From Desulfonatronospira thiodismutans ASO3-1 (GTDB lineage Bacteria > Desulfobacterota > Desulfovibrionia > Desulfovibrionales > Desulfonatronovibrionaceae): a stretch of DNA of 64,000 bases. Under the pieces are notes generated by a model. That model was not told the DNA's origin. It saw nothing but the letters and a program-made list of their open reading frames with translations, and ran no database searches. Below are positions 1-64,000 of this stretch, one piece after another (position 1 is the first letter of the stretch; every line of letters starts with the position of its first letter). The position numbers and the translations under genes were made by a program. The DNA is taken from positions 811,490-875,489 of the forward strand of contig NZ_ACJN02000002.1 in NCBI RefSeq assembly GCF_000174435.1, written 5' to 3'.

Positions 1-52
1 TGACTCCCAAGAGGCCCAAATGGCCCGGGATTACCTGGAGGCCCTGCGTTAG
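1..52 (+). CDS. C-terminal end of an upstream gene (partial)
   Basis: An open frame enters from the left edge and ends at TAG 50-52; the last residues read MARDYLEALR. Too little is present to name the product. It lies just ahead of the radical SAM gene on the same strand, so the two may be co-transcribed. Confidence 0.4.
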   Translation, partial: DSQEAQMARDYLEALR

Positions 53-68
53 AGAAAGCGGCCCCTGG

Positions 69-1367
69 ATACTCGGGGTAAACCCCTGGGTTTACGACTT
101 TGCAGCTTACAATCTCTGGGCCAGGCCGGCCGGCCTCCTGGTCTGCCTGGACATGCTCTCCAAAGCTGGAGCACGCACCGCTCTTATGGACTGCATGGAC
201 CGCACCTGGCAGGATCAGCCCTGGCCTGCTGCCGGGTATACCGGAGCAGGACGCTATCCCCGCACCGTCCTGCCCAGGCCGGGGGTTCTGGCGGATGTTC
301 CCCGGCAGTACAGCCGGTACGGCCTTCCCGGGGACAGGGTGGAAAAAGCCCTGGCCAGGCTTGATCCTCCACCGGATCTTATCCTGATCACTTCCATAAT
401 GACCTACTGGTATCCGGGCATTGTCGCGGCTGTGCGCATGCTGCGCAGGCTCTGGCCAGGGGTGCCCGTCTGTCTGGGCGGGGTGTATGCCACCTTGTGC
501 CGGGAGCATGCGCTCAGGCTGGACGTGGACCTGGTAATTTCAGGTCCCCTGGAGGACGAGGACAACTGGGCCAAGGTGTGGAACCTGCTTGGTTCCAGCC
601 CTCCAGAACTGCCCCGGGATGCGGGCATGAGCCTGGATACCTCGTTTTATACACAAAGCGGTTATTCGGTGATAATGGGTTCCAGGGGATGCCCCTTCAG
701 GTGCAGTTACTGTTCCGGGTACAGGCTTTATCCGGGCTTCAGGCAGGCTGAGGCAGGTCTTTTGTTTGAGCATATAAGGCGTGAATACATGCGCGGCATC
801 AGGGATTTTGCCTTTTACGACGATGCCCTTCTGGTAAATGCCCGGAATCTGCTTATCCCCCTGCTGGACAAGATTATATCCAGCAGGATGGAGATAAGGC
901 TGCACACTCCCAATGCCCTGCACGTGCGCTACCTGGACCTGGAAGTGTGCAGACTTTTTTACCGGGCCGGACTGCATACCATCCGCCTGGGATTCGAGAC
1001 CGGGGCTTTCGGGTCCCGGCCGGACAGAAAGCTTGCATCAGACGAGTGGAGCCAAGGCATGCACAATCTGCTGCAGGCAGGATTTGAAAAAGAACAGATG
1101 GCTGCGTATGTACTCTTCGGCCTGCCCGGGCAGGATAATGCAGAAGTCCTGCAGAGCATCCGGGAGGTGCGCAGATGGGGCATCCGCCCCGAGCTTACCC
1201 AGTATTCGCCCATTCCCGGCAGCGAGATGTTTGAAGAAGCAAAAAACTATACCTGGCTGGACTTAGATGATCCCCTGGCGCACAACAACTCCATCTGGCC
1301 CTGCGTTCCAGGTGGTTTTACCTGGGCAAAGCGCAATTACTGGAGTCGTATTGCAGCAGGGGCATGA
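69..1367 (+). CDS. B12-binding-type radical SAM protein
   Basis: Cytoplasmic radical SAM enzyme with an N-terminal cobalamin-binding-like fold followed by the radical SAM barrel. The cluster-binding motif CPFRCSYC (CxxxCxxC) is encoded near 691-714, preceded by GSRG. The N-terminal half holds LILITSIMTYWYPG and VCLGGVYAT, typical of B12-radical SAM proteins. The first ATG is at 153, but conserved-looking N-terminal sequence (NPWVYDFAAYNLW, from about 81) is in frame upstream of it, and the frame is open back to the window edge without an ATG, GTG or TTG. The true start is therefore unresolved: a rare codon (ATA 69 or ATT 30) or a start left of the window. Substrate is unknown; similar proteins methylate or rearrange small molecules or lipids. 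It is followed by the lptFG region, but nothing ties its chemistry to LPS. Confidence 0.75.
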   Translation: MLGVNPWVYDFAAYNLWARPAGLLVCLDMLSKAGARTALMDCMDRTWQDQPWPAAGYTGAGRYPRTVLPRPGVLADVPRQYSRYGLPGDRVEKALARLDPPPDLILITSIMTYWYPGIVAAVRMLRRLWPGVPVCLGGVYATLCREHALRLDVDLVISGPLEDEDNWAKVWNLLGSSPPELPRDAGMSLDTSFYTQSGYSVIMGSRGCPFRCSYCSGYRLYPGFRQAEAGLLFEHIRREYMRGIRDFAFYDDALLVNARNLLIPLLDKIISSRMEIRLHTPNALHVRYLDLEVCRLFYRAGLHTIRLGFETGAFGSRPDRKLASDEWSQGMHNLLQAGFEKEQMAAYVLFGLPGQDNAEVLQSIREVRRWGIRPELTQYSPIPGSEMFEEAKNYTWLDLDDPLAHNNSIWPCVPGGFTWAKRNYWSRIAAGA

Positions 1368-1438
1368 GGAGCAGGGCAGTTTTTCATGGTCTGACGGGAA
1401 AAAGAGGTGTACAAGGCTATTAAACCCAGGAGGAGAAA

Positions 1439-1633
1439 ATGAGTACCATAATGCCCGAAGACAAAAAAGTCAGGCAGGCTGTAAAGTGGGTGGACGAGGG
1501 TATCCAGGAGGGCAAAAGCCTGGACAGGCTCCTTGGTGAAGCGGGCATGCGCTTCAACCTGGGGCCAAGAGACGAAGAGTTTCTGTACAAATTTTTCAGG
1601 AAAAACGAGCAGGGCTCAGACGATAACCAATGA
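1439..1633 (+). CDS. Small conserved-looking protein upstream of lptF
   Basis: 64-residue charged, soluble protein with no membrane segment or recognised domain. A strong ribosome-binding site (AGGAGGAGAAA) precedes the ATG. Its stop overlaps the lptF start as ATGA (1630-1633), so it is translationally coupled to lptF. Helical, acidic and basic patches (WVDEGIQEGKSLDRLLGEAG) suggest a small helical protein. Function is unknown; the coupling suggests a role connected with the LPS exporter or simply operon membership. Confidence 0.7.
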   Translation: MSTIMPEDKKVRQAVKWVDEGIQEGKSLDRLLGEAGMRFNLGPRDEEFLYKFFRKNEQGSDDNQ

Positions 1634-2802
1634 AAATTCTGCACCGGCAGATTATAAAAGAGGTGGGAACGATATTCCTGGTGACTCTGGCCTCTATGCT
1701 GTCTCTGATAGTCATCGGGCGTATGATCGACCTCAAGGATATCTTTGTAGGGCAAAGTATTCAGATACTGTACGTTATCAAGTCCTTTTTCTACCTTGGC
1801 CCCTCCTTTCTCAGTATGGTCATTCCCATAGCCTGCATGCTGAGCATCTTCCTGTGTTTTCTGCGCATGTCCTCGGACCGGGAGCTCACTGCCCTGCAGA
1901 CCAGCGGCATATCCATAAGAAGCCTGGTTCTTTCTCCCCTGCTTTTTTCCCTGGGAGCCATGGGGTTTACCCTGTACGTAACCCTGCACCTTACTTCCTG
2001 GGGCATAGACAATTTTCGCGAGACAGCGGTGGAAATGGTCCGGGAGCAGACCGAAGTCAGCATGCAGCCAGGAGTGTTTCACCGCATGATCCCGGACATG
2101 GCCATATATGTTCACAACAGGGACCCGGGGACCAGTGAGCTGAAAGAGGTGTTTATCTCCGACGACACTGTTCCGGAAGCCCCTTTGACTATTGTTGCCC
2201 CCACAGGACGTATGCTCAGTGACAAAGAGGAAGGCATGCTCTATTTCATCCTGGATGATGGCCGGATCTACCGCCAGGACCAGGAGGAGCACAGCCTGGT
2301 TTCCTTTGGAGAATACAGGCTGCGCCTGGATCTTTTTTCACTTCTGGGCGATGCCGGTCTGCGGGACAAGCGTCCGGAAGAGATGTCCTGGGGTGAACTG
2401 CAGGCTTACAAGGATGATGCCCAGGCTGACAGCAGGCAGTACCGCCTGGCGGTGCTGGAAGAGCACAAGCGTTTTTCTCTGCCCCTGGCATGTCTGATTC
2501 TGGGGCTTTTCGCTGTGCCCCTGGGCCTTACCCTGCAGGGCCTGGGCCGCAACTGGGGGCTTTTGCTGGCCATGAGCTGCTTTCTTATTTACTACAGCCT
2601 GTTTACCGCGGTGTACGGCCTGGGAGAGGCCGGTACCCTGAATCCGGACCTGGCCATGTGGATGCCCAATATATTTTTCCTGGTTCTGACCCTGGGTGGT
2701 TTTTATTTCTATTCCCAGGGCCGCGAGATAGACCTGGGGCAGGTGTTGCGAAGCTTTGTCCCGTGGTTGCACAAAAGAGATGAAAATCAAGAGAACAATT
2801 AA
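1630..2802 (+). CDS. lptF: LptF, LPS export ABC transporter permease
   Basis: Inner-membrane permease of the LptB2FG complex, which extracts lipopolysaccharide from the inner membrane and passes it to LptC and the periplasmic bridge. The 390-residue length and layout fit the YjgP/YjgQ family: transmembrane helices in the first ~115 residues, a periplasmic beta-jellyroll region in the middle, then a second set of helices at the C-terminus (LPLACLILGLFAVPLGLTL onwards). The start overlaps the preceding small gene by four bases, and lptG follows after 24 bases, forming an operon. LptB and LptA are not in the window. LptF is assigned as the first of the pair by order and by general similarity; the two paralogues can be confused. 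Confidence 0.88.
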   Translation: MKILHRQIIKEVGTIFLVTLASMLSLIVIGRMIDLKDIFVGQSIQILYVIKSFFYLGPSFLSMVIPIACMLSIFLCFLRMSSDRELTALQTSGISIRSLVLSPLLFSLGAMGFTLYVTLHLTSWGIDNFRETAVEMVREQTEVSMQPGVFHRMIPDMAIYVHNRDPGTSELKEVFISDDTVPEAPLTIVAPTGRMLSDKEEGMLYFILDDGRIYRQDQEEHSLVSFGEYRLRLDLFSLLGDAGLRDKRPEEMSWGELQAYKDDAQADSRQYRLAVLEEHKRFSLPLACLILGLFAVPLGLTLQGLGRNWGLLLAMSCFLIYYSLFTAVYGLGEAGTLNPDLAMWMPNIFFLVLTLGGFYFYSQGREIDLGQVLRSFVPWLHKRDENQENN

Positions 2803-2826
2803 AAAAAAGCTCCCCTGCATGCAGAT

Positions 2827-3894
2827 ATGAGTGTTTTAAATAGATATCTTTTGCGCCAGAATCTTTTCTACACCGCGGTCCTGCTTTTTTCCGGGACCAT
2901 GGTGTATCTCATCGTGGATTTCGTAGGGCGCATGAACGCAATGGTCGAAGCAGGCCTTGGCGCGCTCCAGGTGCTGGAGTATTTTGTCTTCAAGATGCCC
3001 CTTATTGTTGCCCAGACCCTGCCGGCCATATTTATGCTGGGAGTTCTGATACAGATGGCCATGATGCATCGCAGCAATGAGCTTGTGGCCATGGAGAGCA
3101 GTGCCATCTCCTTTAGAAAGCCTGCTGTTTTCTTTATTGGTTACGCGCTTGTGGTTTTTATGCTGCTGTTTGTTTTTTCCGAGACCCTGGGAGTCAGGGG
3201 AGAGCAGGTCACAAGGCAGATCTGGAACCAGGACGTGCGTGACAGGGAAGCCGCTGTAGAGGGTCTGGAGGACGTCTGGGTCAAGGACCGGGATTATATG
3301 ATTCATATTGAACGTGCGCATATAAACGAGGGCCGGGGAAAGGATTTTACCGCCTACAAAAAAAGTGATCCGGGCAAGATACAGGAGATAATCAAGGCGC
3401 CCGAATTCGAGGTCCATAAAAACCGGTTGTTGCTGCGCGACGTCACTGTATTCAAGCCCCACAGCCTGGAAAGACAGAGTTTGCAGGAGATGGAGATGGA
3501 GGTTAAAATTGATCTCAGGTCTTTTGCCCTGGTGGACTCGGATCTGCCTTATCAGGCCTGGTCCATATTTACCCTATCCGCCCTGGTAAATCAGCTCAAG
3601 GAAAGCGGGGCCAGCGTTGAAAAGATCTCCACCGCCCTGCACAGCAAGATAGCCTATCCTTTTGCCCTGGTGGTCATGACCCTGCTGGCCCTGGCCCTGT
3701 TTACCCGCATCAAAAATATTTACGCCCTGGTAACCCTGGGGCTGGTGATTGTCTTTTTTTACTACACGGTATATGTGTTCGGGGTAAGTTATGCTGAAGA
3801 AGGCGTGACAGCACCTTTTGTCGGCGCCTGGACAGCCAATGTGTTTTTCGGGATTTTAAGCCTGCTGCAGCTTTTCTGGATGGACAGGAGATGA
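2827..3894 (+). CDS. lptG: LptG, LPS export ABC transporter permease
   Basis: Second permease of the LptB2FG lipopolysaccharide exporter, 355 residues. It starts MSVLNRYLLRQN, has N-terminal transmembrane helices, a soluble periplasmic middle region, and C-terminal helices beginning at LHSKIAYPFALVVMTLL, a pattern shared by LptG proteins. It directly follows lptF in the same operon. The 3' end overlaps the end of the convergent engB gene by 39 bases, so there is no room for a conventional intergenic terminator between them. Confidence 0.88.
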   Translation: MSVLNRYLLRQNLFYTAVLLFSGTMVYLIVDFVGRMNAMVEAGLGALQVLEYFVFKMPLIVAQTLPAIFMLGVLIQMAMMHRSNELVAMESSAISFRKPAVFFIGYALVVFMLLFVFSETLGVRGEQVTRQIWNQDVRDREAAVEGLEDVWVKDRDYMIHIERAHINEGRGKDFTAYKKSDPGKIQEIIKAPEFEVHKNRLLLRDVTVFKPHSLERQSLQEMEMEVKIDLRSFALVDSDLPYQAWSIFTLSALVNQLKESGASVEKISTALHSKIAYPFALVVMTLLALALFTRIKNIYALVTLGLVIVFFYYTVYVFGVSYAEEGVTAPFVGAWTANVFFGILSLLQLFWMDRR

Positions 3895-4476
3895 CCCGGC
3901 TTGTACCAGATTTTTTATGGCCTCCAGAAGGGCCTGCTGCCCCTGCCGTGTCCGGGCTGAAAAAAGGATGGGCTTGTGGGCCCGCTCCAGAAGCTTTTGC
4001 CAGCGCTTCAGGGCCAGCTGTCTCTGTTTCTGGTTACACTTGTCCGCCTTGGTAAGCACCGGCAGCAGCCTGGTCTGCAGGGAATCCACGTAATGGGCCA
4101 GGTCCAGGTCGCTGGACTGGGGCGAAATGCGCGAATCCAGAAGAAGAACCACGCCCGCCAGGTGGTGGTTGTCCTGGAGGTATTCCTGGATGAGTTCGCC
4201 CCACTTTTCACGCTCCACCCTGGAGCAGCGGGCGTAGCCGTACCCGGGCAGATCCACCAGGTAAAAATTTTCCTGTGGAGCCAGGAAGAAATTGATGCTC
4301 CTGGTTTTTCCCGGGGTGGAACTGATTCTGGCCAGCTTTTTCTGACCGGCCAGACTGTTTATCAGGGATGATTTGCCTACATTGGAGCGCCCGGCCAGGG
4401 CGATCTGCGGCAGGTCAGGGAAGCGCAGCTGATCTTTGGTGTAGGACGTGGTTTCAAGTCTTAACGTCAAATACAT
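3856..4476 (-). CDS. engB: EngB/YsxC/YihA ribosome biogenesis GTPase
   Basis: TRAFAC-class GTPase needed for late assembly of the 50S ribosomal subunit in bacteria. All G motifs are visible: G1 GRSNVGKSS, G2-region threonines in SSTPGKTRSINFF, G3 DLPGYGYA, G4 TKADK and a terminal SA motif. The chosen ATG at 4476 gives 206 residues starting MYLTLRLETTSYT, the usual family start; an ATG at 4548 would add 24 unlike residues and has a poorer ribosome-binding site. It is convergent with lptG (39-bp overlap) and divergent from the lipoprotein gene. Confidence 0.92.
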   Translation of the reverse strand: MYLTLRLETTSYTKDQLRFPDLPQIALAGRSNVGKSSLINSLAGQKKLARISSTPGKTRSINFFLAPQENFYLVDLPGYGYARCSRVEREKWGELIQEYLQDNHHLAGVVLLLDSRISPQSSDLDLAHYVDSLQTRLLPVLTKADKCNQKQRQLALKRWQKLLERAHKPILFSARTRQGQQALLEAIKNLVQAGSSPVHPEKLQQA

Positions 4477-4607
4477 AGATGATTTTCCTGAAGTCGGGTT
4501 GTTCTGACCTGGGGCCGGATTGTTATTATGCTCAATGTCACAATGCATTGATTGTAGTGATGAAAGGTCCGGTTGTAAATCTTAAGCATTTCCGCATCGA
4601 GGTGCAT

Positions 4608-5435
4608 ATGTGGAGAAAACTGCTTTTATCTTCTCTTTTGCTGTTTGCTGTTTCCTGCGCCCGCGAAGAACCGGTGCAGAACTATTTTTACCTGCAGGAT
4701 CCTGGAGAAGAATTTTACGAACAGGCCCGGTTCGAGGTCAGCCTTGATCCGGCGGAAATAGATGAGTTTGCCACCCTGGAGAAGGCCTTCTGGGAACACG
4801 GAGCGGACAAGTGTTTCAGTATCAATGCCAGGAAGGTTATAAACCGGGAACCCCTGGTGCGTCCCGGCAGAATGGGCTCACCCGGTTCAGGTACGGTTTT
4901 TGTGCGCACAAGCGGGGAAATAGAGCCGGTTCAGGCCTCCATGACCGATGCTCAGTCCCAGGAATTCACCTGCATGTTGAGCACCATACCCCACTGGAGT
5001 CTGGCTGGCGAAATCGTCGCCTTTGACAAGGACAAGACAATAGCTGCAACCCGGGATAAAATAGATGTCGAGCTGTTTGACAGGTATCCGGAAAAGGGAC
5101 CGGCCTACTTTTTCGTGGCCAGAAGGACCGAGAGAGAGGGCCGGCTGCTTTTGAAGGTCTTCGGCTCGGGAAAGCTGCAGCAGGTCCTGCAGTCAGATAC
5201 ACAAATGAAGTGGCATGAAAACCCTTCAGGCACCCTGGGCCGGGGGATTATCCTGGAAACAAGGCGCGAAGTAAGGCCCGGTGATCTGATTTTGCTGAGT
5301 TACCTGTCAGTGGAGGGTGTGCATGAAGAAGATGAGCCCGAATACGAAGAAGTCCAGGTGCAGCCCAGAATGCGCATCAGCCCCGAAGAAGATGAGCCGA
5401 CTGAAGATGACCCTGAACTGTGGAGGAAAAAGTAG
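4608..5435 (+). CDS. Predicted lipoprotein with acidic C-terminus
   Basis: 275-residue protein with a clear lipoprotein signal: basic N-terminus MWRK, hydrophobic stretch LLLSSLLLFA and a lipobox AVSC, predicting lipidation at Cys17. The start at 4608 is preceded by GAGGTG; the frame is open upstream to 4479 but that sequence lacks signal-peptide character. The mature part is mixed alpha/beta with no domain I recognise, and the tail is strongly acidic (EEDEPEYEEVQ, PEEDEPTEDDPE), as is frequent in halophile proteins. It is followed after two bases by aroQ, suggesting co-transcription. Confidence 0.75.
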   Translation: MWRKLLLSSLLLFAVSCAREEPVQNYFYLQDPGEEFYEQARFEVSLDPAEIDEFATLEKAFWEHGADKCFSINARKVINREPLVRPGRMGSPGSGTVFVRTSGEIEPVQASMTDAQSQEFTCMLSTIPHWSLAGEIVAFDKDKTIAATRDKIDVELFDRYPEKGPAYFFVARRTEREGRLLLKVFGSGKLQQVLQSDTQMKWHENPSGTLGRGIILETRREVRPGDLILLSYLSVEGVHEEDEPEYEEVQVQPRMRISPEEDEPTEDDPELWRKK

Positions 5436-5437
5436 CC

Positions 5438-5899
5438 ATGCCCGGGGAAAAGTACACTGTATTGATGGTAAACGGACCCAACCTCGGCTATATCGGCCGG
5501 CGCGACCCGGGTACATATGGCACCCGCGGCATGGACGCTGTGCAGACCATCCTGGAAAAGGACCGCCCCGGGCTTCTAGACAGGATAGAGCTCAATTATT
5601 TTCAGGCCAACGGCGAAGGGGAGATCATTGACAGGCTGGAAAAGGCCTGGAAGGACAATGTGCAGGGGCTGGTCATCAATCCCGGGGCCTATACCCACAC
5701 CAGCCTGGCCCTGGGGGACTGCCTGGCCTGGATAAATATCCCCCACGTGGAAGTACACCTGAGTAACATCTGGAGCCGGGAGGAGATCCGCAGACAGAAC
5801 CTGACCGCAGCCCACAGCCTGGGAGTCATTGCCGGATTCGGCATCATGAGTTATGTTCTGGGGCTTGAGGCGCTGGTCTGGTATCTGGATAGTTTGTAA
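5438..5899 (+). CDS. aroQ: Type II 3-dehydroquinate dehydratase
   Basis: Shikimate-pathway enzyme dehydrating 3-dehydroquinate to 3-dehydroshikimate, normally a cytosolic dodecamer. 153 residues from the ATG at 5438, which has GGAGGA about ten bases upstream. Family motifs: NGPNL near the N-terminus, the DPGTYG loop with the catalytic tyrosine, QANGEGEIID, NPGAYTHTS with the substrate-binding region, and EVHLSNIWSREEIRRQ. The first loop reads GYIGRRDP rather than the usual NLLGxREP, a mild deviation. It sits between the lipoprotein gene and the octamer array that precedes efp. Confidence 0.93.
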   Translation: MPGEKYTVLMVNGPNLGYIGRRDPGTYGTRGMDAVQTILEKDRPGLLDRIELNYFQANGEGEIIDRLEKAWKDNVQGLVINPGAYTHTSLALGDCLAWINIPHVEVHLSNIWSREEIRRQNLTAAHSLGVIAGFGIMSYVLGLEALVWYLDSL

Positions 5900-6050
5900 G
5901 ATTTAGGGATTTAGGTATTGGGGGATTGGGAAATTGGGGAATTGGGGAATTGAGGGATTGAGGAATGCAGGGATTTAGGGATTTAGGGATTTAGGGATTG
6001 AGGGATTGAGGGATTGGGGGATTCAGGAATTCAAGGATCGAGGGATTAAG
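5900..6050. repeat. Degenerate tandem array of an 8-bp unit
   Basis: About 18 imperfect copies of an octamer with consensus GATTKRGG (variants GATTTAGG, GATTGAGG, GATTGGGG, AATTGGGG) run from the aroQ stop codon to 6050. It is simple-sequence DNA with strong strand asymmetry (G/T/A rich on +). Eight is not a multiple of three and stops are frequent, so it is not coding. Confidence 0.9.
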
Positions 6051-6095
6051 AGCCAGGGGCCCCAGGCCCCATGCTCCATGCCCCAAGCCCCATGT
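6051..6095. repeat. GC-rich ATGGAGC-type intergenic repeat
   Basis: After the octamer array comes a GC-rich stretch containing CCCCATGCTCCATGCCCC. Its reverse complement, GGCATGGAGCATGG, recurs at about 44196-44210 between the YhaO-like gene and cheD. It is non-coding and lies just ahead of the efp ribosome-binding site. Confidence 0.55.
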
Positions 6096-6114
6096 CATAT
6101 ATAAAGGAGGATGA

Positions 6115-6672
6115 ATGCTTTCCACTACTGATTTCCGCAAAGGACTGAAAATCGAGATCGAGAATGAGCCCTACGAGATCGTGGATTTTATGCATGTCAA
6201 GCCCGGCAAGGGCGGGGCTTTTGTGCGCACCAAGCTCAGGAACCTGCTTACAGGAGGCATGCTGGACCAGACCTTCCGCTCCGGGGAAAAGGTGGCCAAG
6301 CCGGACCTGGAGTCCAGGGAGATGCAGTATCTTTACCATGACGGCACCGCTTATGTCTTCATGGATATGGGCAGTTATGAGCAGCTCATGGTGGACGATG
6401 AAAGCATGGGAGAGAAAGGGGGCTTTCTCAAAGACGGCCAGACCGTCAAGGCCCTGATTTACCGCGGCAACCCCATAGACATCGAGATCCCCGCAGCGGT
6501 AATCCTGGAGGTGGCCGAGACCGAGCCGGGAATGAAGGGGGACACTGTAACCGGCGGGACCAAGCCTGCCAGGCTGGAGACCGGCATTGCGGTCAATGTG
6601 CCCCTGTTTATAAACGAGGGAGAAAGAATCAAAGTGGACACCCGCACCAAAGAATACATGGGCCGGGAATAA
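6115..6672 (+). CDS. efp: Elongation factor P
   Basis: Translation factor that rescues ribosomes stalled on polyproline. 185 residues, the normal length, with three beta-barrel domains. The tip of domain I reads [11 protein letters not shown], placing the modifiable lysine at position 32 (equivalent to E. coli Lys34). A perfect-looking AAAGGAGGA ribosome-binding site lies just upstream of the ATG. No EpmA/EpmB or EarP-type modification genes are in the window. The next gene, ftsK, begins 20 bases downstream on the same strand. Confidence 0.96.
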
Positions 6673-6692
6673 ACAGATTGTCAGGGCGAATC

Positions 6693-8822
6693 ATGGACGG
6701 CAGCAGGCTCTACAGGGAAATTCCCGGCACAGTTATGTTTTTTCTGGCCCTGCTTCTGGGGGTAAGCCTGGCGGGGTACTCTTCTCTGGATCCCACATTC
6801 AACCAGCAAGTGGGCAGCGCACACACGGTTCAAAACCCTGCAGGAACCGTGGGCGCATACCTGGGAGGCTCCCTGGTGGAGCTTCTGGGGGTAGGCAGCC
6901 TGGTGGTGCCGTTGTTTTTCGTCTACCTGGGGCTCTATCTTTTCTGGCCGGTGCTCCAACTTGCCTGGTGGCGCTGGCTGGGGCTTTTTTTCTGCTTTGC
7001 AGCACTTATCGTCTGGGCGGAATTTCCACGGGTGCAGGCTTTCACGCAGGATATGGAAATAAGCGGCGGAGGATTTGCCGGAAGTCAGTTGTATCAGGCC
7101 GGTTTTGAAGCCCTTGGCTTCTGGGGGATACTTATTGCAGGGGGGTTTTTGACCCTGATGGGGATTCAGCTGGCCACCGGTTTTTCCTGGGGAGGAGGCC
7201 TTTACAGGCTGGCTGTTCTCATGCCTGACAAAAAAGAACGTGACCGCGACAGTTCTTCAGATTCAACCGGGTCTGCAAGGCAGGCCCCAAAAAAGCAGAA
7301 CAGCTCCTCCTCCGGCAAGGGCAAAAAAAAAGCTGACCCTCATCCGCCTGCACCACAGGCAAGTCCGGGCAATATAGATACCAGCAGGTATGATCTTCCT
7401 CCCCTGGAGCTTTTGACCTCTGCACCTGATGATGTTTTAAAAGTGGATCAGACCAGGCTGGATGAGATTGCCCAGGCAGTAAAATCCAGCCTGGAGGACT
7501 TTTCTGTGCAGGGCGAGGTGCAGCGTGTGCAGCCCGGCCCGGTGGTGACCATGCTGGAGTACAAGCCCGCCCCGGGAGTCAAGATAAGCCGCATTTCCAA
7601 CCTGCACGACGACCTGGCCCTGGCCCTGAAGGCGGCTGCAGTGCGCATTGTGGCCCCTTTGCCGGGCAAGGACACCGTGGGCGTGGAAATACCCAATGAC
7701 AACCGGCAGACAGTCTATCTTCAGGAGATTCTGGAGTCCGGGGATTTCGGCCGCTCCAAACACAAGCTGCCTCTGGCCCTGGGCAAGGATATCCAGGGCA
7801 GGCCAAGGGTGGAGGACCTTTCACGCATGCCGCACCTGCTGGTGGCCGGGGCTACCGGAGCTGGCAAAAGCGTGTGCCTCAACAGCCTTCTTCTAAGCCT
7901 TCTTTTTAGATACCCGCCCCGGGAACTCAAGTTTTTGCTTATTGATCCCAAGCGCATTGAACTGGCAGTGTATAACGACCTGCCCCATCTGGTGCATCCC
8001 GTGGTTACAGACATGAACCTGGCCAAGACCGCCCTGGACTGGGCCATCTACGAGATGGAAAAACGCTACGACCGCATGGCCGCCCTGGGTGTGCGCAATA
8101 TAGAAGGCTATAACCAGAAGCTGGCCTCTTTCGGGGACAATCCCCCGGAAGGCTTTGAAGATCAGGAGTCCATGCCCTACCTGGTGATCGTGGTGGATGA
8201 GATGGCCGATCTCATGCTCACCGCAGGCAAGGAAGTGGAAATGGGCATCGTCCGCCTGGCCCAGCTGGCCAGGGCGGCTGGAATTCACCTTGTCCTGGCC
8301 ACCCAGAGACCTTCGGTGGATGTAGTCACCGGCATAATCAAGGCCAACTTTCCCTCCAGGATAGCCTTTCAGGTAAGCTCCAAACATGATTCGCGGACCA
8401 TTCTGGACAGCGTGGGCGCGGAATACCTGCTGGGGCACGGGGATATGCTCTTCAAGAGCGCCGGAGGGCAGATGCAAAGGATCCACGGGGCCTTTGTCCA
8501 GGAAGAGGAGATAGCTTCGGTGGTGCAGTTCTGGAAGGACAAGGCCGGGGCTGAGTTTGAACTGGATTTCAATGAGTGGAAAAACAGTGAAAACGGTCAG
8601 AACGGTCAGGACTTCGAGTCGGATCCGGTGGTGGATGATCCCAAGTATGCCCAGGCGGTGGAGTTCATTCAGGAACAGGGCAAGGGATCAATTTCCCTTA
8701 TCCAGCGCCGTTTCCGCATAGGTTACAACAAGGCGGCCCTGTTTATTGAACAGATGGAAAAAGACGGTATCCTGGGACCGTCGGATGGCAGCAGGCCCAG
8801 GCAGGTGCTCAAACCAAAATAG
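6693..8822 (+). CDS. ftsK: FtsK/SpoIIIE DNA translocase
   Basis: Septal DNA pump that moves chromosome termini and activates XerCD recombination at dif. About 709 residues: four or five N-terminal membrane segments, a Ser/Lys/Pro-rich linker (roughly residues 180-225), the RecA-like motor with Walker A GATGAGKSV (about residue 386) and Walker B IVVDEMADLM (about 497), and a C-terminal winged-helix gamma domain (about 645-700) that reads KOPS sequences. ATG 6693 is preceded by AGGGCG; a TTG at 6678 would add five residues. The linker is much shorter than in E. coli FtsK. It follows efp closely and is probably co-transcribed with it. Confidence 0.94.
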   Translation: MDGSRLYREIPGTVMFFLALLLGVSLAGYSSLDPTFNQQVGSAHTVQNPAGTVGAYLGGSLVELLGVGSLVVPLFFVYLGLYLFWPVLQLAWWRWLGLFFCFAALIVWAEFPRVQAFTQDMEISGGGFAGSQLYQAGFEALGFWGILIAGGFLTLMGIQLATGFSWGGGLYRLAVLMPDKKERDRDSSSDSTGSARQAPKKQNSSSSGKGKKKADPHPPAPQASPGNIDTSRYDLPPLELLTSAPDDVLKVDQTRLDEIAQAVKSSLEDFSVQGEVQRVQPGPVVTMLEYKPAPGVKISRISNLHDDLALALKAAAVRIVAPLPGKDTVGVEIPNDNRQTVYLQEILESGDFGRSKHKLPLALGKDIQGRPRVEDLSRMPHLLVAGATGAGKSVCLNSLLLSLLFRYPPRELKFLLIDPKRIELAVYNDLPHLVHPVVTDMNLAKTALDWAIYEMEKRYDRMAALGVRNIEGYNQKLASFGDNPPEGFEDQESMPYLVIVVDEMADLMLTAGKEVEMGIVRLAQLARAAGIHLVLATQRPSVDVVTGIIKANFPSRIAFQVSSKHDSRTILDSVGAEYLLGHGDMLFKSAGGQMQRIHGAFVQEEEIASVVQFWKDKAGAEFELDFNEWKNSENGQNGQDFESDPVVDDPKYAQAVEFIQEQGKGSISLIQRRFRIGYNKAALFIEQMEKDGILGPSDGSRPRQVLKPK

Positions 8823-8851
8823 CTGAGAATCAGTGCAGCATTTCCAGGTCC

Positions 8852-9011
8852 GTAACCATTCAGGGGGGTGCCGGAATTGACCTGGGGACTGTCCCGCACT
8901 TATTTTTCCAGCGCCAAAAGCTGAAAATGGTTCATCAGGAAAAAAATAAGTGCGGGACAGTCCCCAGGCCTTGTGCCAGCAATCAACACCGAGGACCCTT
9001 TGAATGGTTGC
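8852..9011. mobile_element. MITE-like palindromic element A (GTAACCATTCAGGGGG ends)
   Basis: A 160-bp non-coding element. The left end reads GTAACCATTCAGGGGG and the right end is a decayed inverse (CCCTTTGAATGGTTGC). Inside is a perfect 27-bp inverted repeat (8881-8907 against 8942-8968) with the GGGGACTGTCCCGCACTTATTTTT sequence shared by other elements here. Flanking octamers CCAGGTCC and CCAGACCC match at 6 of 8 positions, consistent with an old target duplication. The right end overlaps the comEC start. Confidence 0.75.
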
Positions 9012-11463
9012 CCAGACCCTGACCCCCAAGGGGCTGTTGCCCTGGCAAAAGTTTGTTCTGGCTTATGTCCTGGGCATCTGGACCCTGAAATATCCTCTGG
9101 CAGGTCTTGCAGGCCTGCTGCTTGTCCTGCTTTTTCTCCCCTTCAGGGACGTCTGGCGCAATATGATCCTGGCCGGGGTGTTTATGGCGGCTTTTTTGCT
9201 GGCCTGGTTCAGACTTCCAGACCCGCCTGGTTATATCCCGGATCCCATCCAGGCCCAGGAGCGGGTGTGGCTGCAGGGTGAAGTGGAATCTGTGAGTTAC
9301 CAGCCCGGGGACAGACAGCGCCTTATTCTGAAAAACCTGCTCATTGAACCGGACCGGGAGCCTGTTAAGCTTCCGGGCAGACTTGTTTTCACCTGGAAAG
9401 ATGCTCCAGTAGAGGCGGCTCCGGGGCAGAAGTTCCAGGCTCACGTAAATGTCAGGCCGGTGCAGGGCATGGCCAATTTCGGGGTCTGGAACAGCGAGTT
9501 TTTCTGGCGTACCCAGGGTGTTTTCTGGAGGAGTTTTGCCGAGGGAGAGCATTTCTGGCACCGTGTGGACCGTGAACCGGGCAGAAGCCATGTAATGCGC
9601 AGCCGCCTCAAGGAGAGGACCCTGCAGGGACTGCATCTTGAAGGCGTAGATGAAGAACAAAGAGCCAGGATCCAGGCAATGGGTCTGGCTCTTTTTTTTG
9701 GTGACCGATCCATGCTGGAGCCGGAAGTGCTGGAATGGGTACGTCTGGCATCCCTGGCCCATACCCTGGCCCTTTCCGGGCTGCACCTGGGCATCATGGC
9801 CGGCATGGGTTTTTTGCTGGCTGCGGGCATTGGATACCTGTACCCTCGAGTTTACCTGCGGCTGCCCTTCATGAAGCTGGGAATCCTCGTGGCTGCTCCC
9901 ATATGCATTGTTTACCTGTGGATGGGCCAGTTTCAGCCAACGCTTATCAGGGCCGGGATCATGCTTGCCTGCTGGGGGTGGTATCTCTTTGCCAATCAGC
10001 GACGGGTGCTCCTGGACGGGCTTTTCATGGCCGCAGCTGCCATCACCCTGTACAATCCGTGGTCTGTATTCGACCTGCGGCTGCAGCTGTCAGTCATGGC
10101 TGTGGCGGGAATAGCCCTGATCATCCCCCTGGTGGAAAGGCTTTTCAAGAACATGGAGGAAAAAGGGGTTTCCAGGGTGTTCAAGTATTTTCTTGGGCTG
10201 GCCGGGGTGACCCTGGCCGCCAATGTGGCCCTGCTGCCCATTCAGGCCTGGACTTTCAACTATTTCAGCCCTCATCTTTACCTGAACCTCATCTGGCTGC
10301 CGGTGCTTGGCTTTCTGGTGCTACCCGCCGGGTTTGCAGGCGTTATTGTTTCCACTGTACCGGGACTGACTTTTGCCGGGGATATTCTGCTGGGCCTTGC
10401 CGGGCACCTTCTGGGGTATTTCATATCCGCCCTGGAATTTATGCACAGCAAGGATCTTCTGCACCCCATCATCACTTATCGTCCTGCATGGGTGGAGATA
10501 TTCGCCTATTATCTGCTCCTGGGGATCATTATACATGCCGGGTCTATTGAGTGGAAGAAAGAGCGCGTCCTTCTGGGTCTGGGGTTGATGTTGTGTCTTG
10601 TGATTGTGCCCCGGGCGGGACAGATTCAGGATGAGAGCCTGACAATGCGGGTGCTGGATGTGGGACAGGGGCAGGGCATTGTACTGGAGCTTCCGGGTGA
10701 AGAAAGGATTATGGTGGACGGCGGAGGCAGCTGGAACCCGGATTTTGACCTGGGCCGAGCCGTGGTAACCCCGTCGCTCACCTGGCGCACCCGTCCCCAG
10801 AGACTGGACAAAGTGGTTTTGAGCCACGCTCACGTGGATCATTACGGCGGGCTCTTTTATCCTTTGAAGTACCTGGGGGCGGATAAATACCTGCACAATT
10901 CCATCTGGCCGGCTGAACAGGACCGGCTGCGCCTGAAAAAAGCCCTGGACAGGCAGGAGGTGCAGGAAGGGGTGCCGGGCAAAGGCGATGTCCTGGAGTT
11001 TGACGGGGCAGTTGCTCTGGAGGTGCTGCATCCTGGGGACCCTGACAAGTACGAGCTCTTGAACGATTCGTCCCTGGTTGTGCGGCTGATCTGGAAAGGC
11101 CGGCCGCTGGCCCTTATTCCAGGGGATATCGAGGCCCGGGGGCTGGAGGATCTTCTGGATACGGAACAGGATATTTCGGCCCGGGTCCTGCTGGTGCCGC
11201 ATCACGGCAGCCGCAGCAGCGCTGACCCGGAGTTCTACCGCCGGGTGGACCCGGAGCTTGCAGTGGTTTCCCGGGGATTCATGAACAGGTTCGGAGTACC
11301 GCACCAGGAAGTCAGAAATATAATCAGGGATCTGGATATTTCCATGTATGACACTGCCGTGCACGGGGAAGTGATTTTTACCTGGGACAGTCCGGACAGT
11401 GATCCAGTCATCCGCTGGGCCAGGGACAGAACCGGCCCTGGTGGAGTACCGTACTGGTATTGA
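9004..11463 (+). CDS. comEC: ComEC/Rec2 family DNA-uptake channel
   Basis: Inner-membrane channel for single-stranded DNA entry during natural transformation. 819 residues: N-terminal membrane segments and a DUF4131-like soluble region (about 1-200), the multi-helix competence domain (about 230-520, with ALSGLHLGIMAG), and a C-terminal metallo-beta-lactamase-like domain whose motif SHAHVDHYGG lies near residue 606, with HHGSRSS further on. The metal-binding residues appear intact, so the nuclease-like domain may be active. The ATG at 9004 and the GAGGA ribosome-binding site (8991-8995) both lie inside mobile element A, so the N-terminus may be non-native; a TTG at 9037 is an alternative. Confidence 0.9.
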   Translation: MVAQTLTPKGLLPWQKFVLAYVLGIWTLKYPLAGLAGLLLVLLFLPFRDVWRNMILAGVFMAAFLLAWFRLPDPPGYIPDPIQAQERVWLQGEVESVSYQPGDRQRLILKNLLIEPDREPVKLPGRLVFTWKDAPVEAAPGQKFQAHVNVRPVQGMANFGVWNSEFFWRTQGVFWRSFAEGEHFWHRVDREPGRSHVMRSRLKERTLQGLHLEGVDEEQRARIQAMGLALFFGDRSMLEPEVLEWVRLASLAHTLALSGLHLGIMAGMGFLLAAGIGYLYPRVYLRLPFMKLGILVAAPICIVYLWMGQFQPTLIRAGIMLACWGWYLFANQRRVLLDGLFMAAAAITLYNPWSVFDLRLQLSVMAVAGIALIIPLVERLFKNMEEKGVSRVFKYFLGLAGVTLAANVALLPIQAWTFNYFSPHLYLNLIWLPVLGFLVLPAGFAGVIVSTVPGLTFAGDILLGLAGHLLGYFISALEFMHSKDLLHPIITYRPAWVEIFAYYLLLGIIIHAGSIEWKKERVLLGLGLMLCLVIVPRAGQIQDESLTMRVLDVGQGQGIVLELPGEERIMVDGGGSWNPDFDLGRAVVTPSLTWRTRPQRLDKVVLSHAHVDHYGGLFYPLKYLGADKYLHNSIWPAEQDRLRLKKALDRQEVQEGVPGKGDVLEFDGAVALEVLHPGDPDKYELLNDSSLVVRLIWKGRPLALIPGDIEARGLEDLLDTEQDISARVLLVPHHGSRSSADPEFYRRVDPELAVVSRGFMNRFGVPHQEVRNIIRDLDISMYDTAVHGEVIFTWDSPDSDPVIRWARDRTGPGGVPYWY

Positions 11464-11546
11464 GTGCATTTTCAGATGGACCTGCCGCAACAGGTGGAAA
11501 CGCCAATAATGCAGCAGTAAACCAACTCCATAGCTCTTTGTTTTTT

Positions 11547-11582
11547 TGACTTTTTGCAGTCACGTCTTTGCAGGTGCATCTG
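11547..11582. repeat. Short dispersed repeat (TGCAAAAAG type)
   Basis: TGACTTTTTGCAGTCAC here is identical to the right half of the hairpin at 29375-29404. It is followed by an inverted copy of a GATGCRYCTGCAAA motif also seen at 29276-29295 and 32023-32040. It lies between comEC and the convergent VapBC-like pair; 11464-11594 holds no gene. Confidence 0.5.
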
Positions 11583-11594
11583 AACAAATCAGCG

Positions 11595-11996
11595 TTACCC
11601 CCAGCATTCCAGGATCAGAGGGGCATTTATTCGCTGAAAGTGGCGGACATTGTTTGTAACCAGCGCAGCTCCAGCAGATAATGAGTGAGCCGCAATCATC
11701 ATATCCAGTTCACCAATGGGTTGGCCGGTTGATACCAGCTGATACCGGATGCCGGCATACCAGTCAGCTGCCTCGACATCCCAGGGCAAAATCCGAACAA
11801 TCTTAAGGAGGTGGTGCACAGCCAGATGCAGACGGTGGTCAGCAGGCAAGCGTTTCAAGCCATATTTCAACTCAGCGCGGGTCATCACTGAAATACAAAT
11901 CCTGGCAGGCAGTATTTTCTTCAGTCTTGCCTCAAGATCAGGAGATTGCCCCTTGATGAGATAGCTTGTGATGTCAGTATCCAGCATGTAAAGCAT
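11595..11996 (-). CDS. vapC: PIN-domain toxin, VapC-like
   Basis: 133-residue PIN-domain ribonuclease, the likely toxin of a type II toxin-antitoxin pair; VapC toxins cut tRNA or rRNA. The acidic active-site pattern is visible: Asp in MLDTDITSYL, Glu in VMTRAELKYGL, Asp in IGELDMMIAAH, and a C-terminal TNNVRHFQRI motif that normally carries the last acidic or polar residue (here Asn). It begins three bases after the antitoxin stop, the classic antitoxin-first arrangement. Confidence 0.88.
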   Translation of the reverse strand: MLYMLDTDITSYLIKGQSPDLEARLKKILPARICISVMTRAELKYGLKRLPADHRLHLAVHHLLKIVRILPWDVEAADWYAGIRYQLVSTGQPIGELDMMIAAHSLSAGAALVTNNVRHFQRINAPLILECWG

Positions 11997-11999
11997 GAT

Positions 12000-12296
12000 T
12001 CATACTGCTTTGTCAGTTTCAAGGTTGACAGCATCATCAAACACACCGCTTTCTTGAGGAAGAATATTCATGGGCCTCTCCGTCATGAAATCTTCAGGCA
12101 CATCCAAGGAGTGAATCAGATCGAAAAAATCTTCCCAGGTATTAGCACCGGGGCTGCTGGAAAGCACCACATCCCCTGTTGTTTCATCTCGAGTAACATA
12201 TACCTCATGGCCATCAAAACGAAACTCAGCAGGGAGGCGAACAGCCTGGCTGCTACCGTTTTTAAATAACCTGGCGGTGCGTGTTTCTTTTTTCAT
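12000..12296 (-). CDS. vapB: AbrB/SpoVT-type antitoxin, VapB-like
   Basis: 98-residue antitoxin. The N-terminal half (RTARLFKNGSSQAVRLPAEF) is a swapped-hairpin AbrB/MazE-type DNA-binding domain; the C-terminal half is acidic and probably wraps around the PIN toxin encoded immediately downstream. The ribosome-binding site is GGAGGA. A palindrome over its likely promoter suggests autorepression. Confidence 0.87.
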   Translation of the reverse strand: MKKETRTARLFKNGSSQAVRLPAEFRFDGHEVYVTRDETTGDVVLSSSPGANTWEDFFDLIHSLDVPEDFMTERPMNILPQESGVFDDAVNLETDKAV

Positions 12297-12325
12297 ATCC
12301 GTTGTCCTCCTGCTTAACTTTTATT

Positions 12326-12366
12326 TAGTATATACATGGGTATATGCTACACTCTAATTTTGTCAA
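12326..12366 (-). promoter_or_regulatory. Promoter and palindromic operator of the VapBC pair
   Basis: On the minus strand a -35 TTGACA (12366-12361) is followed, with 16-bp spacing, by a -10-like TATACC. The -10 lies inside a near-perfect inverted repeat, TAGTATATAC-ATGG-GTATATGCTA (12326-12349, 9 of 10 arm matches). Antitoxins of this type usually bind such a palindrome, so toxin-antitoxin autorepression is likely. Confidence 0.6.
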
Positions 12367-12404
12367 GTTTACTTCTTTGCCGTATTAATACGCCCTGGAT
12401 GATT

Positions 12405-12579
12405 GTAACCATTCAGGGGGCAGGTACCGGCCAAGGGGACAGTCCCCGCGACACTTTTCCTTCACGAATACAAAAAGTACAGACGCGAAATTAAGTGAAG
12501 CTTCACAGTCATTACTCAGCGGGGACAGTCCCCTGGCCTAATGACATGAGTCACCACCGAAGACTCCCTGAATGGTTAC
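12405..12579. mobile_element. MITE-like palindromic element B (GTAACCATTCAGGGGG ends)
   Basis: 175-bp element: left end GTAACCATTCAGGGGG, right end CTCCCTGAATGGTTAC. An inner inverted repeat carries GGGGACAGTCCCCGCGAC and GCGGGGACAGTCCCCTGG. The flanking octamers GGATGATT and GAATGGTT match at 6 of 8. Two further degenerate copies of the right-end decamer follow (12580-12599). No coding capacity. It fills the gap between vapB and betT together with the remnant at 12617. Confidence 0.7.
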
Positions 12580-12616
12580 GAATGGTTTCGAACGGTTACA
12601 GAAAAAATAATTACAT

Positions 12617-12653
12617 GGCTGTCCCCGGGGGTCAATAAAACAGTTTCGCTGCA
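12617..12653. mobile_element. Remnant of a CACTACAGCGAAA-type element
   Basis: The sequence GTCCCCGGGGGTCAATAAA followed by AGTTTCGCTGCAG is the right half of elements C and D. The left half is missing. It sits 18 bp after the degenerate tail of element B. Confidence 0.55.
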
Positions 12654-12709
12654 GGGACAATTATTCAGGTGGCATATGTTTTTCTCTGCTTTCAGGGTAC
12701 GGATTTATA

Positions 12710-14701
12710 TCAGCGCACGACATCCAGAAACTGCAGGTGCTTTTCATAGTGGTCCAGGATGTCGGTAATGATCTGATCCTTTGTCCAGTTCATGATGTCG
12801 TAGTCCTGACCGCCTTCGCGCAGGTGCACCTCGGCGCGGTAGTATTTGCGTTCCTGCCCGGGTCTATTGACGCTGGTGGCGCGCAGGGTAAAGGCCGGGG
12901 GCTCGTATTCCCTGGGCCGTACCGAGTAGAAGAAGTCAATCTCCTCCCCATGCAGGACCTCCAGCCAGACCCGGCCATCCTCGCCTTCCTGAATACTGGT
13001 CTGTATGCCCCGCATCTCCATTTCCTGGGCCACTTCTTCCATGGCCGGCCACACGGTCTGCTGGATAAAGTTCAAAACTTCCTTTTTGGTGGGCTGATAG
13101 ACAAGAGTCTTGAGCCTTTTCTTCCATGAACCCGGCTGGGAAGAATAAGGCATGGTTGTGGCGTGCTTCAAAGTGACTTTTTTGACCACTTCCATGCGCA
13201 CCGACTTGTAAAGCCCCAGGCACATGAGAAGCATTATGGCTGTAAAGGGCAGGGCACTGGCAATGGAAGCCGTCTGCAGGGCCCCCAGACCCCCGGCTAC
13301 AAGGAGCACTGCAGCCACGACTCCTTCGGATGTGGCCCAGAAAATGCGCTGCCAGACAGGCGCATTTTCCTCGCCTCCGGAGGTGAGCATGTCGATGACC
13401 AGCGAGCCGGAGTCCGAGGAGGTGACGAAAAAGGTGACCACCAGGATGGTGGCGATAAAGGATATTATTGTGGACAAAGGCAGGTGCTCAAAGAACCTGA
13501 ACAAAGCCACGGTTGCATCTTCGCTGACTGCATCCCCGAGATGGGTCATTCCCTGGATCATGATCATGTGCAGGGCGGTGTTGCCGAAAAAGGTCATCCA
13601 GATGAAGGTAAAGCCCACCGGGACCATGAGCACACCCACTACAAACTGGCGGATGGTGCGGCCCCGGGAGACCCGGGCGATGAACATGCCCACAAAGGGG
13701 GACCAGGCTATCCACCAGCCCCAGTAAAAAAGGGTCCAGCCCCCTATCCAGTCCGTGGGATCATAGGCATGCAGGTTGAAGGTCATTTCAGCCAGGTCTG
13801 CGATATAGGCCCCGGTATTCTGAGTGAAGGTCTGCATCAAAAAGACCGTCGGCCCGAAAATGAGTACAAAAATCACCAGGCCCACAGCCAGGATCATGTT
13901 CAGCTCGGATATGCGTTTAATGCCTCCGTCCAGGCCCATGACCACGGAAATGGTGGCAATGACAGTGATGACGGCTATAAGCAGGATCTGCACCCAGATG
14001 TCTATGGGTACACCGAAAAGATATTCCAGTCCGGCGTTGATCTGGGTCACTCCCAGTCCCAGAGATGTAGCCACCCCGAACATGGTCCCCAGTACGGCAA
14101 AGGTATCCACGGCATGGCCTATGGGTCCGTAAATACGTTCCCCGATTAGGGGATAAAATGCGGAGCGGATGGTCAGGGGGAGATTGTGCCTAAAGGCGAA
14201 ATAGGCCAGGGAGATGGCCACTACTGCATAGATGGCCCAGGCGTGCAGGCCCCAGTGAAAGAAGGTGATCTTCATGGACTCCCGGGCCGCTTCAGGAGTA
14301 CCCCCTTCACCCACCGGCGGGCTCAGGTAATGCATGACCGGCTCGGCCACTCCGAAGAACATGAGCCCGATACCCATGCCGGCGGAAAAAAGCATGGCAA
14401 ACCAGGATATATATGTATAGTCAGGTTCGCTGTGGTCAGGGCCGAGCTTTATGGTGCCCAGGGAGGACACTCCAAGGAAGATAACAAAAACCAGAAAAGT
14501 GGCCACGGAGAGAATGTAGAACCAGCCGACGGACTCGGCTATCCATCCCTGAACACTGCCAAAGATTTCACCGGCTCTTTCGGGACTGCTTATTGTCAGT
14601 ACAACGAAAATAATGGTCAGAAGGGCGGAACTGAAAAAAACAGCCGGATTGATTTTGATCCACGATTTTTCTGTGGACAGGGGAGAGGTATTTTCTTCCA
14701 T
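12710..14701 (-). CDS. BCCT-family betaine/choline transporter with long C-terminal domain (BetT-like)
   Basis: Secondary transporter for glycine betaine, choline or similar trimethylammonium solutes, driven by Na+ or H+. About 663 residues with 12 predicted membrane helices; the signature segments AGMGIGLMFFGVAEP and the WTLFYWGWWIAWSPFVGMF tryptophan-rich helix are present. A soluble C-terminal domain of roughly 140 residues (from KKRLKTLVYQPTKKEVL) resembles the osmosensing tail of E. coli BetT. The ATG at 14701 has AGGAG seven bases upstream; the longer frame to 14779 looks non-coding. Of the three BCCT genes here it alone has the long tail, suggesting different regulation or substrate. 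Element C lies about 240 bp upstream. Confidence 0.88.
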   Translation of the reverse strand: MEENTSPLSTEKSWIKINPAVFFSSALLTIIFVVLTISSPERAGEIFGSVQGWIAESVGWFYILSVATFLVFVIFLGVSSLGTIKLGPDHSEPDYTYISWFAMLFSAGMGIGLMFFGVAEPVMHYLSPPVGEGGTPEAARESMKITFFHWGLHAWAIYAVVAISLAYFAFRHNLPLTIRSAFYPLIGERIYGPIGHAVDTFAVLGTMFGVATSLGLGVTQINAGLEYLFGVPIDIWVQILLIAVITVIATISVVMGLDGGIKRISELNMILAVGLVIFVLIFGPTVFLMQTFTQNTGAYIADLAEMTFNLHAYDPTDWIGGWTLFYWGWWIAWSPFVGMFIARVSRGRTIRQFVVGVLMVPVGFTFIWMTFFGNTALHMIMIQGMTHLGDAVSEDATVALFRFFEHLPLSTIISFIATILVVTFFVTSSDSGSLVIDMLTSGGEENAPVWQRIFWATSEGVVAAVLLVAGGLGALQTASIASALPFTAIMLLMCLGLYKSVRMEVVKKVTLKHATTMPYSSQPGSWKKRLKTLVYQPTKKEVLNFIQQTVWPAMEEVAQEMEMRGIQTSIQEGEDGRVWLEVLHGEEIDFFYSVRPREYEPPAFTLRATSVNRPGQERKYYRAEVHLREGGQDYDIMNWTKDQIITDILDHYEKHLQFLDVVR

Positions 14702-14818
14702 TGGAATGCTCCTGAGGTTGGATAAATATTCTGGGCTGTTTCCTTGACCCTGCGCGGAAAAGAGGCCCCTTCTGGGCAAATTCAGAAAAAGGAAGGGATT
14801 TCATACAACCACCCCCGG

Positions 14819-14840
14819 CCCCTCCTTGGCTAAGGAGGGG
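14819..14840. other. Short GC-rich hairpin upstream of the BetT-like gene
   Basis: A perfect 9-bp stem CCCCTCCTT/AAGGAGGGG with a four-base loop. There is no T-run, so it is not a clear terminator. It lies in the 502-bp gap between the divergent BetT-like and MFS genes, which otherwise contains only element C. Confidence 0.4.
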
Positions 14841-14937
14841 AGTTAACGCCGGGCCAGTAATCCTATACGGAGGAGCAGGCAGGGTATGAGAAAACAGTTG
14901 CCAACATGTTTTTCCGATATTTTTGTTAAGCGCCTAC

Positions 14938-15089
14938 CACTACAGCGAAACTTATAAAATACAGTATGGTATCTCAATTGGGGACAGGCACCCCCGCACT
15001 TATTTTTCTGAAGGATGATTAACAGGTTTTAAAAATAAGTGCGGGGAGATCCAGTCCCCGGAGGTCAATAAATAAGTTTCGCTGTAGTG
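14938..15089. mobile_element. MITE-like element C (CACTACAGCGAAAC ends, 4-bp repeat CTAC)
   Basis: 152-bp element with perfect 14-bp terminal inverted repeats CACTACAGCGAAAC/GTTTCGCTGTAGTG, flanked on both sides by CTAC (14934-14937 and 15090-15093). The interior is a hairpin with GGGGACAGGCACCCCCGCACTTATTTTT against AAAAATAAGTGCGGGGAG...AGTCCCC. It is nearly identical to element D at 22495-22654. A promoter-like TTGAGA...TATAAG reads out of its left end towards the BetT-like gene. Confidence 0.82.
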
Positions 15090-15203
15090 CTACTCTTTGT
15101 ACTCCTTGAAAAAAAATTCTTCAAGCCTTGATATATTTTTCACCAGATAGCTTACAGGATAGACTTTGACCCGGGATGCAAAGAGGATTAAGGAACATGC
15201 CCA

Positions 15204-16418
15204 ATGGACAGAATGAATATTCTACCGGATTTTATCAGGCAAAAACCGGGCCTGGCGCTTTTTGCCATGCTGGCGGTGGCGGTTTCCGGGTTCGGACAGA
15301 CCTTTTTCGTCTCGGTTTTCGGGGAAGAAATCCGTACCTCTGCCGGGCTTTCGCACACTGCTTACGGCAGTATCTACAGCCTGGCCACCCTGGTAAGTGC
15401 GGCCATGCTCTTCAAGTTCGGCAGGCTGGTTGATATCTGGCCTCTTTCCAGGGCTGTGCTGCTGGCCACAGCCATTCTTGCCCTGGGGTGCCTGCTTGTG
15501 GGCCTCAAGGGCGGGGTGCTGTTGCTAAGTGTTGGTTTTTTCTGCATACGCTTCGGTGGGCAGGGTCTTTTCGGGCATATGGGCATGACCACGGCTGCCA
15601 GGTATTTTTCTGCTCACAGGGGCAAGGCAGTGGCTCTGGCCGGCTCGGGATTTCCCCTGGCTGAAGCTGTCCTGCCTGCCAGTGCTGTGTTCATGGCTGC
15701 TCTCTGGGGGTGGCATGTTCCCTGGCTGGCCTCTGCCGGATTCCTGGTGCTGATGGTTTTGCCCCTGCTGTATTATCTGACCAGGGATATACCAGCTCCT
15801 GTTCAGGACCTGGCGGGCAAAGAAGCCAAAGACTCTCTTAGAAGCCACACCCGGGAAGAGGTGGTAAGGGACAGGGGTTTTTACATGGTCCTGCCTGCGA
15901 TTCTGGCCTCACCGTTTATGGTCACAGCCCTTTTGTTTCACCAGGCTGCCGTTGCCTCCATGCAGGGATGGTCCATGCATGTTGTGGGTACGGCATTTAC
16001 CTGTTATGCTGCGGGGCACCTGGGAGCGCTTCTGGGGACAGGTCCCCTGGTGGACCGCATCAGTGCGGGCAAAACCCTGCCTCTGGCGGTGCTGCCCATG
16101 GCAGCCGGCCTGATGATACTTGCGGCTTTCCAGGGGATATGGGTGGCATATGTTTACCTGGGGCTCATGGGCATGACCCACGGCATGACCGCTACAGCCG
16201 GAGGGGCTGTCTGGGCGGAGCGCTACGGTCTGCTTCACCTGGGCTCCATCAGGGCCATGGCTCAGTCAGCGGTGGTTCTGTCTACAGCGGCTGCTCCTCT
16301 GCTGGCGGGTTTTCTGCTGGATCAGGGGCTGGGCATAAATATTCTGGCTGCCATTCTGGCAGCAACAACTCTGACCTGCGGGGTTCTGGCACGCTTTGCC
16401 CCTGCCCCCCGGAGTTAG
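15204..16418 (+). CDS. Major facilitator superfamily transporter
   Basis: 404-residue polytopic inner-membrane protein with about 12 hydrophobic segments. It shows MFS features: the loop 2-3 region FKFGRLVDIWPLSRA, a repeated half-structure, and a loop at VDRISAGKT. Substrate cannot be deduced; the general look is of the oxalate/formate or monocarboxylate-type MFS. The ATG is preceded by AAGGA at suitable spacing. The patatin-like gene follows 38 bases downstream and may be co-transcribed. Confidence 0.8.
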   Translation: MDRMNILPDFIRQKPGLALFAMLAVAVSGFGQTFFVSVFGEEIRTSAGLSHTAYGSIYSLATLVSAAMLFKFGRLVDIWPLSRAVLLATAILALGCLLVGLKGGVLLLSVGFFCIRFGGQGLFGHMGMTTAARYFSAHRGKAVALAGSGFPLAEAVLPASAVFMAALWGWHVPWLASAGFLVLMVLPLLYYLTRDIPAPVQDLAGKEAKDSLRSHTREEVVRDRGFYMVLPAILASPFMVTALLFHQAAVASMQGWSMHVVGTAFTCYAAGHLGALLGTGPLVDRISAGKTLPLAVLPMAAGLMILAAFQGIWVAYVYLGLMGMTHGMTATAGGAVWAERYGLLHLGSIRAMAQSAVVLSTAAAPLLAGFLLDQGLGINILAAILAATTLTCGVLARFAPAPRS

Positions 16419-16456
16419 ATGCCAGAAGATAGAAGAATCAAAATGAAGACAAGACC

Positions 16457-17422
16457 ATGAAAGATACCAACAACAAACAAAGAAATACAACCGGCTGCAG
16501 CCGCAGGGATTTTCTGGCTGCAGCCGGTATGGCCGGAGCCGGACTGGTGGCCTGGCCGGGATTTGCGGCCCATGCAGGTGAAGGCAAGCCCGAAGCTTCC
16601 CGCACGGGAGTCGGTCTGGCTCTGGGTGCAGGCGGTGCCAACGGCCTGGCCCATATTGCAGTGCTGGAAGCCCTGGACGAAATTAAAGTCCGGCCAAAAA
16701 TCATTGCCGGAAGCAGTATAGGGGCCATTCTGGGAGTTCTGTATGCTTCGGGCATATCAGGCCGGGAGATGCGCGAGGCAGCCCTGGAAATCTTTGACTC
16801 CCAGCCCAGCATCTGGGGAGGGTGGCTGGAGAGAATCACCGGCAGCGGACTTCTGGATATGCTCAGGCCCGGCCTTGGAGAGGGCGGACTTTTGGACCCT
16901 GAAGGAGTCCTGGACTTTGTGCGGGAAAAGATCCAGGTGCAGGACTTTGAAGAGCTGCAAATTCCTCTTAAGGTGGTGGCTACAGACTTCTGGAGGCGGG
17001 AGCAGGTAGTATTTGACTCCGGGGAGATCATCCCGGCCATCGAGGCCAGTATGGCTGTTCCGGGGCTGTTCGCCCCGGTGCGCTACCAGGACAGGCTCCT
17101 GGTGGACGGGGCCATAGTCAACCCGGTGCCTTTCGATCTTGTACTGGACAGCTGCGATATTTCAGTTGCTGTGGATGTATCCGGGAAGAGTTCCCCGGAT
17201 AACAAGGAGCGCCCATCCTACCTGGACACTATATTCGCCACCTTTGAGATAATGCAGGAATCCATAATGCAGCAAAAGCTAAGGATATATTCTCCGGATA
17301 TTTATTTACGCCCGGAAGTAGTGGATGTGCGCCTGATGCAGTTCAACAAGATAAAAAGGATCCTTAAGGAGGCCGAGCCTGCCAGAGAAAGGCTTAAAGA
17401 AGAGCTGGAAAGGCTTTTATAG
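16457..17422 (+). CDS. Patatin-like phospholipase with Tat signal
   Basis: 321-residue predicted lipid acyl hydrolase exported by the twin-arginine route: N-terminal CSRRDFLAAAG (Arg16-Arg17) followed by a hydrophobic stretch and an AHA cleavage-like site near residue 40. The patatin catalytic dyad is intact: glycine-rich oxyanion loop GAGGANGLAH (about 57-66), nucleophile Ser87 in GSSIG, and Asp217 in VDGAIVNPVP. It resembles the RssA/YlbK branch. A strong hairpin terminator follows. It probably acts on phospholipids in the periplasm or at the membrane. Confidence 0.88.
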   Translation: MKDTNNKQRNTTGCSRRDFLAAAGMAGAGLVAWPGFAAHAGEGKPEASRTGVGLALGAGGANGLAHIAVLEALDEIKVRPKIIAGSSIGAILGVLYASGISGREMREAALEIFDSQPSIWGGWLERITGSGLLDMLRPGLGEGGLLDPEGVLDFVREKIQVQDFEELQIPLKVVATDFWRREQVVFDSGEIIPAIEASMAVPGLFAPVRYQDRLLVDGAIVNPVPFDLVLDSCDISVAVDVSGKSSPDNKERPSYLDTIFATFEIMQESIMQQKLRIYSPDIYLRPEVVDVRLMQFNKIKRILKEAEPARERLKEELERLL

Positions 17423-17483
17423 GCCCTCCGCTTCCTTTTGCATAAAGACTTGGCCGGAGGGGCCGGCATATACAGTTGTAATA

Positions 17484-17518
17484 ATGCGCTCCCGCCTTCT
17501 GGAGGGAGCGCATTTTTT
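17484..17518 (+). terminator. Rho-independent terminator after the patatin gene
   Basis: A stem AATGCGCTCCC/GGGAGCGCATT with a short loop (GCCTTCTGGA) is followed by a run of T. It lies between the convergent patatin and chemoreceptor genes and could also stop transcription from the minus strand. Confidence 0.85.
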
Positions 17519-17532
17519 CGTCAGTTTTACGG

Positions 17533-19701
17533 TTATTCTTCTTCTTTCAGCCTGTTGACCAGTTCGCTTAATTCCTGGGCCTGCTGGGCCAGGTCGGAAA
17601 TGGCCTGGGCCGACTGCTGCATGACGTCCGCGGTCTCCTGGGAAATGCGGCTTATTTCCTCCATGCTTCTGTTTACCTCCTCGCTTGCCGAAGACTGTTC
17701 CTCGCTGGCGGTGGCGATGGAGCGGACCTGGTCCGCTGCCTGCTCTGCCAGGGCCACGATTTCCTTGAGGGCTTCACCGGAATTATTAGCCAGTCCGGTG
17801 GATTCGTCCACCAGCTGCGCCACCTTATCCATGCCCTGGATATTTTCATCCGCACCGCTCTGTATGGATGAAATGGCCTCGCCGACTTCCTTGGTGGCCT
17901 TCATGGTCTTTTCCGCCAGCTTGCGCACTTCGTCGGCCACCACAGCAAAGCCCCGCCCGGCGTCACCGGCCCGGGCCGCTTCTATGGCCGCGTTGAGGGC
18001 CAGAAGGTTGGTCTGGTCGGCTATGTCTTCAATGACGTTCATTATCTGGCCGATCTGCTCGGACTGCTTGCCCAGCCCGGCCAGGCTGTCCTTCATCTCG
18101 CCGGCCTGCTGCTGCACCCTGTTGATGGCCTGGACCGACTGTTTGACCACGTCCGCCCCTTCCAGGGCCTTAGTCCTGGCCTGATCCGAGCTTTCAGCAG
18201 CGCTGGAGGCGTTTTTGGCCACTTCCAGGACAGTGGCATTCATTTCCTCCATGGCTGTAGCGGTCTCACCGGTGCGCTGCTTCTGCTGTTCAGCGCCGCG
18301 GCTGGACTGCTCCACCTGGGCCGATAGTTCGTCGGAAGCCGAGGTCATGCGCTCCACTACTTCTTCAATCTGACCGGCCGCCTGCAGCATTCCCTCGCGC
18401 TTGGCCTTCCTGGCCTGCTCCAGGGCTTCCTCGGCCTCGGACCTGAACTGTTCAGCCTTTTCAGTCTCCTGTCTGGCCTGTTCCTTCTTTTCCTCGGCTT
18501 CGGAGATCTTTTCCTTGAGGTTATCCACCATCTTCTGCAGGCTGTGTCCCAGATCCTGCATTTCATCCCGGGAATCGACCTGAAGCTTTTGCTCCAGGTT
18601 TCCGGCTGAGACCTGGCTGGCAAAGCCGGTTATTTTGTTCAGAGGTCTTAATATGGTCCGGTTGGTGTTGTAGAAGGTGATTCCGGCCAGGATGAGCAGC
18701 AGAAGGGCCATGGTGCCCACCAGGGTGTAGGTGAGATTGCTGATCATGGCCTGTTCGCGGGAGATGTCCAGGACATAGGCCATTACTCCCACCTGATCTC
18801 CGGAATAATCCAAGATGGGAAAAGCGGCCACGGAATAGTTGCCTTCCTGGTGTACAGACAGCTCAGTGCGGCCCGTATCCAGAATATCCGCGCTGATCAT
18901 GCGCTCCAGGTCCCGGTCGTCAGCACCCATGACCTGGACATACCTGTTGTCCAGAACCGGATACTCGGATTCATCCTGCAGCCGGGTGGCTATGTCCAGG
19001 AGGTCCTCGTTCATGTACACCAGCAGGTGCTCACCCTCACCTTCGGCTGCAGCTTCCACCACCGGGTCAAAGTCGATGAGCATTTCCACCGAACCCAGCT
19101 GGTCGCGCTCCTCTCCCATGACCGGCAGGACATTGCGCAGGGTGAAGCCGCCCCGGCCCACCTCCAGGCCCTGGGCAGGGGTGCCGGTATTGTTGACATG
19201 CATGACAGTCTCTCTAAACTCGGAAATATCATCGGAAACATCCTCCCAGTTGCCGTCCACCATGGCGTTTTTGTCCCGCCAGATGCGCACCAGACTGCGG
19301 CCGTTGGGCAGGTGAAAGTGCAGCATAAGGTCTTCGTCCCGGGTTTCCTTAAAGCCGTCAAGCATGTCCGACAGATCCTGGCGCAGCATCTCCCGGCCTT
19401 CCTGGGATTCAGGCGAGCGCAGGTCATCTATGTCTCCCTGCAGTGCAGTGCGATAAGCCTGCTGCACCTCGGGCATGCGGGTAAACAGCGAGGATACGGC
19501 TTCGGATTCCTGGGTGGCCAGAGTCATGGCCCCCTGGATTTCGGCCTGCTTGTTTTCCGAGAGTCGCTGGATGAACTCGTTGCTGACCACTGCCAGCTGA
19601 CGGCCCAAAAGAAAGTAAATAATCAGGATAAGTACTGCCAGGGCGATTATCAGGGGCAAAATTATTTTACCCCGCAGTCTGAGATTGAAAAGCTGTTTCA
19701 T
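17533..19701 (-). CDS. Methyl-accepting chemotaxis protein
   Basis: 722-residue transmembrane chemoreceptor. Order: TM1 (about residues 12-32), a large periplasmic sensor region of about 290 residues that looks like a double-Cache fold ([34 protein letters not shown]), TM2 (about 322-344), HAMP, a coiled region rich in Glu and Lys, then the signalling domain with the invariant hairpin [20 protein letters not shown] (about 557-580). No CheR-binding pentapeptide at the C-terminus. The only other chemotaxis gene in the window is cheD at 44267. The ligand is unknown. The upstream gap (19702-20184) shows no gene. Confidence 0.93.
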
Positions 19702-20184
19702 GGATCCTCCTTGTTTTATACTGCCGCATGCCGGGAAAGGCTGCTTTTTTCAGTCCGTAAAGTAAAGATTCAAAGTCCAGGAGGGTGGCCAGGCCCACCT
19801 TCAGCCTGGCCACTCCGGTAAAATAAAAGTCTGCCATCATCAGCAGTCTGCTGTTGCTTTAAGCGTCTTGCCCGGTCATGTTTTTTCCACGTTGTTGCTG
19901 ATTTATGAAATAATGCAGATAAAAGCTGATTCGGTGAAAAAAGAGGTTTCTTTAGCCTGCCTGAGACCTGAATGCTTGCCATCAGTCAGTAGAACAGGTT
20001 TGTCCAAAATAAAAGTGGTGCTTGAATTTTGCGTTGCCAGATATGCACTCCCGGGGCGGGTTTGTCAATGCATACTCAATGATTGTTAAGTCGATTTGAC
20101 AGGGGGCGGGTTGCTGCAAGTGAAAAAGGGGCGTTGTCTTTCGGGCCAGGCAAAAGCCAGCTCAAGAAAATCTATTGTCAATCA
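19702..20184. other. Intergenic region without a supported gene
   Basis: 483 bp between the start of the chemoreceptor gene and the end of the AAA-ATPase gene. It contains a modest hairpin near 19788-19815 (GTGGCCAGG/CCTGGCCAC). No mobile element end or credible ORF is seen. Confidence 0.5.
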
Positions 20185-21732
20185 TCATAAGTTCCTGCTT
20201 TCCCAGTCGAAGCCTGCGATATTACGCTCCCGGGGGTCGAACTCTACCCCGATGAGATAGATCTTCCGGCCGGGTGCGTGGTACTGGTCCGCATATCGCC
20301 TGGACCTGATCTGTTCCAGGGCACTGCCCGGGGTTTTGTCCAAGCCCTGAACCTTGAACTCACAAATAAAGACTTTGTCCTCCAGCTTGACCGTCAAATC
20401 TATCCGGCCCATGCTGGTGGCGTCCTCAGGGATGACCTCCAGTCCCAGGGCGGCAAAATAGCAGTAAAAAATCGAGGCGTAATAGCCCTCGTACCCGGCC
20501 AGCTGGTTTTTGCGGTACCAGTCATGGGGAATGGAGGCGAAAAAGGCGTGAAAAATATCTTTCAGGGCTTCCGGATTCTCCGCCTCCAGGGCATCCAGGG
20601 CCGCGAACTTGGTCTTTTCCGAAGCGGAGAGGTTGCCCGTGAGATAGGGCAGCAGGGAATCGGTCAGGCTCTGCTTCACCTCCTGGTTGGGGTAGCTAAG
20701 AAAGAAGCGCCTGGTCCCGGCGGTCTGGGAAACCTTCCTGATGGTCAGGTACCCGGCCTGAAACATCAGGGTCTCTACCTCCAGGTGATCCACATCAAAA
20801 CTGCCCAGTAGTTTTTCACTGGCCTGGACCTGTTCCAGATCCGGAACAAAGTATTTCCGTTCCTGCATGAGCTTGATCAAAAAACTGGGAGTGCCGGTCT
20901 CAAACCAGTAAGGCCGAAGTTCCTTAGAGTCCAGATAGAGCAAAATATCAAAGGGATTATAGACCTCTTCTCCCAGCCAGCTGTAGCCGTTGTACCAGTA
21001 CCGGACCTGTTCCAGGTCTACACCTGCAAGCCGTTCCGCAAACACGGTTTCCAGGTCCTTCTGGGTATAGCCGCAGATTGCAGAGTAGCGTCTGTCTATG
21101 GTGATGTCCTGGAGATTGTTCAGCCCGCTGAACAAAGAGACCTTGCTGAACTTGGAGACCCCGGTGATAAAAACAAACTGGATATACGGGTCACTGTCCT
21201 TGATCACGGAATAGTAGTTCTTTAACTCATCCCTGAGGGCCGCGGCGGTGTCCCGGTCCTCGATATTGTCCAGAATGGGCTTGTCGTATTCGTCCACCAG
21301 GATAACCACTTTCTGGCTGAATCTGGAATACAGGGAATAAATCAATTCGGCAAAGCGTTCGCGCAAATCAGGACGTTTAAGAGTGATGCCGTATTCCATC
21401 TCCTGATTTTCCAGAATTGTTCCAAAGCGTATTTCCAGGTCCTCAAGCTTTTGTAGGTGCCCGGACCCGAAGCTGATATGGATCACCGGATTGGTTTGGT
21501 TCCAGTCCCAGTTCTCTTCCAGATAAAGCCCCTGAAACAGATCCTTCTTGCCCTGGTAAGCGGCCTTGATGGTGCTTAAAAACAGGCTCTTGCCAAACCG
21601 CCTGGGTCGTGAAAGAAAATAGTATTTACCCTGGGAGGTTACCTCGTGCACGAATCCGGTCTTGTCCACATAATAATATCCTTCCTGGATCAAGTTCTCA
21701 AAGGTCTGGATCCCTATGGGCAGTTTTTTCAT
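20185..21732 (-). CDS. AAA-ATPase-like protein with PD-(D/E)XK nuclease-like domain (DUF1703 type)
   Basis: 515-residue protein of the family that combines a predicted AAA-ATPase (PF09820-like) with a C-terminal PD-(D/E)XK nuclease-like domain (DUF1703). Visible: MKKLPIGIQTFENL start, YYYVDKTGFV, a P-loop-like SRPRRFGKSLF (residues 41-51), Walker B-like VVILVDEYDKPI (about 138), and a C-terminal RIDLTVKL...VFICEFKV pattern matching the nuclease core. The ATG at 21732 has AGGAG six bases upstream. These genes are often multicopy, patchily distributed and of unknown function. The neighbouring MazEF-like pair fits an accessory setting. Confidence 0.85.
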   Translation of the reverse strand: MKKLPIGIQTFENLIQEGYYYVDKTGFVHEVTSQGKYYFLSRPRRFGKSLFLSTIKAAYQGKKDLFQGLYLEENWDWNQTNPVIHISFGSGHLQKLEDLEIRFGTILENQEMEYGITLKRPDLRERFAELIYSLYSRFSQKVVILVDEYDKPILDNIEDRDTAAALRDELKNYYSVIKDSDPYIQFVFITGVSKFSKVSLFSGLNNLQDITIDRRYSAICGYTQKDLETVFAERLAGVDLEQVRYWYNGYSWLGEEVYNPFDILLYLDSKELRPYWFETGTPSFLIKLMQERKYFVPDLEQVQASEKLLGSFDVDHLEVETLMFQAGYLTIRKVSQTAGTRRFFLSYPNQEVKQSLTDSLLPYLTGNLSASEKTKFAALDALEAENPEALKDIFHAFFASIPHDWYRKNQLAGYEGYYASIFYCYFAALGLEVIPEDATSMGRIDLTVKLEDKVFICEFKVQGLDKTPGSALEQIRSRRYADQYHAPGRKIYLIGVEFDPRERNIAGFDWESRNL

Positions 21733-21886
21733 GTTCAGCTCCTGGTAACTGCTATGGTTGCCCGGTTCAGTTCTTGGGTCAAAAGTTAGAGCCTGGGTGA
21801 AAGAGAGTGGGACAGGCACATACTGCTTGTAATCATCTTCACATTTCGCGCTTGACGCGAAGTGTGCAATTAAAAAGGAAGAGAGT

Positions 21887-22243
21887 TCAAGTACAGTGTT
21901 CCGGATCAATGTCCAGGATCAAGGCAACAGCCTTTTTAACGGCATCCAACTCCGCTGAGTTGATCTGCCCGAGCTTTTCCAGAAACCGTTGATGGCTGAG
22001 GGACCTGAGCTGATAACAGTCGATGGCGGACTTTTTCTGAAGGGCATTGGACACGCTGGGTTCCAGGCAGACAAAAAAAGGATTGCCTTCCCAGTTCGGA
22101 TTCCAGGTGGTTACGGGGACGACAATGGCTAACTTCAGATGTTTGCTGTGACCGCCATTCAAGATGACAACAGGGCGCGTCTTTTTGATTTCATCTCCCA
22201 GTGTGGGCGCAAGGTTGACCCAGTAAATGTCACCAACGTTCAA
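21887..22243 (-). CDS. MazF/PemK-type toxin
   Basis: 118-residue endoribonuclease-like toxin of the CcdB/PemK fold. The N-terminus MNVGDIYWVNLAPTLGDEIK and KTRPVVILN match the family core that contains the catalytic arginine and threonine region (VVPVTTW). Its start overlaps the antitoxin gene by 14 bases, giving translational coupling. The pair is followed by the AAA-ATPase gene. Confidence 0.9.
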   Translation of the reverse strand: MNVGDIYWVNLAPTLGDEIKKTRPVVILNGGHSKHLKLAIVVPVTTWNPNWEGNPFFVCLEPSVSNALQKKSAIDCYQLRSLSHQRFLEKLGQINSAELDAVKKAVALILDIDPEHCT

Positions 22244-22472
22244 AGTCTTCCCCTTCTATGTCTTCAAACTGATTGGGATAGGGCCCCTGCCCAATCATTT
22301 CCATGGCCTGCTGCCTCTTGAGAGCCCGAAGCCTTTTGCGGTCTTCCCTGACCTGGGTCTTGACCGCCTGACGCATGTACTCACTTAAGCTTTTGTAGTT
22401 CAATTCTTTGTAGACTTTCTTGATGAACTCATAGTGTTCAGGCTCTATTTGGATTTTGGTCTGAATAAGCAT
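22230..22472 (-). CDS. Antitoxin partner of the MazF-like toxin (ribbon-helix-helix-like)
   Basis: 80-residue protein starting MLIQTKIQIEPEHYEFIKK: an N-terminal beta strand and helices (LSEYMRQAVKTQV) typical of ribbon-helix-helix DNA-binding antitoxins, then an acidic tail (FEDIEGEDFERW) likely to bind the toxin. The ATG at 22472 follows GAGAGG. The frame extends upstream to 22538 but those codons lie in mobile element D, so the shorter start is preferred. Only 22 bp separate its start from the element. Confidence 0.8.
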   Translation of the reverse strand: MLIQTKIQIEPEHYEFIKKVYKELNYKSLSEYMRQAVKTQVREDRKRLRALKRQQAMEMIGQGPYPNQFEDIEGEDFERW

Positions 22473-22494
22473 CGGGAACCTCTCATTTCTGTCC

Positions 22495-22654
22495 TTAACA
22501 CTACAGCGAAATTTATAAAATACAGTATGGTATCTCAATTGGGGACAGGCACCCCCGCACTTATTTTTCTGAAGGATGATTAACAGGTTTTAAAAATAAG
22601 TGCAGGGAGAGCCAGTCCCCGGAGGTCAATAAATAAGTTTCGCTGTAGTGTTAA
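22495..22654. mobile_element. MITE-like element D (CACTACAGCGAAA ends, 4-bp repeat TTAA)
   Basis: Near-identical copy of element C. Arms CACTACAGCGAAA/TTTCGCTGTAGTG are bordered on both sides by TTAA (22495-22498, 22651-22654). The interior hairpin has GCACTTATTTTT against AAAAATAAGTGC. On the minus strand a TTGAGA...TATAAA promoter-like pair with a short 15-bp spacer points at the antitoxin-toxin operon. Confidence 0.82.
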
Positions 22655-22769
22655 AAAATATGATAATTATAATTAGGGTCTTTCTGGGCCAAATGTCAAG
22701 GGCATTAAACTGGGCCCAATTATCTGTTGTCGGGGAGTAGGCCCACTTTCATGAAGATTGCGTCTTTTT

Positions 22770-22976
22770 TTAAGACGATAGGTATTGTAATTTGTGTATT
22801 TGGAGCGAGTATCTGGTATTTACGTGTGTCTGCATGCAAAGATCAATAAACCTTGATTTCACCGGGCCTGCCTGGCATCGGTCCAGGTTGAACTCGCCGT
22901 GCCCCCGGGCGTACTCCTCCAGTACTACGGGCAGGGCGTCATCCCAGATTTGCCGGAGCATGGGCGCGTTGAGCAT
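22770..22976 (-). pseudogene. Possible gene remnant (unrecognised)
   Basis: A 68-codon frame whose first ~40 residues look protein-like (MLNAPMLRQIWDDALPVVLE, then EYARGHGEFNLDRCQAG). Another open stretch upstream in a different frame (about 22985-23030, GQDINAHKEAE) could be the preceding part of the same gene, separated by a frameshift. I do not recognise the family. The rest of the 22655-23062 gap shows nothing clear. Confidence 0.25.
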
Positions 22977-23062
22977 TCGGCCTCTTTATGGGCGTTGATG
23001 TCCTGGCCTGCGCTTAGGTAAAAGGCAAAACGGGCTGGGTGAACGGAATGCGGAAAATCGAG

Positions 23063-23102
23063 AAAAAACCCGGCACTGAGGCATGTCTGAGTGCCGGGTT
23101 TT
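23063..23102 (-). terminator. Rho-independent terminator of the radical SAM gene
   Basis: A 13-bp stem AAAACCCGGCACT/AGTGCCGGGTTTT with a 12-base loop and a T6 tail on the minus strand. It lies 12 bases beyond the stop of the gene at 23115. Confidence 0.85.
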
Positions 23103-23114
23103 CCTGAAGCAGGA

Positions 23115-24593
23115 TCAGGTATTGCGGCAGCGCTTGTAAATGCGCTGGAAATGATGCCCGAAGATGCTCAGCTCCACCACCTCGGGCAGGGCTCTGGTCT
23201 TGGTGAGTGCGGTTTTTATCAGCACCTTCCAGAACCAGGGCGCACTTCTGGAAAAGATACCGATACGCCAGATGCTGCGCCACAGGGCAATGATGTCGTG
23301 GCGGTTGATCCTGGACCGGGATGTTGGCCTGTAGCTCTTGAGAAAGGTCTCAATGCGCTGATAATAGTATCTGGGAGAATATATTGTGGATACGATGTCC
23401 CGGTAACCGGCCAGCAGGGTTTCCGTGCCCATCCTGGGGATGAAGTTCAGGCTGCCGTCGGTGTTTTCCCCGGTGGGGGTATAAAGAAGGCGGCCTTCCT
23501 TCTGCAGGCGCTCCCAGAGCCTGGTCCGGGGCAGGGCTCCCAAAAGGCCCACCATGGCCGTGACCACTCCACTTTGCTGGATAAAGCGGATCTGGGATTC
23601 GAAAATGCTTTCATTGTCATTGTCAAAGCCGACAATAAATCCTCCCATGACCAGCATTCCGTTCTGGTGAATGGTCTCCACCGCCTGGACCAGGTCGCGG
23701 CTGCTGTTCTGATTCTTGCCGCACTCCTGCAGGCTCTCCTTGTTGGGCGTTTCCAGGCCCAGAAAGACCTTGTTGAAATTGGACTGGCGCATGAGGTCCA
23801 TAAGTTCCTGATCATCAGCCAGCTCCACACTGGCCTCGGTAAAAAGAACAAAGGGGTAATCGTGCTCAGCCTGCCACTCTTTGAGGCTGGCAAGCATTTT
23901 TTTGACTTTGCGCTTGTTGCCAATGAAGTTGTCGTCCACTATAAACAGGGAACCTCGCCAGCCGGCATTGTACAGGGTCTCCACCTCGTTTATCATCTGT
24001 TCCGGCGATTTGGTCCTGGGGCGGCGGCCGTTCATTATAACAATGTCGCAGAATTCGCACTGGTAAGGGCATCCCCTGGAATACTGAATGGCCATGGAGG
24101 CGTACTTGCGCATGTCGATGAGTGACCATTCCGGTACCGGGGTGCGGTCCAGTGCGGGGCGTTCCTGGGAAGTGTATATCCGCTCGGGTTTACCCATCTC
24201 CAGGTCCTTTAGAAACAGGGGCAGGGTTGTTTCTGCCTCGTTCAGGATAAGGTGGTCCACCTCGGGGTAGCTTTCAGGCTGTGAGGTAAAGGCCGGACCA
24301 CCGGCCACAACTGTTTTGCCTTTTTCCTTGCTGCGGCTTATGACTTCCCGGGCGCTTTTGTCCTGGACCAGCATGGCACTGACCAGAACCATGTCCGCCC
24401 ATTCTATGTCCGAGTCGCTAAGGCTCTCAACATTGAGGTCCACAACCCTTTTCTCCCATTCCCCAGGGAGCATGGCTGCCACAGTGAGCAGGCCGGTGGG
24501 AGGATAGGCCGCTTTTTTGGAAATAAAGCGCAGGGCATGCTTAAAACTCCAGAATGTGTCAGGATATTGAGGGTACACCATTAATGTGCGCAT
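23115..24593 (-). CDS. B12-binding radical SAM protein with C-terminal DUF4070-like region
   Basis: 492-residue cytoplasmic enzyme. Order: cobalamin-binding-like N-terminal domain (MRTLMVYPQYPDTFWSFKHA, LVSAMLVQDKSA, VAGGPAFTSQ), radical SAM motif CPYQCEFC (about residue 178), IVDDNFIGNKRKVK and FLGLETPNKESL, then a C-terminal extension of about 120 residues of DUF4070 type (YYQRIETFLKSY, FWKVLIKTAL). This architecture resembles hopanoid-related and other lipid-linked radical SAM proteins, but no hopanoid genes are nearby. Element E lies 60 bp upstream and a strong terminator follows, so it is probably monocistronic. Confidence 0.85.
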   Translation of the reverse strand: MRTLMVYPQYPDTFWSFKHALRFISKKAAYPPTGLLTVAAMLPGEWEKRVVDLNVESLSDSDIEWADMVLVSAMLVQDKSAREVISRSKEKGKTVVAGGPAFTSQPESYPEVDHLILNEAETTLPLFLKDLEMGKPERIYTSQERPALDRTPVPEWSLIDMRKYASMAIQYSRGCPYQCEFCDIVIMNGRRPRTKSPEQMINEVETLYNAGWRGSLFIVDDNFIGNKRKVKKMLASLKEWQAEHDYPFVLFTEASVELADDQELMDLMRQSNFNKVFLGLETPNKESLQECGKNQNSSRDLVQAVETIHQNGMLVMGGFIVGFDNDNESIFESQIRFIQQSGVVTAMVGLLGALPRTRLWERLQKEGRLLYTPTGENTDGSLNFIPRMGTETLLAGYRDIVSTIYSPRYYYQRIETFLKSYRPTSRSRINRHDIIALWRSIWRIGIFSRSAPWFWKVLIKTALTKTRALPEVVELSIFGHHFQRIYKRCRNT

Positions 24594-24652
24594 AAATAAT
24601 ACCGCCTTTCTCTTTTTATGCAGAGGCCCTGGGATACAGGGATTGATTTGAT

Positions 24653-24792
24653 GTAACAGTTCAGCCCTTTTTTAAGGAAAGCAGGGGGCTGGCACCCCTG
24701 CACTCATTTTTTTGAAAAAGTATTGACAGGTTTTAAAAATAAGTGCGGGGAGAGCCACTCCCAGTGCTACATGCAAATGGCTGAACTGTTAC
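24653..24792. mobile_element. MITE-like element E with exact 8-bp target duplication
   Basis: 140-bp element with terminal inverted repeats GTAACAGTTCAGCC/GGCTGAACTGTTAC. The octamer GATTTGAT occurs immediately before (24645-24652) and after (24793-24800), an exact 8-bp duplication. The interior contains GGCACCCCTGCACTCATTTTTTT against AAAAATAAGTGCGGGGAGAG, a variant of the hairpin cassette in C and D. No ORF. Confidence 0.88.
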
Positions 24793-24800
24793 GATTTGAT

Positions 24801-25047
24801 GCAGTTAAAAAAATCGACACAGGGGCATACAGGTTGTCTTGCCCTTGATACATAAGCCTTCAACTATAAGGCACACTGGAATGTAATGCATTGAAATGAG
24901 AAATTCAAGCCCCCTTTTTGCAATTTAATATGTGCCGGGCGAAGATTTTAGCAGGTTAGCCTTTTTTTCTGGCGGCACTGCCGGAAGTGCTCAAGGGTTA
25001 CAGGTCCTGGAGGGATATAAGCCGGACAGTCTCCGGTGAAAAAAGCT
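24801..25047. other. Intergenic spacer between two mobile elements
   Basis: About 250 bp of AT-rich to mixed sequence between elements E and F. No credible ORF, RNA gene or repeat end was seen. Confidence 0.5.
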
Positions 25048-25055
25048 GGTTGCGG

Positions 25056-25313
25056 GTAACCATTCAGGGGGGGGCGGAACCATACAAGTTTGCCTGTCTG
25101 GCAGACGGGCGGGCAACGCCTTTCTAGTGCTCTTTATTCTTCAAAACCGTGTGTGCGAAGCACCAGTGTGAAGCCTGCAGGCTTCCAGTGCCAGAAAAGA
25201 TTATTTTGGCACTGGCAACTTCGTTGCCCACGGGCGGCTTTGCCGCTCACGGTTGAGAAGTACGCCTGAAGTCTACTCTCGGTGGTGATTACTGGAACCC
25301 ACTGAATGGTTAC
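25056..25313. mobile_element. MITE-like element F with exact 8-bp target duplication and a different core
   Basis: 258-bp element with ends GTAACCATTCAGGGGG and CACTGAATGGTTAC, flanked by identical octamers GGTTGCGG (25048-25055 and 25314-25321). Unlike A, B and K, the interior lacks the GGGGACAG hairpin and instead has inverted repeats around CCAGTGCCA...TTGGCACTGG. Near its right end GGTGGTGATTACT is the inverse of the AATCACCACCGAG segment found near the right end of the other members. Confidence 0.88.
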
Positions 25314-25530
25314 GGTTGCGGGGAAGCGTGATTGCAGGCTCAAAACTTTTTATCTCTTAAAGGACTTGAGGAACAGCAGAAAAACCTTTAAGCCGTGATG
25401 GTTACAGGGCAGCAGGTATTTTCAGGTATATATTTCAGGGTTGAAAGCCTGAGCCTGATGCCGGGATATTTCTGGAGATTAGTACTAACGCGGACTTTGC
25501 CCGCAACCCAATAAAGAAAAGAGCTTTTTT

Positions 25531-25734
25531 GACAGGATTAACAGGATTAAGAGATTGATTAAGAGAAAAACATTTTAGTCCTGGCCGGGAGCCAGGCCAA
25601 AAGGTAATCACTCCAGCACTCACTTTTTTTCCGGCACTCATGAATGCCAGAAGAAAGTGAGTGCTGGATGGCTAATGCAATCTGCGGCTTCCGGCCGCAG
25701 ATTGCATTAGCCTGTCAATCCTGTTAATCCTGTC
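25531..25734. repeat. Nested palindromic element with GACAGGATTAACAGGATT ends
   Basis: 204-bp structure with perfect 18-bp terminal inverted repeats GACAGGATTAACAGGATT/AATCCTGTTAATCCTGTC. Inside are a second stem (CCAGCACTCACTTT/AAAGTGAGTGCTGG, near 25614-25667) and a perfect 18-bp stem with 5-base loop (25671-25711, GCTAATGCAATCTGCGGC arm). No flanking duplication was found. It ends about 57 bp before hldD and could form its 5' leader hairpin. Confidence 0.8.
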
Positions 25735-25791
25735 TAAGTTTCTTGTTTTTTATGACAGGGTTTCAGGAGTAAGTCTAAAGGAGATGAACCA

Positions 25792-26784
25792 GTGTATATA
25801 GTGACCGGAGGGGCCGGATTCATCGGCAGCGGATTTGTCTGGAAGCTGAACAGCATGGGCATTGAGAATATTCTCATAGTGGATCGTCTGGGGCATAAAG
25901 AGAAATGGAAGAACCTGGTCAACCTCAGGTTTCAGAATTTTGAACATAAGGACAGTTTTCTGGACAGGCTGGAAAACGGTGATTTCGGAAGGGTGGAAGC
26001 CATAATCCACATGGGGGCCTGTTCTTCCACCACGGAAAGTGACGCCGATTATCTAATGCACAACAATTTCAGTTATTCTCAGAGACTGGCCAGGTACTGC
26101 ATAAGCAGCGGCTCCAGGTTTATATATGCCAGCAGTGCGGCAACCTACGGGGACGGCAGCCGTGGATTCAGCGATGACCCGGAAATCATGCCGGACCTGC
26201 AGCCACTGAACATGTACGGATACTCCAAGCAGCTCTTTGATCTTTGGATGCACAGGCAAAACTGGTTGGACAGGGCTGTGGGGCTGAAGTTCTTCAATGT
26301 TTACGGTCCCAACGAGTATCATAAGGAAGACATGCAGAGCGTGGTGCGCAAGGCATATTTTCAGGTGAAGCAAACCGGGAGGGTGCGGCTTTTCAAGTCC
26401 TATCACCCTGATTATCGGCACGGGGAGCAGAAAAGAGACTTTATTTATCTCAAGGACTGCCTGGAGGCCATGGCCTGGCTTCTGGAACACCAGGAAGTAA
26501 ACGGGGTTTTCAACCTGGGTTCCGGGCGGGCCGAGTCCTGGAACGACCTGGCCGGTGCCGTGTTCAAAGCCCTGGGCCGGGAAACGGATATCGAATACAT
26601 AGACATGCCCGAGGAAATACGGCCCAAATACCAGTATTTTACCCGGGCCCGGATGCACAGGCTGGAGGCCACCGGATGCCCGGTACGTTTTTCTTCCCTG
26701 GAAGAGGGGGTGCATGATTATATTCTAAATCACCTGGAACAGGATGATCCCTATCTTTCACTGCGACCTGTTGAACACCAATAA
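25792..26784 (+). CDS. hldD: ADP-L-glycero-D-manno-heptose 6-epimerase
   Basis: Extended short-chain dehydrogenase that epimerises ADP-D,D-heptose to ADP-L,D-heptose for the LPS inner core. 330 residues. Rossmann motif TGGAGFIGSGFV at the N-terminus, GACSSTTESD, SSAATYGDG, the catalytic YxxxK in YGYSK, and NVYGPNEYHK are all typical of HldD (RfaD). Translation starts at GTG 25792, preceded by AAGGAG. It fits with the lptFG genes in indicating a heptose-containing LPS. The universal-stress gene follows 17 bases later and may be co-transcribed. Confidence 0.93.
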   Translation: MYIVTGGAGFIGSGFVWKLNSMGIENILIVDRLGHKEKWKNLVNLRFQNFEHKDSFLDRLENGDFGRVEAIIHMGACSSTTESDADYLMHNNFSYSQRLARYCISSGSRFIYASSAATYGDGSRGFSDDPEIMPDLQPLNMYGYSKQLFDLWMHRQNWLDRAVGLKFFNVYGPNEYHKEDMQSVVRKAYFQVKQTGRVRLFKSYHPDYRHGEQKRDFIYLKDCLEAMAWLLEHQEVNGVFNLGSGRAESWNDLAGAVFKALGRETDIEYIDMPEEIRPKYQYFTRARMHRLEATGCPVRFSSLEEGVHDYILNHLEQDDPYLSLRPVEHQ

Positions 26785-26801
26785 TAAGCGATCAGTAGTT
26801 T

Positions 26802-27599
26802 ATGTTTAAAAAAATACTGCATCCCGTGGATTTGAACGAATCCCTTACTGAAATAAAGATAAGGGCTTCGTTTTTGTACAAGATGAAGGCCGAGGATATG
26901 GTGTTTTTTCATGTGCTAAACCCCGGACTGGGTGGCCACAAGCATGCCGAGTCCAGGCTCAGGCATTTTCAGAGCGCTCTGGATGAAGTTGGGATAAACG
27001 TACACTATAAAGTGGAAGAAGGACATGTGGCCTCAGAGATCACCAGGGAGGCCAGGGAGCAGGGCGCTGACCTTATTTATATTCCGGCAAGGGGCAGAAA
27101 TTTTCTCATGAGCTCACTTCTGGGAAGCACCACCCAGGATGTGGTCCGCCTGGCGGACAGCCCGGTCTGGGTGCACAAGAAAAGACCTGATTTGCGGCAT
27201 GAGGAGCAAATGCACCGGATCGTATTTGCAACGGATTTTCAGCAGGCAGCAGAAAAATGCTGTCAACCGGTGTTCTTTCTCGGGGAGCTGGTGCCGGAAC
27301 TTGTAGTCCTGCATGTGGGGGAGAGAGCGGCTGATCCGTATTCGGAACAGCTTAGGCGGGAGCATGTCAATGCAAAGCTGGAAGAGCTAAAAGAGCAGTA
27401 CTCGGGATATTACCGGAAGGTAAGGCAGATATCCAGGATCGGCTCTCCTGCCAGCCACATACTGGATGTGGTGGATGAAATCCAGGCAGACGCAGTGATC
27501 CTGGGAAGACTCAATGAGCCGTTTCCCCTGCATGTGATGGGTTCCACCTGCGCCAGAGTCGTTTCCCGGGTCAACAGCTCGGTTCTGTTGATTCCATAA
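26802..27599 (+). CDS. Tandem universal stress protein (UspA)
   Basis: 265-residue cytoplasmic protein with two UspA domains (about 1-125 and 140-265). Each ends with an ATP-binding-type motif: GRNFLMSSLLGSTTQDVVR in the first and GRLNEPFPLHVMGSTCARVV in the second. Such tandem proteins bind nucleotides and act in stress responses. It lies between hldD and a BCCT transporter gene; in several halophiles UspA domains accompany osmolyte transporters, so a regulatory link to the transporter downstream is plausible but unproven. Confidence 0.88.
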   Translation: MFKKILHPVDLNESLTEIKIRASFLYKMKAEDMVFFHVLNPGLGGHKHAESRLRHFQSALDEVGINVHYKVEEGHVASEITREAREQGADLIYIPARGRNFLMSSLLGSTTQDVVRLADSPVWVHKKRPDLRHEEQMHRIVFATDFQQAAEKCCQPVFFLGELVPELVVLHVGERAADPYSEQLRREHVNAKLEELKEQYSGYYRKVRQISRIGSPASHILDVVDEIQADAVILGRLNEPFPLHVMGSTCARVVSRVNSSVLLIP

Positions 27600-27726
27600 T
27601 GGCCAGGCTTTTCCTGCGACTTTTCTGCGGGGCGGATGAATTTCGAAAAAGGGACAAAACCTGACAAAAGCCAGCTGCAGCTGGTGCAAACTGTAACTTC
27701 AAACTAAATTTCAGCCGGGTCTTAAT

Positions 27727-29232
27727 ATGTTCAAGGATACGGTTTTTGTTGCATCGTTAATCATTGTAGCCGGTTTTGTGCTGCTGGGAATATTTGACCA
27801 GGAACTTCTGGACAGCATTTCCACAACCATTCATGGCGGCATTATAGCCAATTTCGGCTGGGCCTATCTTCTGGTGACCTTCTTTTTTCTGGTTTTCTGT
27901 ATTGTCCTGGCCTTGAGTAAATACGGCAATATCAAGCTGGGCAAGGACGAAGACAGGCCGGAGTATACTTATTTCGGGTGGTTCAGTATGCTCTTTGCCG
28001 CCGGCATGGGCATCGGGCTTATTTTCTGGGGAGTGGCCGAACCTTTGAGCCACTATATGCAGCCCCCGGAACATATAGAAAAGGAAAGCGGCCAGGCGGC
28101 CACCTTTGCCATGCGCTACAGCTTTTTTCACTGGGGCCTGCATCCGTGGGCGGTATACATCATCATGAGCATGAGCATTGCCTATTTTTCCTTTCGCAGG
28201 GATATGCCTCCGCTTATCAGTTCATGCTTTTACCCCTTGCTCGGGGACAGAATTTACGGGCTGCCGGGGAAGCTGATAGATATCCTGGCTGTTTTCGCCA
28301 CCATATTCGGCATAGCCACTTCCCTGGGCCTGGGGGCGCTTCAGATCAACAGCGGCCTGGAACATATCTACGGGCTTCCCGCCACAGATACCAGTACTCT
28401 GCTCATTATTCTTGTCACCACCCTGCTGTTTATGATTTCCGCTGCCGTGGGGCTGGACAAGGGGATTCAGACTCTGAGCAAGTCCAATATGTTTCTGGCT
28501 TTTCTGCTGGTGGTGTTTATGCTGATTTTCGGACCCACTGCGTATATAATGACTGTTTTTACCGATACCATGGGCGGCTACTTAAGCGACGTCCTGGAGA
28601 TGAGCCTCACCGTGAACCCGTTTCTGGGACATGAATGGTACAAGGACTGGACCATATTCTACTGGGCCTGGTGGATCGCCTGGTCTCCTTTTGTGGGCAT
28701 ATTTGTGGCCCGTATTTCCCGGGGCAGGACCATCAGGGAGTTTATCAGCGGTGCCCTGCTGGTACCCACCCTGCTCACCTTCATCTGGTTTGCGGTATTC
28801 GGCGGGTCATCCCTTTACCTGGAACTGGAGGCAGGAGCCGCAGTAGGCGGAGCAGTCCTTGACGACGTATCCACCGGGCTCTTTGCTGTGTTCGACCATT
28901 ATCCAGGCTCGATAATCCTGTCCAATGCAGCCATTTTGCTCCTGGTTGTCTTTTTCGTGACATCAGCGGACTCAGCCACTTTTGTGCTGGGCATAATGAC
29001 TTCCAGGGGATCGCTTAATCCCAGCCTGGGCAAAAAGATCGTCTGGGGGGTGACCCAGTCGTCAGTGGCGGCCATACTCCTGGTTTCAGGCGGTCTGGTA
29101 GCCCTGCAGCAGATGGCCATTACCGCTGCCCTGCCTTTCAGCTTTGTGCTTCTGCTTATGTGCTACAACCTTTGGAGAGGTCTGTCCGCAGAGGCAAAAG
29201 AAGGGCTCAACAGTCGTTTTTCCAGGAGATGA
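27727..29232 (+). CDS. BCCT-family betaine-type transporter (short form)
   Basis: 501-residue transporter with 12 predicted helices and almost no cytoplasmic tails. Signatures: AAGMGIGLIFWGVAEPLSHY, SFFHWGLHPWAVY, and WTIFYWAWWIAWSPFVGIF followed by VARISRGRTIREF. The GMGIG glycine segment and Trp residues of the aromatic substrate cage are present, supporting glycine betaine or a related compound as substrate. It lacks the BetT-like C-terminal domain of the gene at 12710. It follows the UspA gene after 127 bp. Confidence 0.9.
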   Translation: MFKDTVFVASLIIVAGFVLLGIFDQELLDSISTTIHGGIIANFGWAYLLVTFFFLVFCIVLALSKYGNIKLGKDEDRPEYTYFGWFSMLFAAGMGIGLIFWGVAEPLSHYMQPPEHIEKESGQAATFAMRYSFFHWGLHPWAVYIIMSMSIAYFSFRRDMPPLISSCFYPLLGDRIYGLPGKLIDILAVFATIFGIATSLGLGALQINSGLEHIYGLPATDTSTLLIILVTTLLFMISAAVGLDKGIQTLSKSNMFLAFLLVVFMLIFGPTAYIMTVFTDTMGGYLSDVLEMSLTVNPFLGHEWYKDWTIFYWAWWIAWSPFVGIFVARISRGRTIREFISGALLVPTLLTFIWFAVFGGSSLYLELEAGAAVGGAVLDDVSTGLFAVFDHYPGSIILSNAAILLLVVFFVTSADSATFVLGIMTSRGSLNPSLGKKIVWGVTQSSVAAILLVSGGLVALQQMAITAALPFSFVLLLMCYNLWRGLSAEAKEGLNSRFSRR

Positions 29233-29275
29233 CACGGGGGCAGGTGGAGAAAAAGGGTTTAAACTCAGTTTGAAG

Positions 29276-29295
29276 GATGCGCCTGCAAAAAGTCG
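29276..29295. repeat. Short dispersed repeat GATGCRYCTGCAAAAAG
   Basis: GATGCGCCTGCAAAAAGTCG here recurs with few changes at 32023-32040 and, inverted, at 11564-11582. All copies are intergenic. The TGCAAAAAG part also forms the stem of the nearby hairpin at 29375. Confidence 0.5.
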
Positions 29296-29345
29296 GGAAA
29301 TGAAAAATTCAGAAATCAATAATCTACATAACTCTTTGATTTTAC

Positions 29346-29380
29346 TGACCTCTGACCTCTGATCTCTGACGTCTGTGACT
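29346..29380. repeat. Tandem heptamer TGACCTC
   Basis: About five copies of a 7-bp unit (TGACCTC, TGACCTC, TGATCTC, TGACGTC, TGTGAC), directly ahead of a hairpin. Non-coding. Confidence 0.7.
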
Positions 29381-29404
29381 GCAAAAATGACTTTTTGCAG
29401 TCAC
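29375..29404 (+). terminator. Hairpin after the BCCT gene, possible terminator
   Basis: A perfect 13-bp stem GTGACTGCAAAAA/TTTTTGCAGTCAC with a four-base loop. It resembles a terminator whose T-run is part of the stem, but no T-tract follows. The right half is repeated at 11547-11563. Confidence 0.5.
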
Positions 29405-29501
29405 ATATTGAAGGGTCGAGGCCTGGCTATGAATTTTGTATTTACCTCATAAATGAAGGAAGACTGTAACTCTAATTGTTTTTGACAGCAAAGAGGGTCA
29501 A

Positions 29502-29536
29502 ATACAGCGCAGGAGAAACAATCTCCTGCGCTGTAT
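29502..29536 (-). terminator. Hairpin terminator of the 30-residue peptide gene
   Basis: A perfect 15-bp stem ATACAGCGCAGGAGA/TCTCCTGCGCTGTAT with a five-base loop lies eight bases beyond the stop of the small gene on the minus strand. The T-tract after it is weak. Confidence 0.65.
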
Positions 29537-29543
29537 GCTGAAG

Positions 29544-29636
29544 TTATGCCTTGACAGTCTTCATATGCATGACCAGTGCAAGGACGCCTCCTGCTGCACA
29601 AACAAGCGCAAGTATTGTCAAAAATCCGGCTACCAT
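29544..29636 (-). CDS. 30-residue single-helix membrane peptide
   Basis: The predicted peptide is hydrophobic: it starts MVAGFLTILALVCAAGG and ends VMHMKTVKA, i.e. one membrane helix with a short basic cytoplasmic tail. A strong ribosome-binding site (GGAGGAG, 29644-29650) lies seven bases upstream and a perfect hairpin follows the stop. This complete expression unit between a BCCT gene and a zinc-ribbon gene makes it a probable real small protein rather than a chance frame. Function is unknown; such peptides often associate with larger membrane proteins. It is divergent from the gene at 29893. Confidence 0.65.
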   Translation of the reverse strand: MVAGFLTILALVCAAGGVLALVMHMKTVKA

Positions 29637-29892
29637 GGTTTTGCTCCTCCATTTCAGGTTAGTATTCTGGTTTTATGTATCCATTGAAAGGTACCGAGGT
29701 TTTAATGCTTTGAAATTTAACTACGCAATTTTATTTGCATCAAATTCTAGTTGATGTATCATATAAATGAAACTATTGTACAATTTTTAAAAGTAAATAC
29801 ACTGAAATAGAAAATGTGTCAATAAAATTTTTGTGAACTTTTTGAGCAAGGAATTGTTATTCATTTTAACATGAAGTTTAAAGCAGGATAAT

Positions 29893-30327
29893 ATGGATTT
29901 TTTTGCCACCTGGCTTCTGGTGGGGCTGATAAGCGCAATAATCGCCGCACGCAAAGGGCACAGCGGATGCGGATGGTTTGGACTGGGAATACTTCTGGGA
30001 CCATTTGGACTTATCATGGCCCTGCTGGCTCCAAAAAATCCGGAGAATGTCCGCAAAATCGCCAGTGCAGGGCACAAATGGAAAAAATGCCCCTACTGTG
30101 CAGAAAAAATCAGGGCGGAAGCCCGTAAATGCAGGTACTGCGGGGAAGCTTTCGGCAGCGGGGAGGGAGAGAAAATCGTGTCTGCTGCTTACGCAGGTAC
30201 AGGGCTGGAAAAGGTGCTGGAAGAGATCAGGTACAGACTTCTGGACACCAACCTCGGGGCATTTATTGTGTACTTTATAATTGCCGCAATTATCGTATTT
30301 TACATATTCGGTTCAGGAAAAGAATAA
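29893..30327 (+). CDS. Small membrane protein with zinc ribbon
   Basis: 144 residues: an N-terminal hydrophobic hairpin (FFATWLLVGLISAIIAA, then GWFGLGILLGPFGLIMALLA), a central double CxxC zinc ribbon (CPYCAEKI...CRYCGEAF, about residues 69-87), and a C-terminal membrane segment (AFIVYFIIAAIIVFYIF). The layout resembles small zinc-ribbon membrane proteins of unknown role. A truncated mobile-element half begins 18 bases after the stop. No strong ribosome-binding site is visible, only AGGATAAT upstream. Confidence 0.75.
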   Translation: MDFFATWLLVGLISAIIAARKGHSGCGWFGLGILLGPFGLIMALLAPKNPENVRKIASAGHKWKKCPYCAEKIRAEARKCRYCGEAFGSGEGEKIVSAAYAGTGLEKVLEEIRYRLLDTNLGAFIVYFIIAAIIVFYIFGSGKE

Positions 30328-30345
30328 CCAGTTAATTCCCGGAGA

Positions 30346-30421
30346 GCTGAAAATCGTTCATCAGAAAAAAAGAAGTACGGAACTGTCCCCAAGCCGATTC
30401 CGGCACCCCATTTATGGTTAC
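30346..30421. mobile_element. Right half of a MITE-like element
   Basis: GCTGAAAATCGTTCATCAG followed by an A-run, AAGTACGGAACTGTCCCC and a terminal ATGGTTAC matches the right half of element A (8930 onward). The left half is missing, so the element is truncated. Confidence 0.6.
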
Positions 30422-30485
30422 GAAGTAGTAATTCCTGAAGCAGCAGGGTTCGGCAGTTCCTGAGGGAGATACTGGCGTATTTGCG

Positions 30486-31853
30486 TCAGGATTTTTCAGA
30501 GTCGGGCGTAAGGCTTTTCAGCAGCCTGCGGGCGTTTTTATGCCCGGGTTCAATAGCCAGGGCCTTTTCCGCCAGCCTTGCGGCCTCGTCGTTTTGTTTC
30601 AGGGCTGCATGGGTGGTGGCCATGTTGTAGGGGATGCTTGCATAACGGGTCAGCAGGTCCGGATTTAATTCCACTGCCTTCTGGAAATGGGCCAGGGCAT
30701 TGTAATACTGCTTTCCCTGTGCATAAGCCAGGCCGATGTTGTAATAAAGCCCTTCATCGCCCGGTGCTATCTTCAGGGCCTGCTGGTAGTATTCGATGGC
30801 CCTGGAAAGCTTGCCCTGCTGCCTGAGGTTGATGCCTATTTCGTTGAATATCCAAAGGTCGTCCCGGTTTAGATCCTTTCCTTTGTATTCAATGGCTTTT
30901 TCCAGATACCTGGTGCTTAGTTCCGGTCTTATGCCCTGAATTTTCCGGGCTATTTTGGCCATGGTGGAGCTTATTATGTCCCTGGCCTGCTTCTGAACCT
31001 GTCTTATGGCCTGGTTGAAATTCTGAACTGCGTTTTCTTCGTCATCAAGATGTAAATAGGTACTGCCCAGTTCTATCTTGCGATCGTAGTTGAGCGGTGA
31101 AATTTTATCCAGTTTTTTCAGGTATTCCAGCTTTTTCTCCAGATCCGCCATGGCATCGTAGAGGTTGACCAGCCTTTTTAACGGCTCCAGATACATTTTG
31201 CTTTCCCGGGATGCCCTTACATAGTAGCTTTCGGCCAGTTCAAAATCGTTTTGTGCCTTAGCTATGTCCCCCTTGAGAATAAACCCGGCCGCGCTGTCCG
31301 GCTTTTCCTTCAGGATGTCTTCCACTACTTTTCCGGCCTGGTCCAGATCATTGGTGAGGATCAGGGCCTTGGCCTGATTGAATTTCTGGGACAGAGCATC
31401 ATTGGGCTTGAAAGTAAGGCTTATCTTTTGAATAATGGAATTGATGGACACCGGCTTTACGATGACATTGTCAGCACCCATTTCATACATCTGCGCTACA
31501 TTGTCGCTGTCTGTCTCGGCTGTAAGAGTGATGAACCTGCATTCGTCTCCAAAACTGGATCTCAGGTCTCTTAATCTGATAATATTGCTGCTGCCTTCAA
31601 CCATGTTTTCCATCAAAAAAATTATTCTGGAAAAGTGACCAGAGCTTAAAAGTGCTCTGGCGTCTGAAGAGACACTGTCAATGTATCTTCTGTAAATCAA
31701 GGCACTGGTATTTATGCCCAGGTATTTAAAAGAGGCTACCATGGTCTTGTAGAAAAGCACGTCGTCGGTGACTGTGAATATGCATCCCTTCCAATGAGAG
31801 ATATACTCTCTGAAGGTTTCATTATATTTTTTCTCTGTTTTTTTATACGCCAT
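30486..31853 (-). CDS. Degenerate receiver domain fused to TPR repeats
   Basis: 455-residue cytoplasmic protein. Residues about 20-150 have a CheY-like fold: acidic pair Asp30-Asp31, Thr111 in ITLTAE and Lys133 in VKPVS are present, but the phospho-acceptor strand reads IIFLMENM (77-84), so the usual aspartate is missing (Met81 or Glu82). Residues about 155-450 are tetratricopeptide repeats (AIEYYQQALKIAPGDEGLYY, ALAHFQKAVELNPD and others). It is probably a phosphorylation-independent scaffold or adaptor. The gene has no obvious operon partner; the BCCT gene upstream is 207 bp away. Confidence 0.88.
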   Translation of the reverse strand: MAYKKTEKKYNETFREYISHWKGCIFTVTDDVLFYKTMVASFKYLGINTSALIYRRYIDSVSSDARALLSSGHFSRIIFLMENMVEGSSNIIRLRDLRSSFGDECRFITLTAETDSDNVAQMYEMGADNVIVKPVSINSIIQKISLTFKPNDALSQKFNQAKALILTNDLDQAGKVVEDILKEKPDSAAGFILKGDIAKAQNDFELAESYYVRASRESKMYLEPLKRLVNLYDAMADLEKKLEYLKKLDKISPLNYDRKIELGSTYLHLDDEENAVQNFNQAIRQVQKQARDIISSTMAKIARKIQGIRPELSTRYLEKAIEYKGKDLNRDDLWIFNEIGINLRQQGKLSRAIEYYQQALKIAPGDEGLYYNIGLAYAQGKQYYNALAHFQKAVELNPDLLTRYASIPYNMATTHAALKQNDEAARLAEKALAIEPGHKNARRLLKSLTPDSEKS

Positions 31854-32060
31854 CTTGATCCCGGTTCAGCCACTTGTGAGAAGGCGGAAGTCTTTGCGGT
31901 TGGACTGCTTTCCGCTTTTTTGTGCTTTGCCCGATGATTTTTGCACGGGCCTGAAAGAAATCACATCGGAATCCTGTGACAATGTATATCCTACCCCTGC
32001 CCGGGGCACAAGTGGATTTTAAGATGCGTCTGCAAAAAGACAGCTCAGAAGGGCTCATAA

Positions 32061-33731
32061 TTACTGGTTGCTGCGCCAGTACTCAGGCTTTTTACCCTTG
32101 GTTCTGCAGGAATCCCGGATTTTTTCAGGCACGGCTCTAACGGGTTTTATACCGGCGTCATCCAGATCCGCCCAGGGTTCCCTGGGTGTTTCAGTGCGCT
32201 TGCCGCGTCTGTGGGCGCATTTTTCATCTTCCAGGGCCCGCAACAGGCCGGCTGTCATGGCCACCACCACCAGAGAAAAGGGCAGGGCTCCCATTATCAC
32301 CGCGGACTGAAGCACTTCCAGCCCGCCTGCCGCCAGAAGTATTGCAGTCAAAAGGGCCAGGACCACGGCCCAGAAGACCCTGTGGATGCGCGGAGGCTCG
32401 GGATCCCCGCCGGAAAGTATGGTATTGACCACCAGGGTGCCGGCATTGGCAGAAGTGATTAAAAAGGTGGCGATGAGCAGAAGCATTCCAATAGAGGCTG
32501 CAATTCCTACAAGTCCCAGGTCCAGCCCCTGCAGCATGGCGAAAAGGGCCACGGCCACGTCCTCCTCGACAGCATCGATTATGCCCCCGGAGCCGAAAAG
32601 TTCCTGGTACAGGGCTGAGCCACCGAACAGCCCCATCCAGACCATGGTCACCACGGTGGGCACCAGAAGTACACCCATGATAAATTCGCTGAAGGTCCTG
32701 CCCCTGGAGATGCGCGCGATAAACATGCCCACAAAAGGCGCCCAGGCCAGCCACCATCCCCAGTAGAAAACCGTCCATTCCGCCTGCCAGCCGTCCTCCA
32801 GGGCTGCATGGGTATACAGGTTCATCACCAGCAGATTTTGAGCATAATAGCCGGCCGCCTCCACGGTCATGGCTATGAGGTGATTGGTGGGCCCCCAGAG
32901 CATGAGAAAAGCCATCGCCGCTACCGAAAGCCAGAGGTTCAGCTCAGACATCCAGCGCACTCCGCGGTTCAGCCCGGAAACCACTGTGACGGCGGCAATG
33001 CCCATGATGCAGGCGGTGATCACCAGCTGCAGAAAAAGAGTAGCCTCCAGGTCGAATACAGCCCCGAGTCCTGAATTGAGCTGCTGTACCCCCAGACCCA
33101 GTGTGGTAACTATGCCGAAAACCGTGCCGAATACAGCCAGGGTATCCACAACGTCCCCGGATACCCCCCTGATCCTTTCTCCAAGGATAGGGTAAAGTGC
33201 TGAGCGGATGGTCAAGGGCAGGTCACGGCGAAAGGAAAAGTAGGCCAGGACCAGACCCACAAAAGCAAAAATCGCCCAGCCGTTCAGGCCCCAGTGAAAA
33301 AAAGTCAGCCTGAGTGCGGCTATGGCGGCTTCCGGGGTGCCGCCTTCTTCAACAAAGGGATTGTCGTGAAACTGCAAAACAGGCTGGGCCACCGACCAGA
33401 AGATTATGCCCACGCCCATTCCGGCTGCAAAAAGCATGGCCACCCAGGAGACAAAGGAAAACTCCGGCCTTTCGTCATCGTGGCCCAGACGGACGTCCTT
33501 GTAGTGTCCGATGCCCAGCCAGACCATAAAAAAAAGCAGAAAGGCCACCAGGATCACATAATACCATTCCAGGAAGGGGTTGAGAAAATCCCTGGCTGCG
33601 CTCAGATTGTCCGACAAAATCTCCGTATAAAATGCTCCGTATACAAGGGCCGCCAGGATAATCGCAGTGGATATTACAGTCAGGCGGGCGTTCATGCCCT
33701 TGAAGATCCCGGATTCTTTCTGAAAAGCCAT
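32061..33731 (-). CDS. BCCT-family betaine-type transporter with basic tail
   Basis: 556-residue transporter, third BCCT member of the window. Signatures AAGMGVGIIFWSVAQPVLQF, TFFHWGLNGWAIF and WTVFYWGWWLAWAPFVGMF are present. The glycine segment reads GMGVG rather than GMGIG, and VAQP replaces VAEP, which may shift ion coupling or substrate. A hydrophilic, basic C-terminal tail of about 60 residues (HRRGKRTETPRE...) follows the last helix. The ATG is preceded by GGAG. Element G lies 52 bp upstream. Confidence 0.88.
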   Translation of the reverse strand: MAFQKESGIFKGMNARLTVISTAIILAALVYGAFYTEILSDNLSAARDFLNPFLEWYYVILVAFLLFFMVWLGIGHYKDVRLGHDDERPEFSFVSWVAMLFAAGMGVGIIFWSVAQPVLQFHDNPFVEEGGTPEAAIAALRLTFFHWGLNGWAIFAFVGLVLAYFSFRRDLPLTIRSALYPILGERIRGVSGDVVDTLAVFGTVFGIVTTLGLGVQQLNSGLGAVFDLEATLFLQLVITACIMGIAAVTVVSGLNRGVRWMSELNLWLSVAAMAFLMLWGPTNHLIAMTVEAAGYYAQNLLVMNLYTHAALEDGWQAEWTVFYWGWWLAWAPFVGMFIARISRGRTFSEFIMGVLLVPTVVTMVWMGLFGGSALYQELFGSGGIIDAVEEDVAVALFAMLQGLDLGLVGIAASIGMLLLIATFLITSANAGTLVVNTILSGGDPEPPRIHRVFWAVVLALLTAILLAAGGLEVLQSAVIMGALPFSLVVVAMTAGLLRALEDEKCAHRRGKRTETPREPWADLDDAGIKPVRAVPEKIRDSCRTKGKKPEYWRSNQ

Positions 33732-33783
33732 TTATTTGTCTCCTGAAGCCAGAATATTAAAACGAAAGCCAGTGCATAATGTG

Positions 33784-33858
33784 GTGACATTCAGTGGCGG
33801 GACTGTCCCCATGGCCTGGTGCAAGTAATCACCACAGAGGAACCCCCTGAATGGCTAC
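33784..33858. mobile_element. Internally deleted MITE-like element G
   Basis: 75-bp element with a decayed left end (GTGACATTCAG) and a clear right end (CCCCCTGAATGGCTAC), including GACTGTCCCC and the AAGTAATCACCAC segment. The inner hairpin is missing. The flanking octamers ATAATGTG and AAAATATG match at 6 of 8. Confidence 0.6.
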
Positions 33859-33933
33859 AAAATATGCTGGTATTCATTAAAAGCTTGAAAACACATGTCA
33901 ATCAGTGAAAGCATTGTTCAGCATTTTTTTTAA

Positions 33934-34800
33934 TCACCCCAGGTTTTCCTGGATGAGTTCAGCCAGCCTCTGGGCCGGCTCGGAAGGCCTTCCCGGACTG
34001 CGGTGCAGTGCGATTTCCACTGCAGGCAGGACGGGCAGCCCGGCCGGGCCTTCCGGTTCGATTTCGCGCAGTTCGCCGCGCAGCATGGAACGGGTGACAA
34101 CTGTTACGGCCAGGCCGGCTGAAACAGCGCTTCGAAGGCCCTCCAGAGAACGGCTGGTATAGGCGATGCGCCACTCGCGTCCAGCCCCGGCCAGGGCCTC
34201 AAGGGTCATTTCCCTGAATACACAGAATCCTTCCGGGAAAAGGGCCAGGGGAAGCACTTCCTGGTGCTCGGTGGCGGTATGTACCGCCGCGGCCCAGACC
34301 AGCTGCTCCGAGCGCAGCACATGTCCGCCCGGACTTTTGGGCTGTCTGGTCACCAGGGCCAGGTCGATATTTCCTCCCCGGATCTCCTGCATAAGTTCCA
34401 CCGAGAGTTCGCAGCGTACATCCAGAGTGACCCCGGGGTAGAGTTCAGCGAAACGGGCCAGGATGTCCGGCAGATAAAAGGCGTAATCATCCGGGATGCC
34501 CAGGCGGACAGCTCCGGCCACCCCCGGAATTTTAAGTGCCTGCCAGGCCTGTTCGTTCAGGTGAAGCATGCGGCGGGCATAGTCCAGCAGGACCTCTCCA
34601 GCCGGGGTCAGGGCAATTTGCCCTGGTCTGCGGTTTAAAAGTCTTTTGCCCACATCATCTTCCAGCCTTTTCATCTGCATGCTGATGCTGGACTGGGTGC
34701 GGTTCAGCCTGCGGGCCGCCTCGGTAAATCCCCCGCAATCCACTATGGTTGCAAAAGTTATGGCCAGATTCAGGTCCAGTACGGGTCTTGGGATATTCAT
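33934..34800 (-). CDS. LysR-family transcriptional regulator
   Basis: 288-residue regulator. Residues about 8-65 form the winged helix-turn-helix (DLNLAITFATIVDCGGFTEA, then RTQSSISMQMKRLEDDVGKRL), and the remainder is a periplasmic-binding-protein-like effector domain. It is divergent from an EamA-type exporter gene, the classic LysR-target arrangement, so it probably controls that exporter in response to its substrate. ATG 34800 is used; a TTG immediately before it (34803) could add one residue. Confidence 0.9.
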   Translation of the reverse strand: MNIPRPVLDLNLAITFATIVDCGGFTEAARRLNRTQSSISMQMKRLEDDVGKRLLNRRPGQIALTPAGEVLLDYARRMLHLNEQAWQALKIPGVAGAVRLGIPDDYAFYLPDILARFAELYPGVTLDVRCELSVELMQEIRGGNIDLALVTRQPKSPGGHVLRSEQLVWAAAVHTATEHQEVLPLALFPEGFCVFREMTLEALAGAGREWRIAYTSRSLEGLRSAVSAGLAVTVVTRSMLRGELREIEPEGPAGLPVLPAVEIALHRSPGRPSEPAQRLAELIQENLG

Positions 34801-34813
34801 CAAAATAATTGAT
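34799..34813. promoter_or_regulatory. Candidate LysR-type binding palindrome
   Basis: ATCAAAATAATTGAT is a 15-bp palindrome (arms ATCAA/TTGAT) overlapping the regulator's start codon in the 133-bp divergent region. LysR proteins bind such interrupted AT-rich palindromes. No other strong candidate was seen. Confidence 0.35.
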
Positions 34814-34933
34814 CCTTAGTTCAAAACTATTAATTTGCTTGATGCTTATAACCAGCTTACCAGGAAAAGGCAACCAGTTGTTTAATGGATGTTACTAACT
34901 TTAATGACTGTAAATTTGCCATGGAGATAGAGC

Positions 34934-35866
34934 ATGAGTGTAATAGCAGGACAAACCGGACACAGGATTGAAATATCGCAGTTAAAAGGGACTTTACTGG
35001 GCAGTATGGCGGTTCTCATGTGGGGTTTTCTGCCCCTGCTGCGCCTCATGGCGGGAGAGGTTCCCCCTTTGCAGCTGACCTTTATGTCTCTTTTTACAGC
35101 CGCCCTGGCCGTCTTAACCTGGGGCAAAACCCGCAGGAAAATATATGGAAAGCCATGGCATGACCATGGACAAAGAGATGTTTTTCTGGCTGCCGGATTT
35201 CTGCTGGGGGCGGTGGTATTCTATTTTGCAGCTCTGATGCAGGCCCCGGCTGCCGAGGTGGCTCTGATTACATATCTGTGGCCCCTGGGCCTGGCGGCTG
35301 CTATCTGCATCAGTGCCGGAAGAAGGCCAGGGCTTAACATGTGGACAGGTCTTCTGCTGTCTTTTTCTGGTGCGGCCCTGGCTCTGTTAAGCGGAAACGA
35401 GGGACAGGGCGGAAGCACCATGGACCCGGGTAGGGCGGCCGGTTATGCCCTGGGTCTGGCCAGCGGGGCATGCTGGCTTGGATATTCCCTTATGCTGGGC
35501 AGGCTTCCGACTAATGCCGGGCTGCATGCAGGCATTTTCGCATGGGCCGGGATTGCTGCTGCTTTATTGCATTTGCTGCTGGAACACACGGTTCTGGATC
35601 TGTCTTTTGCAGTCCTTCTGACCACCGCATGTATAGGCATAGGGCCTTATGGACTTGCTTTCATGGCCTGGGGTCAGGGCCTTAGATACGGCCATGCAGG
35701 TTTATTAAGCGCCCTTTGCTATACAGTGCCGGTGGTGGCCACCACTCTGCTTATCCTGGCCGGGATGGAGGCCTGGAGAATGGAACTGGCCCTGGCCGCC
35801 CTGGCCGTGACCTGCGGGGCGTGGCTGGCCGGCAGGGACAGGAATAAAACCCTGGCTGAAGCATGA
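34934..35866 (+). CDS. EamA/DMT-family exporter (YddG-like)
   Basis: 310-residue polytopic membrane protein with about ten hydrophobic helices in two EamA-type halves (helix boundaries around residue 150). The sequence GSMAVLMWGFLPLLRLMAGE at the start and ALCYTVPVVATTLLILAG near the end resemble YddG, an exporter of aromatic amino acids; the exact substrate is uncertain. Divergent from the LysR gene, which likely regulates it. Confidence 0.82.
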   Translation: MSVIAGQTGHRIEISQLKGTLLGSMAVLMWGFLPLLRLMAGEVPPLQLTFMSLFTAALAVLTWGKTRRKIYGKPWHDHGQRDVFLAAGFLLGAVVFYFAALMQAPAAEVALITYLWPLGLAAAICISAGRRPGLNMWTGLLLSFSGAALALLSGNEGQGGSTMDPGRAAGYALGLASGACWLGYSLMLGRLPTNAGLHAGIFAWAGIAAALLHLLLEHTVLDLSFAVLLTTACIGIGPYGLAFMAWGQGLRYGHAGLLSALCYTVPVVATTLLILAGMEAWRMELALAALAVTCGAWLAGRDRNKTLAEA

Positions 35867-36274
35867 TGATTCTAAGAAATATATCTGCTATGTCTTACCG
35901 TATACCGGAAACATTACCGCAATATAAAAATGATATTTCCTTCTTTTTAAGGCAGAATTAAAGATTTTGAACAGCGTAACAGTTTATCTATTTGCATGTG
36001 GCATGGGGACTGCTTAGCAGGATAGCTGGCAAAAAAACTGATTAATTTACATTTCCAAGGGCAGTTGCTCGCCTGTTTCATTATCTGCACAGAAGTTCTT
36101 ACCATATTTAACAACTAATTAATCCCTTTACACCAATTCAATGCTGTATATAGGTTTAATAGTGTACACCAGTCAGTTTGTAGTAATTTATTGCCAGGCA
36201 AGATTTAATTATTCAGTCGTAGAAAAATTTTTGTGTAGTAAGCACAAAATAATGTTCAAGTGAGGTGATGGATT
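35867..36274. other. AT-rich intergenic region with half of a mobile element
   Basis: 408 bp without a supported gene. At 35976-36013, GTAACAGTTT...ATTTGCATGTGGCATGGGGACTG matches, in reverse, the right ends of elements E and H, so it is half of such an element. The rest is AT-rich and should contain the promoter of the radical SAM gene at 36275, but I could not pick one with confidence. Confidence 0.55.
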
Positions 36275-37879
36275 ATGTTTCTGGATAAGATATGGGGTAA
36301 AAAAACAGAACAGACCGTTGAAAATCTGCCTCTATCCACCAGAAGTCTTTGCCCGGAGTGCCGTGAAACAATAGAGGCCCAGCTGGTGGAGGAGAACGGA
36401 CAGGTTTTGATGTATAAAACCTGCCCGGAACATGGGGAGTTCAGAGAGATCATAAGTGCAGACAGGGATTTTTTTATGAAAATGCGCCGCACCCATTATG
36501 AAAGACCGGCAGGACTGGACAGGCCTCAAACAAAGGTGGAACAGGGATGTCCCCACGATTGCGGGATATGCCCCAGTCATCGGTCTTTTCCTTCCATGGT
36601 CAACATTGATCTGACCAACCGGTGCAACCTGAATTGCCCCATTTGTTTTGCCAATTCCAATGCCATGGGCCGAGTATACGAGCTGGACTGGGAGCAGATC
36701 AACCATGTAATTGACTCCGTGGCAGCTCTGGGTCCCCACCCTGTGATCTGCGTGCAGTTCGCTGGTGGCGAGCCTACTATACATCCCCATTTTCTGGATG
36801 CAGTACGTCTGGCAAAGTCCCGGGAGTTTGCCCAGGTCCAGGCAGCCAGCAATGGCGTGCTGTTCGCCGGTAATTATGGTTTTGCAGAAAAGGCTGCCGA
36901 AGCTGGTCTGGATGTTGTGTACCTGCAGTTCGACGGCATGAGCGATGATATATACCGCGACACAAGAGGCCGGCCTATGTTTGAGACCAAGATGCAGGCC
37001 ATAGACAACCTGGGGCGGGCCGGAATCCGGGTGGCCCTGGTCCCCACCATCGTCAAAGGCTTTAATGATCATCAGGTGGGAGACATACTGCGCTTTGCCG
37101 TAAGAAACCCGGAGGTTGTAACCGCCATAAGCTGGCAGCCAGTGTCTTTTACCGGCCGCATAGACGAATCCAGACGCCAGGAGATGCGCTTCACCACTGC
37201 TGATCTGGCCAGGGAACTGCAGGAACAGACTGGATTACTGGATATGCACCGTGACTGGTATCCTTTTTCCATTGTCTCTCCGCTGTCCAGATTCCTGGAA
37301 GCGGTGACCGGCGAAAAAAAGGCACATACAAACTGTCATCCCCATTGCGGATGTGTAACCTATCTGGTTGTGGACAAACAGACCGGCCAGGCTGTGCCCT
37401 TTCCAGCCTTTCTGGATGTTGAAGCCCTTGCGGCCAGCCTGAACAAAAAGGCCGGGCGGCTGGAGCATTATCCCTGGTTGAAAAATGCCCTGTCTCTACA
37501 GTTCAAGGGCGAACTCAAGAAACATTTCCGCCGGGAAAACGCCCCTGAGGGCTGGGATCATGAGACGCTGATGCAGTTTGTAGACAGCCTGATTCATCTG
37601 GGAGAAGGGCACAAGGTTGACAAAAAGGTTCAGAAAGAGGCCATTCAGGGCCGCCGTTTCGAGATTATCATGTCTGCGGCCATGCATTTCCAGGATCTGT
37701 ACAACTATGAACTGGACCGGGTCCAGTACTGCGCTGTGCATTATGCCGATCCTGAAGGCCGCCTGTACCCCTTTTGCACCTGGAACAGCGGCCCCTGTCA
37801 CCGTTACAGGGTAGAGGAAATGTATGCCAGGGCACTGAATAAAAACAGGCAGGCCGAGACGGAAACCGCAGCCTCCTGA
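36275..37879 (+). CDS. Tes/MJ0619-like radical SAM protein
   Basis: 534-residue radical SAM enzyme that matches the archaeal tetraether lipid synthase (Tes) / MJ0619 family in layout. N-terminal CPEC (Cys26, Cys29) with a partner CPEHGE (Cys50), a second cysteine motif GCPHDCGICPSH (Cys92, 96, 99), then the radical SAM motif TNRCNLNCPICFANS (Cys117, 121, 124), GGEPTIHP, NGVLFAG, LVPTIVKGFNDHQVG, QPVSFTGRI, and C-terminal cysteine clusters NCHPHCGC (Cys354, 358, 360) and CAVHY...FCTW...CHRY. The multiple cysteine sets predict more than one iron-sulfur cluster. Archaeal Tes joins two lipid chains; bacterial homologues have been linked to membrane-spanning lipids. Neighbour: a B12-type radical SAM gene 95 bp downstream. 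Function here is inference. Confidence 0.82.
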   Translation: MFLDKIWGKKTEQTVENLPLSTRSLCPECRETIEAQLVEENGQVLMYKTCPEHGEFREIISADRDFFMKMRRTHYERPAGLDRPQTKVEQGCPHDCGICPSHRSFPSMVNIDLTNRCNLNCPICFANSNAMGRVYELDWEQINHVIDSVAALGPHPVICVQFAGGEPTIHPHFLDAVRLAKSREFAQVQAASNGVLFAGNYGFAEKAAEAGLDVVYLQFDGMSDDIYRDTRGRPMFETKMQAIDNLGRAGIRVALVPTIVKGFNDHQVGDILRFAVRNPEVVTAISWQPVSFTGRIDESRRQEMRFTTADLARELQEQTGLLDMHRDWYPFSIVSPLSRFLEAVTGEKKAHTNCHPHCGCVTYLVVDKQTGQAVPFPAFLDVEALAASLNKKAGRLEHYPWLKNALSLQFKGELKKHFRRENAPEGWDHETLMQFVDSLIHLGEGHKVDKKVQKEAIQGRRFEIIMSAAMHFQDLYNYELDRVQYCAVHYADPEGRLYPFCTWNSGPCHRYRVEEMYARALNKNRQAETETAAS

Positions 37880-37974
37880 TCCGGGAATGTCCGGTACCGA
37901 CATGTAAAAATGGCGGTGCCGGCTCACCCATCTGCTGATGAGAGTTGATGTTTTCAGGCATGAAGGAGGTAAAT

Positions 37975-39318
37975 ATGCGTATCCTTTTGATCAACACCCC
38001 CTTTCACAGTGCATACAAGAAGTTTACCCAGGAGTTTCCTCCCCTGGGCATAGCCTATATTGCCGGGATGCTGAGAAAGTCCGGCCATGATGTTCATCTG
38101 CTGGATCTGAACGCTTCTGATACAGGGGAGTATCCAGGATTCAGGCGTTTCGACCTGATTGGAATATCCGCGGATACACCAAGACATGACAAAGCCCTGG
38201 CCCTGGCTGCTCAGGCCAGAGAGCATCAGGTTCCTGTTGCTCTTGGAGGCCCGCATGTAAGTTTTTTGCCGGAAGAGAGCCTGAAATCCGGGTATGTGGA
38301 CTACGTAGTCAGGGGAGAAGGTGAGTATCCCATGCTTTACCTGGCTGAATTTCTGGCAGGAGAACGCTCTCTGGAAGATGTGCCGGCTGTTTCTTATCTT
38401 TTGGAAGGCGAGGCGGTGCACAACCCGGATCAATGTATTGCAAAAGACATTGATTCTCTGCCCTTTCCGGCCAGGGATCTTTTGCCCATGGACAAATACA
38501 GGACCCACCTGAATAAAAAAAGGGCCACATCAATGATCAGCAGCAGGGGCTGTCCCTTCAACTGCTCCTTCTGCGCTTCCTCGCAGCTGTTCGGAGCCAG
38601 ATGGCGGGCCAGGGAACCGGAAGCCATTTTCGATGAAATCGAGCATGTACAGCAAAGATACCAGGTTTCCAATATTTTGTTTGTTGACGACAATTTCACA
38701 CTGGACCCCCAGAGGACCGTACGCATTAGCGAACTGATCTGTAAAAAGGATCTCAACATCCAGTGGCTTTGTTTTTCCAGGGTGAATACCATTGTGGAAA
38801 ATGAAGACATGGTCCAGGGTATGGCTGAAAGTGGGGTCAGGATGATGTTTCTGGGCGTGGAAAGCCCTGACCCAAGGGTGCTTGAAAGCTACAACAAGAA
38901 AATCACTGCCGAGACCTCATTCAGGGCACTGGAGATATTGAAGAAATACAGTATAGACGCCCTGGCCAGTTTTATAATCGGCAACCTGAACGAGGACAGC
39001 AGGATGATCAAAAATACCATAAGGTTTGCAAACAAGCTCAATCCAAAGACCGCCCAGTTTTCCATTCTTACCCCCTATCCCGGTACCAGACTGTACAATG
39101 AGGTAAAAGACCGTATACTGACCTTTGACTGGTCCAGATACGACGGCATGCACGCTACAATCAAACCTGACCGGGTCAGGGCTGAGGAACTGGAGAGGCT
39201 GATAAAAAAGGCCTACGTGTCCTTTTATCTGCATCCCGGCAAGATTCTTGCTCATCCTGTAGCCGGAATGCGCAATCTGTTCATGGTGCCCAGGCTGCTG
39301 AAGGCTCAGAGTTCGTGA
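37975..39318 (+). CDS. B12-binding radical SAM protein
   Basis: 447-residue enzyme from the ATG at 37975, which has a strong AAGGAGG site. N-terminal cobalamin-binding-like domain (MRILLINTPFHSAYKKF, GISADTPRHD, VALGGPHVSFLPEE), a linker VRGEGEYPMLYLAEFL, and the radical SAM barrel with CPFNCSFC (about residue 193) and VDDNFTLDP. The last ~110 residues contain RILTFDWSRYDGMHA, typical of the large B12-radical SAM group. It probably works with the Tes-like enzyme encoded upstream, for instance in lipid methylation or cross-linking. The 3' end overlaps the end of the convergent YhaN-like gene by 13 bases. Confidence 0.86.
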   Translation: MRILLINTPFHSAYKKFTQEFPPLGIAYIAGMLRKSGHDVHLLDLNASDTGEYPGFRRFDLIGISADTPRHDKALALAAQAREHQVPVALGGPHVSFLPEESLKSGYVDYVVRGEGEYPMLYLAEFLAGERSLEDVPAVSYLLEGEAVHNPDQCIAKDIDSLPFPARDLLPMDKYRTHLNKKRATSMISSRGCPFNCSFCASSQLFGARWRAREPEAIFDEIEHVQQRYQVSNILFVDDNFTLDPQRTVRISELICKKDLNIQWLCFSRVNTIVENEDMVQGMAESGVRMMFLGVESPDPRVLESYNKKITAETSFRALEILKKYSIDALASFIIGNLNEDSRMIKNTIRFANKLNPKTAQFSILTPYPGTRLYNEVKDRILTFDWSRYDGMHATIKPDRVRAEELERLIKKAYVSFYLHPGKILAHPVAGMRNLFMVPRLLKAQSS

Positions 39319-42300
39319 ATCTGGAGCCTGGCCGGGTCCAGGTGCTGTCTGGCCAGGTGCAGTAAGTGTGTGTGGTGGGTGAAGAACAGAACCTGGGTCT
39401 GCTTAGACAGAAGGGCCAGTTCCTGCAGGGTCTGTGCGGATCTTTCATCGTCAAAGTGGACCAGAATGTCATCCACTATAAAGGGGAAAGGAGGATTGTT
39501 GTCCAGGTAATGCCTGATCCCGCCCAGGCGCAGGGCCAGAAAGAGCTGGTCCCTGGTGCCGTCGCTCATTTCTTCCACTCCAAGACCGGTGCCGTCCATG
39601 CGCAGGGCTTTAAGCACGGGCTCGCCGCGCTGATCGTAGTCCGCATAGATGCCGGTGAGGGAGCCAAGAGTGATTCTGTTCAAGGTTTTGCCGGCCATTT
39701 CCAGGACCGGCCCCTGGTTGGCCTGTCTGAAGCGCTCCATCTCGGAGCTCAGGATGGCCTCGGCCAGGCGAAGCTGGATGTATTCCTGCACCTCCTGTTC
39801 AAGCTCGGATTTTTGCTCCTGGATCTGCTGACTAATATCCGCGGCCTTTGAGGTTCCGTCCAGGTCCTGCAGCTCCTTTTCCAGGGTGGCGTGTTCACTG
39901 ATTATTTCCTCTCGCTTTTTTTCCAGCTCCTCTTTTTCCTCTGCAAGCTCTGTGGACAAAGCCTGCAGTTCCTGCATGTCCCGGGCGGAAGCGTCATTTA
40001 TGAATTTCTCCAGGTCCTCGCCTCCGGCCAGTTCCTGCAGTTGCTCCTCCTGCTGTCTTAGCTCTGTGCGCAGTTCCTGCTTCATTGCGGCCTTTTCCTC
40101 CAGGGCGGGCAGTTCTTCGGGGTGCTCTGCCCCGGCTTCTCTGCAAAGCTGTTCCAGTTCCCTTTGCAGGGTCTGGATTCTGCCTTCTGCCTGGTCCAGT
40201 TTTGTGCGTATTTTACGTCGCTCCTGCTGCAGATGCTCCTGCCTGGACTGCTTTTTCTCTTCCTGGTCCAGTTCCAGGGCGAGCGCCTCCAGGATTTCCA
40301 GAGGAGAGGCCCTGCCGGGGTTTCGCTTAAGTTCCTGCACAAGGCCTTGAACCGCAGATTCGAATTCCCGGACTTTTTGTTCCAGGCCGGCTTTTCTCTG
40401 CTGCAGGGAGCGCATTCTGCCGCAGGCAGCAAAGAGGTCCTGGCGCAGCTGGATCTCTTCCTGCACGGTCCGGATATCGCTGTCAGGGTCAAGGCTCAGG
40501 GACTCAAGAGCCCGGATCCAGTTTTGCCTCCAAGTATTCAGGTCTTCCTGGACTGCGCCGGCCTGCTCCCCGGCTTTTTGCAGCTTTTTTTCCGCGCTGC
40601 GGATTTCCTTGCGCAACAGATCAGCTGCAGCCAGATCATCCCTGGCCCGGTCCCGGTACTTATCAATAATACGGTTCAGGGTGGCCGGGTCATGTCCTTG
40701 GGCGGCGCTGTATCCGGCACTTTCCAGAGCCTTTGCGCCCTGGGTGCAAAGGCTCTGCAGTTCCTGCTCGTATTCTTCCAGGGCCTGCTGGTACTGCTGT
40801 TTTTCCTGGACCTGGCGGATAAGTTCCTGGGCCCTGTACAGCCAGGCCTGCATTTCCCGGGGGGACAGGGGCTCAATGCCTGTTTCACTCCAGAGGGCCT
40901 GCCATTCCCGGCAGGCCTGCTGGTAATCGGCCCCGGCCTTATCCAGGTCTTTGCTGGCCTGGTCAATCTTCTGGCTGCAGGCCTGGATTTCATCATGCAG
41001 GGCCTTGAGTCTGGCCAGGTGGTGTGCCCGGTCCAGCATCTGGTCCGTGGTCTGGTCCAGCTCTGATATGCTTTGTTCAAAGCTGGAGGCCAGGTCTTCT
41101 CCTCCGGTCTGGTGCAGGTATTCATGGATCTCTTCAGGGGACTGCGTGCCTTGCAGCCATGATTTTTTGATAAGACTCCAACCCTGGTCCCGGACCTTCC
41201 TCCGGGACTCCAGGTCCCGGGGCAATGGCAGGGCATGTTCTTTCTGCCTGCGCTCAAGTTCTGCCTGTCTGTCTGCCAGTTCCTGGTTCAGTTCCTGGTG
41301 TTTGTGGCGGGCGGATTCCAGTTGCTTTTCTTTTGCATCCAGAAGACTCTGCATGCGCTCCAGGCTTTCAGGCAGGGGCAGAGGCAGCCCGGGCAGGCTC
41401 CGGGAATCCAGGCTGGCAAGTCCCAGGGAGGATATACCGGCCTGGATCTGTAGCTGCAGGCTCTGTACTTTTTCCCCGGCCTTGCGGATCTTGTCCTGCA
41501 GGTCTTCTCCAGAGGTTAGTTTCTTAGATACGGCATCCAGAAGCTCAATGTCCGGAAGCGGTGGCATTTTTTTGAGATCTCTGCGACAAAGGCGCAGGAT
41601 ACGGGCCTGTTCCAGCATGGATTCCCGGGCCTGACTTGCCTTCTGGTCCAGGGAGCTTTTTTCACTGGCCAGTTCCTGAATGCGGCTCTGATGCTTGCGA
41701 TCAGGGGCCAGATGGTCCATGTCGCTGCAGGATACGGAGCTGCCAAGCATGGCCTTTTTGTCCTGGATGGTCTGCTCCAGGGTGATCTTTTCCGCTTCAA
41801 GGTCCTGCAGTTCCTGCATGGCCTGCTGTATCAGGGCCACCTGGCCGGAAAGGGTCCTGATACGCGGAGCGAACCGGATAAGACCGGAATCAATTTCCAG
41901 TTCTGACAGCTCCTGTTCAAGGTCCTGCAGCTCCTTTTGCCGGTCCCGGCGATCCTGACGGGCGTTTTCCAGGCTGCTTGCCGCCTTGACCCTGCGCTGG
42001 CTGAAGTCCTGCTCCAGCCTGGGGACATGCTCCAGTTCCCCGAGCTGCCTGAGCAGGTCCCTGCGCCTGGCAATGCGGGGCAGGGCCCTGATACAGGTGG
42101 AGTGCCACGCAAGGTCGGCCTCAAGCTGTTTAAGCCGGGAGAGAGTGTTCTGCTTCTGGTGGAGCTTTTGTTTGAGTTCATTCTGCAGGTTTTTCCAGCG
42201 CTCGGGTTTGATGGATGCCTGGCGCAGTTCCCTGCCCAGCTCTGCCATGGAGGACTTTTTCTGCATGATCCGGGTGGATGAAGCCCTGGGCCGGAAAAGT

Positions 42301-42809
42301 TCGTCGGCCCGCTTGTGCAGGTCTTCCCGGACCCGGCGCAGGTGCATGATCCCGGCTGCGGCCGAGAAAAGGGCCTGGCCCAGATGGCCCTGGGCCCGCA
42401 GGATTTCTTTTCCCCCGGCCCGCAGGTTGTCATGGCTTATGCCGAACATTGCCGAGAACATGTCTCTGCTCATGCCGGACATGAGCCTGTTTACGGCTTC
42501 CTGGGGCACGGGACTGTTAGATGCGTCCAGAAGATCGTTCTTGCGCCTCTTGTAGCGGGTGATTTCCCATTGCTGTCCGCTGTCCAGCTCCAGGCAGGCG
42601 CCCACGGCCAGGTCCTTGTTCTGGTGCAGGAATCCGTCTCTGGTCTGGTGGTCAAAGCCGTAAAACAGGGTGGTCAGGGCGCGCAGGGCTGTGCTTTTAC
42701 CGGCTTCGTTGGGACCGTAGATGAGTTGCAGGCCGCCGTTTTGTTCCAGCTGGAGCTCTGTGCCGGTGAAATGCCCGTAGGCTTTTAGTTTGAGTGTGTT
42801 TATTTTCAT
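39306..42809 (-). CDS. YhaN-like SMC/Rad50-type ATPase
   Basis: 1167-residue coiled-coil ATPase that pairs with an Mre11-like nuclease. Walker A GPNEAGKST (residues 32-40) at the N-terminus, a very long Leu/Glu/Gln-rich coiled coil (about 190-1000) and a C-terminal half with the signature VEEMSDGTRDQ and Walker B FIVDDILVHFDDE. The N-terminal sequence MKINTLKLKAYGHFTGTEL matches YhaN rather than SbcC. It probably functions in processing of DNA ends. The partner nuclease gene lies 69 bases upstream in the same operon. Confidence 0.86.
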   Translation of the reverse strand: MKINTLKLKAYGHFTGTELQLEQNGGLQLIYGPNEAGKSTALRALTTLFYGFDHQTRDGFLHQNKDLAVGACLELDSGQQWEITRYKRRKNDLLDASNSPVPQEAVNRLMSGMSRDMFSAMFGISHDNLRAGGKEILRAQGHLGQALFSAAAGIMHLRRVREDLHKRADELFRPRASSTRIMQKKSSMAELGRELRQASIKPERWKNLQNELKQKLHQKQNTLSRLKQLEADLAWHSTCIRALPRIARRRDLLRQLGELEHVPRLEQDFSQRRVKAASSLENARQDRRDRQKELQDLEQELSELEIDSGLIRFAPRIRTLSGQVALIQQAMQELQDLEAEKITLEQTIQDKKAMLGSSVSCSDMDHLAPDRKHQSRIQELASEKSSLDQKASQARESMLEQARILRLCRRDLKKMPPLPDIELLDAVSKKLTSGEDLQDKIRKAGEKVQSLQLQIQAGISSLGLASLDSRSLPGLPLPLPESLERMQSLLDAKEKQLESARHKHQELNQELADRQAELERRQKEHALPLPRDLESRRKVRDQGWSLIKKSWLQGTQSPEEIHEYLHQTGGEDLASSFEQSISELDQTTDQMLDRAHHLARLKALHDEIQACSQKIDQASKDLDKAGADYQQACREWQALWSETGIEPLSPREMQAWLYRAQELIRQVQEKQQYQQALEEYEQELQSLCTQGAKALESAGYSAAQGHDPATLNRIIDKYRDRARDDLAAADLLRKEIRSAEKKLQKAGEQAGAVQEDLNTWRQNWIRALESLSLDPDSDIRTVQEEIQLRQDLFAACGRMRSLQQRKAGLEQKVREFESAVQGLVQELKRNPGRASPLEILEALALELDQEEKKQSRQEHLQQERRKIRTKLDQAEGRIQTLQRELEQLCREAGAEHPEELPALEEKAAMKQELRTELRQQEEQLQELAGGEDLEKFINDASARDMQELQALSTELAEEKEELEKKREEIISEHATLEKELQDLDGTSKAADISQQIQEQKSELEQEVQEYIQLRLAEAILSSEMERFRQANQGPVLEMAGKTLNRITLGSLTGIYADYDQRGEPVLKALRMDGTGLGVEEMSDGTRDQLFLALRLGGIRHYLDNNPPFPFIVDDILVHFDDERSAQTLQELALLSKQTQVLFFTHHTHLLHLARQHLDPARLQIHEL

Positions 42810-42878
42810 GGTTGTCTACGCTTTCCCGCAGTCTGCAGTCCTGGTCCGGGGTATGGGTCTGGAGCCGCGGTTATATTC

Positions 42879-44150
42879 TCAGGAGCCGTTTCCGGTACTG
42901 GACATGTCCCGGGCCAGCAGGGTCATGACCATATCCCGGCAGCGGGATACATACTCCTGTCTGGTGTGGGGGTCGTCCAGGTCCGGCAGTTCCACCCCGG
43001 TGCCGCCAAGCTTGGCCCTAAGCTCTGTCAGATCCAGGTCCAGGGACTTAAACAGTTCCGGATCCTGTTCCAGTGCCTGCATATATCCGGCCAGATGGGC
43101 CAGGGCCGTGCCCGAAGCCTTGATTTCCTCCCAGTCCAGGGCCGGAGTGCACTGGTTGAAAATTTTTTCCACCCAGATGGTTTGTCCGGAGATGTCCGTG
43201 GCCAGGTTGCGGATCTCGGCCTGCAGTCCGGCAAAATCATGCATAATGTCTGAAAAGGCCCCTGTGGTGCCCTTTAAGGTGAGGCGCAGGCCCAGGAGTT
43301 TTTCACTGTCTCTGGCTGCGGATATGTTTTCCAGCTCCCGGCTGACCAGGTCCAGTACAGCCCCCCGGGTCTTAAGCCCCGAGACGTCCAGTTCCATGTG
43401 CTGCCAGCGCAGGACGTCCAGTTCCACCCGCTCGATATTTATCCTGCCGGAAGGGTCCACGTCCACGCGCATGCAGCCTTTGCCCCCTGGTTCGCGGATA
43501 TGGCGTCCCTGGATGCATCCGCTGAAGATGACCGGCGGATCCCGGTGCAAGATTTCATGGCGGTGGATGTGTCCCAGGGCCCAGTAGTCGTAGCCCTTTG
43601 CCAGGAGCTGGTTCAGGGTGCACGGGGCGTATCCGCTGTGTTCCGGAGTGCCGGACAGGGATGTGTGCAGAAGGCCTATGTTGAACATGCCCGGGACCGG
43701 GTCCGGGTAGTTCAGGGCCAGATTCTCCAGGACGGCTTCCCGGTCATAGCTCTGACCGTGAACTGCAGTGCCCAGGTCCTCCAGTTTCCAGGTGGCGGGC
43801 CTGGCAGCTGAAAAAGTAAAGACATTGTCCGGAAGGCGCAAAGACTTAGTCATCCTGTTCTGGGCGTCATGATTGCCCCGGATGAGGGCCACCCGGGTCC
43901 CGGCTTCCCGCAGCCTGCTCATCTGGGCGGAAAAGTGCAGCGGGGTCTGAAAGTCCGGGCAGTCACCGTCGTAGAGATCCCCGGCAATGAGCAGCAGGGG
44001 GATGCGATGTTCCAGTACGTAGTTTACCAGGTTGTCCAGGGCCTTGCGGGTGGCCTGGCGTATTTCCCGGGCCGGTGCTCCCTCGTAGCGGCTCAGGCCG
44101 TGCAGAGGGCTGTCCAGGTGGATATCTGCGGCGTGGATGAATGTAAGCAT
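42879..44150 (-). CDS. YhaO/SbcD/Mre11-like metallophosphoesterase
   Basis: 423-residue DNA nuclease-like protein. Metallophosphoesterase motifs are visible in order: AADIHLDSP, IAGDLYDGD, IRGNHDAQ, LLHTSLSG and ALGHIHRHE. The C-terminal ~150 residues should bind the ATPase partner encoded downstream. Mre11-type enzymes open hairpins and resect DNA ends. Assigned to the YhaO branch because of its YhaN-like partner. Confidence 0.87.
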   Translation of the reverse strand: MLTFIHAADIHLDSPLHGLSRYEGAPAREIRQATRKALDNLVNYVLEHRIPLLLIAGDLYDGDCPDFQTPLHFSAQMSRLREAGTRVALIRGNHDAQNRMTKSLRLPDNVFTFSAARPATWKLEDLGTAVHGQSYDREAVLENLALNYPDPVPGMFNIGLLHTSLSGTPEHSGYAPCTLNQLLAKGYDYWALGHIHRHEILHRDPPVIFSGCIQGRHIREPGGKGCMRVDVDPSGRINIERVELDVLRWQHMELDVSGLKTRGAVLDLVSRELENISAARDSEKLLGLRLTLKGTTGAFSDIMHDFAGLQAEIRNLATDISGQTIWVEKIFNQCTPALDWEEIKASGTALAHLAGYMQALEQDPELFKSLDLDLTELRAKLGGTGVELPDLDDPHTRQEYVSRCRDMVMTLLARDMSSTGNGS

Positions 44151-44189
44151 GATGGGAACAGTTTAACAGGGGTGGGTGCGGGGGGCAAG

Positions 44190-44262
44190 GGGCTAAGGGC
44201 ATGGAGCATGGAGAAAGGGGCAGAGGGCATGAGTTATGGAGTGATGGGCGCTGGGGGAAAGC
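44190..44262. repeat. G-rich GGCATGGAGCATGG intergenic repeat
   Basis: A purine-rich stretch with several ATGG-type subrepeats. GGCATGGAGCATGG matches, inverted, the sequence at 6063-6086. It lies between the YhaO-like and cheD genes, both on the minus strand. Confidence 0.5.
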
Positions 44263-44266
44263 GGCA

Positions 44267-44824
44267 TCAGTCCTCAAACAGGGTGATGTCGCCCGGCTTG
44301 CCGGCGATGTCTTTGACCCGCCTGGAAGCCTTTTTTTCTTTGCGGGCGATTTTTTGTAACTGGAGAGAAGGGAGCTTTTTGACATAAGCATCGCCGGTAT
44401 CAGTGTAAAAAAAGACTTTTCTGGAATCAGATCCACCAATGTCGCTGTTTATCAGCCTGATATTTTCCATTTGCAAAAATTCAATGACAAATGCGGATAT
44501 CTTGTCCCCTACTCCGTTTTCCCTGGAGATGGAGGGCAGCACGTGAGCGCCTCCGAAGACCTTGGCCTGAAGGCTGTTGCGCTTTGCCCCCAGTTTCATC
44601 ATCCTGTTGATGAGCAGCTCCATGGCATTGACCCCGTAGCGGGCGGAAACATCAAAGTGATTAAGGTCCGCTTTTCCCGGAAGGAGGATGTGGTTCATGC
44701 CGCCTATGAGGCTGCGGGGGTCGAAAAGGCATGCTGCAACGCATGATCCAAGAACCGTATGGATGATGGATGGACTGGCGCTGGCATGGTATTCACCTAT
44801 GTGAATGTTTACATTTTTTCTCAT
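44267..44824 (-). CDS. cheD: CheD chemoreceptor glutamine deamidase
   Basis: 185-residue enzyme that deamidates glutamines of chemoreceptors. The catalytic set is present: Cys28 in TVLGSCVAACLFD, His45 in GGMNHILLPG, and a conserved Thr23 upstream. AKVFGGAHVLP is also typical. Its start overlaps the end of the phosphopantetheinyl transferase gene by four bases (same strand), giving coupling without a functional link that I know of. The only chemoreceptor in the window is at 17533. Confidence 0.92.
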   Translation of the reverse strand: MRKNVNIHIGEYHASASPSIIHTVLGSCVAACLFDPRSLIGGMNHILLPGKADLNHFDVSARYGVNAMELLINRMMKLGAKRNSLQAKVFGGAHVLPSISRENGVGDKISAFVIEFLQMENIRLINSDIGGSDSRKVFFYTDTGDAYVKKLPSLQLQKIARKEKKASRRVKDIAGKPGDITLFED

Positions 44825-45534
44825 AACGTTTCGGTGCCTGTAATTGTTTCCAGATCAATGTGCTCCAGGGTGTAAGAAGGGGGATGACTTGCATCCATAA
44901 CAGTCAAGGCCAGGCGGTACTCCTGGTCATCAAAGGCGCACAGGGCTGCTGCGCAGCGGGTTTTTACCCCCTTGCGGGTAAGGTATACCTGTACCTCGGG
45001 GTTAAAAACTATCTCCAGATCTTTTAAAGGCAGGCTAAGTCCCAGGCCTGTGGCCTTCATGCAGCTCTCCCTGAGCACCCAGCCTTGGATCAGTGCGGCC
45101 TGCCGTCTGTTGGGAGGCAGGGTTTGCAGCCAGTCAAGTTCCCTTTGTGGATAGTATCTCCTGGCCACTGCCGTGATATCCCTTTGTACTTTTTCAATGT
45201 CCAGGCCGAGCGGTTTGTCTCCTGCGCCGCAGACCACCCATTTTCCGGAATGCGAGATATTGAACTGGAGTTCAGGCAGTTGAGGCAAATACGGCTTGCC
45301 GTTTGAGCCGGTCACCGTAAGGGGAGGGACACTAAACCCGGGTGCATGTTTTTTTATAACATAAGCCAGGAGCAGCCCAGCCCCTGCGCACCTGGACCGG
45401 TCCTGTTTTTTCCGGAGCCTGGAAAGGGCCGCGATCCGTTCCTGGCCAAGCCACGGCTTCCACCTGTCCTGGTCCGGGTCCAGGGAGGATATGTCCAGGG
45501 CATATATGTTTGTGGCCGGGTATCTATGCAGCAT
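44821..45534 (-). CDS. 4'-phosphopantetheinyl transferase (Sfp type)
   Basis: 237-residue enzyme that transfers phosphopantetheine to carrier proteins. The family motifs FNISHSGKW, GLDIEKV (metal-binding Asp and Glu) and WVLRESCMKATG are visible; the last corresponds to WxxKEAxxK, with Arg replacing the first Lys. The first and third motif changes are conservative. No polyketide or non-ribosomal peptide genes are nearby. Four-base overlap with cheD downstream suggests one operon. Confidence 0.88.
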   Translation of the reverse strand: MLHRYPATNIYALDISSLDPDQDRWKPWLGQERIAALSRLRKKQDRSRCAGAGLLLAYVIKKHAPGFSVPPLTVTGSNGKPYLPQLPELQFNISHSGKWVVCGAGDKPLGLDIEKVQRDITAVARRYYPQRELDWLQTLPPNRRQAALIQGWVLRESCMKATGLGLSLPLKDLEIVFNPEVQVYLTRKGVKTRCAAALCAFDDQEYRLALTVMDASHPPSYTLEHIDLETITGTETL

Positions 45535-45723
45535 AAAGGGTCCTTGTGGTATACTTCAGTTTTCATCCGGAATCAGTTTAATCTCAGGGGTGAGCTTCTT
45601 ACGGGAATCAGGTTCTGGTTCAAAACGAAGTTTTATGGTTATACCAAATCCTGAAAAGGTTCAAACATGATTTGCAACTGCCTAGACTTTGCTGAATAGT
45701 GACAACACTTTTTAGAACTAATT

Positions 45724-45907
45724 GTAACTGTTCAGCATATTTTGTGTGTACTCTTGTTCTGGCCATCGGTGTCGGGGTCGGTATCGGGGTCGGGGTCGAT
45801 AGAAAACCGAAAGCCAAAGTTGCGTTGGGCCTTCCCCAACAGCTTCGATACCGATCCCGATTCCGATACCGACCCCGACAAACCCCGTTATCATGGTGAA
45901 CAGTTAC
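45724..45907. mobile_element. MITE-like element O (GTAACTGTTCAGC end) with 8-bp target duplication
   Basis: 184-bp element with terminal inverted repeats GTAACTGTTCA/TGAACAGTTAC. The flanking octamers AACTAATT and AAATAATT agree at 7 of 8. The interior is a long palindrome of GGGGTCGGTATCG-type repeats (GGTGTCGGGGTCGGTATCGG against CCGATACCGACCCCGAC), different from the GGGGACAG core. It lies between the phosphopantetheinyl transferase and glgX. Confidence 0.78.
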
Positions 45908-45990
45908 AAATAATTTTACTTGGCATTTTTTAAACGGATGGGCTATAAATAATGCGGATGGTTTTGATGTCCTTCAACAACAAATAATAC

Positions 45991-48111
45991 ATGAAGCCGG
46001 AACAAGACATGAAAGTATGGCCGGGCACCCCGTATCCTCTGGGGGCAACTTACGACGGATCTGGAACCAATTTTTCACTTTTCTCCGGCATAGCTGAAAA
46101 GGTGGAACTGTGCCTTTTTGATGCTGACGGTCAGGAGACCCGGGTTGAGCTTCCGGAGGTAACCGGGCACTGCTGGCACGGCTATCTGCCAGAGATTGAA
46201 CCCTGCCAGCATTACGGTTTTCGCGTGCACGGGCCGTGGCAGCCTGAAGAAGGGCACCGCTGCAACCCGGCCAAGCTGCTTCTGGACCCTTACGCCAAGG
46301 CGGTGGACGGGCAGATAAAGTGGGATGAAGCCCTTTTTCCCTACAACCTTCAAGACGGTCCGGAAAGCCGCAATGATAAAGACAGCGCCTCGTTTATGCC
46401 ACGAAGCGTGGTGCACCAGCCGGACTTTGACTGGGGCGGAGACCGGCTTCTTGGCCGTCCCTGGCACGAGACAGTGATTTACGAGACCCATGTCAAGGGG
46501 TTCTCCATGCGCCATCCGGAAATTCCGGAAAATATCCGGGGTACTTATGCGGGTCTTGGACACCCGGTGGCAGTGGAGCACCTGCAAAAGCTGGGAATCA
46601 CCGCAGTGGAGCTTATGCCGGTACATTACTTTATCCATGACAAGCACCTGGTGGACAAGGGCCTGCGCAACTACTGGGGTTACAATTCCATAGGCTTTTT
46701 CGCCCCGCACAGTGAGTACGCCTCGGGCAACAGGCCCGGCGAGGTGGTGGCCGAATTCAAGCAGATGGTCAAGAATCTGCACCAGGCAGGCCTGGAGGTC
46801 ATCCTGGACGTGGTCTACAACCACACCGGAGAGGGCAACCACCTGGGGCCTGTTCTGTCCTTCAAGGGCATAGACAACGCCTATTACTACAGGACCATGC
46901 CCGATGATGCCCGCTATTACATGGATTATACCGGCACGGGCAACAGTCTGAATATGCGTCATCCCCACGTCCTGCAGCTGCTCATGGACTCCCTGCGCTA
47001 CTGGGTCCTGGAAATGCACGTGGACGGATTCCGCTTTGACCTGGCCTCCACCCTGGCCAGGGAGTTGCACGACGTGGACAGGCTCTCTGCCTTTTTTGAT
47101 CTTATCCAGCAGGACCCGGTCATCAGCCAGGTCAAGCTCATTGCCGAGCCCTGGGATGTGGGCGAGGGCGGCTACCAGGTGGGCAATTTCCCTCCGGTGT
47201 GGTCGGAGTGGAACGGCAAGTACCGCGATTGCGTGCGCGATTTCTGGGCCGGGAGGGATCAGACCCTGGGGGAGTTCGCCTACCGTCTCACCGGCAGCCC
47301 GGATCTGTATGCCGACGACTCCCGGCAGCCCTTTGCCAGCATCAATTTCATCACCGCCCATGACGGATTCACCCTGCGGGACCTGGTATCCTATGACCGC
47401 AAGCATAATGAGGCCAACGGCGAGGACAACAACGACGGCCACGACGACGAAGGCTCGTGGAACTGCGGAGCGGAAGGACCCACTGACGATCCGGAGGTTC
47501 TGGCCCTGCGGGCCAGGCAGCAGCGCAACTTCCTGGCCACTTTGATCCTGTCCCAGGGAGTGCCCATGCTCCTGGGCGGAGACGAAACGGGCCGCACCCA
47601 GCAGGGCAACAACAACGCCTATTGCCAGGACAACGAGATTTCCTGGTATGACTGGGAAAACGCGGACCTGGATCTGCTGGCCTTCACAGAGAAGCTCATC
47701 AGTTATTTTCACAGACATCCGGTGTTCCGGCGCAGGCGCTGGTTTCACGGCCGTGAAATACACGGTCTGGAAATAACCGACATCGCCTGGTTCACCCATC
47801 TGGGAGAGCAGATGTCCGAGGAGGACTGGGGCTCGGGGTTTGCCAAGTCCCTGGGAGTTTACCTCAACGGCGGAGCCATCCCCAACCCCAATCCCAAAGG
47901 GGAACCGGTGACAGACGACAGTTTTTATCTTATCTTCAACGCCCATTACGAAGAACTGGAGTTCACTCTGCCACCGGATACCTGGGGCGGTTCATGGCGT
48001 TTGGAAATGGATACTCTAAGCGGCTGGCTGGAAGAGGAAAAGATCCTTCAGGCCGGTGAGGAGATTGCCGTGGCTGCCCGCTGCATGGTGGTGCTGCGCC
48101 ATGTTTCCTGA
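45991..48111 (+). CDS. glgX: Glycogen debranching enzyme
   Basis: GH13 isoamylase-type enzyme of 706 residues that hydrolyses alpha-1,6 branches of limit dextrins. N-terminal carbohydrate-binding domain (GATYDGSGTNFSLFSG), then the TIM barrel with VVYNHTGEGN, DGFRFDLAS (nucleophile Asp), AEPWDVGEGG (acid/base Glu) and TAHDGFTLRD. It heads the trehalose block and probably supplies linear maltodextrins to TreY. The stop overlaps the treY start by 11 bases, showing translational coupling. The start could be ATG 46009 instead of 45991. Confidence 0.92.
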   Translation: MKPEQDMKVWPGTPYPLGATYDGSGTNFSLFSGIAEKVELCLFDADGQETRVELPEVTGHCWHGYLPEIEPCQHYGFRVHGPWQPEEGHRCNPAKLLLDPYAKAVDGQIKWDEALFPYNLQDGPESRNDKDSASFMPRSVVHQPDFDWGGDRLLGRPWHETVIYETHVKGFSMRHPEIPENIRGTYAGLGHPVAVEHLQKLGITAVELMPVHYFIHDKHLVDKGLRNYWGYNSIGFFAPHSEYASGNRPGEVVAEFKQMVKNLHQAGLEVILDVVYNHTGEGNHLGPVLSFKGIDNAYYYRTMPDDARYYMDYTGTGNSLNMRHPHVLQLLMDSLRYWVLEMHVDGFRFDLASTLARELHDVDRLSAFFDLIQQDPVISQVKLIAEPWDVGEGGYQVGNFPPVWSEWNGKYRDCVRDFWAGRDQTLGEFAYRLTGSPDLYADDSRQPFASINFITAHDGFTLRDLVSYDRKHNEANGEDNNDGHDDEGSWNCGAEGPTDDPEVLALRARQQRNFLATLILSQGVPMLLGGDETGRTQQGNNNAYCQDNEISWYDWENADLDLLAFTEKLISYFHRHPVFRRRRWFHGREIHGLEITDIAWFTHLGEQMSEEDWGSGFAKSLGVYLNGGAIPNPNPKGEPVTDDSFYLIFNAHYEELEFTLPPDTWGGSWRLEMDTLSGWLEEEKILQAGEEIAVAARCMVVLRHVS

Positions 48112-50776
48112 ACCAAGGGCCACTTACAGAATTCAGCTGCACCAGGACTTTGATTTTTTTGCTGCAGCAGAAATTATTTCCTACCTGGCTGAGCTGGGAA
48201 TAAGCCATATATACTGCTCCCCTTATCTGCAGGCTGCCTCGGGCAGTACTCATGGATACGACGTAGTTGATCCCACCCGGGTCAATGCCGGCCTGGGAGG
48301 AGAGTCAGGGCACCGGGCGATGCTTCAGGCCCTGAAACAGGCCTCCCTGGGACAGGTCCTGGACCTGGTCCCCAACCACATGGCCATACCCGGGCGGGAA
48401 AACCCGTGGTGGTGGGATGTCCTGGAAAACGGACCGTCCAGTCCTTATGCCTCATATTTTGACGTGGACTGGGACTCTTCTGAAGACCGCTGGCCCAACA
48501 GGGTGCTGCTGCCGGTTCTGGGGGATCATTACGGCCGGGTCCTGGAAGCCGGGGAACTGCGCCTGGTTCAGGACCAGGGAGAATTCACCCTGAAGTATCA
48601 TGAACACAGCTTTCCAGTGGACCCTTGCAGCCTGTCCGGCCTTCTGGCCAGGGCTGCTCACAATTGCGGCTCTGATCTGCTGGGTTTTCTGGCCGGCTGC
48701 TGCTCCAGGCTGCCCCGGCCTACGGTTACAAAACGCAGGGAAGTCATGCGCCGGCACAGGGACAAGGCTGTAATAGCCGGTCTTCTGACCGGTCTTTGTG
48801 CCGAGCCGGGGCCCCGGATGGCCATAGAGGGGGAAGTAGACAGAGTCAACCAGGATCCGGACGCCCTGGACCGTATCCTGGACGAGCAGAACTATCGCCT
48901 GGCCTGGTGGCGTACTGCAGGACGGGACCTGGGTTACCGGCGTTTTTTCGACATCAATTCCCTGGCCGGGATGCGGGTGGAAAATGAGGATGTCTTTGCC
49001 GCCACGCACTCCCTGCCCCTGAAGTGGGTACGGGAGGGCAGTGTTCAGGGCCTAAGGATTGATCATCCGGACGGGCTGCGCAATCCTGCCGGGTACTTCC
49101 AGCGTCTGCGGGACACCTGCCCCGGGGTCTGGATTGTGGCGGAAAAAATCCTGGAGCCCGGGGAACAAGCGCCTCCTGACTGGCCCATTGAGGGGACCAC
49201 CGGTTATGATTTTTTGAACCTGGTGACCGGGCTCTTTGTGGATCAGTCCAAAGAGGATCTGCTAACCGATTTTTATGTCTCCTTCTGTGGTAATGACCAG
49301 GATTTCAAGGCACTGGTCCGGGTATGCAAGGAAAAGGTCATCAGGGAGCTTCTGGGCAGTGAACTCAACAGGCTGACTTCTCTTTTCGTAGCCGTCTGTG
49401 AAAAACACCGCAGGCACCGCGACTATACACGGCATGAGCTTCAGGAAGCCCTGGTGAGAGTGGGAGCTAATTATCCCGTTTACCGCAGCTATGTCCGCAC
49501 AGGGTCGGGAGAAAAGGAACCAGTGGTCAGCCAGGCGGACAAATATTACGTGAGGGAGGCCATCGCCCTGGCAGCAGAGGAAACCCCTGAACCGGATGCG
49601 GAGCTTTTGAGTTTTCTGGAAGCCCTTTTACTGCTGGAAATTCCTGGTGTTTTGGAAGGTGAACTGGCCATGCGCTTTCAGCAGTTCACCGCCCCGGTAA
49701 TGGCCAAAGGCGTGGAAGACACGGCCTTTTACCGCTACAGCCGCCTGCTTTGCTTAAATGAGGTGGGAGGCGATCCCGGACATTTCGGAACTTCTTTAGA
49801 GAAGTTTCACAGGCAGGCCGGAACGGCCCGGGACAAGAGGCCTTTAAGCCTTCTGGCCGGTTCCACTCATGATACCAAGCGCAGCGAGGATGTGCGGGCC
49901 AGGCTCTGCCTTGTTTCCGAGATTCCCGAAAAATGGCGTAATCAGGTCCAGGCCTGGCATGAGCAGAACAGAAAATATATAACTGACGGAGTACCTGAGC
50001 CCAATACCGAGTATTTCATCTATCAAACCCTGGCCGGGGCATGGCCCATAAGCCCTGAGCGTCTGGAGATATACCTGGAAAAGGCCTTGCGCGAGGCCAA
50101 GGAGCATACCTCATGGACCAGCCCGGACAAGGATTATGAAAGACGGATGCAGGAGTTTGCCAGGTCTGTTATGCAGGATGAAAGATTCTGCCGGGGAATG
50201 CAGGAGTTCATTGAACCCCTGATTCCGGCCGGCCGGGTGAACTCCCTGGCCCAGACTCTGATCCGGATGACTTTTCCCGGGGTGCCGGATATCTACCAGG
50301 GCTGCGAGCTGTGGGATATGAGCCTGGTGGATCCGGACAACCGCAGGCCTGTGGATTTTCAAATGCGCCAAATGTTCCTGGCGGAGCTGCCCGGACTCCA
50401 GGTGCAGGAGATCATGGAGCGCATGAATGTGGGTCTGCCCAAGATGTGGCTCATCAGGCAGGCTCTGGGGCTGCGGCGCAGACGGCCCCACGCCTTTGGG
50501 CCAGACGGAGAATATCGGCCGGTATATGCCAGGGGAAAGAAGAGTGATCATGTAGTAGCCTTTTTGCGCGGCGAGATCGTGTTGACCGTGGTCCCCCGCC
50601 TGGTTCTGGGCCTTGGCGGGGACTTTGAGGATACCGTCCTGGACCTGCCGCCGGGGGACTGGGAGAATGTCTTGACCGGGGAGAGATTGGCCGGAGGCAA
50701 AATTGAGCTTTCCCGGTTGCTGGATAAGTTTCCGGTGGCGCTTTGTGCCCGAGACCGGGAAGTAAAAGCCGAATGA
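48101..50776 (+). CDS. treY: Malto-oligosyltrehalose synthase
   Basis: GH13 enzyme of 891 residues that converts the reducing end of a maltodextrin into a trehalosyl unit. It begins MFPEPRATYRIQLHQDFDFF, a typical TreY start, and shows CSPYLQAASGSTHGYDVVD, LDLVPNHMA, GLRIDHPDGL, IVAEKILEPGE and GSTHDTKRSEDVRARL. The start at 48101 overlaps glgX. Its product is cut by TreZ, encoded at 53574. Element H separates it from the following DUF5752-treT pair. Confidence 0.93.
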   Translation: MFPEPRATYRIQLHQDFDFFAAAEIISYLAELGISHIYCSPYLQAASGSTHGYDVVDPTRVNAGLGGESGHRAMLQALKQASLGQVLDLVPNHMAIPGRENPWWWDVLENGPSSPYASYFDVDWDSSEDRWPNRVLLPVLGDHYGRVLEAGELRLVQDQGEFTLKYHEHSFPVDPCSLSGLLARAAHNCGSDLLGFLAGCCSRLPRPTVTKRREVMRRHRDKAVIAGLLTGLCAEPGPRMAIEGEVDRVNQDPDALDRILDEQNYRLAWWRTAGRDLGYRRFFDINSLAGMRVENEDVFAATHSLPLKWVREGSVQGLRIDHPDGLRNPAGYFQRLRDTCPGVWIVAEKILEPGEQAPPDWPIEGTTGYDFLNLVTGLFVDQSKEDLLTDFYVSFCGNDQDFKALVRVCKEKVIRELLGSELNRLTSLFVAVCEKHRRHRDYTRHELQEALVRVGANYPVYRSYVRTGSGEKEPVVSQADKYYVREAIALAAEETPEPDAELLSFLEALLLLEIPGVLEGELAMRFQQFTAPVMAKGVEDTAFYRYSRLLCLNEVGGDPGHFGTSLEKFHRQAGTARDKRPLSLLAGSTHDTKRSEDVRARLCLVSEIPEKWRNQVQAWHEQNRKYITDGVPEPNTEYFIYQTLAGAWPISPERLEIYLEKALREAKEHTSWTSPDKDYERRMQEFARSVMQDERFCRGMQEFIEPLIPAGRVNSLAQTLIRMTFPGVPDIYQGCELWDMSLVDPDNRRPVDFQMRQMFLAELPGLQVQEIMERMNVGLPKMWLIRQALGLRRRRPHAFGPDGEYRPVYARGKKSDHVVAFLRGEIVLTVVPRLVLGLGGDFEDTVLDLPPGDWENVLTGERLAGGKIELSRLLDKFPVALCARDREVKAE

Positions 50777-50886
50777 AGTATTAGACAAATGTCCAGTGCA
50801 TAACTTCGTTTGATCTTGTTGAAATTCATGAAAACGGTAAGTTTTTTCATGAAGATATAGTATTCCAAGCTTTCCTCCATCCAGAC

Positions 50887-51037
50887 GTATCTGTTTAGCG
50901 CTTTTAAGGAAAGCAGGGGACAGGCACTCCGGGACCCACTTGAGCATCATTTTGTGCTTAAAATATCTCATTTTTTGGGACAAGTGGGTCCCGGAAGAGC
51001 CAGTCCCCATGCCACATGCAAAGCGCTAAACAGATAC
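50887..51037. mobile_element. MITE-like element H with exact 8-bp target duplication
   Basis: 151-bp element with terminal inverted repeats GTATCTGTTTAGCGCTT/AAGCGCTAAACAGATAC, flanked by identical octamers ATCCAGAC (50879-50886 and 51038-51045). The interior hairpin has GGGACAGGCACTCCGGGACCCACTT against AAGTGGGTCCCGGAAGAGCCAGTCCCC. It interrupts the gap between treY and the DUF5752 gene. No ORF. Confidence 0.88.
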
Positions 51038-51066
51038 ATCCAGACCTTTTCAATAGAGGTGAATCC

Positions 51067-51750
51067 ATGAACATCAGCAATCTATCCCAGCCCGAGCCTT
51101 TCGCCCTCAAGGATTGCGCCCTCATCACCATCGCCACCGGACGCAAGGCCCATACCCTGGCCGAACTCCGGGATCACATCAGGGATGTGAATCTCGACAG
51201 TGTCTACCACCATTTCTGGGGAGGGCTGCTGGGGGCGCGCTTTGAAGAGCGCGAATTCAACAATGATTTTGCCGTATGGTGCCGCAGGCAGCTGCGGGAA
51301 CAGGCCCTGGCCGAGCAGCTGGCTGTAATCGATCCGGTGGAACACCGGGATCTGGAGGATCTGCGCCGTGAACTCCTGGAGACCATCGAGGGAAGGCTGG
51401 ATGAGAGCGAAACAGCGCACTGGCTGCAGGCATTCCGGCCCTTTGAGTTTATCCGTTCTCAGCTGGTCATCTTTGACACCGGAACCCGCCTTGCCCGGCC
51501 AGAAGCACTGGCCGAGGTTATCCCCGAACTTTCTACGGGCACCATCTTTTATCACTTCATTGACGCCCGGCGTCGGGTGCCCGGTGGTCTGGATGATTTC
51601 AGCTACTGGCTTATGGGTTTTGAGGAGCCGTACTTTGAACTGCGCCGGGGACTGGCCGGGATAGATCCCTTCTTTTCCAGTCTGAGCAGTATACGCGAGG
51701 AAATGACCAGGGTCTGTCTGGAATGCCGGGACAGGGGGGATAAATCATGA
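51067..51750 (+). CDS. DUF5752 family protein
   Basis: 227-residue soluble protein that resembles the DUF5752 family, often next to trehalose and glycosyltransferase genes. Characteristic segments: CALITIATGRKAHTLAELRD, VYHHFWGGLLGARFEEREFN, and RRVPGGLDDFSYWL. The ATG at 51067 has GAGGTG upstream; the longer frame to 51016 runs through element H and is discarded. It overlaps treT by four bases (ATGA), which implies a joint function, perhaps as a subunit or regulator of TreT. A decayed second copy lies at 55358. Confidence 0.8.
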   Translation: MNISNLSQPEPFALKDCALITIATGRKAHTLAELRDHIRDVNLDSVYHHFWGGLLGARFEEREFNNDFAVWCRRQLREQALAEQLAVIDPVEHRDLEDLRRELLETIEGRLDESETAHWLQAFRPFEFIRSQLVIFDTGTRLARPEALAEVIPELSTGTIFYHFIDARRRVPGGLDDFSYWLMGFEEPYFELRRGLAGIDPFFSSLSSIREEMTRVCLECRDRGDKS

Positions 51751-52988
51751 GCAGCCTTCTTGATGCGTATGCCAAGGTGGCGGGACAGGATGTAGTATCC
51801 CATCTGAAACAGCTGGCAGCCCCACTGCGGGGGATGAAGGTGGTCCATGTCAACTCCACCCGCAAAGGGGGAGGGGTGGCCGAGATCCTGGAAAAACTGG
51901 TGCCTCTGAGTGCTGAGCTGGGCCTGGACGTTCGCTGGGAGGTCATAAGCGGCAACGAACAATTTTATCAGTGCACCAAGGCCATGCACAATGCTTTGCA
52001 GGGGCTGGCCGCACCAATTTCCCGGCCCCTGCTGGACGTTTATGAACAGATCAACCTGGAAAATGCCCAGGAACTTCGCGCTGTCCTGGAAGAAGCTGAC
52101 TTTGTTTTCATTCATGATCCCCAGCCCGCACCTCTTCTGGGTCTTTGTCCCGGGCGAAAGGGGCGCTGGGTGTGGCGCTGCCACATTGACGCCAGCCGTC
52201 CTTACCGTCCGGTATGGCGTTACCTGCGTGATCATGTGTCAGGGTATGATGCAAGCGTTTTTTCCCTGCCGGATTTTGCCCAGGCCCTGCCTCATCCGGA
52301 ATATATCATTCCCCCCAGTATTGATCCTTTAAGTGACAAGAATATTGATCTGCCTCAGGAGGAGATAGAAGATGTACGCAAGGAGTTCGGCCTGGACCCG
52401 GAGCGCTCCCTGGTTCTTCAGGTGTCTCGTTTTGACCGCTTCAAAGACCCGGTGGGGGTAGTGGAGGCCCATCGTCTGGCCAGAAAATTTACGCCCGGGC
52501 TGCAATTGGTCCTGGCCGGAGGCACGGCTGACGATGATCCTGAGGGCGAGGCCGTTCTTACGGAAGTCCGGGCCGCAGCAGGGGATGATCCAGACGTCAA
52601 GATTCTGCTTCTGCCGCCGGATGCCCACCGAAAGATCAATGCCCTGCAGCGCATGGCCGATATCGTCATTCAGAAATCCGTCAAGGAAGGTTTCGGCCTC
52701 ACAGTGACCGAAGGCCTGTGGAAGGGCCGGCCGGTCATAGGCGGGGATACCGGTGGTATCCGGCTTCAGGTCATCAACTACCATACCGGCTTTCTGGTGC
52801 GTACTCCACAGGGGGCGGCCCTGCGCATCCGGTATCTTCTGCATCGTAGAGACCGTATGCAGGAAATGGGGGACAAGGCCAGGGAGTTCGTGCGGGAAAA
52901 CTTTTTACTCACCCGGCATCTGCGGGAATACCTGACCCTTATGGTGGGACTGGAAAACGGTGCTGGATATCGAATTGAGCTTGGATGA
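51747..52988 (+). CDS. treT: Trehalose synthase, glycosyltransferase family 4 (TreT)
   Basis: GT4 enzyme of 413 residues related to TreT, which makes trehalose from NDP-glucose and glucose (reversibly). Visible: VVHVNSTRKGGGVAEILEKL at the N-terminal Rossmann domain, CHIDASRPYRPVW, QVSRFDRFKDP, and the C-terminal EGFGLTVTEGLWKGRPVIGG with the retaining-GT E(x7)E pattern. Provides a trehalose route independent of TreYZ. Trehalose phosphorylases share the architecture, so reaction details need testing. Overlaps the DUF5752 gene by four bases. Confidence 0.85.
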   Translation: MSSLLDAYAKVAGQDVVSHLKQLAAPLRGMKVVHVNSTRKGGGVAEILEKLVPLSAELGLDVRWEVISGNEQFYQCTKAMHNALQGLAAPISRPLLDVYEQINLENAQELRAVLEEADFVFIHDPQPAPLLGLCPGRKGRWVWRCHIDASRPYRPVWRYLRDHVSGYDASVFSLPDFAQALPHPEYIIPPSIDPLSDKNIDLPQEEIEDVRKEFGLDPERSLVLQVSRFDRFKDPVGVVEAHRLARKFTPGLQLVLAGGTADDDPEGEAVLTEVRAAAGDDPDVKILLLPPDAHRKINALQRMADIVIQKSVKEGFGLTVTEGLWKGRPVIGGDTGGIRLQVINYHTGFLVRTPQGAALRIRYLLHRRDRMQEMGDKAREFVRENFLLTRHLREYLTLMVGLENGAGYRIELG

Positions 52989-53018
52989 TACGCTTTTGAC
53001 CTTGTGCGGTCCTGCCTC

Positions 53019-53150
53019 TTATTGAAGCTGTTTCAGGAGTTTTTCAGCAGTACCGAGATGCTCCAGGACAATAGGGCGAGGTTTTCCATTGATCCGTCTG
53101 GATTCGACTATAGCCTGGTAGTCCCTGCCTCTTGAAGGTTTTTTAAGATA
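53019..53150 (-). pseudogene. N-terminal remnant of an IS1634-like transposase
   Basis: On the minus strand the frame reads KKPSRGRDYQAIVESR then RINGKPRPIVLEHLGTAE and ends at a TAA (53019-53021). The motif VES-R-NGK-R-VLxxLG is characteristic of the N-terminus of IS1634-type (DDE) transposases. No start codon is clear and the catalytic part is absent, so it is a dead fragment. It lies in the 585-bp gap between treT and treZ. Confidence 0.55.
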
Positions 53151-53280
53151 GTTTCTACTTCAGTGTATACATTTTTAGTTTGAAAAACATATTGAAAATA
53201 TTAAAGATTTCCTCGAAATTTGCGCTGCGCGTAATAAACTCGCGCTAGTTTGCAAATGCTTCAAAAATTCGGCGGCAAAA

Positions 53281-53318
53281 GAGCCAGTCCCCGGAGGTCA
53301 GTCATAAGTTTCGCTGTG
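53281..53318. mobile_element. Right-end remnant of a CACTACAGCGAAA-type element
   Basis: GAGCCAGTCCCCGGAGGTCA followed by AAGTTTCGCTGTG matches the right half of elements C and D. The left half is absent. Confidence 0.55.
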
Positions 53319-53443
53319 TTTTTACTAAAATGATAATTTTTCCCTGTACTCTAAGCTCCGTCTGTTTGACTTCCGGTGTTTACTGTGTTTATTTTATCAT
53401 GTTATTTTAAGAAGGCAGCAACTCTAAAAAAGATGAGCAGGAG

Positions 53444-53590
53444 ATGAATATTAAAACGGTAATTGTGGCCATAAGAGAGGTCAGGGCGTACTTGTGCAAA
53501 CATCAGAGAGCTTCAGGACTGGGTGCCGGGGTTGCATTGAACCATTGGGGAGTGCCGGTGGGGAGGCTTGATCATGTATCATGCCTGTAA
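53444..53590 (+). CDS. Candidate small ORF ahead of treZ
   Basis: A 48-codon frame starting MNIKTVIVAIREVRAYLC with GCAGGAG just upstream. It overlaps the treZ start by 17 bases in another frame. It could be a small leader or coupling ORF, or chance. No domain is recognised. Confidence 0.2.
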   Translation: MNIKTVIVAIREVRAYLCKHQRASGLGAGVALNHWGVPVGRLDHVSCL

Positions 53591-55340
53591 GCCATCCCTC
53601 CCGCAGCTTCGGGTCTGGGCGCCCAGGGCTCAGAGGGTGGACCTGGTTACCCGGCTGGACAGACAGCTCATGCTGCCCCAGGATAATGGCTGGTGGCAGG
53701 CGGAAGAAAGTCCCGGCCACGGTGAGGATTATTCTTTTCTTGTTGATGGCGAGGGTCCCTTTCCTGATCCCCGCTCACCCTGGCAGCCCGGGGGTATTGA
53801 AGGACAGTCCAGGCGGCTGGATCACCGCCGCTTTGAGTGGAGTGACCAGGGATTTCAGCCAGTACCCTTGTCTTCGGCTGTAATATATGAGCTGCATGTG
53901 GGGACTTTTTCCCCGGAAGGGACATTCAAGGGCGTGATGCACAGGCTTGACCACTTAGTGGAACTGGGTGTGAGCCATGTGGAACTTATGCCGGTGGCTG
54001 AATTTTCCGGCAGCCGGGGCTGGGGCTATGACGGGGTGAACCTTTATGCTCCGCATCATGTTTACGGCCACCCCGAAGAGCTCAAGGAGCTGGTCAATGC
54101 CTGCCACAGCCGCGGGCTGGGGGTGATCCTGGACGTGGTCTACAACCACCTGGGACCCAGAGGCAACTACCTGCCGCGCTTCGGGCCCTACTTTACCGAC
54201 CGCTACCGCACTCCCTGGGGGGATGCAGTGAATCTGGACGGGGCCTACAGCGATGATGTCCGCCGCTTTTTTATTGAAAACGCCCTTATGTGGCTGCGGG
54301 ATTATCATTTTGACGGACTGCGCCTGGATGCGGTGCATGCCCTGTATGATTTTTCAGCCAGGCATTTCCTGGAAGAACTGGCCTGGGAAGTAAAAGAGCT
54401 GGAGGCCGGTCTGGGCCGGCACTTAGTGCTTATAGCTGAAAGCGATCTGAACGACCCGCGCGTCATCAGACCTTTTCAGGCCGGCGGGTACGGGATGCAT
54501 GCCCAGTGGAACGAGGATTTTCACCACGCCCTGCACGCCGCCCTCACCGGCGAAAGCCAGGGCTATTACGCTGATTTCGGGGATCTTGCCCACCTGGCCA
54601 AGGCCCTGGAAAAAGGTTTTGTTTATGACGGTATTTATTCGCAGTTTCGCCGTCGCAGGCACGGCCGTCCTGCTCCGGATATCTGCGGCCACAGGTATGT
54701 GGGCTGCCTGCAGAATCACGACCAGGTGGGCAACCGGGCCCGGGGAGAGCGCAGCAGCCAACTGCTGACGCAGGGTCAGCTCAAGATGGGTGCGGCCCTG
54801 GTGCTCACTTCGCCCTTTATCCCCATGCTGTTTCAAGGTGAGGAATGGGGGGCCAGAACACCTTTTCTGTATTTCACAGCCCACGAGGATGCAGGCCTGG
54901 CCAGGGAGGTGTTCCACGGAAGGCTGGCGGAATTTAAGGGTTTTGGATGGGATCCCGGGGACATACCCGACCCGCAGGACCCGGAAACCTTTGTCCGTTC
55001 AAGGCTTGACCGGCAGGAACTGAGTCAGGACAGGCATGCGGAAATCCTGAACTGGTACAAACAGCTGATTCGTCTGCGCCGGGAATATCCTGAGCTGACC
55101 AGCGGACGCCCTGAACAGGTCAGGGTGGAATTCCATGAGGAAAAAAGATGGCTGATTATGCGCCGTGGTCCATTATGTGTGGCCTGCAATTTTTCCCCGG
55201 CACAGCAGACAGTCCCATTGGGCGGACAGGCCACCAACCTGCATATAGTGCTGGCTTCTCAGGCGGATGCCGCCCTTTACGGATGGGACCTTTTTCTGCC
55301 CGGACACTGTGTGGCCGTGTTGTGCTGCAGGTTAAATTAG
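53574..55340 (+). CDS. treZ: Malto-oligosyltrehalose trehalohydrolase
   Basis: GH13 enzyme of 588 residues that releases free trehalose from the TreY product. N-terminal domain with LRVWAPRAQRVDLV, then the barrel: VILDVVYNHLGPRGNYLP, FDGLRLDAVHAL (nucleophile Asp), LIAESDLNDPRV (acid/base Glu) and LQNHDQVGNRARGERSSQ. ATG 53574 follows GGGAGG at seven bases; a TTG at 53568 would add two residues. It completes the GlgX-TreY-TreZ route, although it is separated from treY by element H, the DUF5752-treT pair and the transposase remnant. Confidence 0.93.
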   Translation: MYHACKPSLPQLRVWAPRAQRVDLVTRLDRQLMLPQDNGWWQAEESPGHGEDYSFLVDGEGPFPDPRSPWQPGGIEGQSRRLDHRRFEWSDQGFQPVPLSSAVIYELHVGTFSPEGTFKGVMHRLDHLVELGVSHVELMPVAEFSGSRGWGYDGVNLYAPHHVYGHPEELKELVNACHSRGLGVILDVVYNHLGPRGNYLPRFGPYFTDRYRTPWGDAVNLDGAYSDDVRRFFIENALMWLRDYHFDGLRLDAVHALYDFSARHFLEELAWEVKELEAGLGRHLVLIAESDLNDPRVIRPFQAGGYGMHAQWNEDFHHALHAALTGESQGYYADFGDLAHLAKALEKGFVYDGIYSQFRRRRHGRPAPDICGHRYVGCLQNHDQVGNRARGERSSQLLTQGQLKMGAALVLTSPFIPMLFQGEEWGARTPFLYFTAHEDAGLAREVFHGRLAEFKGFGWDPGDIPDPQDPETFVRSRLDRQELSQDRHAEILNWYKQLIRLRREYPELTSGRPEQVRVEFHEEKRWLIMRRGPLCVACNFSPAQQTVPLGGQATNLHIVLASQADAALYGWDLFLPGHCVAVLCCRLN

Positions 55341-55357
55341 GTCTGCCATTTCCGAAA

Positions 55358-55487
55358 AACAGTATTTCTTCCCCGGTCGAGCTCCCTACGGTAGAGGACT
55401 GCGTCCTCATAACCACCTCCACCGGGCGCAGAACCCATACTCTGAACTCCGGGATCACATCCGGGATATCATCACTACCATGACCTT
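55358..55487 (+). pseudogene. Frameshifted remnant of a second DUF5752 gene
   Basis: The frame reads ELPTVEDCVLITTSTGRRTH TL, closely matching ALKDCALITIATGRKAHTL of the intact gene at 51067. Aligning the DNA shows four bases (GCCG) lost after the Leu codon, and the continuation ELRDHIRD appears in the next frame. Only about 45 codons of the N-terminal part remain. The remnant lies directly after treZ. Confidence 0.7.
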
Positions 55488-55509
55488 GTGCCAGGAGCTT
55501 CAACTGAGT

Positions 55510-55525
55510 GCCCCTGAATGGTTAC
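55510..55525. mobile_element. Solo right end of a GTAACCATTCAGGGG element
   Basis: GCCCCTGAATGGTTAC is a single terminal inverted repeat like that of elements A, B, F and K. No matching left end was found nearby, and the rest of the gap to 55608 shows no gene. Confidence 0.5.
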
Positions 55526-55608
55526 GGGGATACCTGTTTTGATGATGTAAAGAGACCTTCGTTGAAAGAGCATCTTTACATGCCGGGCGGCACAGGGAAG
55601 GGCAGGCT

Positions 55609-58600
55609 TCAGCCTGCATGTTTCTGGAGCACCCGTTGCAGATCAGCCGCCTTCACCGGCTTGGCCAGGTAGTCGTTCATGCCCGACTGGAGAAACTTCT
55701 CCCGATCGCCATGCATGGCACTGGCGGTCAGGGCAATGATGGGGATGTCTCTATTGTTGCCGATTTTTCTGGATCTGCGGATAATGCCGGCTGCCTCTGT
55801 TCCACTCATTATGGGCATATGGATGTCCATAATGATGCAGTTGAAATCCTGTTCTTCAAGGATTTGCAGCACTTCTTGACCGTCTGCAGCCAGCACCACC
55901 TCGTGCCCCATTTTTTCCAGGATTTTCAGCATGGGAAACTGGTTGGATGCGTCATCCTCAGCAAGGAGAATGCGCAGACCCTGAGTCGTTTCATCTGACT
56001 GCGGTTGCTGTTCATACTCCGGCAGGGATGCCTTGTCAGGCAGCTTGAAGGGCAGGGCAACGTACACTGCGGTTCCTTCGCCTTCTGTGCTGTCAATGCT
56101 TATGTTGCCGCCCATGAGCTGAGTAAGACGGCGGATGATGGCCAGGCCCAGCCCGGCTCCCTGGTGTTTTCTGGTCTGATAGTCCTCCACCTGTACAAAA
56201 GGATCGAACAGGGTTTTGATCCTGTCTTCCGGGATGCCGATTCCGGTATCCGAGACAATGAAAAGCACCCGGATATCTTCATTTCTGCCTGCAGGCACAG
56301 GCGTCATGTGCAGATTGACGTTTCCATGTTCAGAGTATTTAACCGCATTGCCCACAAGGTTGAACAGTATCTGACGGACCCTGGCCGGGTCGCCGATTAT
56401 TTCACCAGGCAGGCCCGGGTCCAGGATGCACTCCAGGGAGACCCCCCTGTCTTTTGCAGTGACCTTGAACAGCTCGGCCACGGACCCGGCAAGATCCCTG
56501 GGACTGAACTTTTCTTCCTGGATGGTCATTTTTCCCGCCTCCACCCTGGATAGATCCAGGATGTCCGATAGAAGCCTGGTCAGGCGCTGAGCCGAGGTAA
56601 GGGCCAGGTCGACATACTCCTGTTGTTCCCTGTCCTGGGTGGTGTCCTGCATAAGCTGCATCAGCCCCATTATGCCGTTGATGGGAGTTCGGATTTCATG
56701 ACTCATGGTGGCCAGGAAGTGTGATTTGGCCTGGTTTGCGGCCACGGCCTGCTCCTTGGCCTGGTAAAGTTGCTGCCTGGTCTGCAAAAGATCAGTGTTG
56801 TCCACAATGCATGCCAGCACAAGGGAGTAGTCCTGCTCATGTCCTGAAGCAACAGACCAGTAGACCTGGGTTTTCAGTTTCTGTCCGTCCAGTGTTACAT
56901 GGTCTCTTTCAACGACAACACCTTGCCCCCTGCAGGCCATCACCTTTAAAAACTGTATAAAATTTTTGTTTTGGGACTCTTTGTCGAAAATACTGGTTAT
57001 TCCGGTCATCAGTTCCCTTTTTGTCCGGGCCCTGAAGAGGTTGAGGCTCTGCTGATTGACATCGAGCACCTTCACCATGTCAGCCATTTCCCAGATCAAC
57101 TCCTGACGGCCTGCAAAATAGGAGTGAAGATCCTGGACTCCCTCGGCCTGGAGTGCATCCAGACGCTTTTTCACTTCTGAGAAGTCCAGTTCCCACAGGG
57201 AAACAGGGGATGATTCGAACAGTTGCCTGTATTTCTGTTCACTTATGCGCAGGGCCTCATCTGCCTTCTTGCGCTGGGTTATGTTTTCACGGATCAGAAT
57301 GCCCCCTGCAACCACCCCTTTCTCGTAAACAGGAACGGCTCTTATGCTTACCCAGCCGGGACCGCCTGCTGCAAACTCGGGAAAAAAGACTTCGTCCATT
57401 TCCACTGTCCGGCCTTTGAAGATTTTTGCAACTTCATGGTCTATTCCGGCGTTGACCAGGCCCGGCAGTTCATGAACCGATCTGTTGAGGAAAAAATCCT
57501 TGTCCAGCCTGTTAAACGCAAATTTGTCGATATGCCAGTCATTTACAAAGTTGACCCTGCCATGACGGTCAAAGCGCATGATGGATATAGGACATTTTTC
57601 AGCAAGCATCTTAAATGATGACTCGCTTTCCTGCAGGGCCTTCTCCATGCGCTTGCGTACAGTGATATCGAAGGCCACGGCAAATATAACCGGCTTGGCG
57701 TCCAGGCTCATGGCGTTCAGGTATACCTCGGTAGGGTAAGAAGAGCCGTTTTTCCTGGTGTGCATAGATTCAACGGAGATGGACTGACCCTCCCTGAGGA
57801 GATCCCAGGCTTCAAATCTGCCTTCCGGATTCAGGGCATGGACGTCAATGTCCTTGATGTACATATTCAAAAGTTCCTGCATGGAGTAGCCGGTATTTTT
57901 GCATGCAGTATCGTTGGCCATGAGAATTTTTCCATCCAGGTCATGGATAAAAATACCTCCAGGAAGATTTTCAAAGACTATTCTGAAGCGCTTTTCACTT
58001 TCTTCCAGGGCTTTTTCAGCCATCTTTCTACCGGTGATGTCACGGCCTATCCCTACTATTCCCGTGATGTTTCCGTGCTGGTCGCGGTATGGTGTTTTCA
58101 GGGTTTCCAGGAGGATTTCCCGGCCATCTGGATATGATATCCACTCCTCATTGCTGCCTGATGCAGCCCTTTTAAGCACCTGCTTATCTTTTTCTCTGAA
58201 AAAGTCTGCCATTTCGGCGCTGTATAGCTGGTAATCGTTTTTACCGGTTATCTCATCCCTGTCCCGGCCCAGGTGGCTGGCGAATGCGCTGTTGCATCCT
58301 ATATAAACGCCGTGCATGTCCTTGATGAAAATCAGATCCGGAATTGTGTCCAGTACATAACTGGTAAGGCCCGTGGGCGAAGGTTCAGGGCTTTGCTTTC
58401 GGGCACTGATGTCAGTTATGAAAACCTGGTAATGGTTGAGTCGTCCATGCTGGTCCTGATCAGCACGGATATTTTGGGAACTCCAGAAAATACTGCCGTC
58501 CCTGCGGCGCATCCGGCATTCATGATCGTTTACCGCTCCCTGCTTATGCACCAGGCTTATGATTTCCGCCCTGTCAGCGGAGTCCACATACAGCTGGGAC

Positions 58601-58806
58601 CAGATGTCCTTGACAGTACCGGTGAATTCGTCGGGTGAATCATAGCCGAACATGCGGCTCAGGGCATGATTGGCTGAAACAGCCAGACCCTTGGGTGTTG
58701 AGATGAATATGCCCACAGGGGCATGCATCAGGATGTCCTGAGGGCTCTCAAAGCAAGGCTTTTCCAGCGGATTGGCGTGCATTTTTCTGGGAGATTTCTT
58801 GGGCAT
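55609..58806 (-). CDS. Hybrid sensor histidine kinase with multiple PAS domains
   Basis: 1065-residue protein without a membrane segment. About five PAS domains span residues 20-660 (for example APVGIFISTPKG, TIPDLIFIKDMHGVYIGCN, FENLPGGIFIHDLDGKILMA), followed by HisKA with the phospho-acceptor His in ATMSHEIRTPINGI (about 703), HATPase with NLVGNAVKYSEHG, and a C-terminal receiver with the phospho-acceptor in IIMDIHMPIMSG (about 989) and Lys in LAKPV. The terminal receiver reads LLAEDDASNQFP, acidic pair intact. The sigma-54 regulator gene is divergent, 354 bp away, a plausible but unproven partner. Confidence 0.92.
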   Translation of the reverse strand: MPKKSPRKMHANPLEKPCFESPQDILMHAPVGIFISTPKGLAVSANHALSRMFGYDSPDEFTGTVKDIWSQLYVDSADRAEIISLVHKQGAVNDHECRMRRRDGSIFWSSQNIRADQDQHGRLNHYQVFITDISARKQSPEPSPTGLTSYVLDTIPDLIFIKDMHGVYIGCNSAFASHLGRDRDEITGKNDYQLYSAEMADFFREKDKQVLKRAASGSNEEWISYPDGREILLETLKTPYRDQHGNITGIVGIGRDITGRKMAEKALEESEKRFRIVFENLPGGIFIHDLDGKILMANDTACKNTGYSMQELLNMYIKDIDVHALNPEGRFEAWDLLREGQSISVESMHTRKNGSSYPTEVYLNAMSLDAKPVIFAVAFDITVRKRMEKALQESESSFKMLAEKCPISIMRFDRHGRVNFVNDWHIDKFAFNRLDKDFFLNRSVHELPGLVNAGIDHEVAKIFKGRTVEMDEVFFPEFAAGGPGWVSIRAVPVYEKGVVAGGILIRENITQRKKADEALRISEQKYRQLFESSPVSLWELDFSEVKKRLDALQAEGVQDLHSYFAGRQELIWEMADMVKVLDVNQQSLNLFRARTKRELMTGITSIFDKESQNKNFIQFLKVMACRGQGVVVERDHVTLDGQKLKTQVYWSVASGHEQDYSLVLACIVDNTDLLQTRQQLYQAKEQAVAANQAKSHFLATMSHEIRTPINGIMGLMQLMQDTTQDREQQEYVDLALTSAQRLTRLLSDILDLSRVEAGKMTIQEEKFSPRDLAGSVAELFKVTAKDRGVSLECILDPGLPGEIIGDPARVRQILFNLVGNAVKYSEHGNVNLHMTPVPAGRNEDIRVLFIVSDTGIGIPEDRIKTLFDPFVQVEDYQTRKHQGAGLGLAIIRRLTQLMGGNISIDSTEGEGTAVYVALPFKLPDKASLPEYEQQPQSDETTQGLRILLAEDDASNQFPMLKILEKMGHEVVLAADGQEVLQILEEQDFNCIIMDIHMPIMSGTEAAGIIRRSRKIGNNRDIPIIALTASAMHGDREKFLQSGMNDYLAKPVKAADLQRVLQKHAG

Positions 58807-58995
58807 TACAATCTCCTTGGATGCAGCAGGGATGGCATCTTTTCTGTTTTCATAATCCTGACTTTATCCTATCTTTTTTTAACAGAAAAAACAACAGACC
58901 TGTTTGAGTTTAAGTTCAAGTCTGTTCGGCCGTAAAGATTTCCCGGCCAGGTCTGTGGCAACAGGGTGCCGGGATTTTATGGGTTCTTAATCATC

Positions 58996-59083
58996 TGCTG
59001 CGCCGGCACTGGAATTGACTATGCAGCGTCATCTGCAGTATTTGTGCGGCAGTATTCACTCACAGCCCCGGGCCGGCGCAGCA
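58996..59083. other. Wide inverted repeat in the divergent regulatory gap
   Basis: TGCTGCGCCGGC (58996-59007) is inverted as GCCGGCGCAGCA (59072-59083), 64 bp apart, in the 354-bp gap between the divergent kinase and regulator genes. Could be a regulator-binding pair or a long-loop hairpin. No clear sigma-54 promoter was seen. Confidence 0.4.
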
Positions 59084-59160
59084 ACAGCAAGGCTCTTTGG
59101 GCATAACAAAAAGACGCATAGTAGAGACAGGCCTTACATGCAGATAACAGGATTTATCTG

Positions 59161-60537
59161 ATGGAAAATGAAAAAGACAAGCCCGCACTGCTGGTGGTGG
59201 ACGACGAATCCGGGCACAGGATGATGGTCAAGGCAGTGATGCAGGACCAGGGCTTTAAGGTGATGGAGGCCGGCAATGGACTGCAGTGCCTGGATATGCT
59301 GGAGCAGCAGCATATAGACGTGGTGCTTCTGGACATCAAGATGCCCGGCATGGACGGGATGCAGGTCTTAGAGCGTATACACAGACTGCATCCCGGTGTG
59401 CAGGTGGTCATGCTCACGGCCTTTGGAAGCGTAGGTTCTGCCGTGGATGCCATGAAACAGGGCGCATTCGACTATCTGACCAAGCCTGCTGATATCGATG
59501 AGCTAAAATCCGTTATCCAGATGGCACTGGATTATTCCAGGCTTGTGCGCGACAGCGCCCGTACCGGAAAAGGCCTGCAGGGCGTGCAGGAAAAGGCCCG
59601 GGTCATCGGTCAGAGTCCGGCCATGCACAGGGTCATGGACCTGGTGCAGCAGGTGGGGCCAAGTGAAGCCAGCGTGCTGATACTCGGAGAATCCGGAACA
59701 GGCAAGGAACTGGTGGCCAGGGCCCTGCATCAGGCCGGTCCCAGAAGTCAAGGCCCGCTGGTAAGCATTAACTGTGCAGCTTTGCCACCGGAACTGCTGG
59801 AGAGCGAACTTTTCGGATATAAAAAAGGGGCCTTTACCGGTGCAGCAAAGGATAAACCGGGCAAATTTCAGCTGGCGGAGAAGGGTACTCTCTTTCTGGA
59901 CGAGATAGGAGAATTTCCCCTGCAACTGCAGGCCAAGCTTTTGCGGGCTCTGCAGGAAAAAGTGGTCCAGCCCCTGGGCGGCACGCAGGAAGACCCGGTG
60001 GACGTACGCTTTGTGGCAGCCACCAACAAGGATCTCCTGCAGGAGGTAAGGCAGGGCAATTTCAGGCAGGATCTGTATTACCGCCTCAATGTGGTGGAGA
60101 TAACAGTTCCGCCCCTGCGGGAACGAATGGAAGACCTGCCCTTTCTGGTGAATCACTTTGTGGAGGTCCTGGGGGAAAAAAACCGTAAGCAGGTGCGGGG
60201 CATAAATAATAATTTTCTGCAGGCCCTTAAAAGCTACCACTGGCCAGGCAATGTCCGCGAACTGGAAAACGTGGTGGAAAGAGCCATAATTCTATGCAGA
60301 AGCGATGTCCTGGATGCCGGGGACCTGCCTGAGAGTATAGCCGGCGGGGGTACGACCGGAAATTTTGCCGGGAATGCTCCGGGGAAGGAAGGACTGGAAA
60401 GTGCGGAAAAGGCAGCTTTGCAACAGGCACTTAAGGCCAATAATGGGCACCGGGAAAACACTGCTCAGGCTCTGGGCATAAGCAGACGCAGCCTGCAGTA
60501 CAAACTCAAGAAATATGGACTGACCAGAAAAGCTTGA
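59161..60537 (+). CDS. Sigma-54-dependent response regulator (NtrC family)
   Basis: 458-residue transcription activator: receiver domain (1-120, Asp58 in [13 protein letters not shown], acidic pair at 14-15), AAA+ domain (about 146-375) with Walker A GESGTGKE, the sigma-54 contact loop GAFTGA (about 227) and Walker [10 protein letters not shown], then a FIS-type helix-turn-helix at the C-terminus ([20 protein letters not shown]). It activates RNA polymerase holoenzyme carrying sigma-54. The target genes are unknown. Divergent from the hybrid kinase. Confidence 0.94.
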
Positions 60538-60680
60538 GGATCTGCCTGTCATGGTTCGTTGTGTATGAATAAAATGACAAGCATGGGGCATAAGCATGCT
60601 GAAATAATCACGCTTGAATTGCAGCTGCTTATAAGGGACCCCTGCAGGGTGCAGCCACCCAGAGTGCAGGCAGTTACAGT

Positions 60681-60860
60681 GTAACCATTCAGGGGGATGC
60701 CTCAATGGCCCCGGGGACAGTCCCCGCGACATCTTTTTCAGCACAAATATAAAAAGTACGTGCGCGAAGTTTTGTGAGCCTGCACAGTTAGTACTTAGCG
60801 GGGGACAGTCCCCGGGGCCTGTGCAAGTAATCACCACCGAGCAACCCCCTGAATGGTTAC
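60681..60860. mobile_element. MITE-like element K with exact 8-bp target duplication
   Basis: 180-bp element: GTAACCATTCAGGGGG at the left, CCCCCTGAATGGTTAC at the right, flanked by identical octamers GTTACAGT (60673-60680 and 60861-60868). The inner hairpin has CCCCGGGGACAGTCCCCGCGA and its inverse. The right-hand octamer contains the stop codon of the GGDEF-EAL gene. The same AATCACCACCGAG segment as in A, B and G precedes the right end. Confidence 0.9.
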
Positions 60861-60861
60861 G

Positions 60862-62775
60862 TTACAGTTTTTGCAGATCAGTTTTTTTCTGCAGCCAGTC
60901 CGTCAGTTCGTCAAATGGTCTGGGCTTGAGGATGAAGTAGCCCTGGGCCATATCGCAGCCCAGTTCTTTGAGCATGTCCAGGCTTGTCCGGCTTTCCACT
61001 CCCTCGGCCACTACCTGTAGATCAAGGTTGTGCCCCAGGTCTATGATGGACTTGACTATTTTGCGGTTGTTGTCGTTTGAATCCATGTCCATGACGAAGC
61101 TGCGGTCGATTTTGATTATTTTCACCGGCAGATCCCGCAGGTAGGCAATGGACGAGTAGCCTGTGCCGAAATCGTCTATACCCATGGGGATGCCCAGGCT
61201 GTCCAGGTTTTTCAGGACCCTAAGGCCCTTTTGCGGAGCGCTCATGAAGGCGCTTTCGGTTATTTCCAGTTCCAGGCAGGAAGCATCCAGGGCATGATTT
61301 TCAATGGCGGATGAGATCTGGGAGGGGAGATTGTTGTCCTGGATATCCCGCACCGAGAGGTTGATGCTTACAGGGATGCTGATGCCGATGGCTTTCCAGT
61401 GCTGCAGGTGCTCCATGCTCATGCGGATAACCCTGGAAGTGAGCTCTCTGATGAGGCCGCCCTGTTCAGCCAGAGGGATAAACTCCTCGGGGGATATGAA
61501 TCCCCGGGTGGGGTGGTGCCACCTGATAAGGGCCTCAACGCCGCAGACCCTGCTTGTATGCAGGTTTATCTTGGGCTGGAAATAGAGGGAGAGCTGATCA
61601 TGCTGCAGGCCCTTTTTGAGTTCTGACATGAGGTTTAAGCGGTTGATTCCCGAGGATTCGAACTTGGGATCATACACGGCATACCCGGTTTTCATGCGCT
61701 TGGCCGCATACATGGCCATGTCCGCACGACTGAGGATCTGCCCCAGGGTTTTGCCGTGCTCCGGAAATATGGCTATACCGATGCTGACATCCAGAAGAAG
61801 GCTTTGCCCCTGAAGCTCAAATGGCCGGGCCATGGCCTGGATCATCTGGCCGGCCCTTTTTGTAGCCTGTTTCCTGACGTCATTCCCGGTGAAGACCAGG
61901 GCAAACTCATCCCCGCCCAGCCTGCCAAGAATCTCACAGTCGTCTGTCAATTCCTGCAAACGTTCACCGACTTGCACCAGGAGCCTGTCCCCGGTCTGAT
62001 GCCCCAGACTTTCATTGACCTCCTTGAACATATCCAGATCCACCAGGATAAAGGCGGCCTGGCACTGATCGTTGGTATGCAGGCACCAGCGGATCTGTTT
62101 TTCCAGGTTCTTAAAAATCATGTCCCGGTTGGGCAGGTGCGTCAGACGATCATAGCTGGCCTGGGCCTCAAGCTGTTTGGTTCTTTCCTGAACAATTTTT
62201 TTCAAGTGTATATTGCTTTCTCTAAAGAGCTTGTACAGCTCAAAACTTTCCAGCTGATTGGCGCTGCTGGACAGGACAATGGTCAAAAGCCCCCAGGAAA
62301 CATCAGGCACAGTGTGTACCTCGGAACCTATAAGCCCTACGAACATACCCCGGACCCGGGCGCTTGTTGATAGCACGTGCAGAACAATATTTCTGTCTTT
62401 GCAGGATCCGGCAAGTATGACCGGTCTTTTTTCCCGCATGGCCCAGGGAAAGAAGCCCTTGTCAATAAGCCGGCCTGTTTCCTGAGCAAGGGCTTCATTG
62501 TATTTGGCCGGGGTCATGTAAGCGGGGTAGAAATCGTTGTCCTGTTCGTCCACCAGATAGATTCCCAGGGCCTGGAAGTCTATGAGCCTGGCAATGCGGT
62601 TGCATATCTCGTCCAGGATAAGGGAGGGGCTTTCCAGACTGCTGATGCGGGGCTGAAAGTCTATGAGACTTGCTGCCAGCTCCAGGGCGTCCAGGGTAAA
62701 GCGGTTGATCTCTTCCTGGTGTTCGAGCCTGGCCTGCAGATCTTTTATCTGTTCTGTGCTGTCTTTATCCTGCAT
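60862..62775 (-). CDS. GAF-GGDEF-EAL cyclic-di-GMP protein
   Basis: 637-residue cytoplasmic protein. Residues about 30-190 look GAF-like (IARLIDFQALGIYLVDEQDN), then a coiled linker (about 195-215), GGDEF domain with the active motif GRLGGDEFALV (intact), and EAL domain with GVEALIRWHHP (intact) plus ITESAFMSAP, GIDDFGTGYSS and KIDRSFV. Both synthesis and hydrolysis motifs are intact, so activity is probably switched by the GAF domain. The stop codon TAA lies in the target duplication of element K. Confidence 0.92.
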   Translation of the reverse strand: MQDKDSTEQIKDLQARLEHQEEINRFTLDALELAASLIDFQPRISSLESPSLILDEICNRIARLIDFQALGIYLVDEQDNDFYPAYMTPAKYNEALAQETGRLIDKGFFPWAMREKRPVILAGSCKDRNIVLHVLSTSARVRGMFVGLIGSEVHTVPDVSWGLLTIVLSSSANQLESFELYKLFRESNIHLKKIVQERTKQLEAQASYDRLTHLPNRDMIFKNLEKQIRWCLHTNDQCQAAFILVDLDMFKEVNESLGHQTGDRLLVQVGERLQELTDDCEILGRLGGDEFALVFTGNDVRKQATKRAGQMIQAMARPFELQGQSLLLDVSIGIAIFPEHGKTLGQILSRADMAMYAAKRMKTGYAVYDPKFESSGINRLNLMSELKKGLQHDQLSLYFQPKINLHTSRVCGVEALIRWHHPTRGFISPEEFIPLAEQGGLIRELTSRVIRMSMEHLQHWKAIGISIPVSINLSVRDIQDNNLPSQISSAIENHALDASCLELEITESAFMSAPQKGLRVLKNLDSLGIPMGIDDFGTGYSSIAYLRDLPVKIIKIDRSFVMDMDSNDNNRKIVKSIIDLGHNLDLQVVAEGVESRTSLDMLKELGCDMAQGYFILKPRPFDELTDWLQKKTDLQKL

Positions 62776-62795
62776 TTATTTCTGCCCGAAAACGA

Positions 62796-64000
62796 TCATT
62801 TGTTGTCGAAAAAAAGCTGAAAAAGGTTGTCCGCCTGGGACTGCATGAGTTTGGCCGTCTGAAGCAGCACCGCAGGGTCAAGGTTGAGGGCGTCCCAGCT
62901 TTCCAGGTCCGGAGCCGGGATCATATATTCTCCGCTGAAACCCATGAGGCACCCGCTGGAGAGCACATTGGCCATGTTTACCAGGGTGGTTTCAATGGGA
63001 AAGCTGGATTTGCCAGGACTATTGTGATGCCGGATGCTTTGCTCGAGCTTGAGGGGCAGCTTCCAGTTCTTCATGATGGCTGCGCCCAGCTGGGCGTGGT
63101 CCTGGCGAAAGAATTTCTTTTCCGCCCGGGCAAGCTCAAGTTTTTCTGTTGCCGCCAGGTGCATGGACCAGAGGGTTTCCCTGGGAAAGTAACGCAGCAT
63201 GAGCAGACGTCCTATATCGTGCAGCAGGCCGCAGATGAAGATGCTTTCGGTATTGGACAGGTGGCGGTACTGGGCCAGGGTCTTGGCTCCTATGGCGCAG
63301 GCCAGGCTGTGTTTCCAGAAGCCCTTCATGTCGATGATGTCCGGGGAAATGCTCTTGAAGCCCGAAAGCACGGTCACTCCCATGGCCAGCATGCTCAGCT
63401 GCCTGGTGCCCAGGATGGCCACTGCCCGGCTGATGGTGTCGATCTGGGAAGGGAAGCCGTAAAAGGCGCTGTTGACAAGCTTGAGCAGCCTGGATGTCAG
63501 GCCCTGGTCCTTGCTGATAATATCCGCCAGGTGCCTGGCGGAAGTCCTGGGGTCCTGAATGGCCTCCTGGATCTGAAAAAAGATGTCCGGCAGGGAAGGC
63601 ATCCTGGTTTCGTCCCGGATAATGACCGAGGGGTCAACAGGCTCGCCCCTGTTACGTTCAGAGGGAGGAGTATGGTTGTCCAGGGCCTCATGCCAGGCAT
63701 CTGATGTGTAGAATCCCCCCGGGTACCTGCATTTCCAGAGGATGAATATCTCCAGGAGCTTGCGGCTGACTTTATGCTGGGGATCGTAGTGGGGGAATCT
63801 TTCCAGTATCTGGGAAGCGGCCTGGCGGCGTTCTTCCCTGGAGAATTCCTCGGGCTCGTCGTCCTGTTCAGCCCCGTCTCCCTGAACCGTTACTTCGCTG
63901 ACCCCCCAGATCTTGAAAATACGCAGGTGCTTTTCCTGAACGCTCAGGCCCTTGCCCAGGAGAAAGCGGCCGTTGAAGTCCCGCACATCATCGTCCAGGA
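62796..64000 (-). CDS. HDOD-domain protein (5' end outside the window)
   Basis: Signalling protein with an N-terminal region of about 130 residues and an HDOD domain from RMPSLPDIFFQIQEAIQDP to about residue 350. HD-type residues appear in CGLLHDIGRLLMLRYFP. A GTG at 63986 is a possible start, but the frame continues upstream (LDDDVRDFNGRFLLGKGL) to the window edge, and this sequence looks like the conserved N-terminus, so the gene is taken as partial. It lies 20 bases upstream of the GGDEF-EAL gene, forming an operon. Confidence 0.85.
   Translation of the reverse strand, partial: LDDDVRDFNGRFLLGKGLSVQEKHLRIFKIWGVSEVTVQGDGAEQDDEPEEFSREERRQAASQILERFPHYDPQHKVSRKLLEIFILWKCRYPGGFYTSDAWHEALDNHTPPSERNRGEPVDPSVIIRDETRMPSLPDIFFQIQEAIQDPRTSARHLADIISKDQGLTSRLLKLVNSAFYGFPSQIDTISRAVAILGTRQLSMLAMGVTVLSGFKSISPDIIDMKGFWKHSLACAIGAKTLAQYRHLSNTESIFICGLLHDIGRLLMLRYFPRETLWSMHLAATEKLELARAEKKFFRQDHAQLGAAIMKNWKLPLKLEQSIRHHNSPGKSSFPIETTLVNMANVLSSGCLMGFSGEYMIPAPDLESWDALNLDPAVLLQTAKLMQSQADNLFQLFFDNK

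Follow-up and report, generated by a model that had tools for sequence, protein, structure and literature searches.

We analysed a 64,000-nucleotide stretch (the window) of the Desulfonatronospira thiodismutans ASO3-1 genome (G000; 4.1 Mb, 97.7% complete), in which two radical SAM genes, here called A and B, follow each other on the plus strand. The features at and around the locus are:

32061-33731: BCCT betaine-type transporter
35867-36274: intergenic region 5' of gene A, AT-rich (33.6% GC), presumed site of the gene A promoter
36262-36269, plus strand: putative ribosome-binding site of gene A, GAGGTGAT, AGGTGA-type, read from the sequence
36275-37879, plus strand: gene A, a bacterial Tes, radical SAM enzyme of 534 aa (ATG start at 36275, stop at 37879)
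37963-37969, plus strand: putative ribosome-binding site of gene B, AAGGAGG, likewise from the sequence
37975-39318, plus strand: gene B, a cobalamin-binding radical SAM enzyme of 447 aa, subfamily unnamed, with a putative functional tie to gene A
39306-44150, minus strand: SbcC/AAA_27-like protein (1167 aa) and SbcD-like exonuclease, convergent with gene B

Both open reading frames of the original prediction were recovered at these positions. For gene B the ATG at 37975, which stands behind AAGGAGG, is the preferred start; the TTG at 37945 chosen by the ORF caller is less likely. The gene A stop and the gene B start are thus 95 bp apart. A scan for promoters, uninformative in its outcome, found no sigma-70 consensus on the plus strand of 35867-36274.

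The host had been described as a salt-tolerant sulfate reducer. Its DsrA scores 610.6 bits in a profile search, far above the cut-off of 392.85, so the sulfate- or sulfite-reducing part of that description is sound; salt tolerance is at most suggested, its one basis being the nearby BCCT transporter.

Family membership of gene A

Tes is the tetraether lipid synthase family, whose archaeal enzyme joins lipid tails into membrane-spanning lipids. Gene A contains both stretches highlighted at the outset, TNRCNLNCPICFANS and KGFNDHQVGD. With 483.3 bits it passes the cut-off of 450 of the NCBI equivalog model for Tes (NF045702), and it matches the GDGT-MAS crystal sequence (7TOL) over nearly its full length with 395 bits; against the model for TrsS, a radical SAM (seleno)protein (NF045646), it reaches 338.8 bits and fails the cut-off of 490.

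All residues that ligate the four metallocofactors in MJ0619 (C9/C12/C33/H36, C73/C77/C80, CX3CX2C and M439; PMC9433317) have counterparts in gene A, which has a rubredoxin-type site (C26, C29, C50, H53), an N-cluster (C92, C96, C99, H102), the radical SAM cluster (C117, C121, C124) and a C-cluster (C358, M470, C486, C501) in which M470 corresponds to the labile Met439 and the conserved C358, C486 and C501 are present. The original prediction had taken this layout as the sign of Tes. It is indeed complete, but the alignment revealed the same layout, equally complete, in 12 TrsS-like proteins of the sister family; it is therefore not diagnostic, and we rejected it as proof of Tes.

The identity of gene A as Tes rests instead on other residues, curated score, tree and fold. 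Gene A retains the Tes-specific residues H355, H471, Y476 and Y490 (H335, H440, Y445 and Y459 in MJ numbering, Y490 being the equivalent of Tyr459), at whose columns the 12 TrsS-like proteins mostly have D, P or A, W and V. Among the 71 columns that are at least 95% conserved in Tes, 70 are unchanged; the sole deviation is Y485, an Arg in nearly all Tes (R454 in MJ numbering). An AlphaFold2 model built from 34 relatives (mean pLDDT 87.4) aligns with 7TOM (GDGT-MAS/MJ0619) over 481 residues (Z 53.0, 2.0 Å), a full-length match that includes the C-terminal cluster domain, with MoaA as the runner-up (Z 20.9). The dN/dS values of 0.26 and 0.13 against congeners indicate purifying selection.

Phylogeny, the check that had been proposed for the assignment, groups gene A with Tes and leaves the TrsS-like proteins outside. 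In a tree of 108 proteins, TrsS-like ones included, gene A falls inside the bacterial Tes clade (SH-aLRT 99; the split from TrsS-like proteins likewise 99), where it shares a deep, separate branch with the proteins of two congeners and of one Planctomycetota MAG. Score, tree, fold and Tes-specific residues hence bear out the Tes assignment. Gene A resembles Tes/GDGT-MAS in length, in fold, in its three [4Fe-4S] clusters and rubredoxin-like site, in the labile Met ligand and in the Tyr459 equivalent, but is only 38% identical to it, sits on its own deep branch, has a Tyr in place of R454 and belongs to a bacterial host without GGGP synthase. The Acidobacteriota (Solibacter-type) Tes (PMC10087280, PMC8941075) fall in the same bacterial clade and are about 42-45% identical to gene A, but they occupy separate branches.

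The claim that the locus represents an undescribed system does not hold for gene A, because 456 bacterial Tes homologues were already reported in 2022 (PMC8941075), and others are known from Black Sea Desulfobacterota MAGs (PMC11868695); gene A adds a new host lineage to a known family. Its distribution is patchy: three of the 18 genomes of the host's family contain it, and 15 of 395 sampled Desulfobacterota genomes encode a protein above the Tes cut-off. Identity to gene A is 98% in one congener (G004), 76% in the other (G001) and 57% in the Planctomycetota MAG (L095), the nearest relative outside the genus. A search of viral contigs found nothing, and plasmids yielded merely distant Tes-like matches (<34% identity). 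A MAG labelled Kuenenia stuttgartiensis (L138) has a Tes homologue of 40% identity.

Lipid genes and the probable substrate of gene A

A profile search found no GGGP synthase (PF01884, PcrB family) in the 97.7% complete genome, so the tails handled by gene A are probably bacterial and its substrate is probably a bacterial acyl or alkyl phospholipid. Activity on archaeal-type isoprenoid ether lipids, as in archaeal Tes, would agree with the family membership of gene A, but with GGGP synthase absent we rejected this substrate and consider it highly improbable.

The genome contains two PlsA/Ger-like systems, homologues of ether-lipid reductases (L225:2577-6785 and L224:808-5264), which are candidates for making alkyl ether or plasmalogen lipids. 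In one of them, a protein of 1402 aa combines two PF01869 activation domains with DUF2229, an architecture associated with validated glycerol ester reductases (PMC13274423); the other is a gene pair (1022 and 450 aa). The same source warns that Ger is not assignable from sequence alone. The 1402-aa protein also occurs in congeners without Tes, and the Ger-like proteins of this genome, which are not linked to gene A there, may be other acyl-CoA dehydratase activases.

Elsewhere, bacterial Tes and Ger-like genes lie side by side. In eight loci from Planctomycetota, Glassbacteria and one Acidobacteriota MAG (L123, L155, L121, L125, L167, L169, L148 and L161), Tes shares its strand with Ger-like genes that encode activation domains, DUF2229 and an HGD-D-like part, at distances of at most about 1.4 kb. 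Judged by gene order, these loci are candidate tetraether operons; a limited literature check found no description of the arrangement. This gene order supports an involvement of bacterial Tes in making membrane-spanning ether lipids. By description, the proposed chemical outcome equals that of the Mss and Ger route to bacterial membrane-spanning ether lipids in Thermotoga and Bacillota (PMC13274423), and our host likewise has Ger/PlsA-like proteins.

The missing GGGP synthase, the Ger-like genes and the Tes-Ger loci together make the coupling of bacterial acyl or alkyl lipid tails the most likely function of gene A. We therefore think it probable that gene A is a Tes homologue that couples bacterial lipid tails in the manner of GDGT-MAS, and that gene B is separate and not needed for the retention of Tes. 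By the mechanism described for GDGT-MAS (PMC9433317), the SAM-bound cluster would generate a 5'-deoxyadenosyl radical that would abstract hydrogen at the methyl terminus of one lipid tail; the tail radical would then reside on the C-terminal [4Fe-4S] cluster, where attack by a second tail radical would create a C-C bond between the two tails, giving a membrane-spanning or macrocyclic lipid. With, for example, iso-branched acyl chains or alkyl chains made by Ger/PlsA as tails, the products would be iso-diabolic-acid or brGDGT-like lipids. Solibacter Tes has been proposed to make branched tetraethers, the brGDGTs (PMC10087280).

Several points count against tail coupling by gene A. The activity of bacterial Tes has been described as unconfirmed (PMC11868695), and the literature that we examined contains no demonstrated activity of any bacterial Tes; the deep branch, Y485, the patchy occurrence and the Ger-like proteins unlinked to gene A add to this. 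The branch and the Arg-to-Tyr exchange would also suit an enzyme of Tes fold with a changed substrate, whose product might for example be a cross-link within a single leaflet, a lipid of the outer membrane or a hydrophobic compound other than a lipid, as would the presence of other bacterial Tes in clusters with LpxL, LolA and ketosynthase genes, which is suggestive of outer-membrane lipid chemistry. However, the conserved core of Tes is kept in all but one column and the fold match extends through the C-terminal cluster domain, and we regard a changed substrate as rather unlikely.

Gene B and its relation to gene A

Gene B had been predicted as a B12-type radical SAM enzyme with its own ribosome-binding site, and so it proved: it combines PF02310 (B12-binding) with PF04055 (radical SAM), and the three cysteines of its cluster motif (C193-x3-C197-x2-C200) are invariant in the alignment (A4). 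Domain order and fold are those of BchE, HpnJ, HpnR and TIGR04072, but gene B stays well under all of the curated NCBIfam cut-offs, reaching none (bits against cut-off: HpnJ 201/577.6, HpnR 175.6/650, BchE 225.3/481.35, TIGR04072 127/360). A hopanoid role suggested by the HpnJ/HpnR similarity was rejected because these cut-offs are missed and the host genome has no hopene cyclase. The structural model is confident and of an ordinary cobalamin radical SAM type, nearest to AprD4, TsrM and MgmA (Foldseek).

In a tree with 68 relatives, gene B belongs to a clade of 20 members (support 100/99), 18 of which are Desulfobacterota proteins encoded away from Tes; the only other member near a Tes comes from a Nitrospiraceae MAG (L146). 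Neighbours of the gene B orthologues include BadF/DUF2229 proteins, LpxL-type acyltransferases, MMPL exporters, a FabD-like protein and a ladderane-type B12 radical SAM protein above its cut-off. These lipid gene neighbours suggest that the clade acts on lipids or acyl chains, but not that it depends on Tes, and by analogy a lipid role of gene B is plausible. In five Desulfobacterota clusters (L217:4029-18197, L214, L215, L218 and L219), BadF, DUF2229/HGD-D, a gene B-type B12 radical SAM protein, LpxL and FabD occur with three further B12 radical SAM proteins, one of them above the ladderane cut-off of TIGR04072.

Were genes A and B a true lipid modification unit, as the original prediction proposed, Tes would couple the tails and gene B would methylate or cyclise the chain, either by a C5/C6 methylation as in brGDGTs or by ring formation like that of the archaeal Grs enzymes; the ring synthases of archaea are described as cobalamin radical SAM enzymes (PMC13142503). 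The short distance on one strand is consistent with such a unit, and a terminator scan, again uninformative, found no plus-strand terminator between the genes, so that co-transcription is possible. The lipid gene clusters of the gene B clade fit as well, as do the clade member and several other B12 radical SAM proteins that lie near Tes of a different clade.

The comparison with relatives argues against this arrangement. In G004, gene B is reduced to two fragments beside a Tes that is 98% identical to gene A, although an assembly error is possible, and the contig has also lost most of sbcCD through collinear deletions; with genes A and B as a unit, G004 would be a degraded case. In neither G001 nor the Planctomycetota MAG does gene B stand beside Tes, and the 18 Desulfobacterota genomes with clear gene B orthologues have no Tes above the cut-off, the two sets of carriers being disjoint except for the host itself. 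Around bacterial Tes we counted 10 B12 radical SAM genes in 854 kb, compared with roughly 5 to 9 first-look candidates per Mb; a general enrichment is at best modest, because these genes concentrate in one other Tes clade. A conserved A-B operon was accordingly not supported in the genus, the family, the 395 Desulfobacterota genomes or the 80 named loci. Loss in one congener, lack of adjacency in the other and in the MAG, and disjoint genomes leave the two-enzyme reading weak, and we hold it to be unlikely; gene B appears to be a neighbour peculiar to the lineage and not one partner of a conserved pair of enzymes.

On the favoured reading of gene A as a tail-coupling Tes, gene B would already have stood beside Tes in the common ancestor of two congeners and may decorate the same lipids while being dispensable for keeping Tes. 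The more specific idea that both enzymes make a modified membrane-spanning lipid, with Tes coupling iso-branched tails and gene B inserting an extra methyl group or ring, seems to us improbable; if true, the gene B clade would be among the missing tailoring enzymes of the bacterial branched tetraether lipids that serve as palaeothermometers.

Compared with the window, the G004 contig (L066; G004:C198) shows three collinear deletions, which together removed most of gene B and of sbcCD. They measure 560 bp, 624 bp and about 5.2 kb, and the sequences overlap briefly at the second and third joints.

Conserved Tes neighbourhoods and congeners as a test case

Bacterial tetraether lipids are used as climate proxies, and their sources are disputed. 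A sulfate reducer that has Tes and Ger-like enzymes, and whose close relatives lack Tes, offers a natural test of bacterial Tes function: a core-lipid contrast between congeners with and without Tes bears on whether bacterial Tes makes membrane-spanning lipids. The moderate interest of the locus lies chiefly in this clean lipid comparison.

Another Tes clade has a conserved cluster in which an LpxL-like acyltransferase, Tes and LolA, in this order, are variously followed by radical SAM and B12 radical SAM proteins, ATP-grasp, polysaccharide deacetylase, an ABC or MMPL exporter and ketoacyl synthase (L146:9059-20968, L139:9120-21509, L152:2822-12239, L071:1-16809, L072:3508-16113, L073 and L074). 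Its gene content suggests a hitherto undescribed gene cluster for outer-membrane lipids. Both this cluster and the Tes-Ger loci are Tes neighbourhoods better conserved than the A-B pair.
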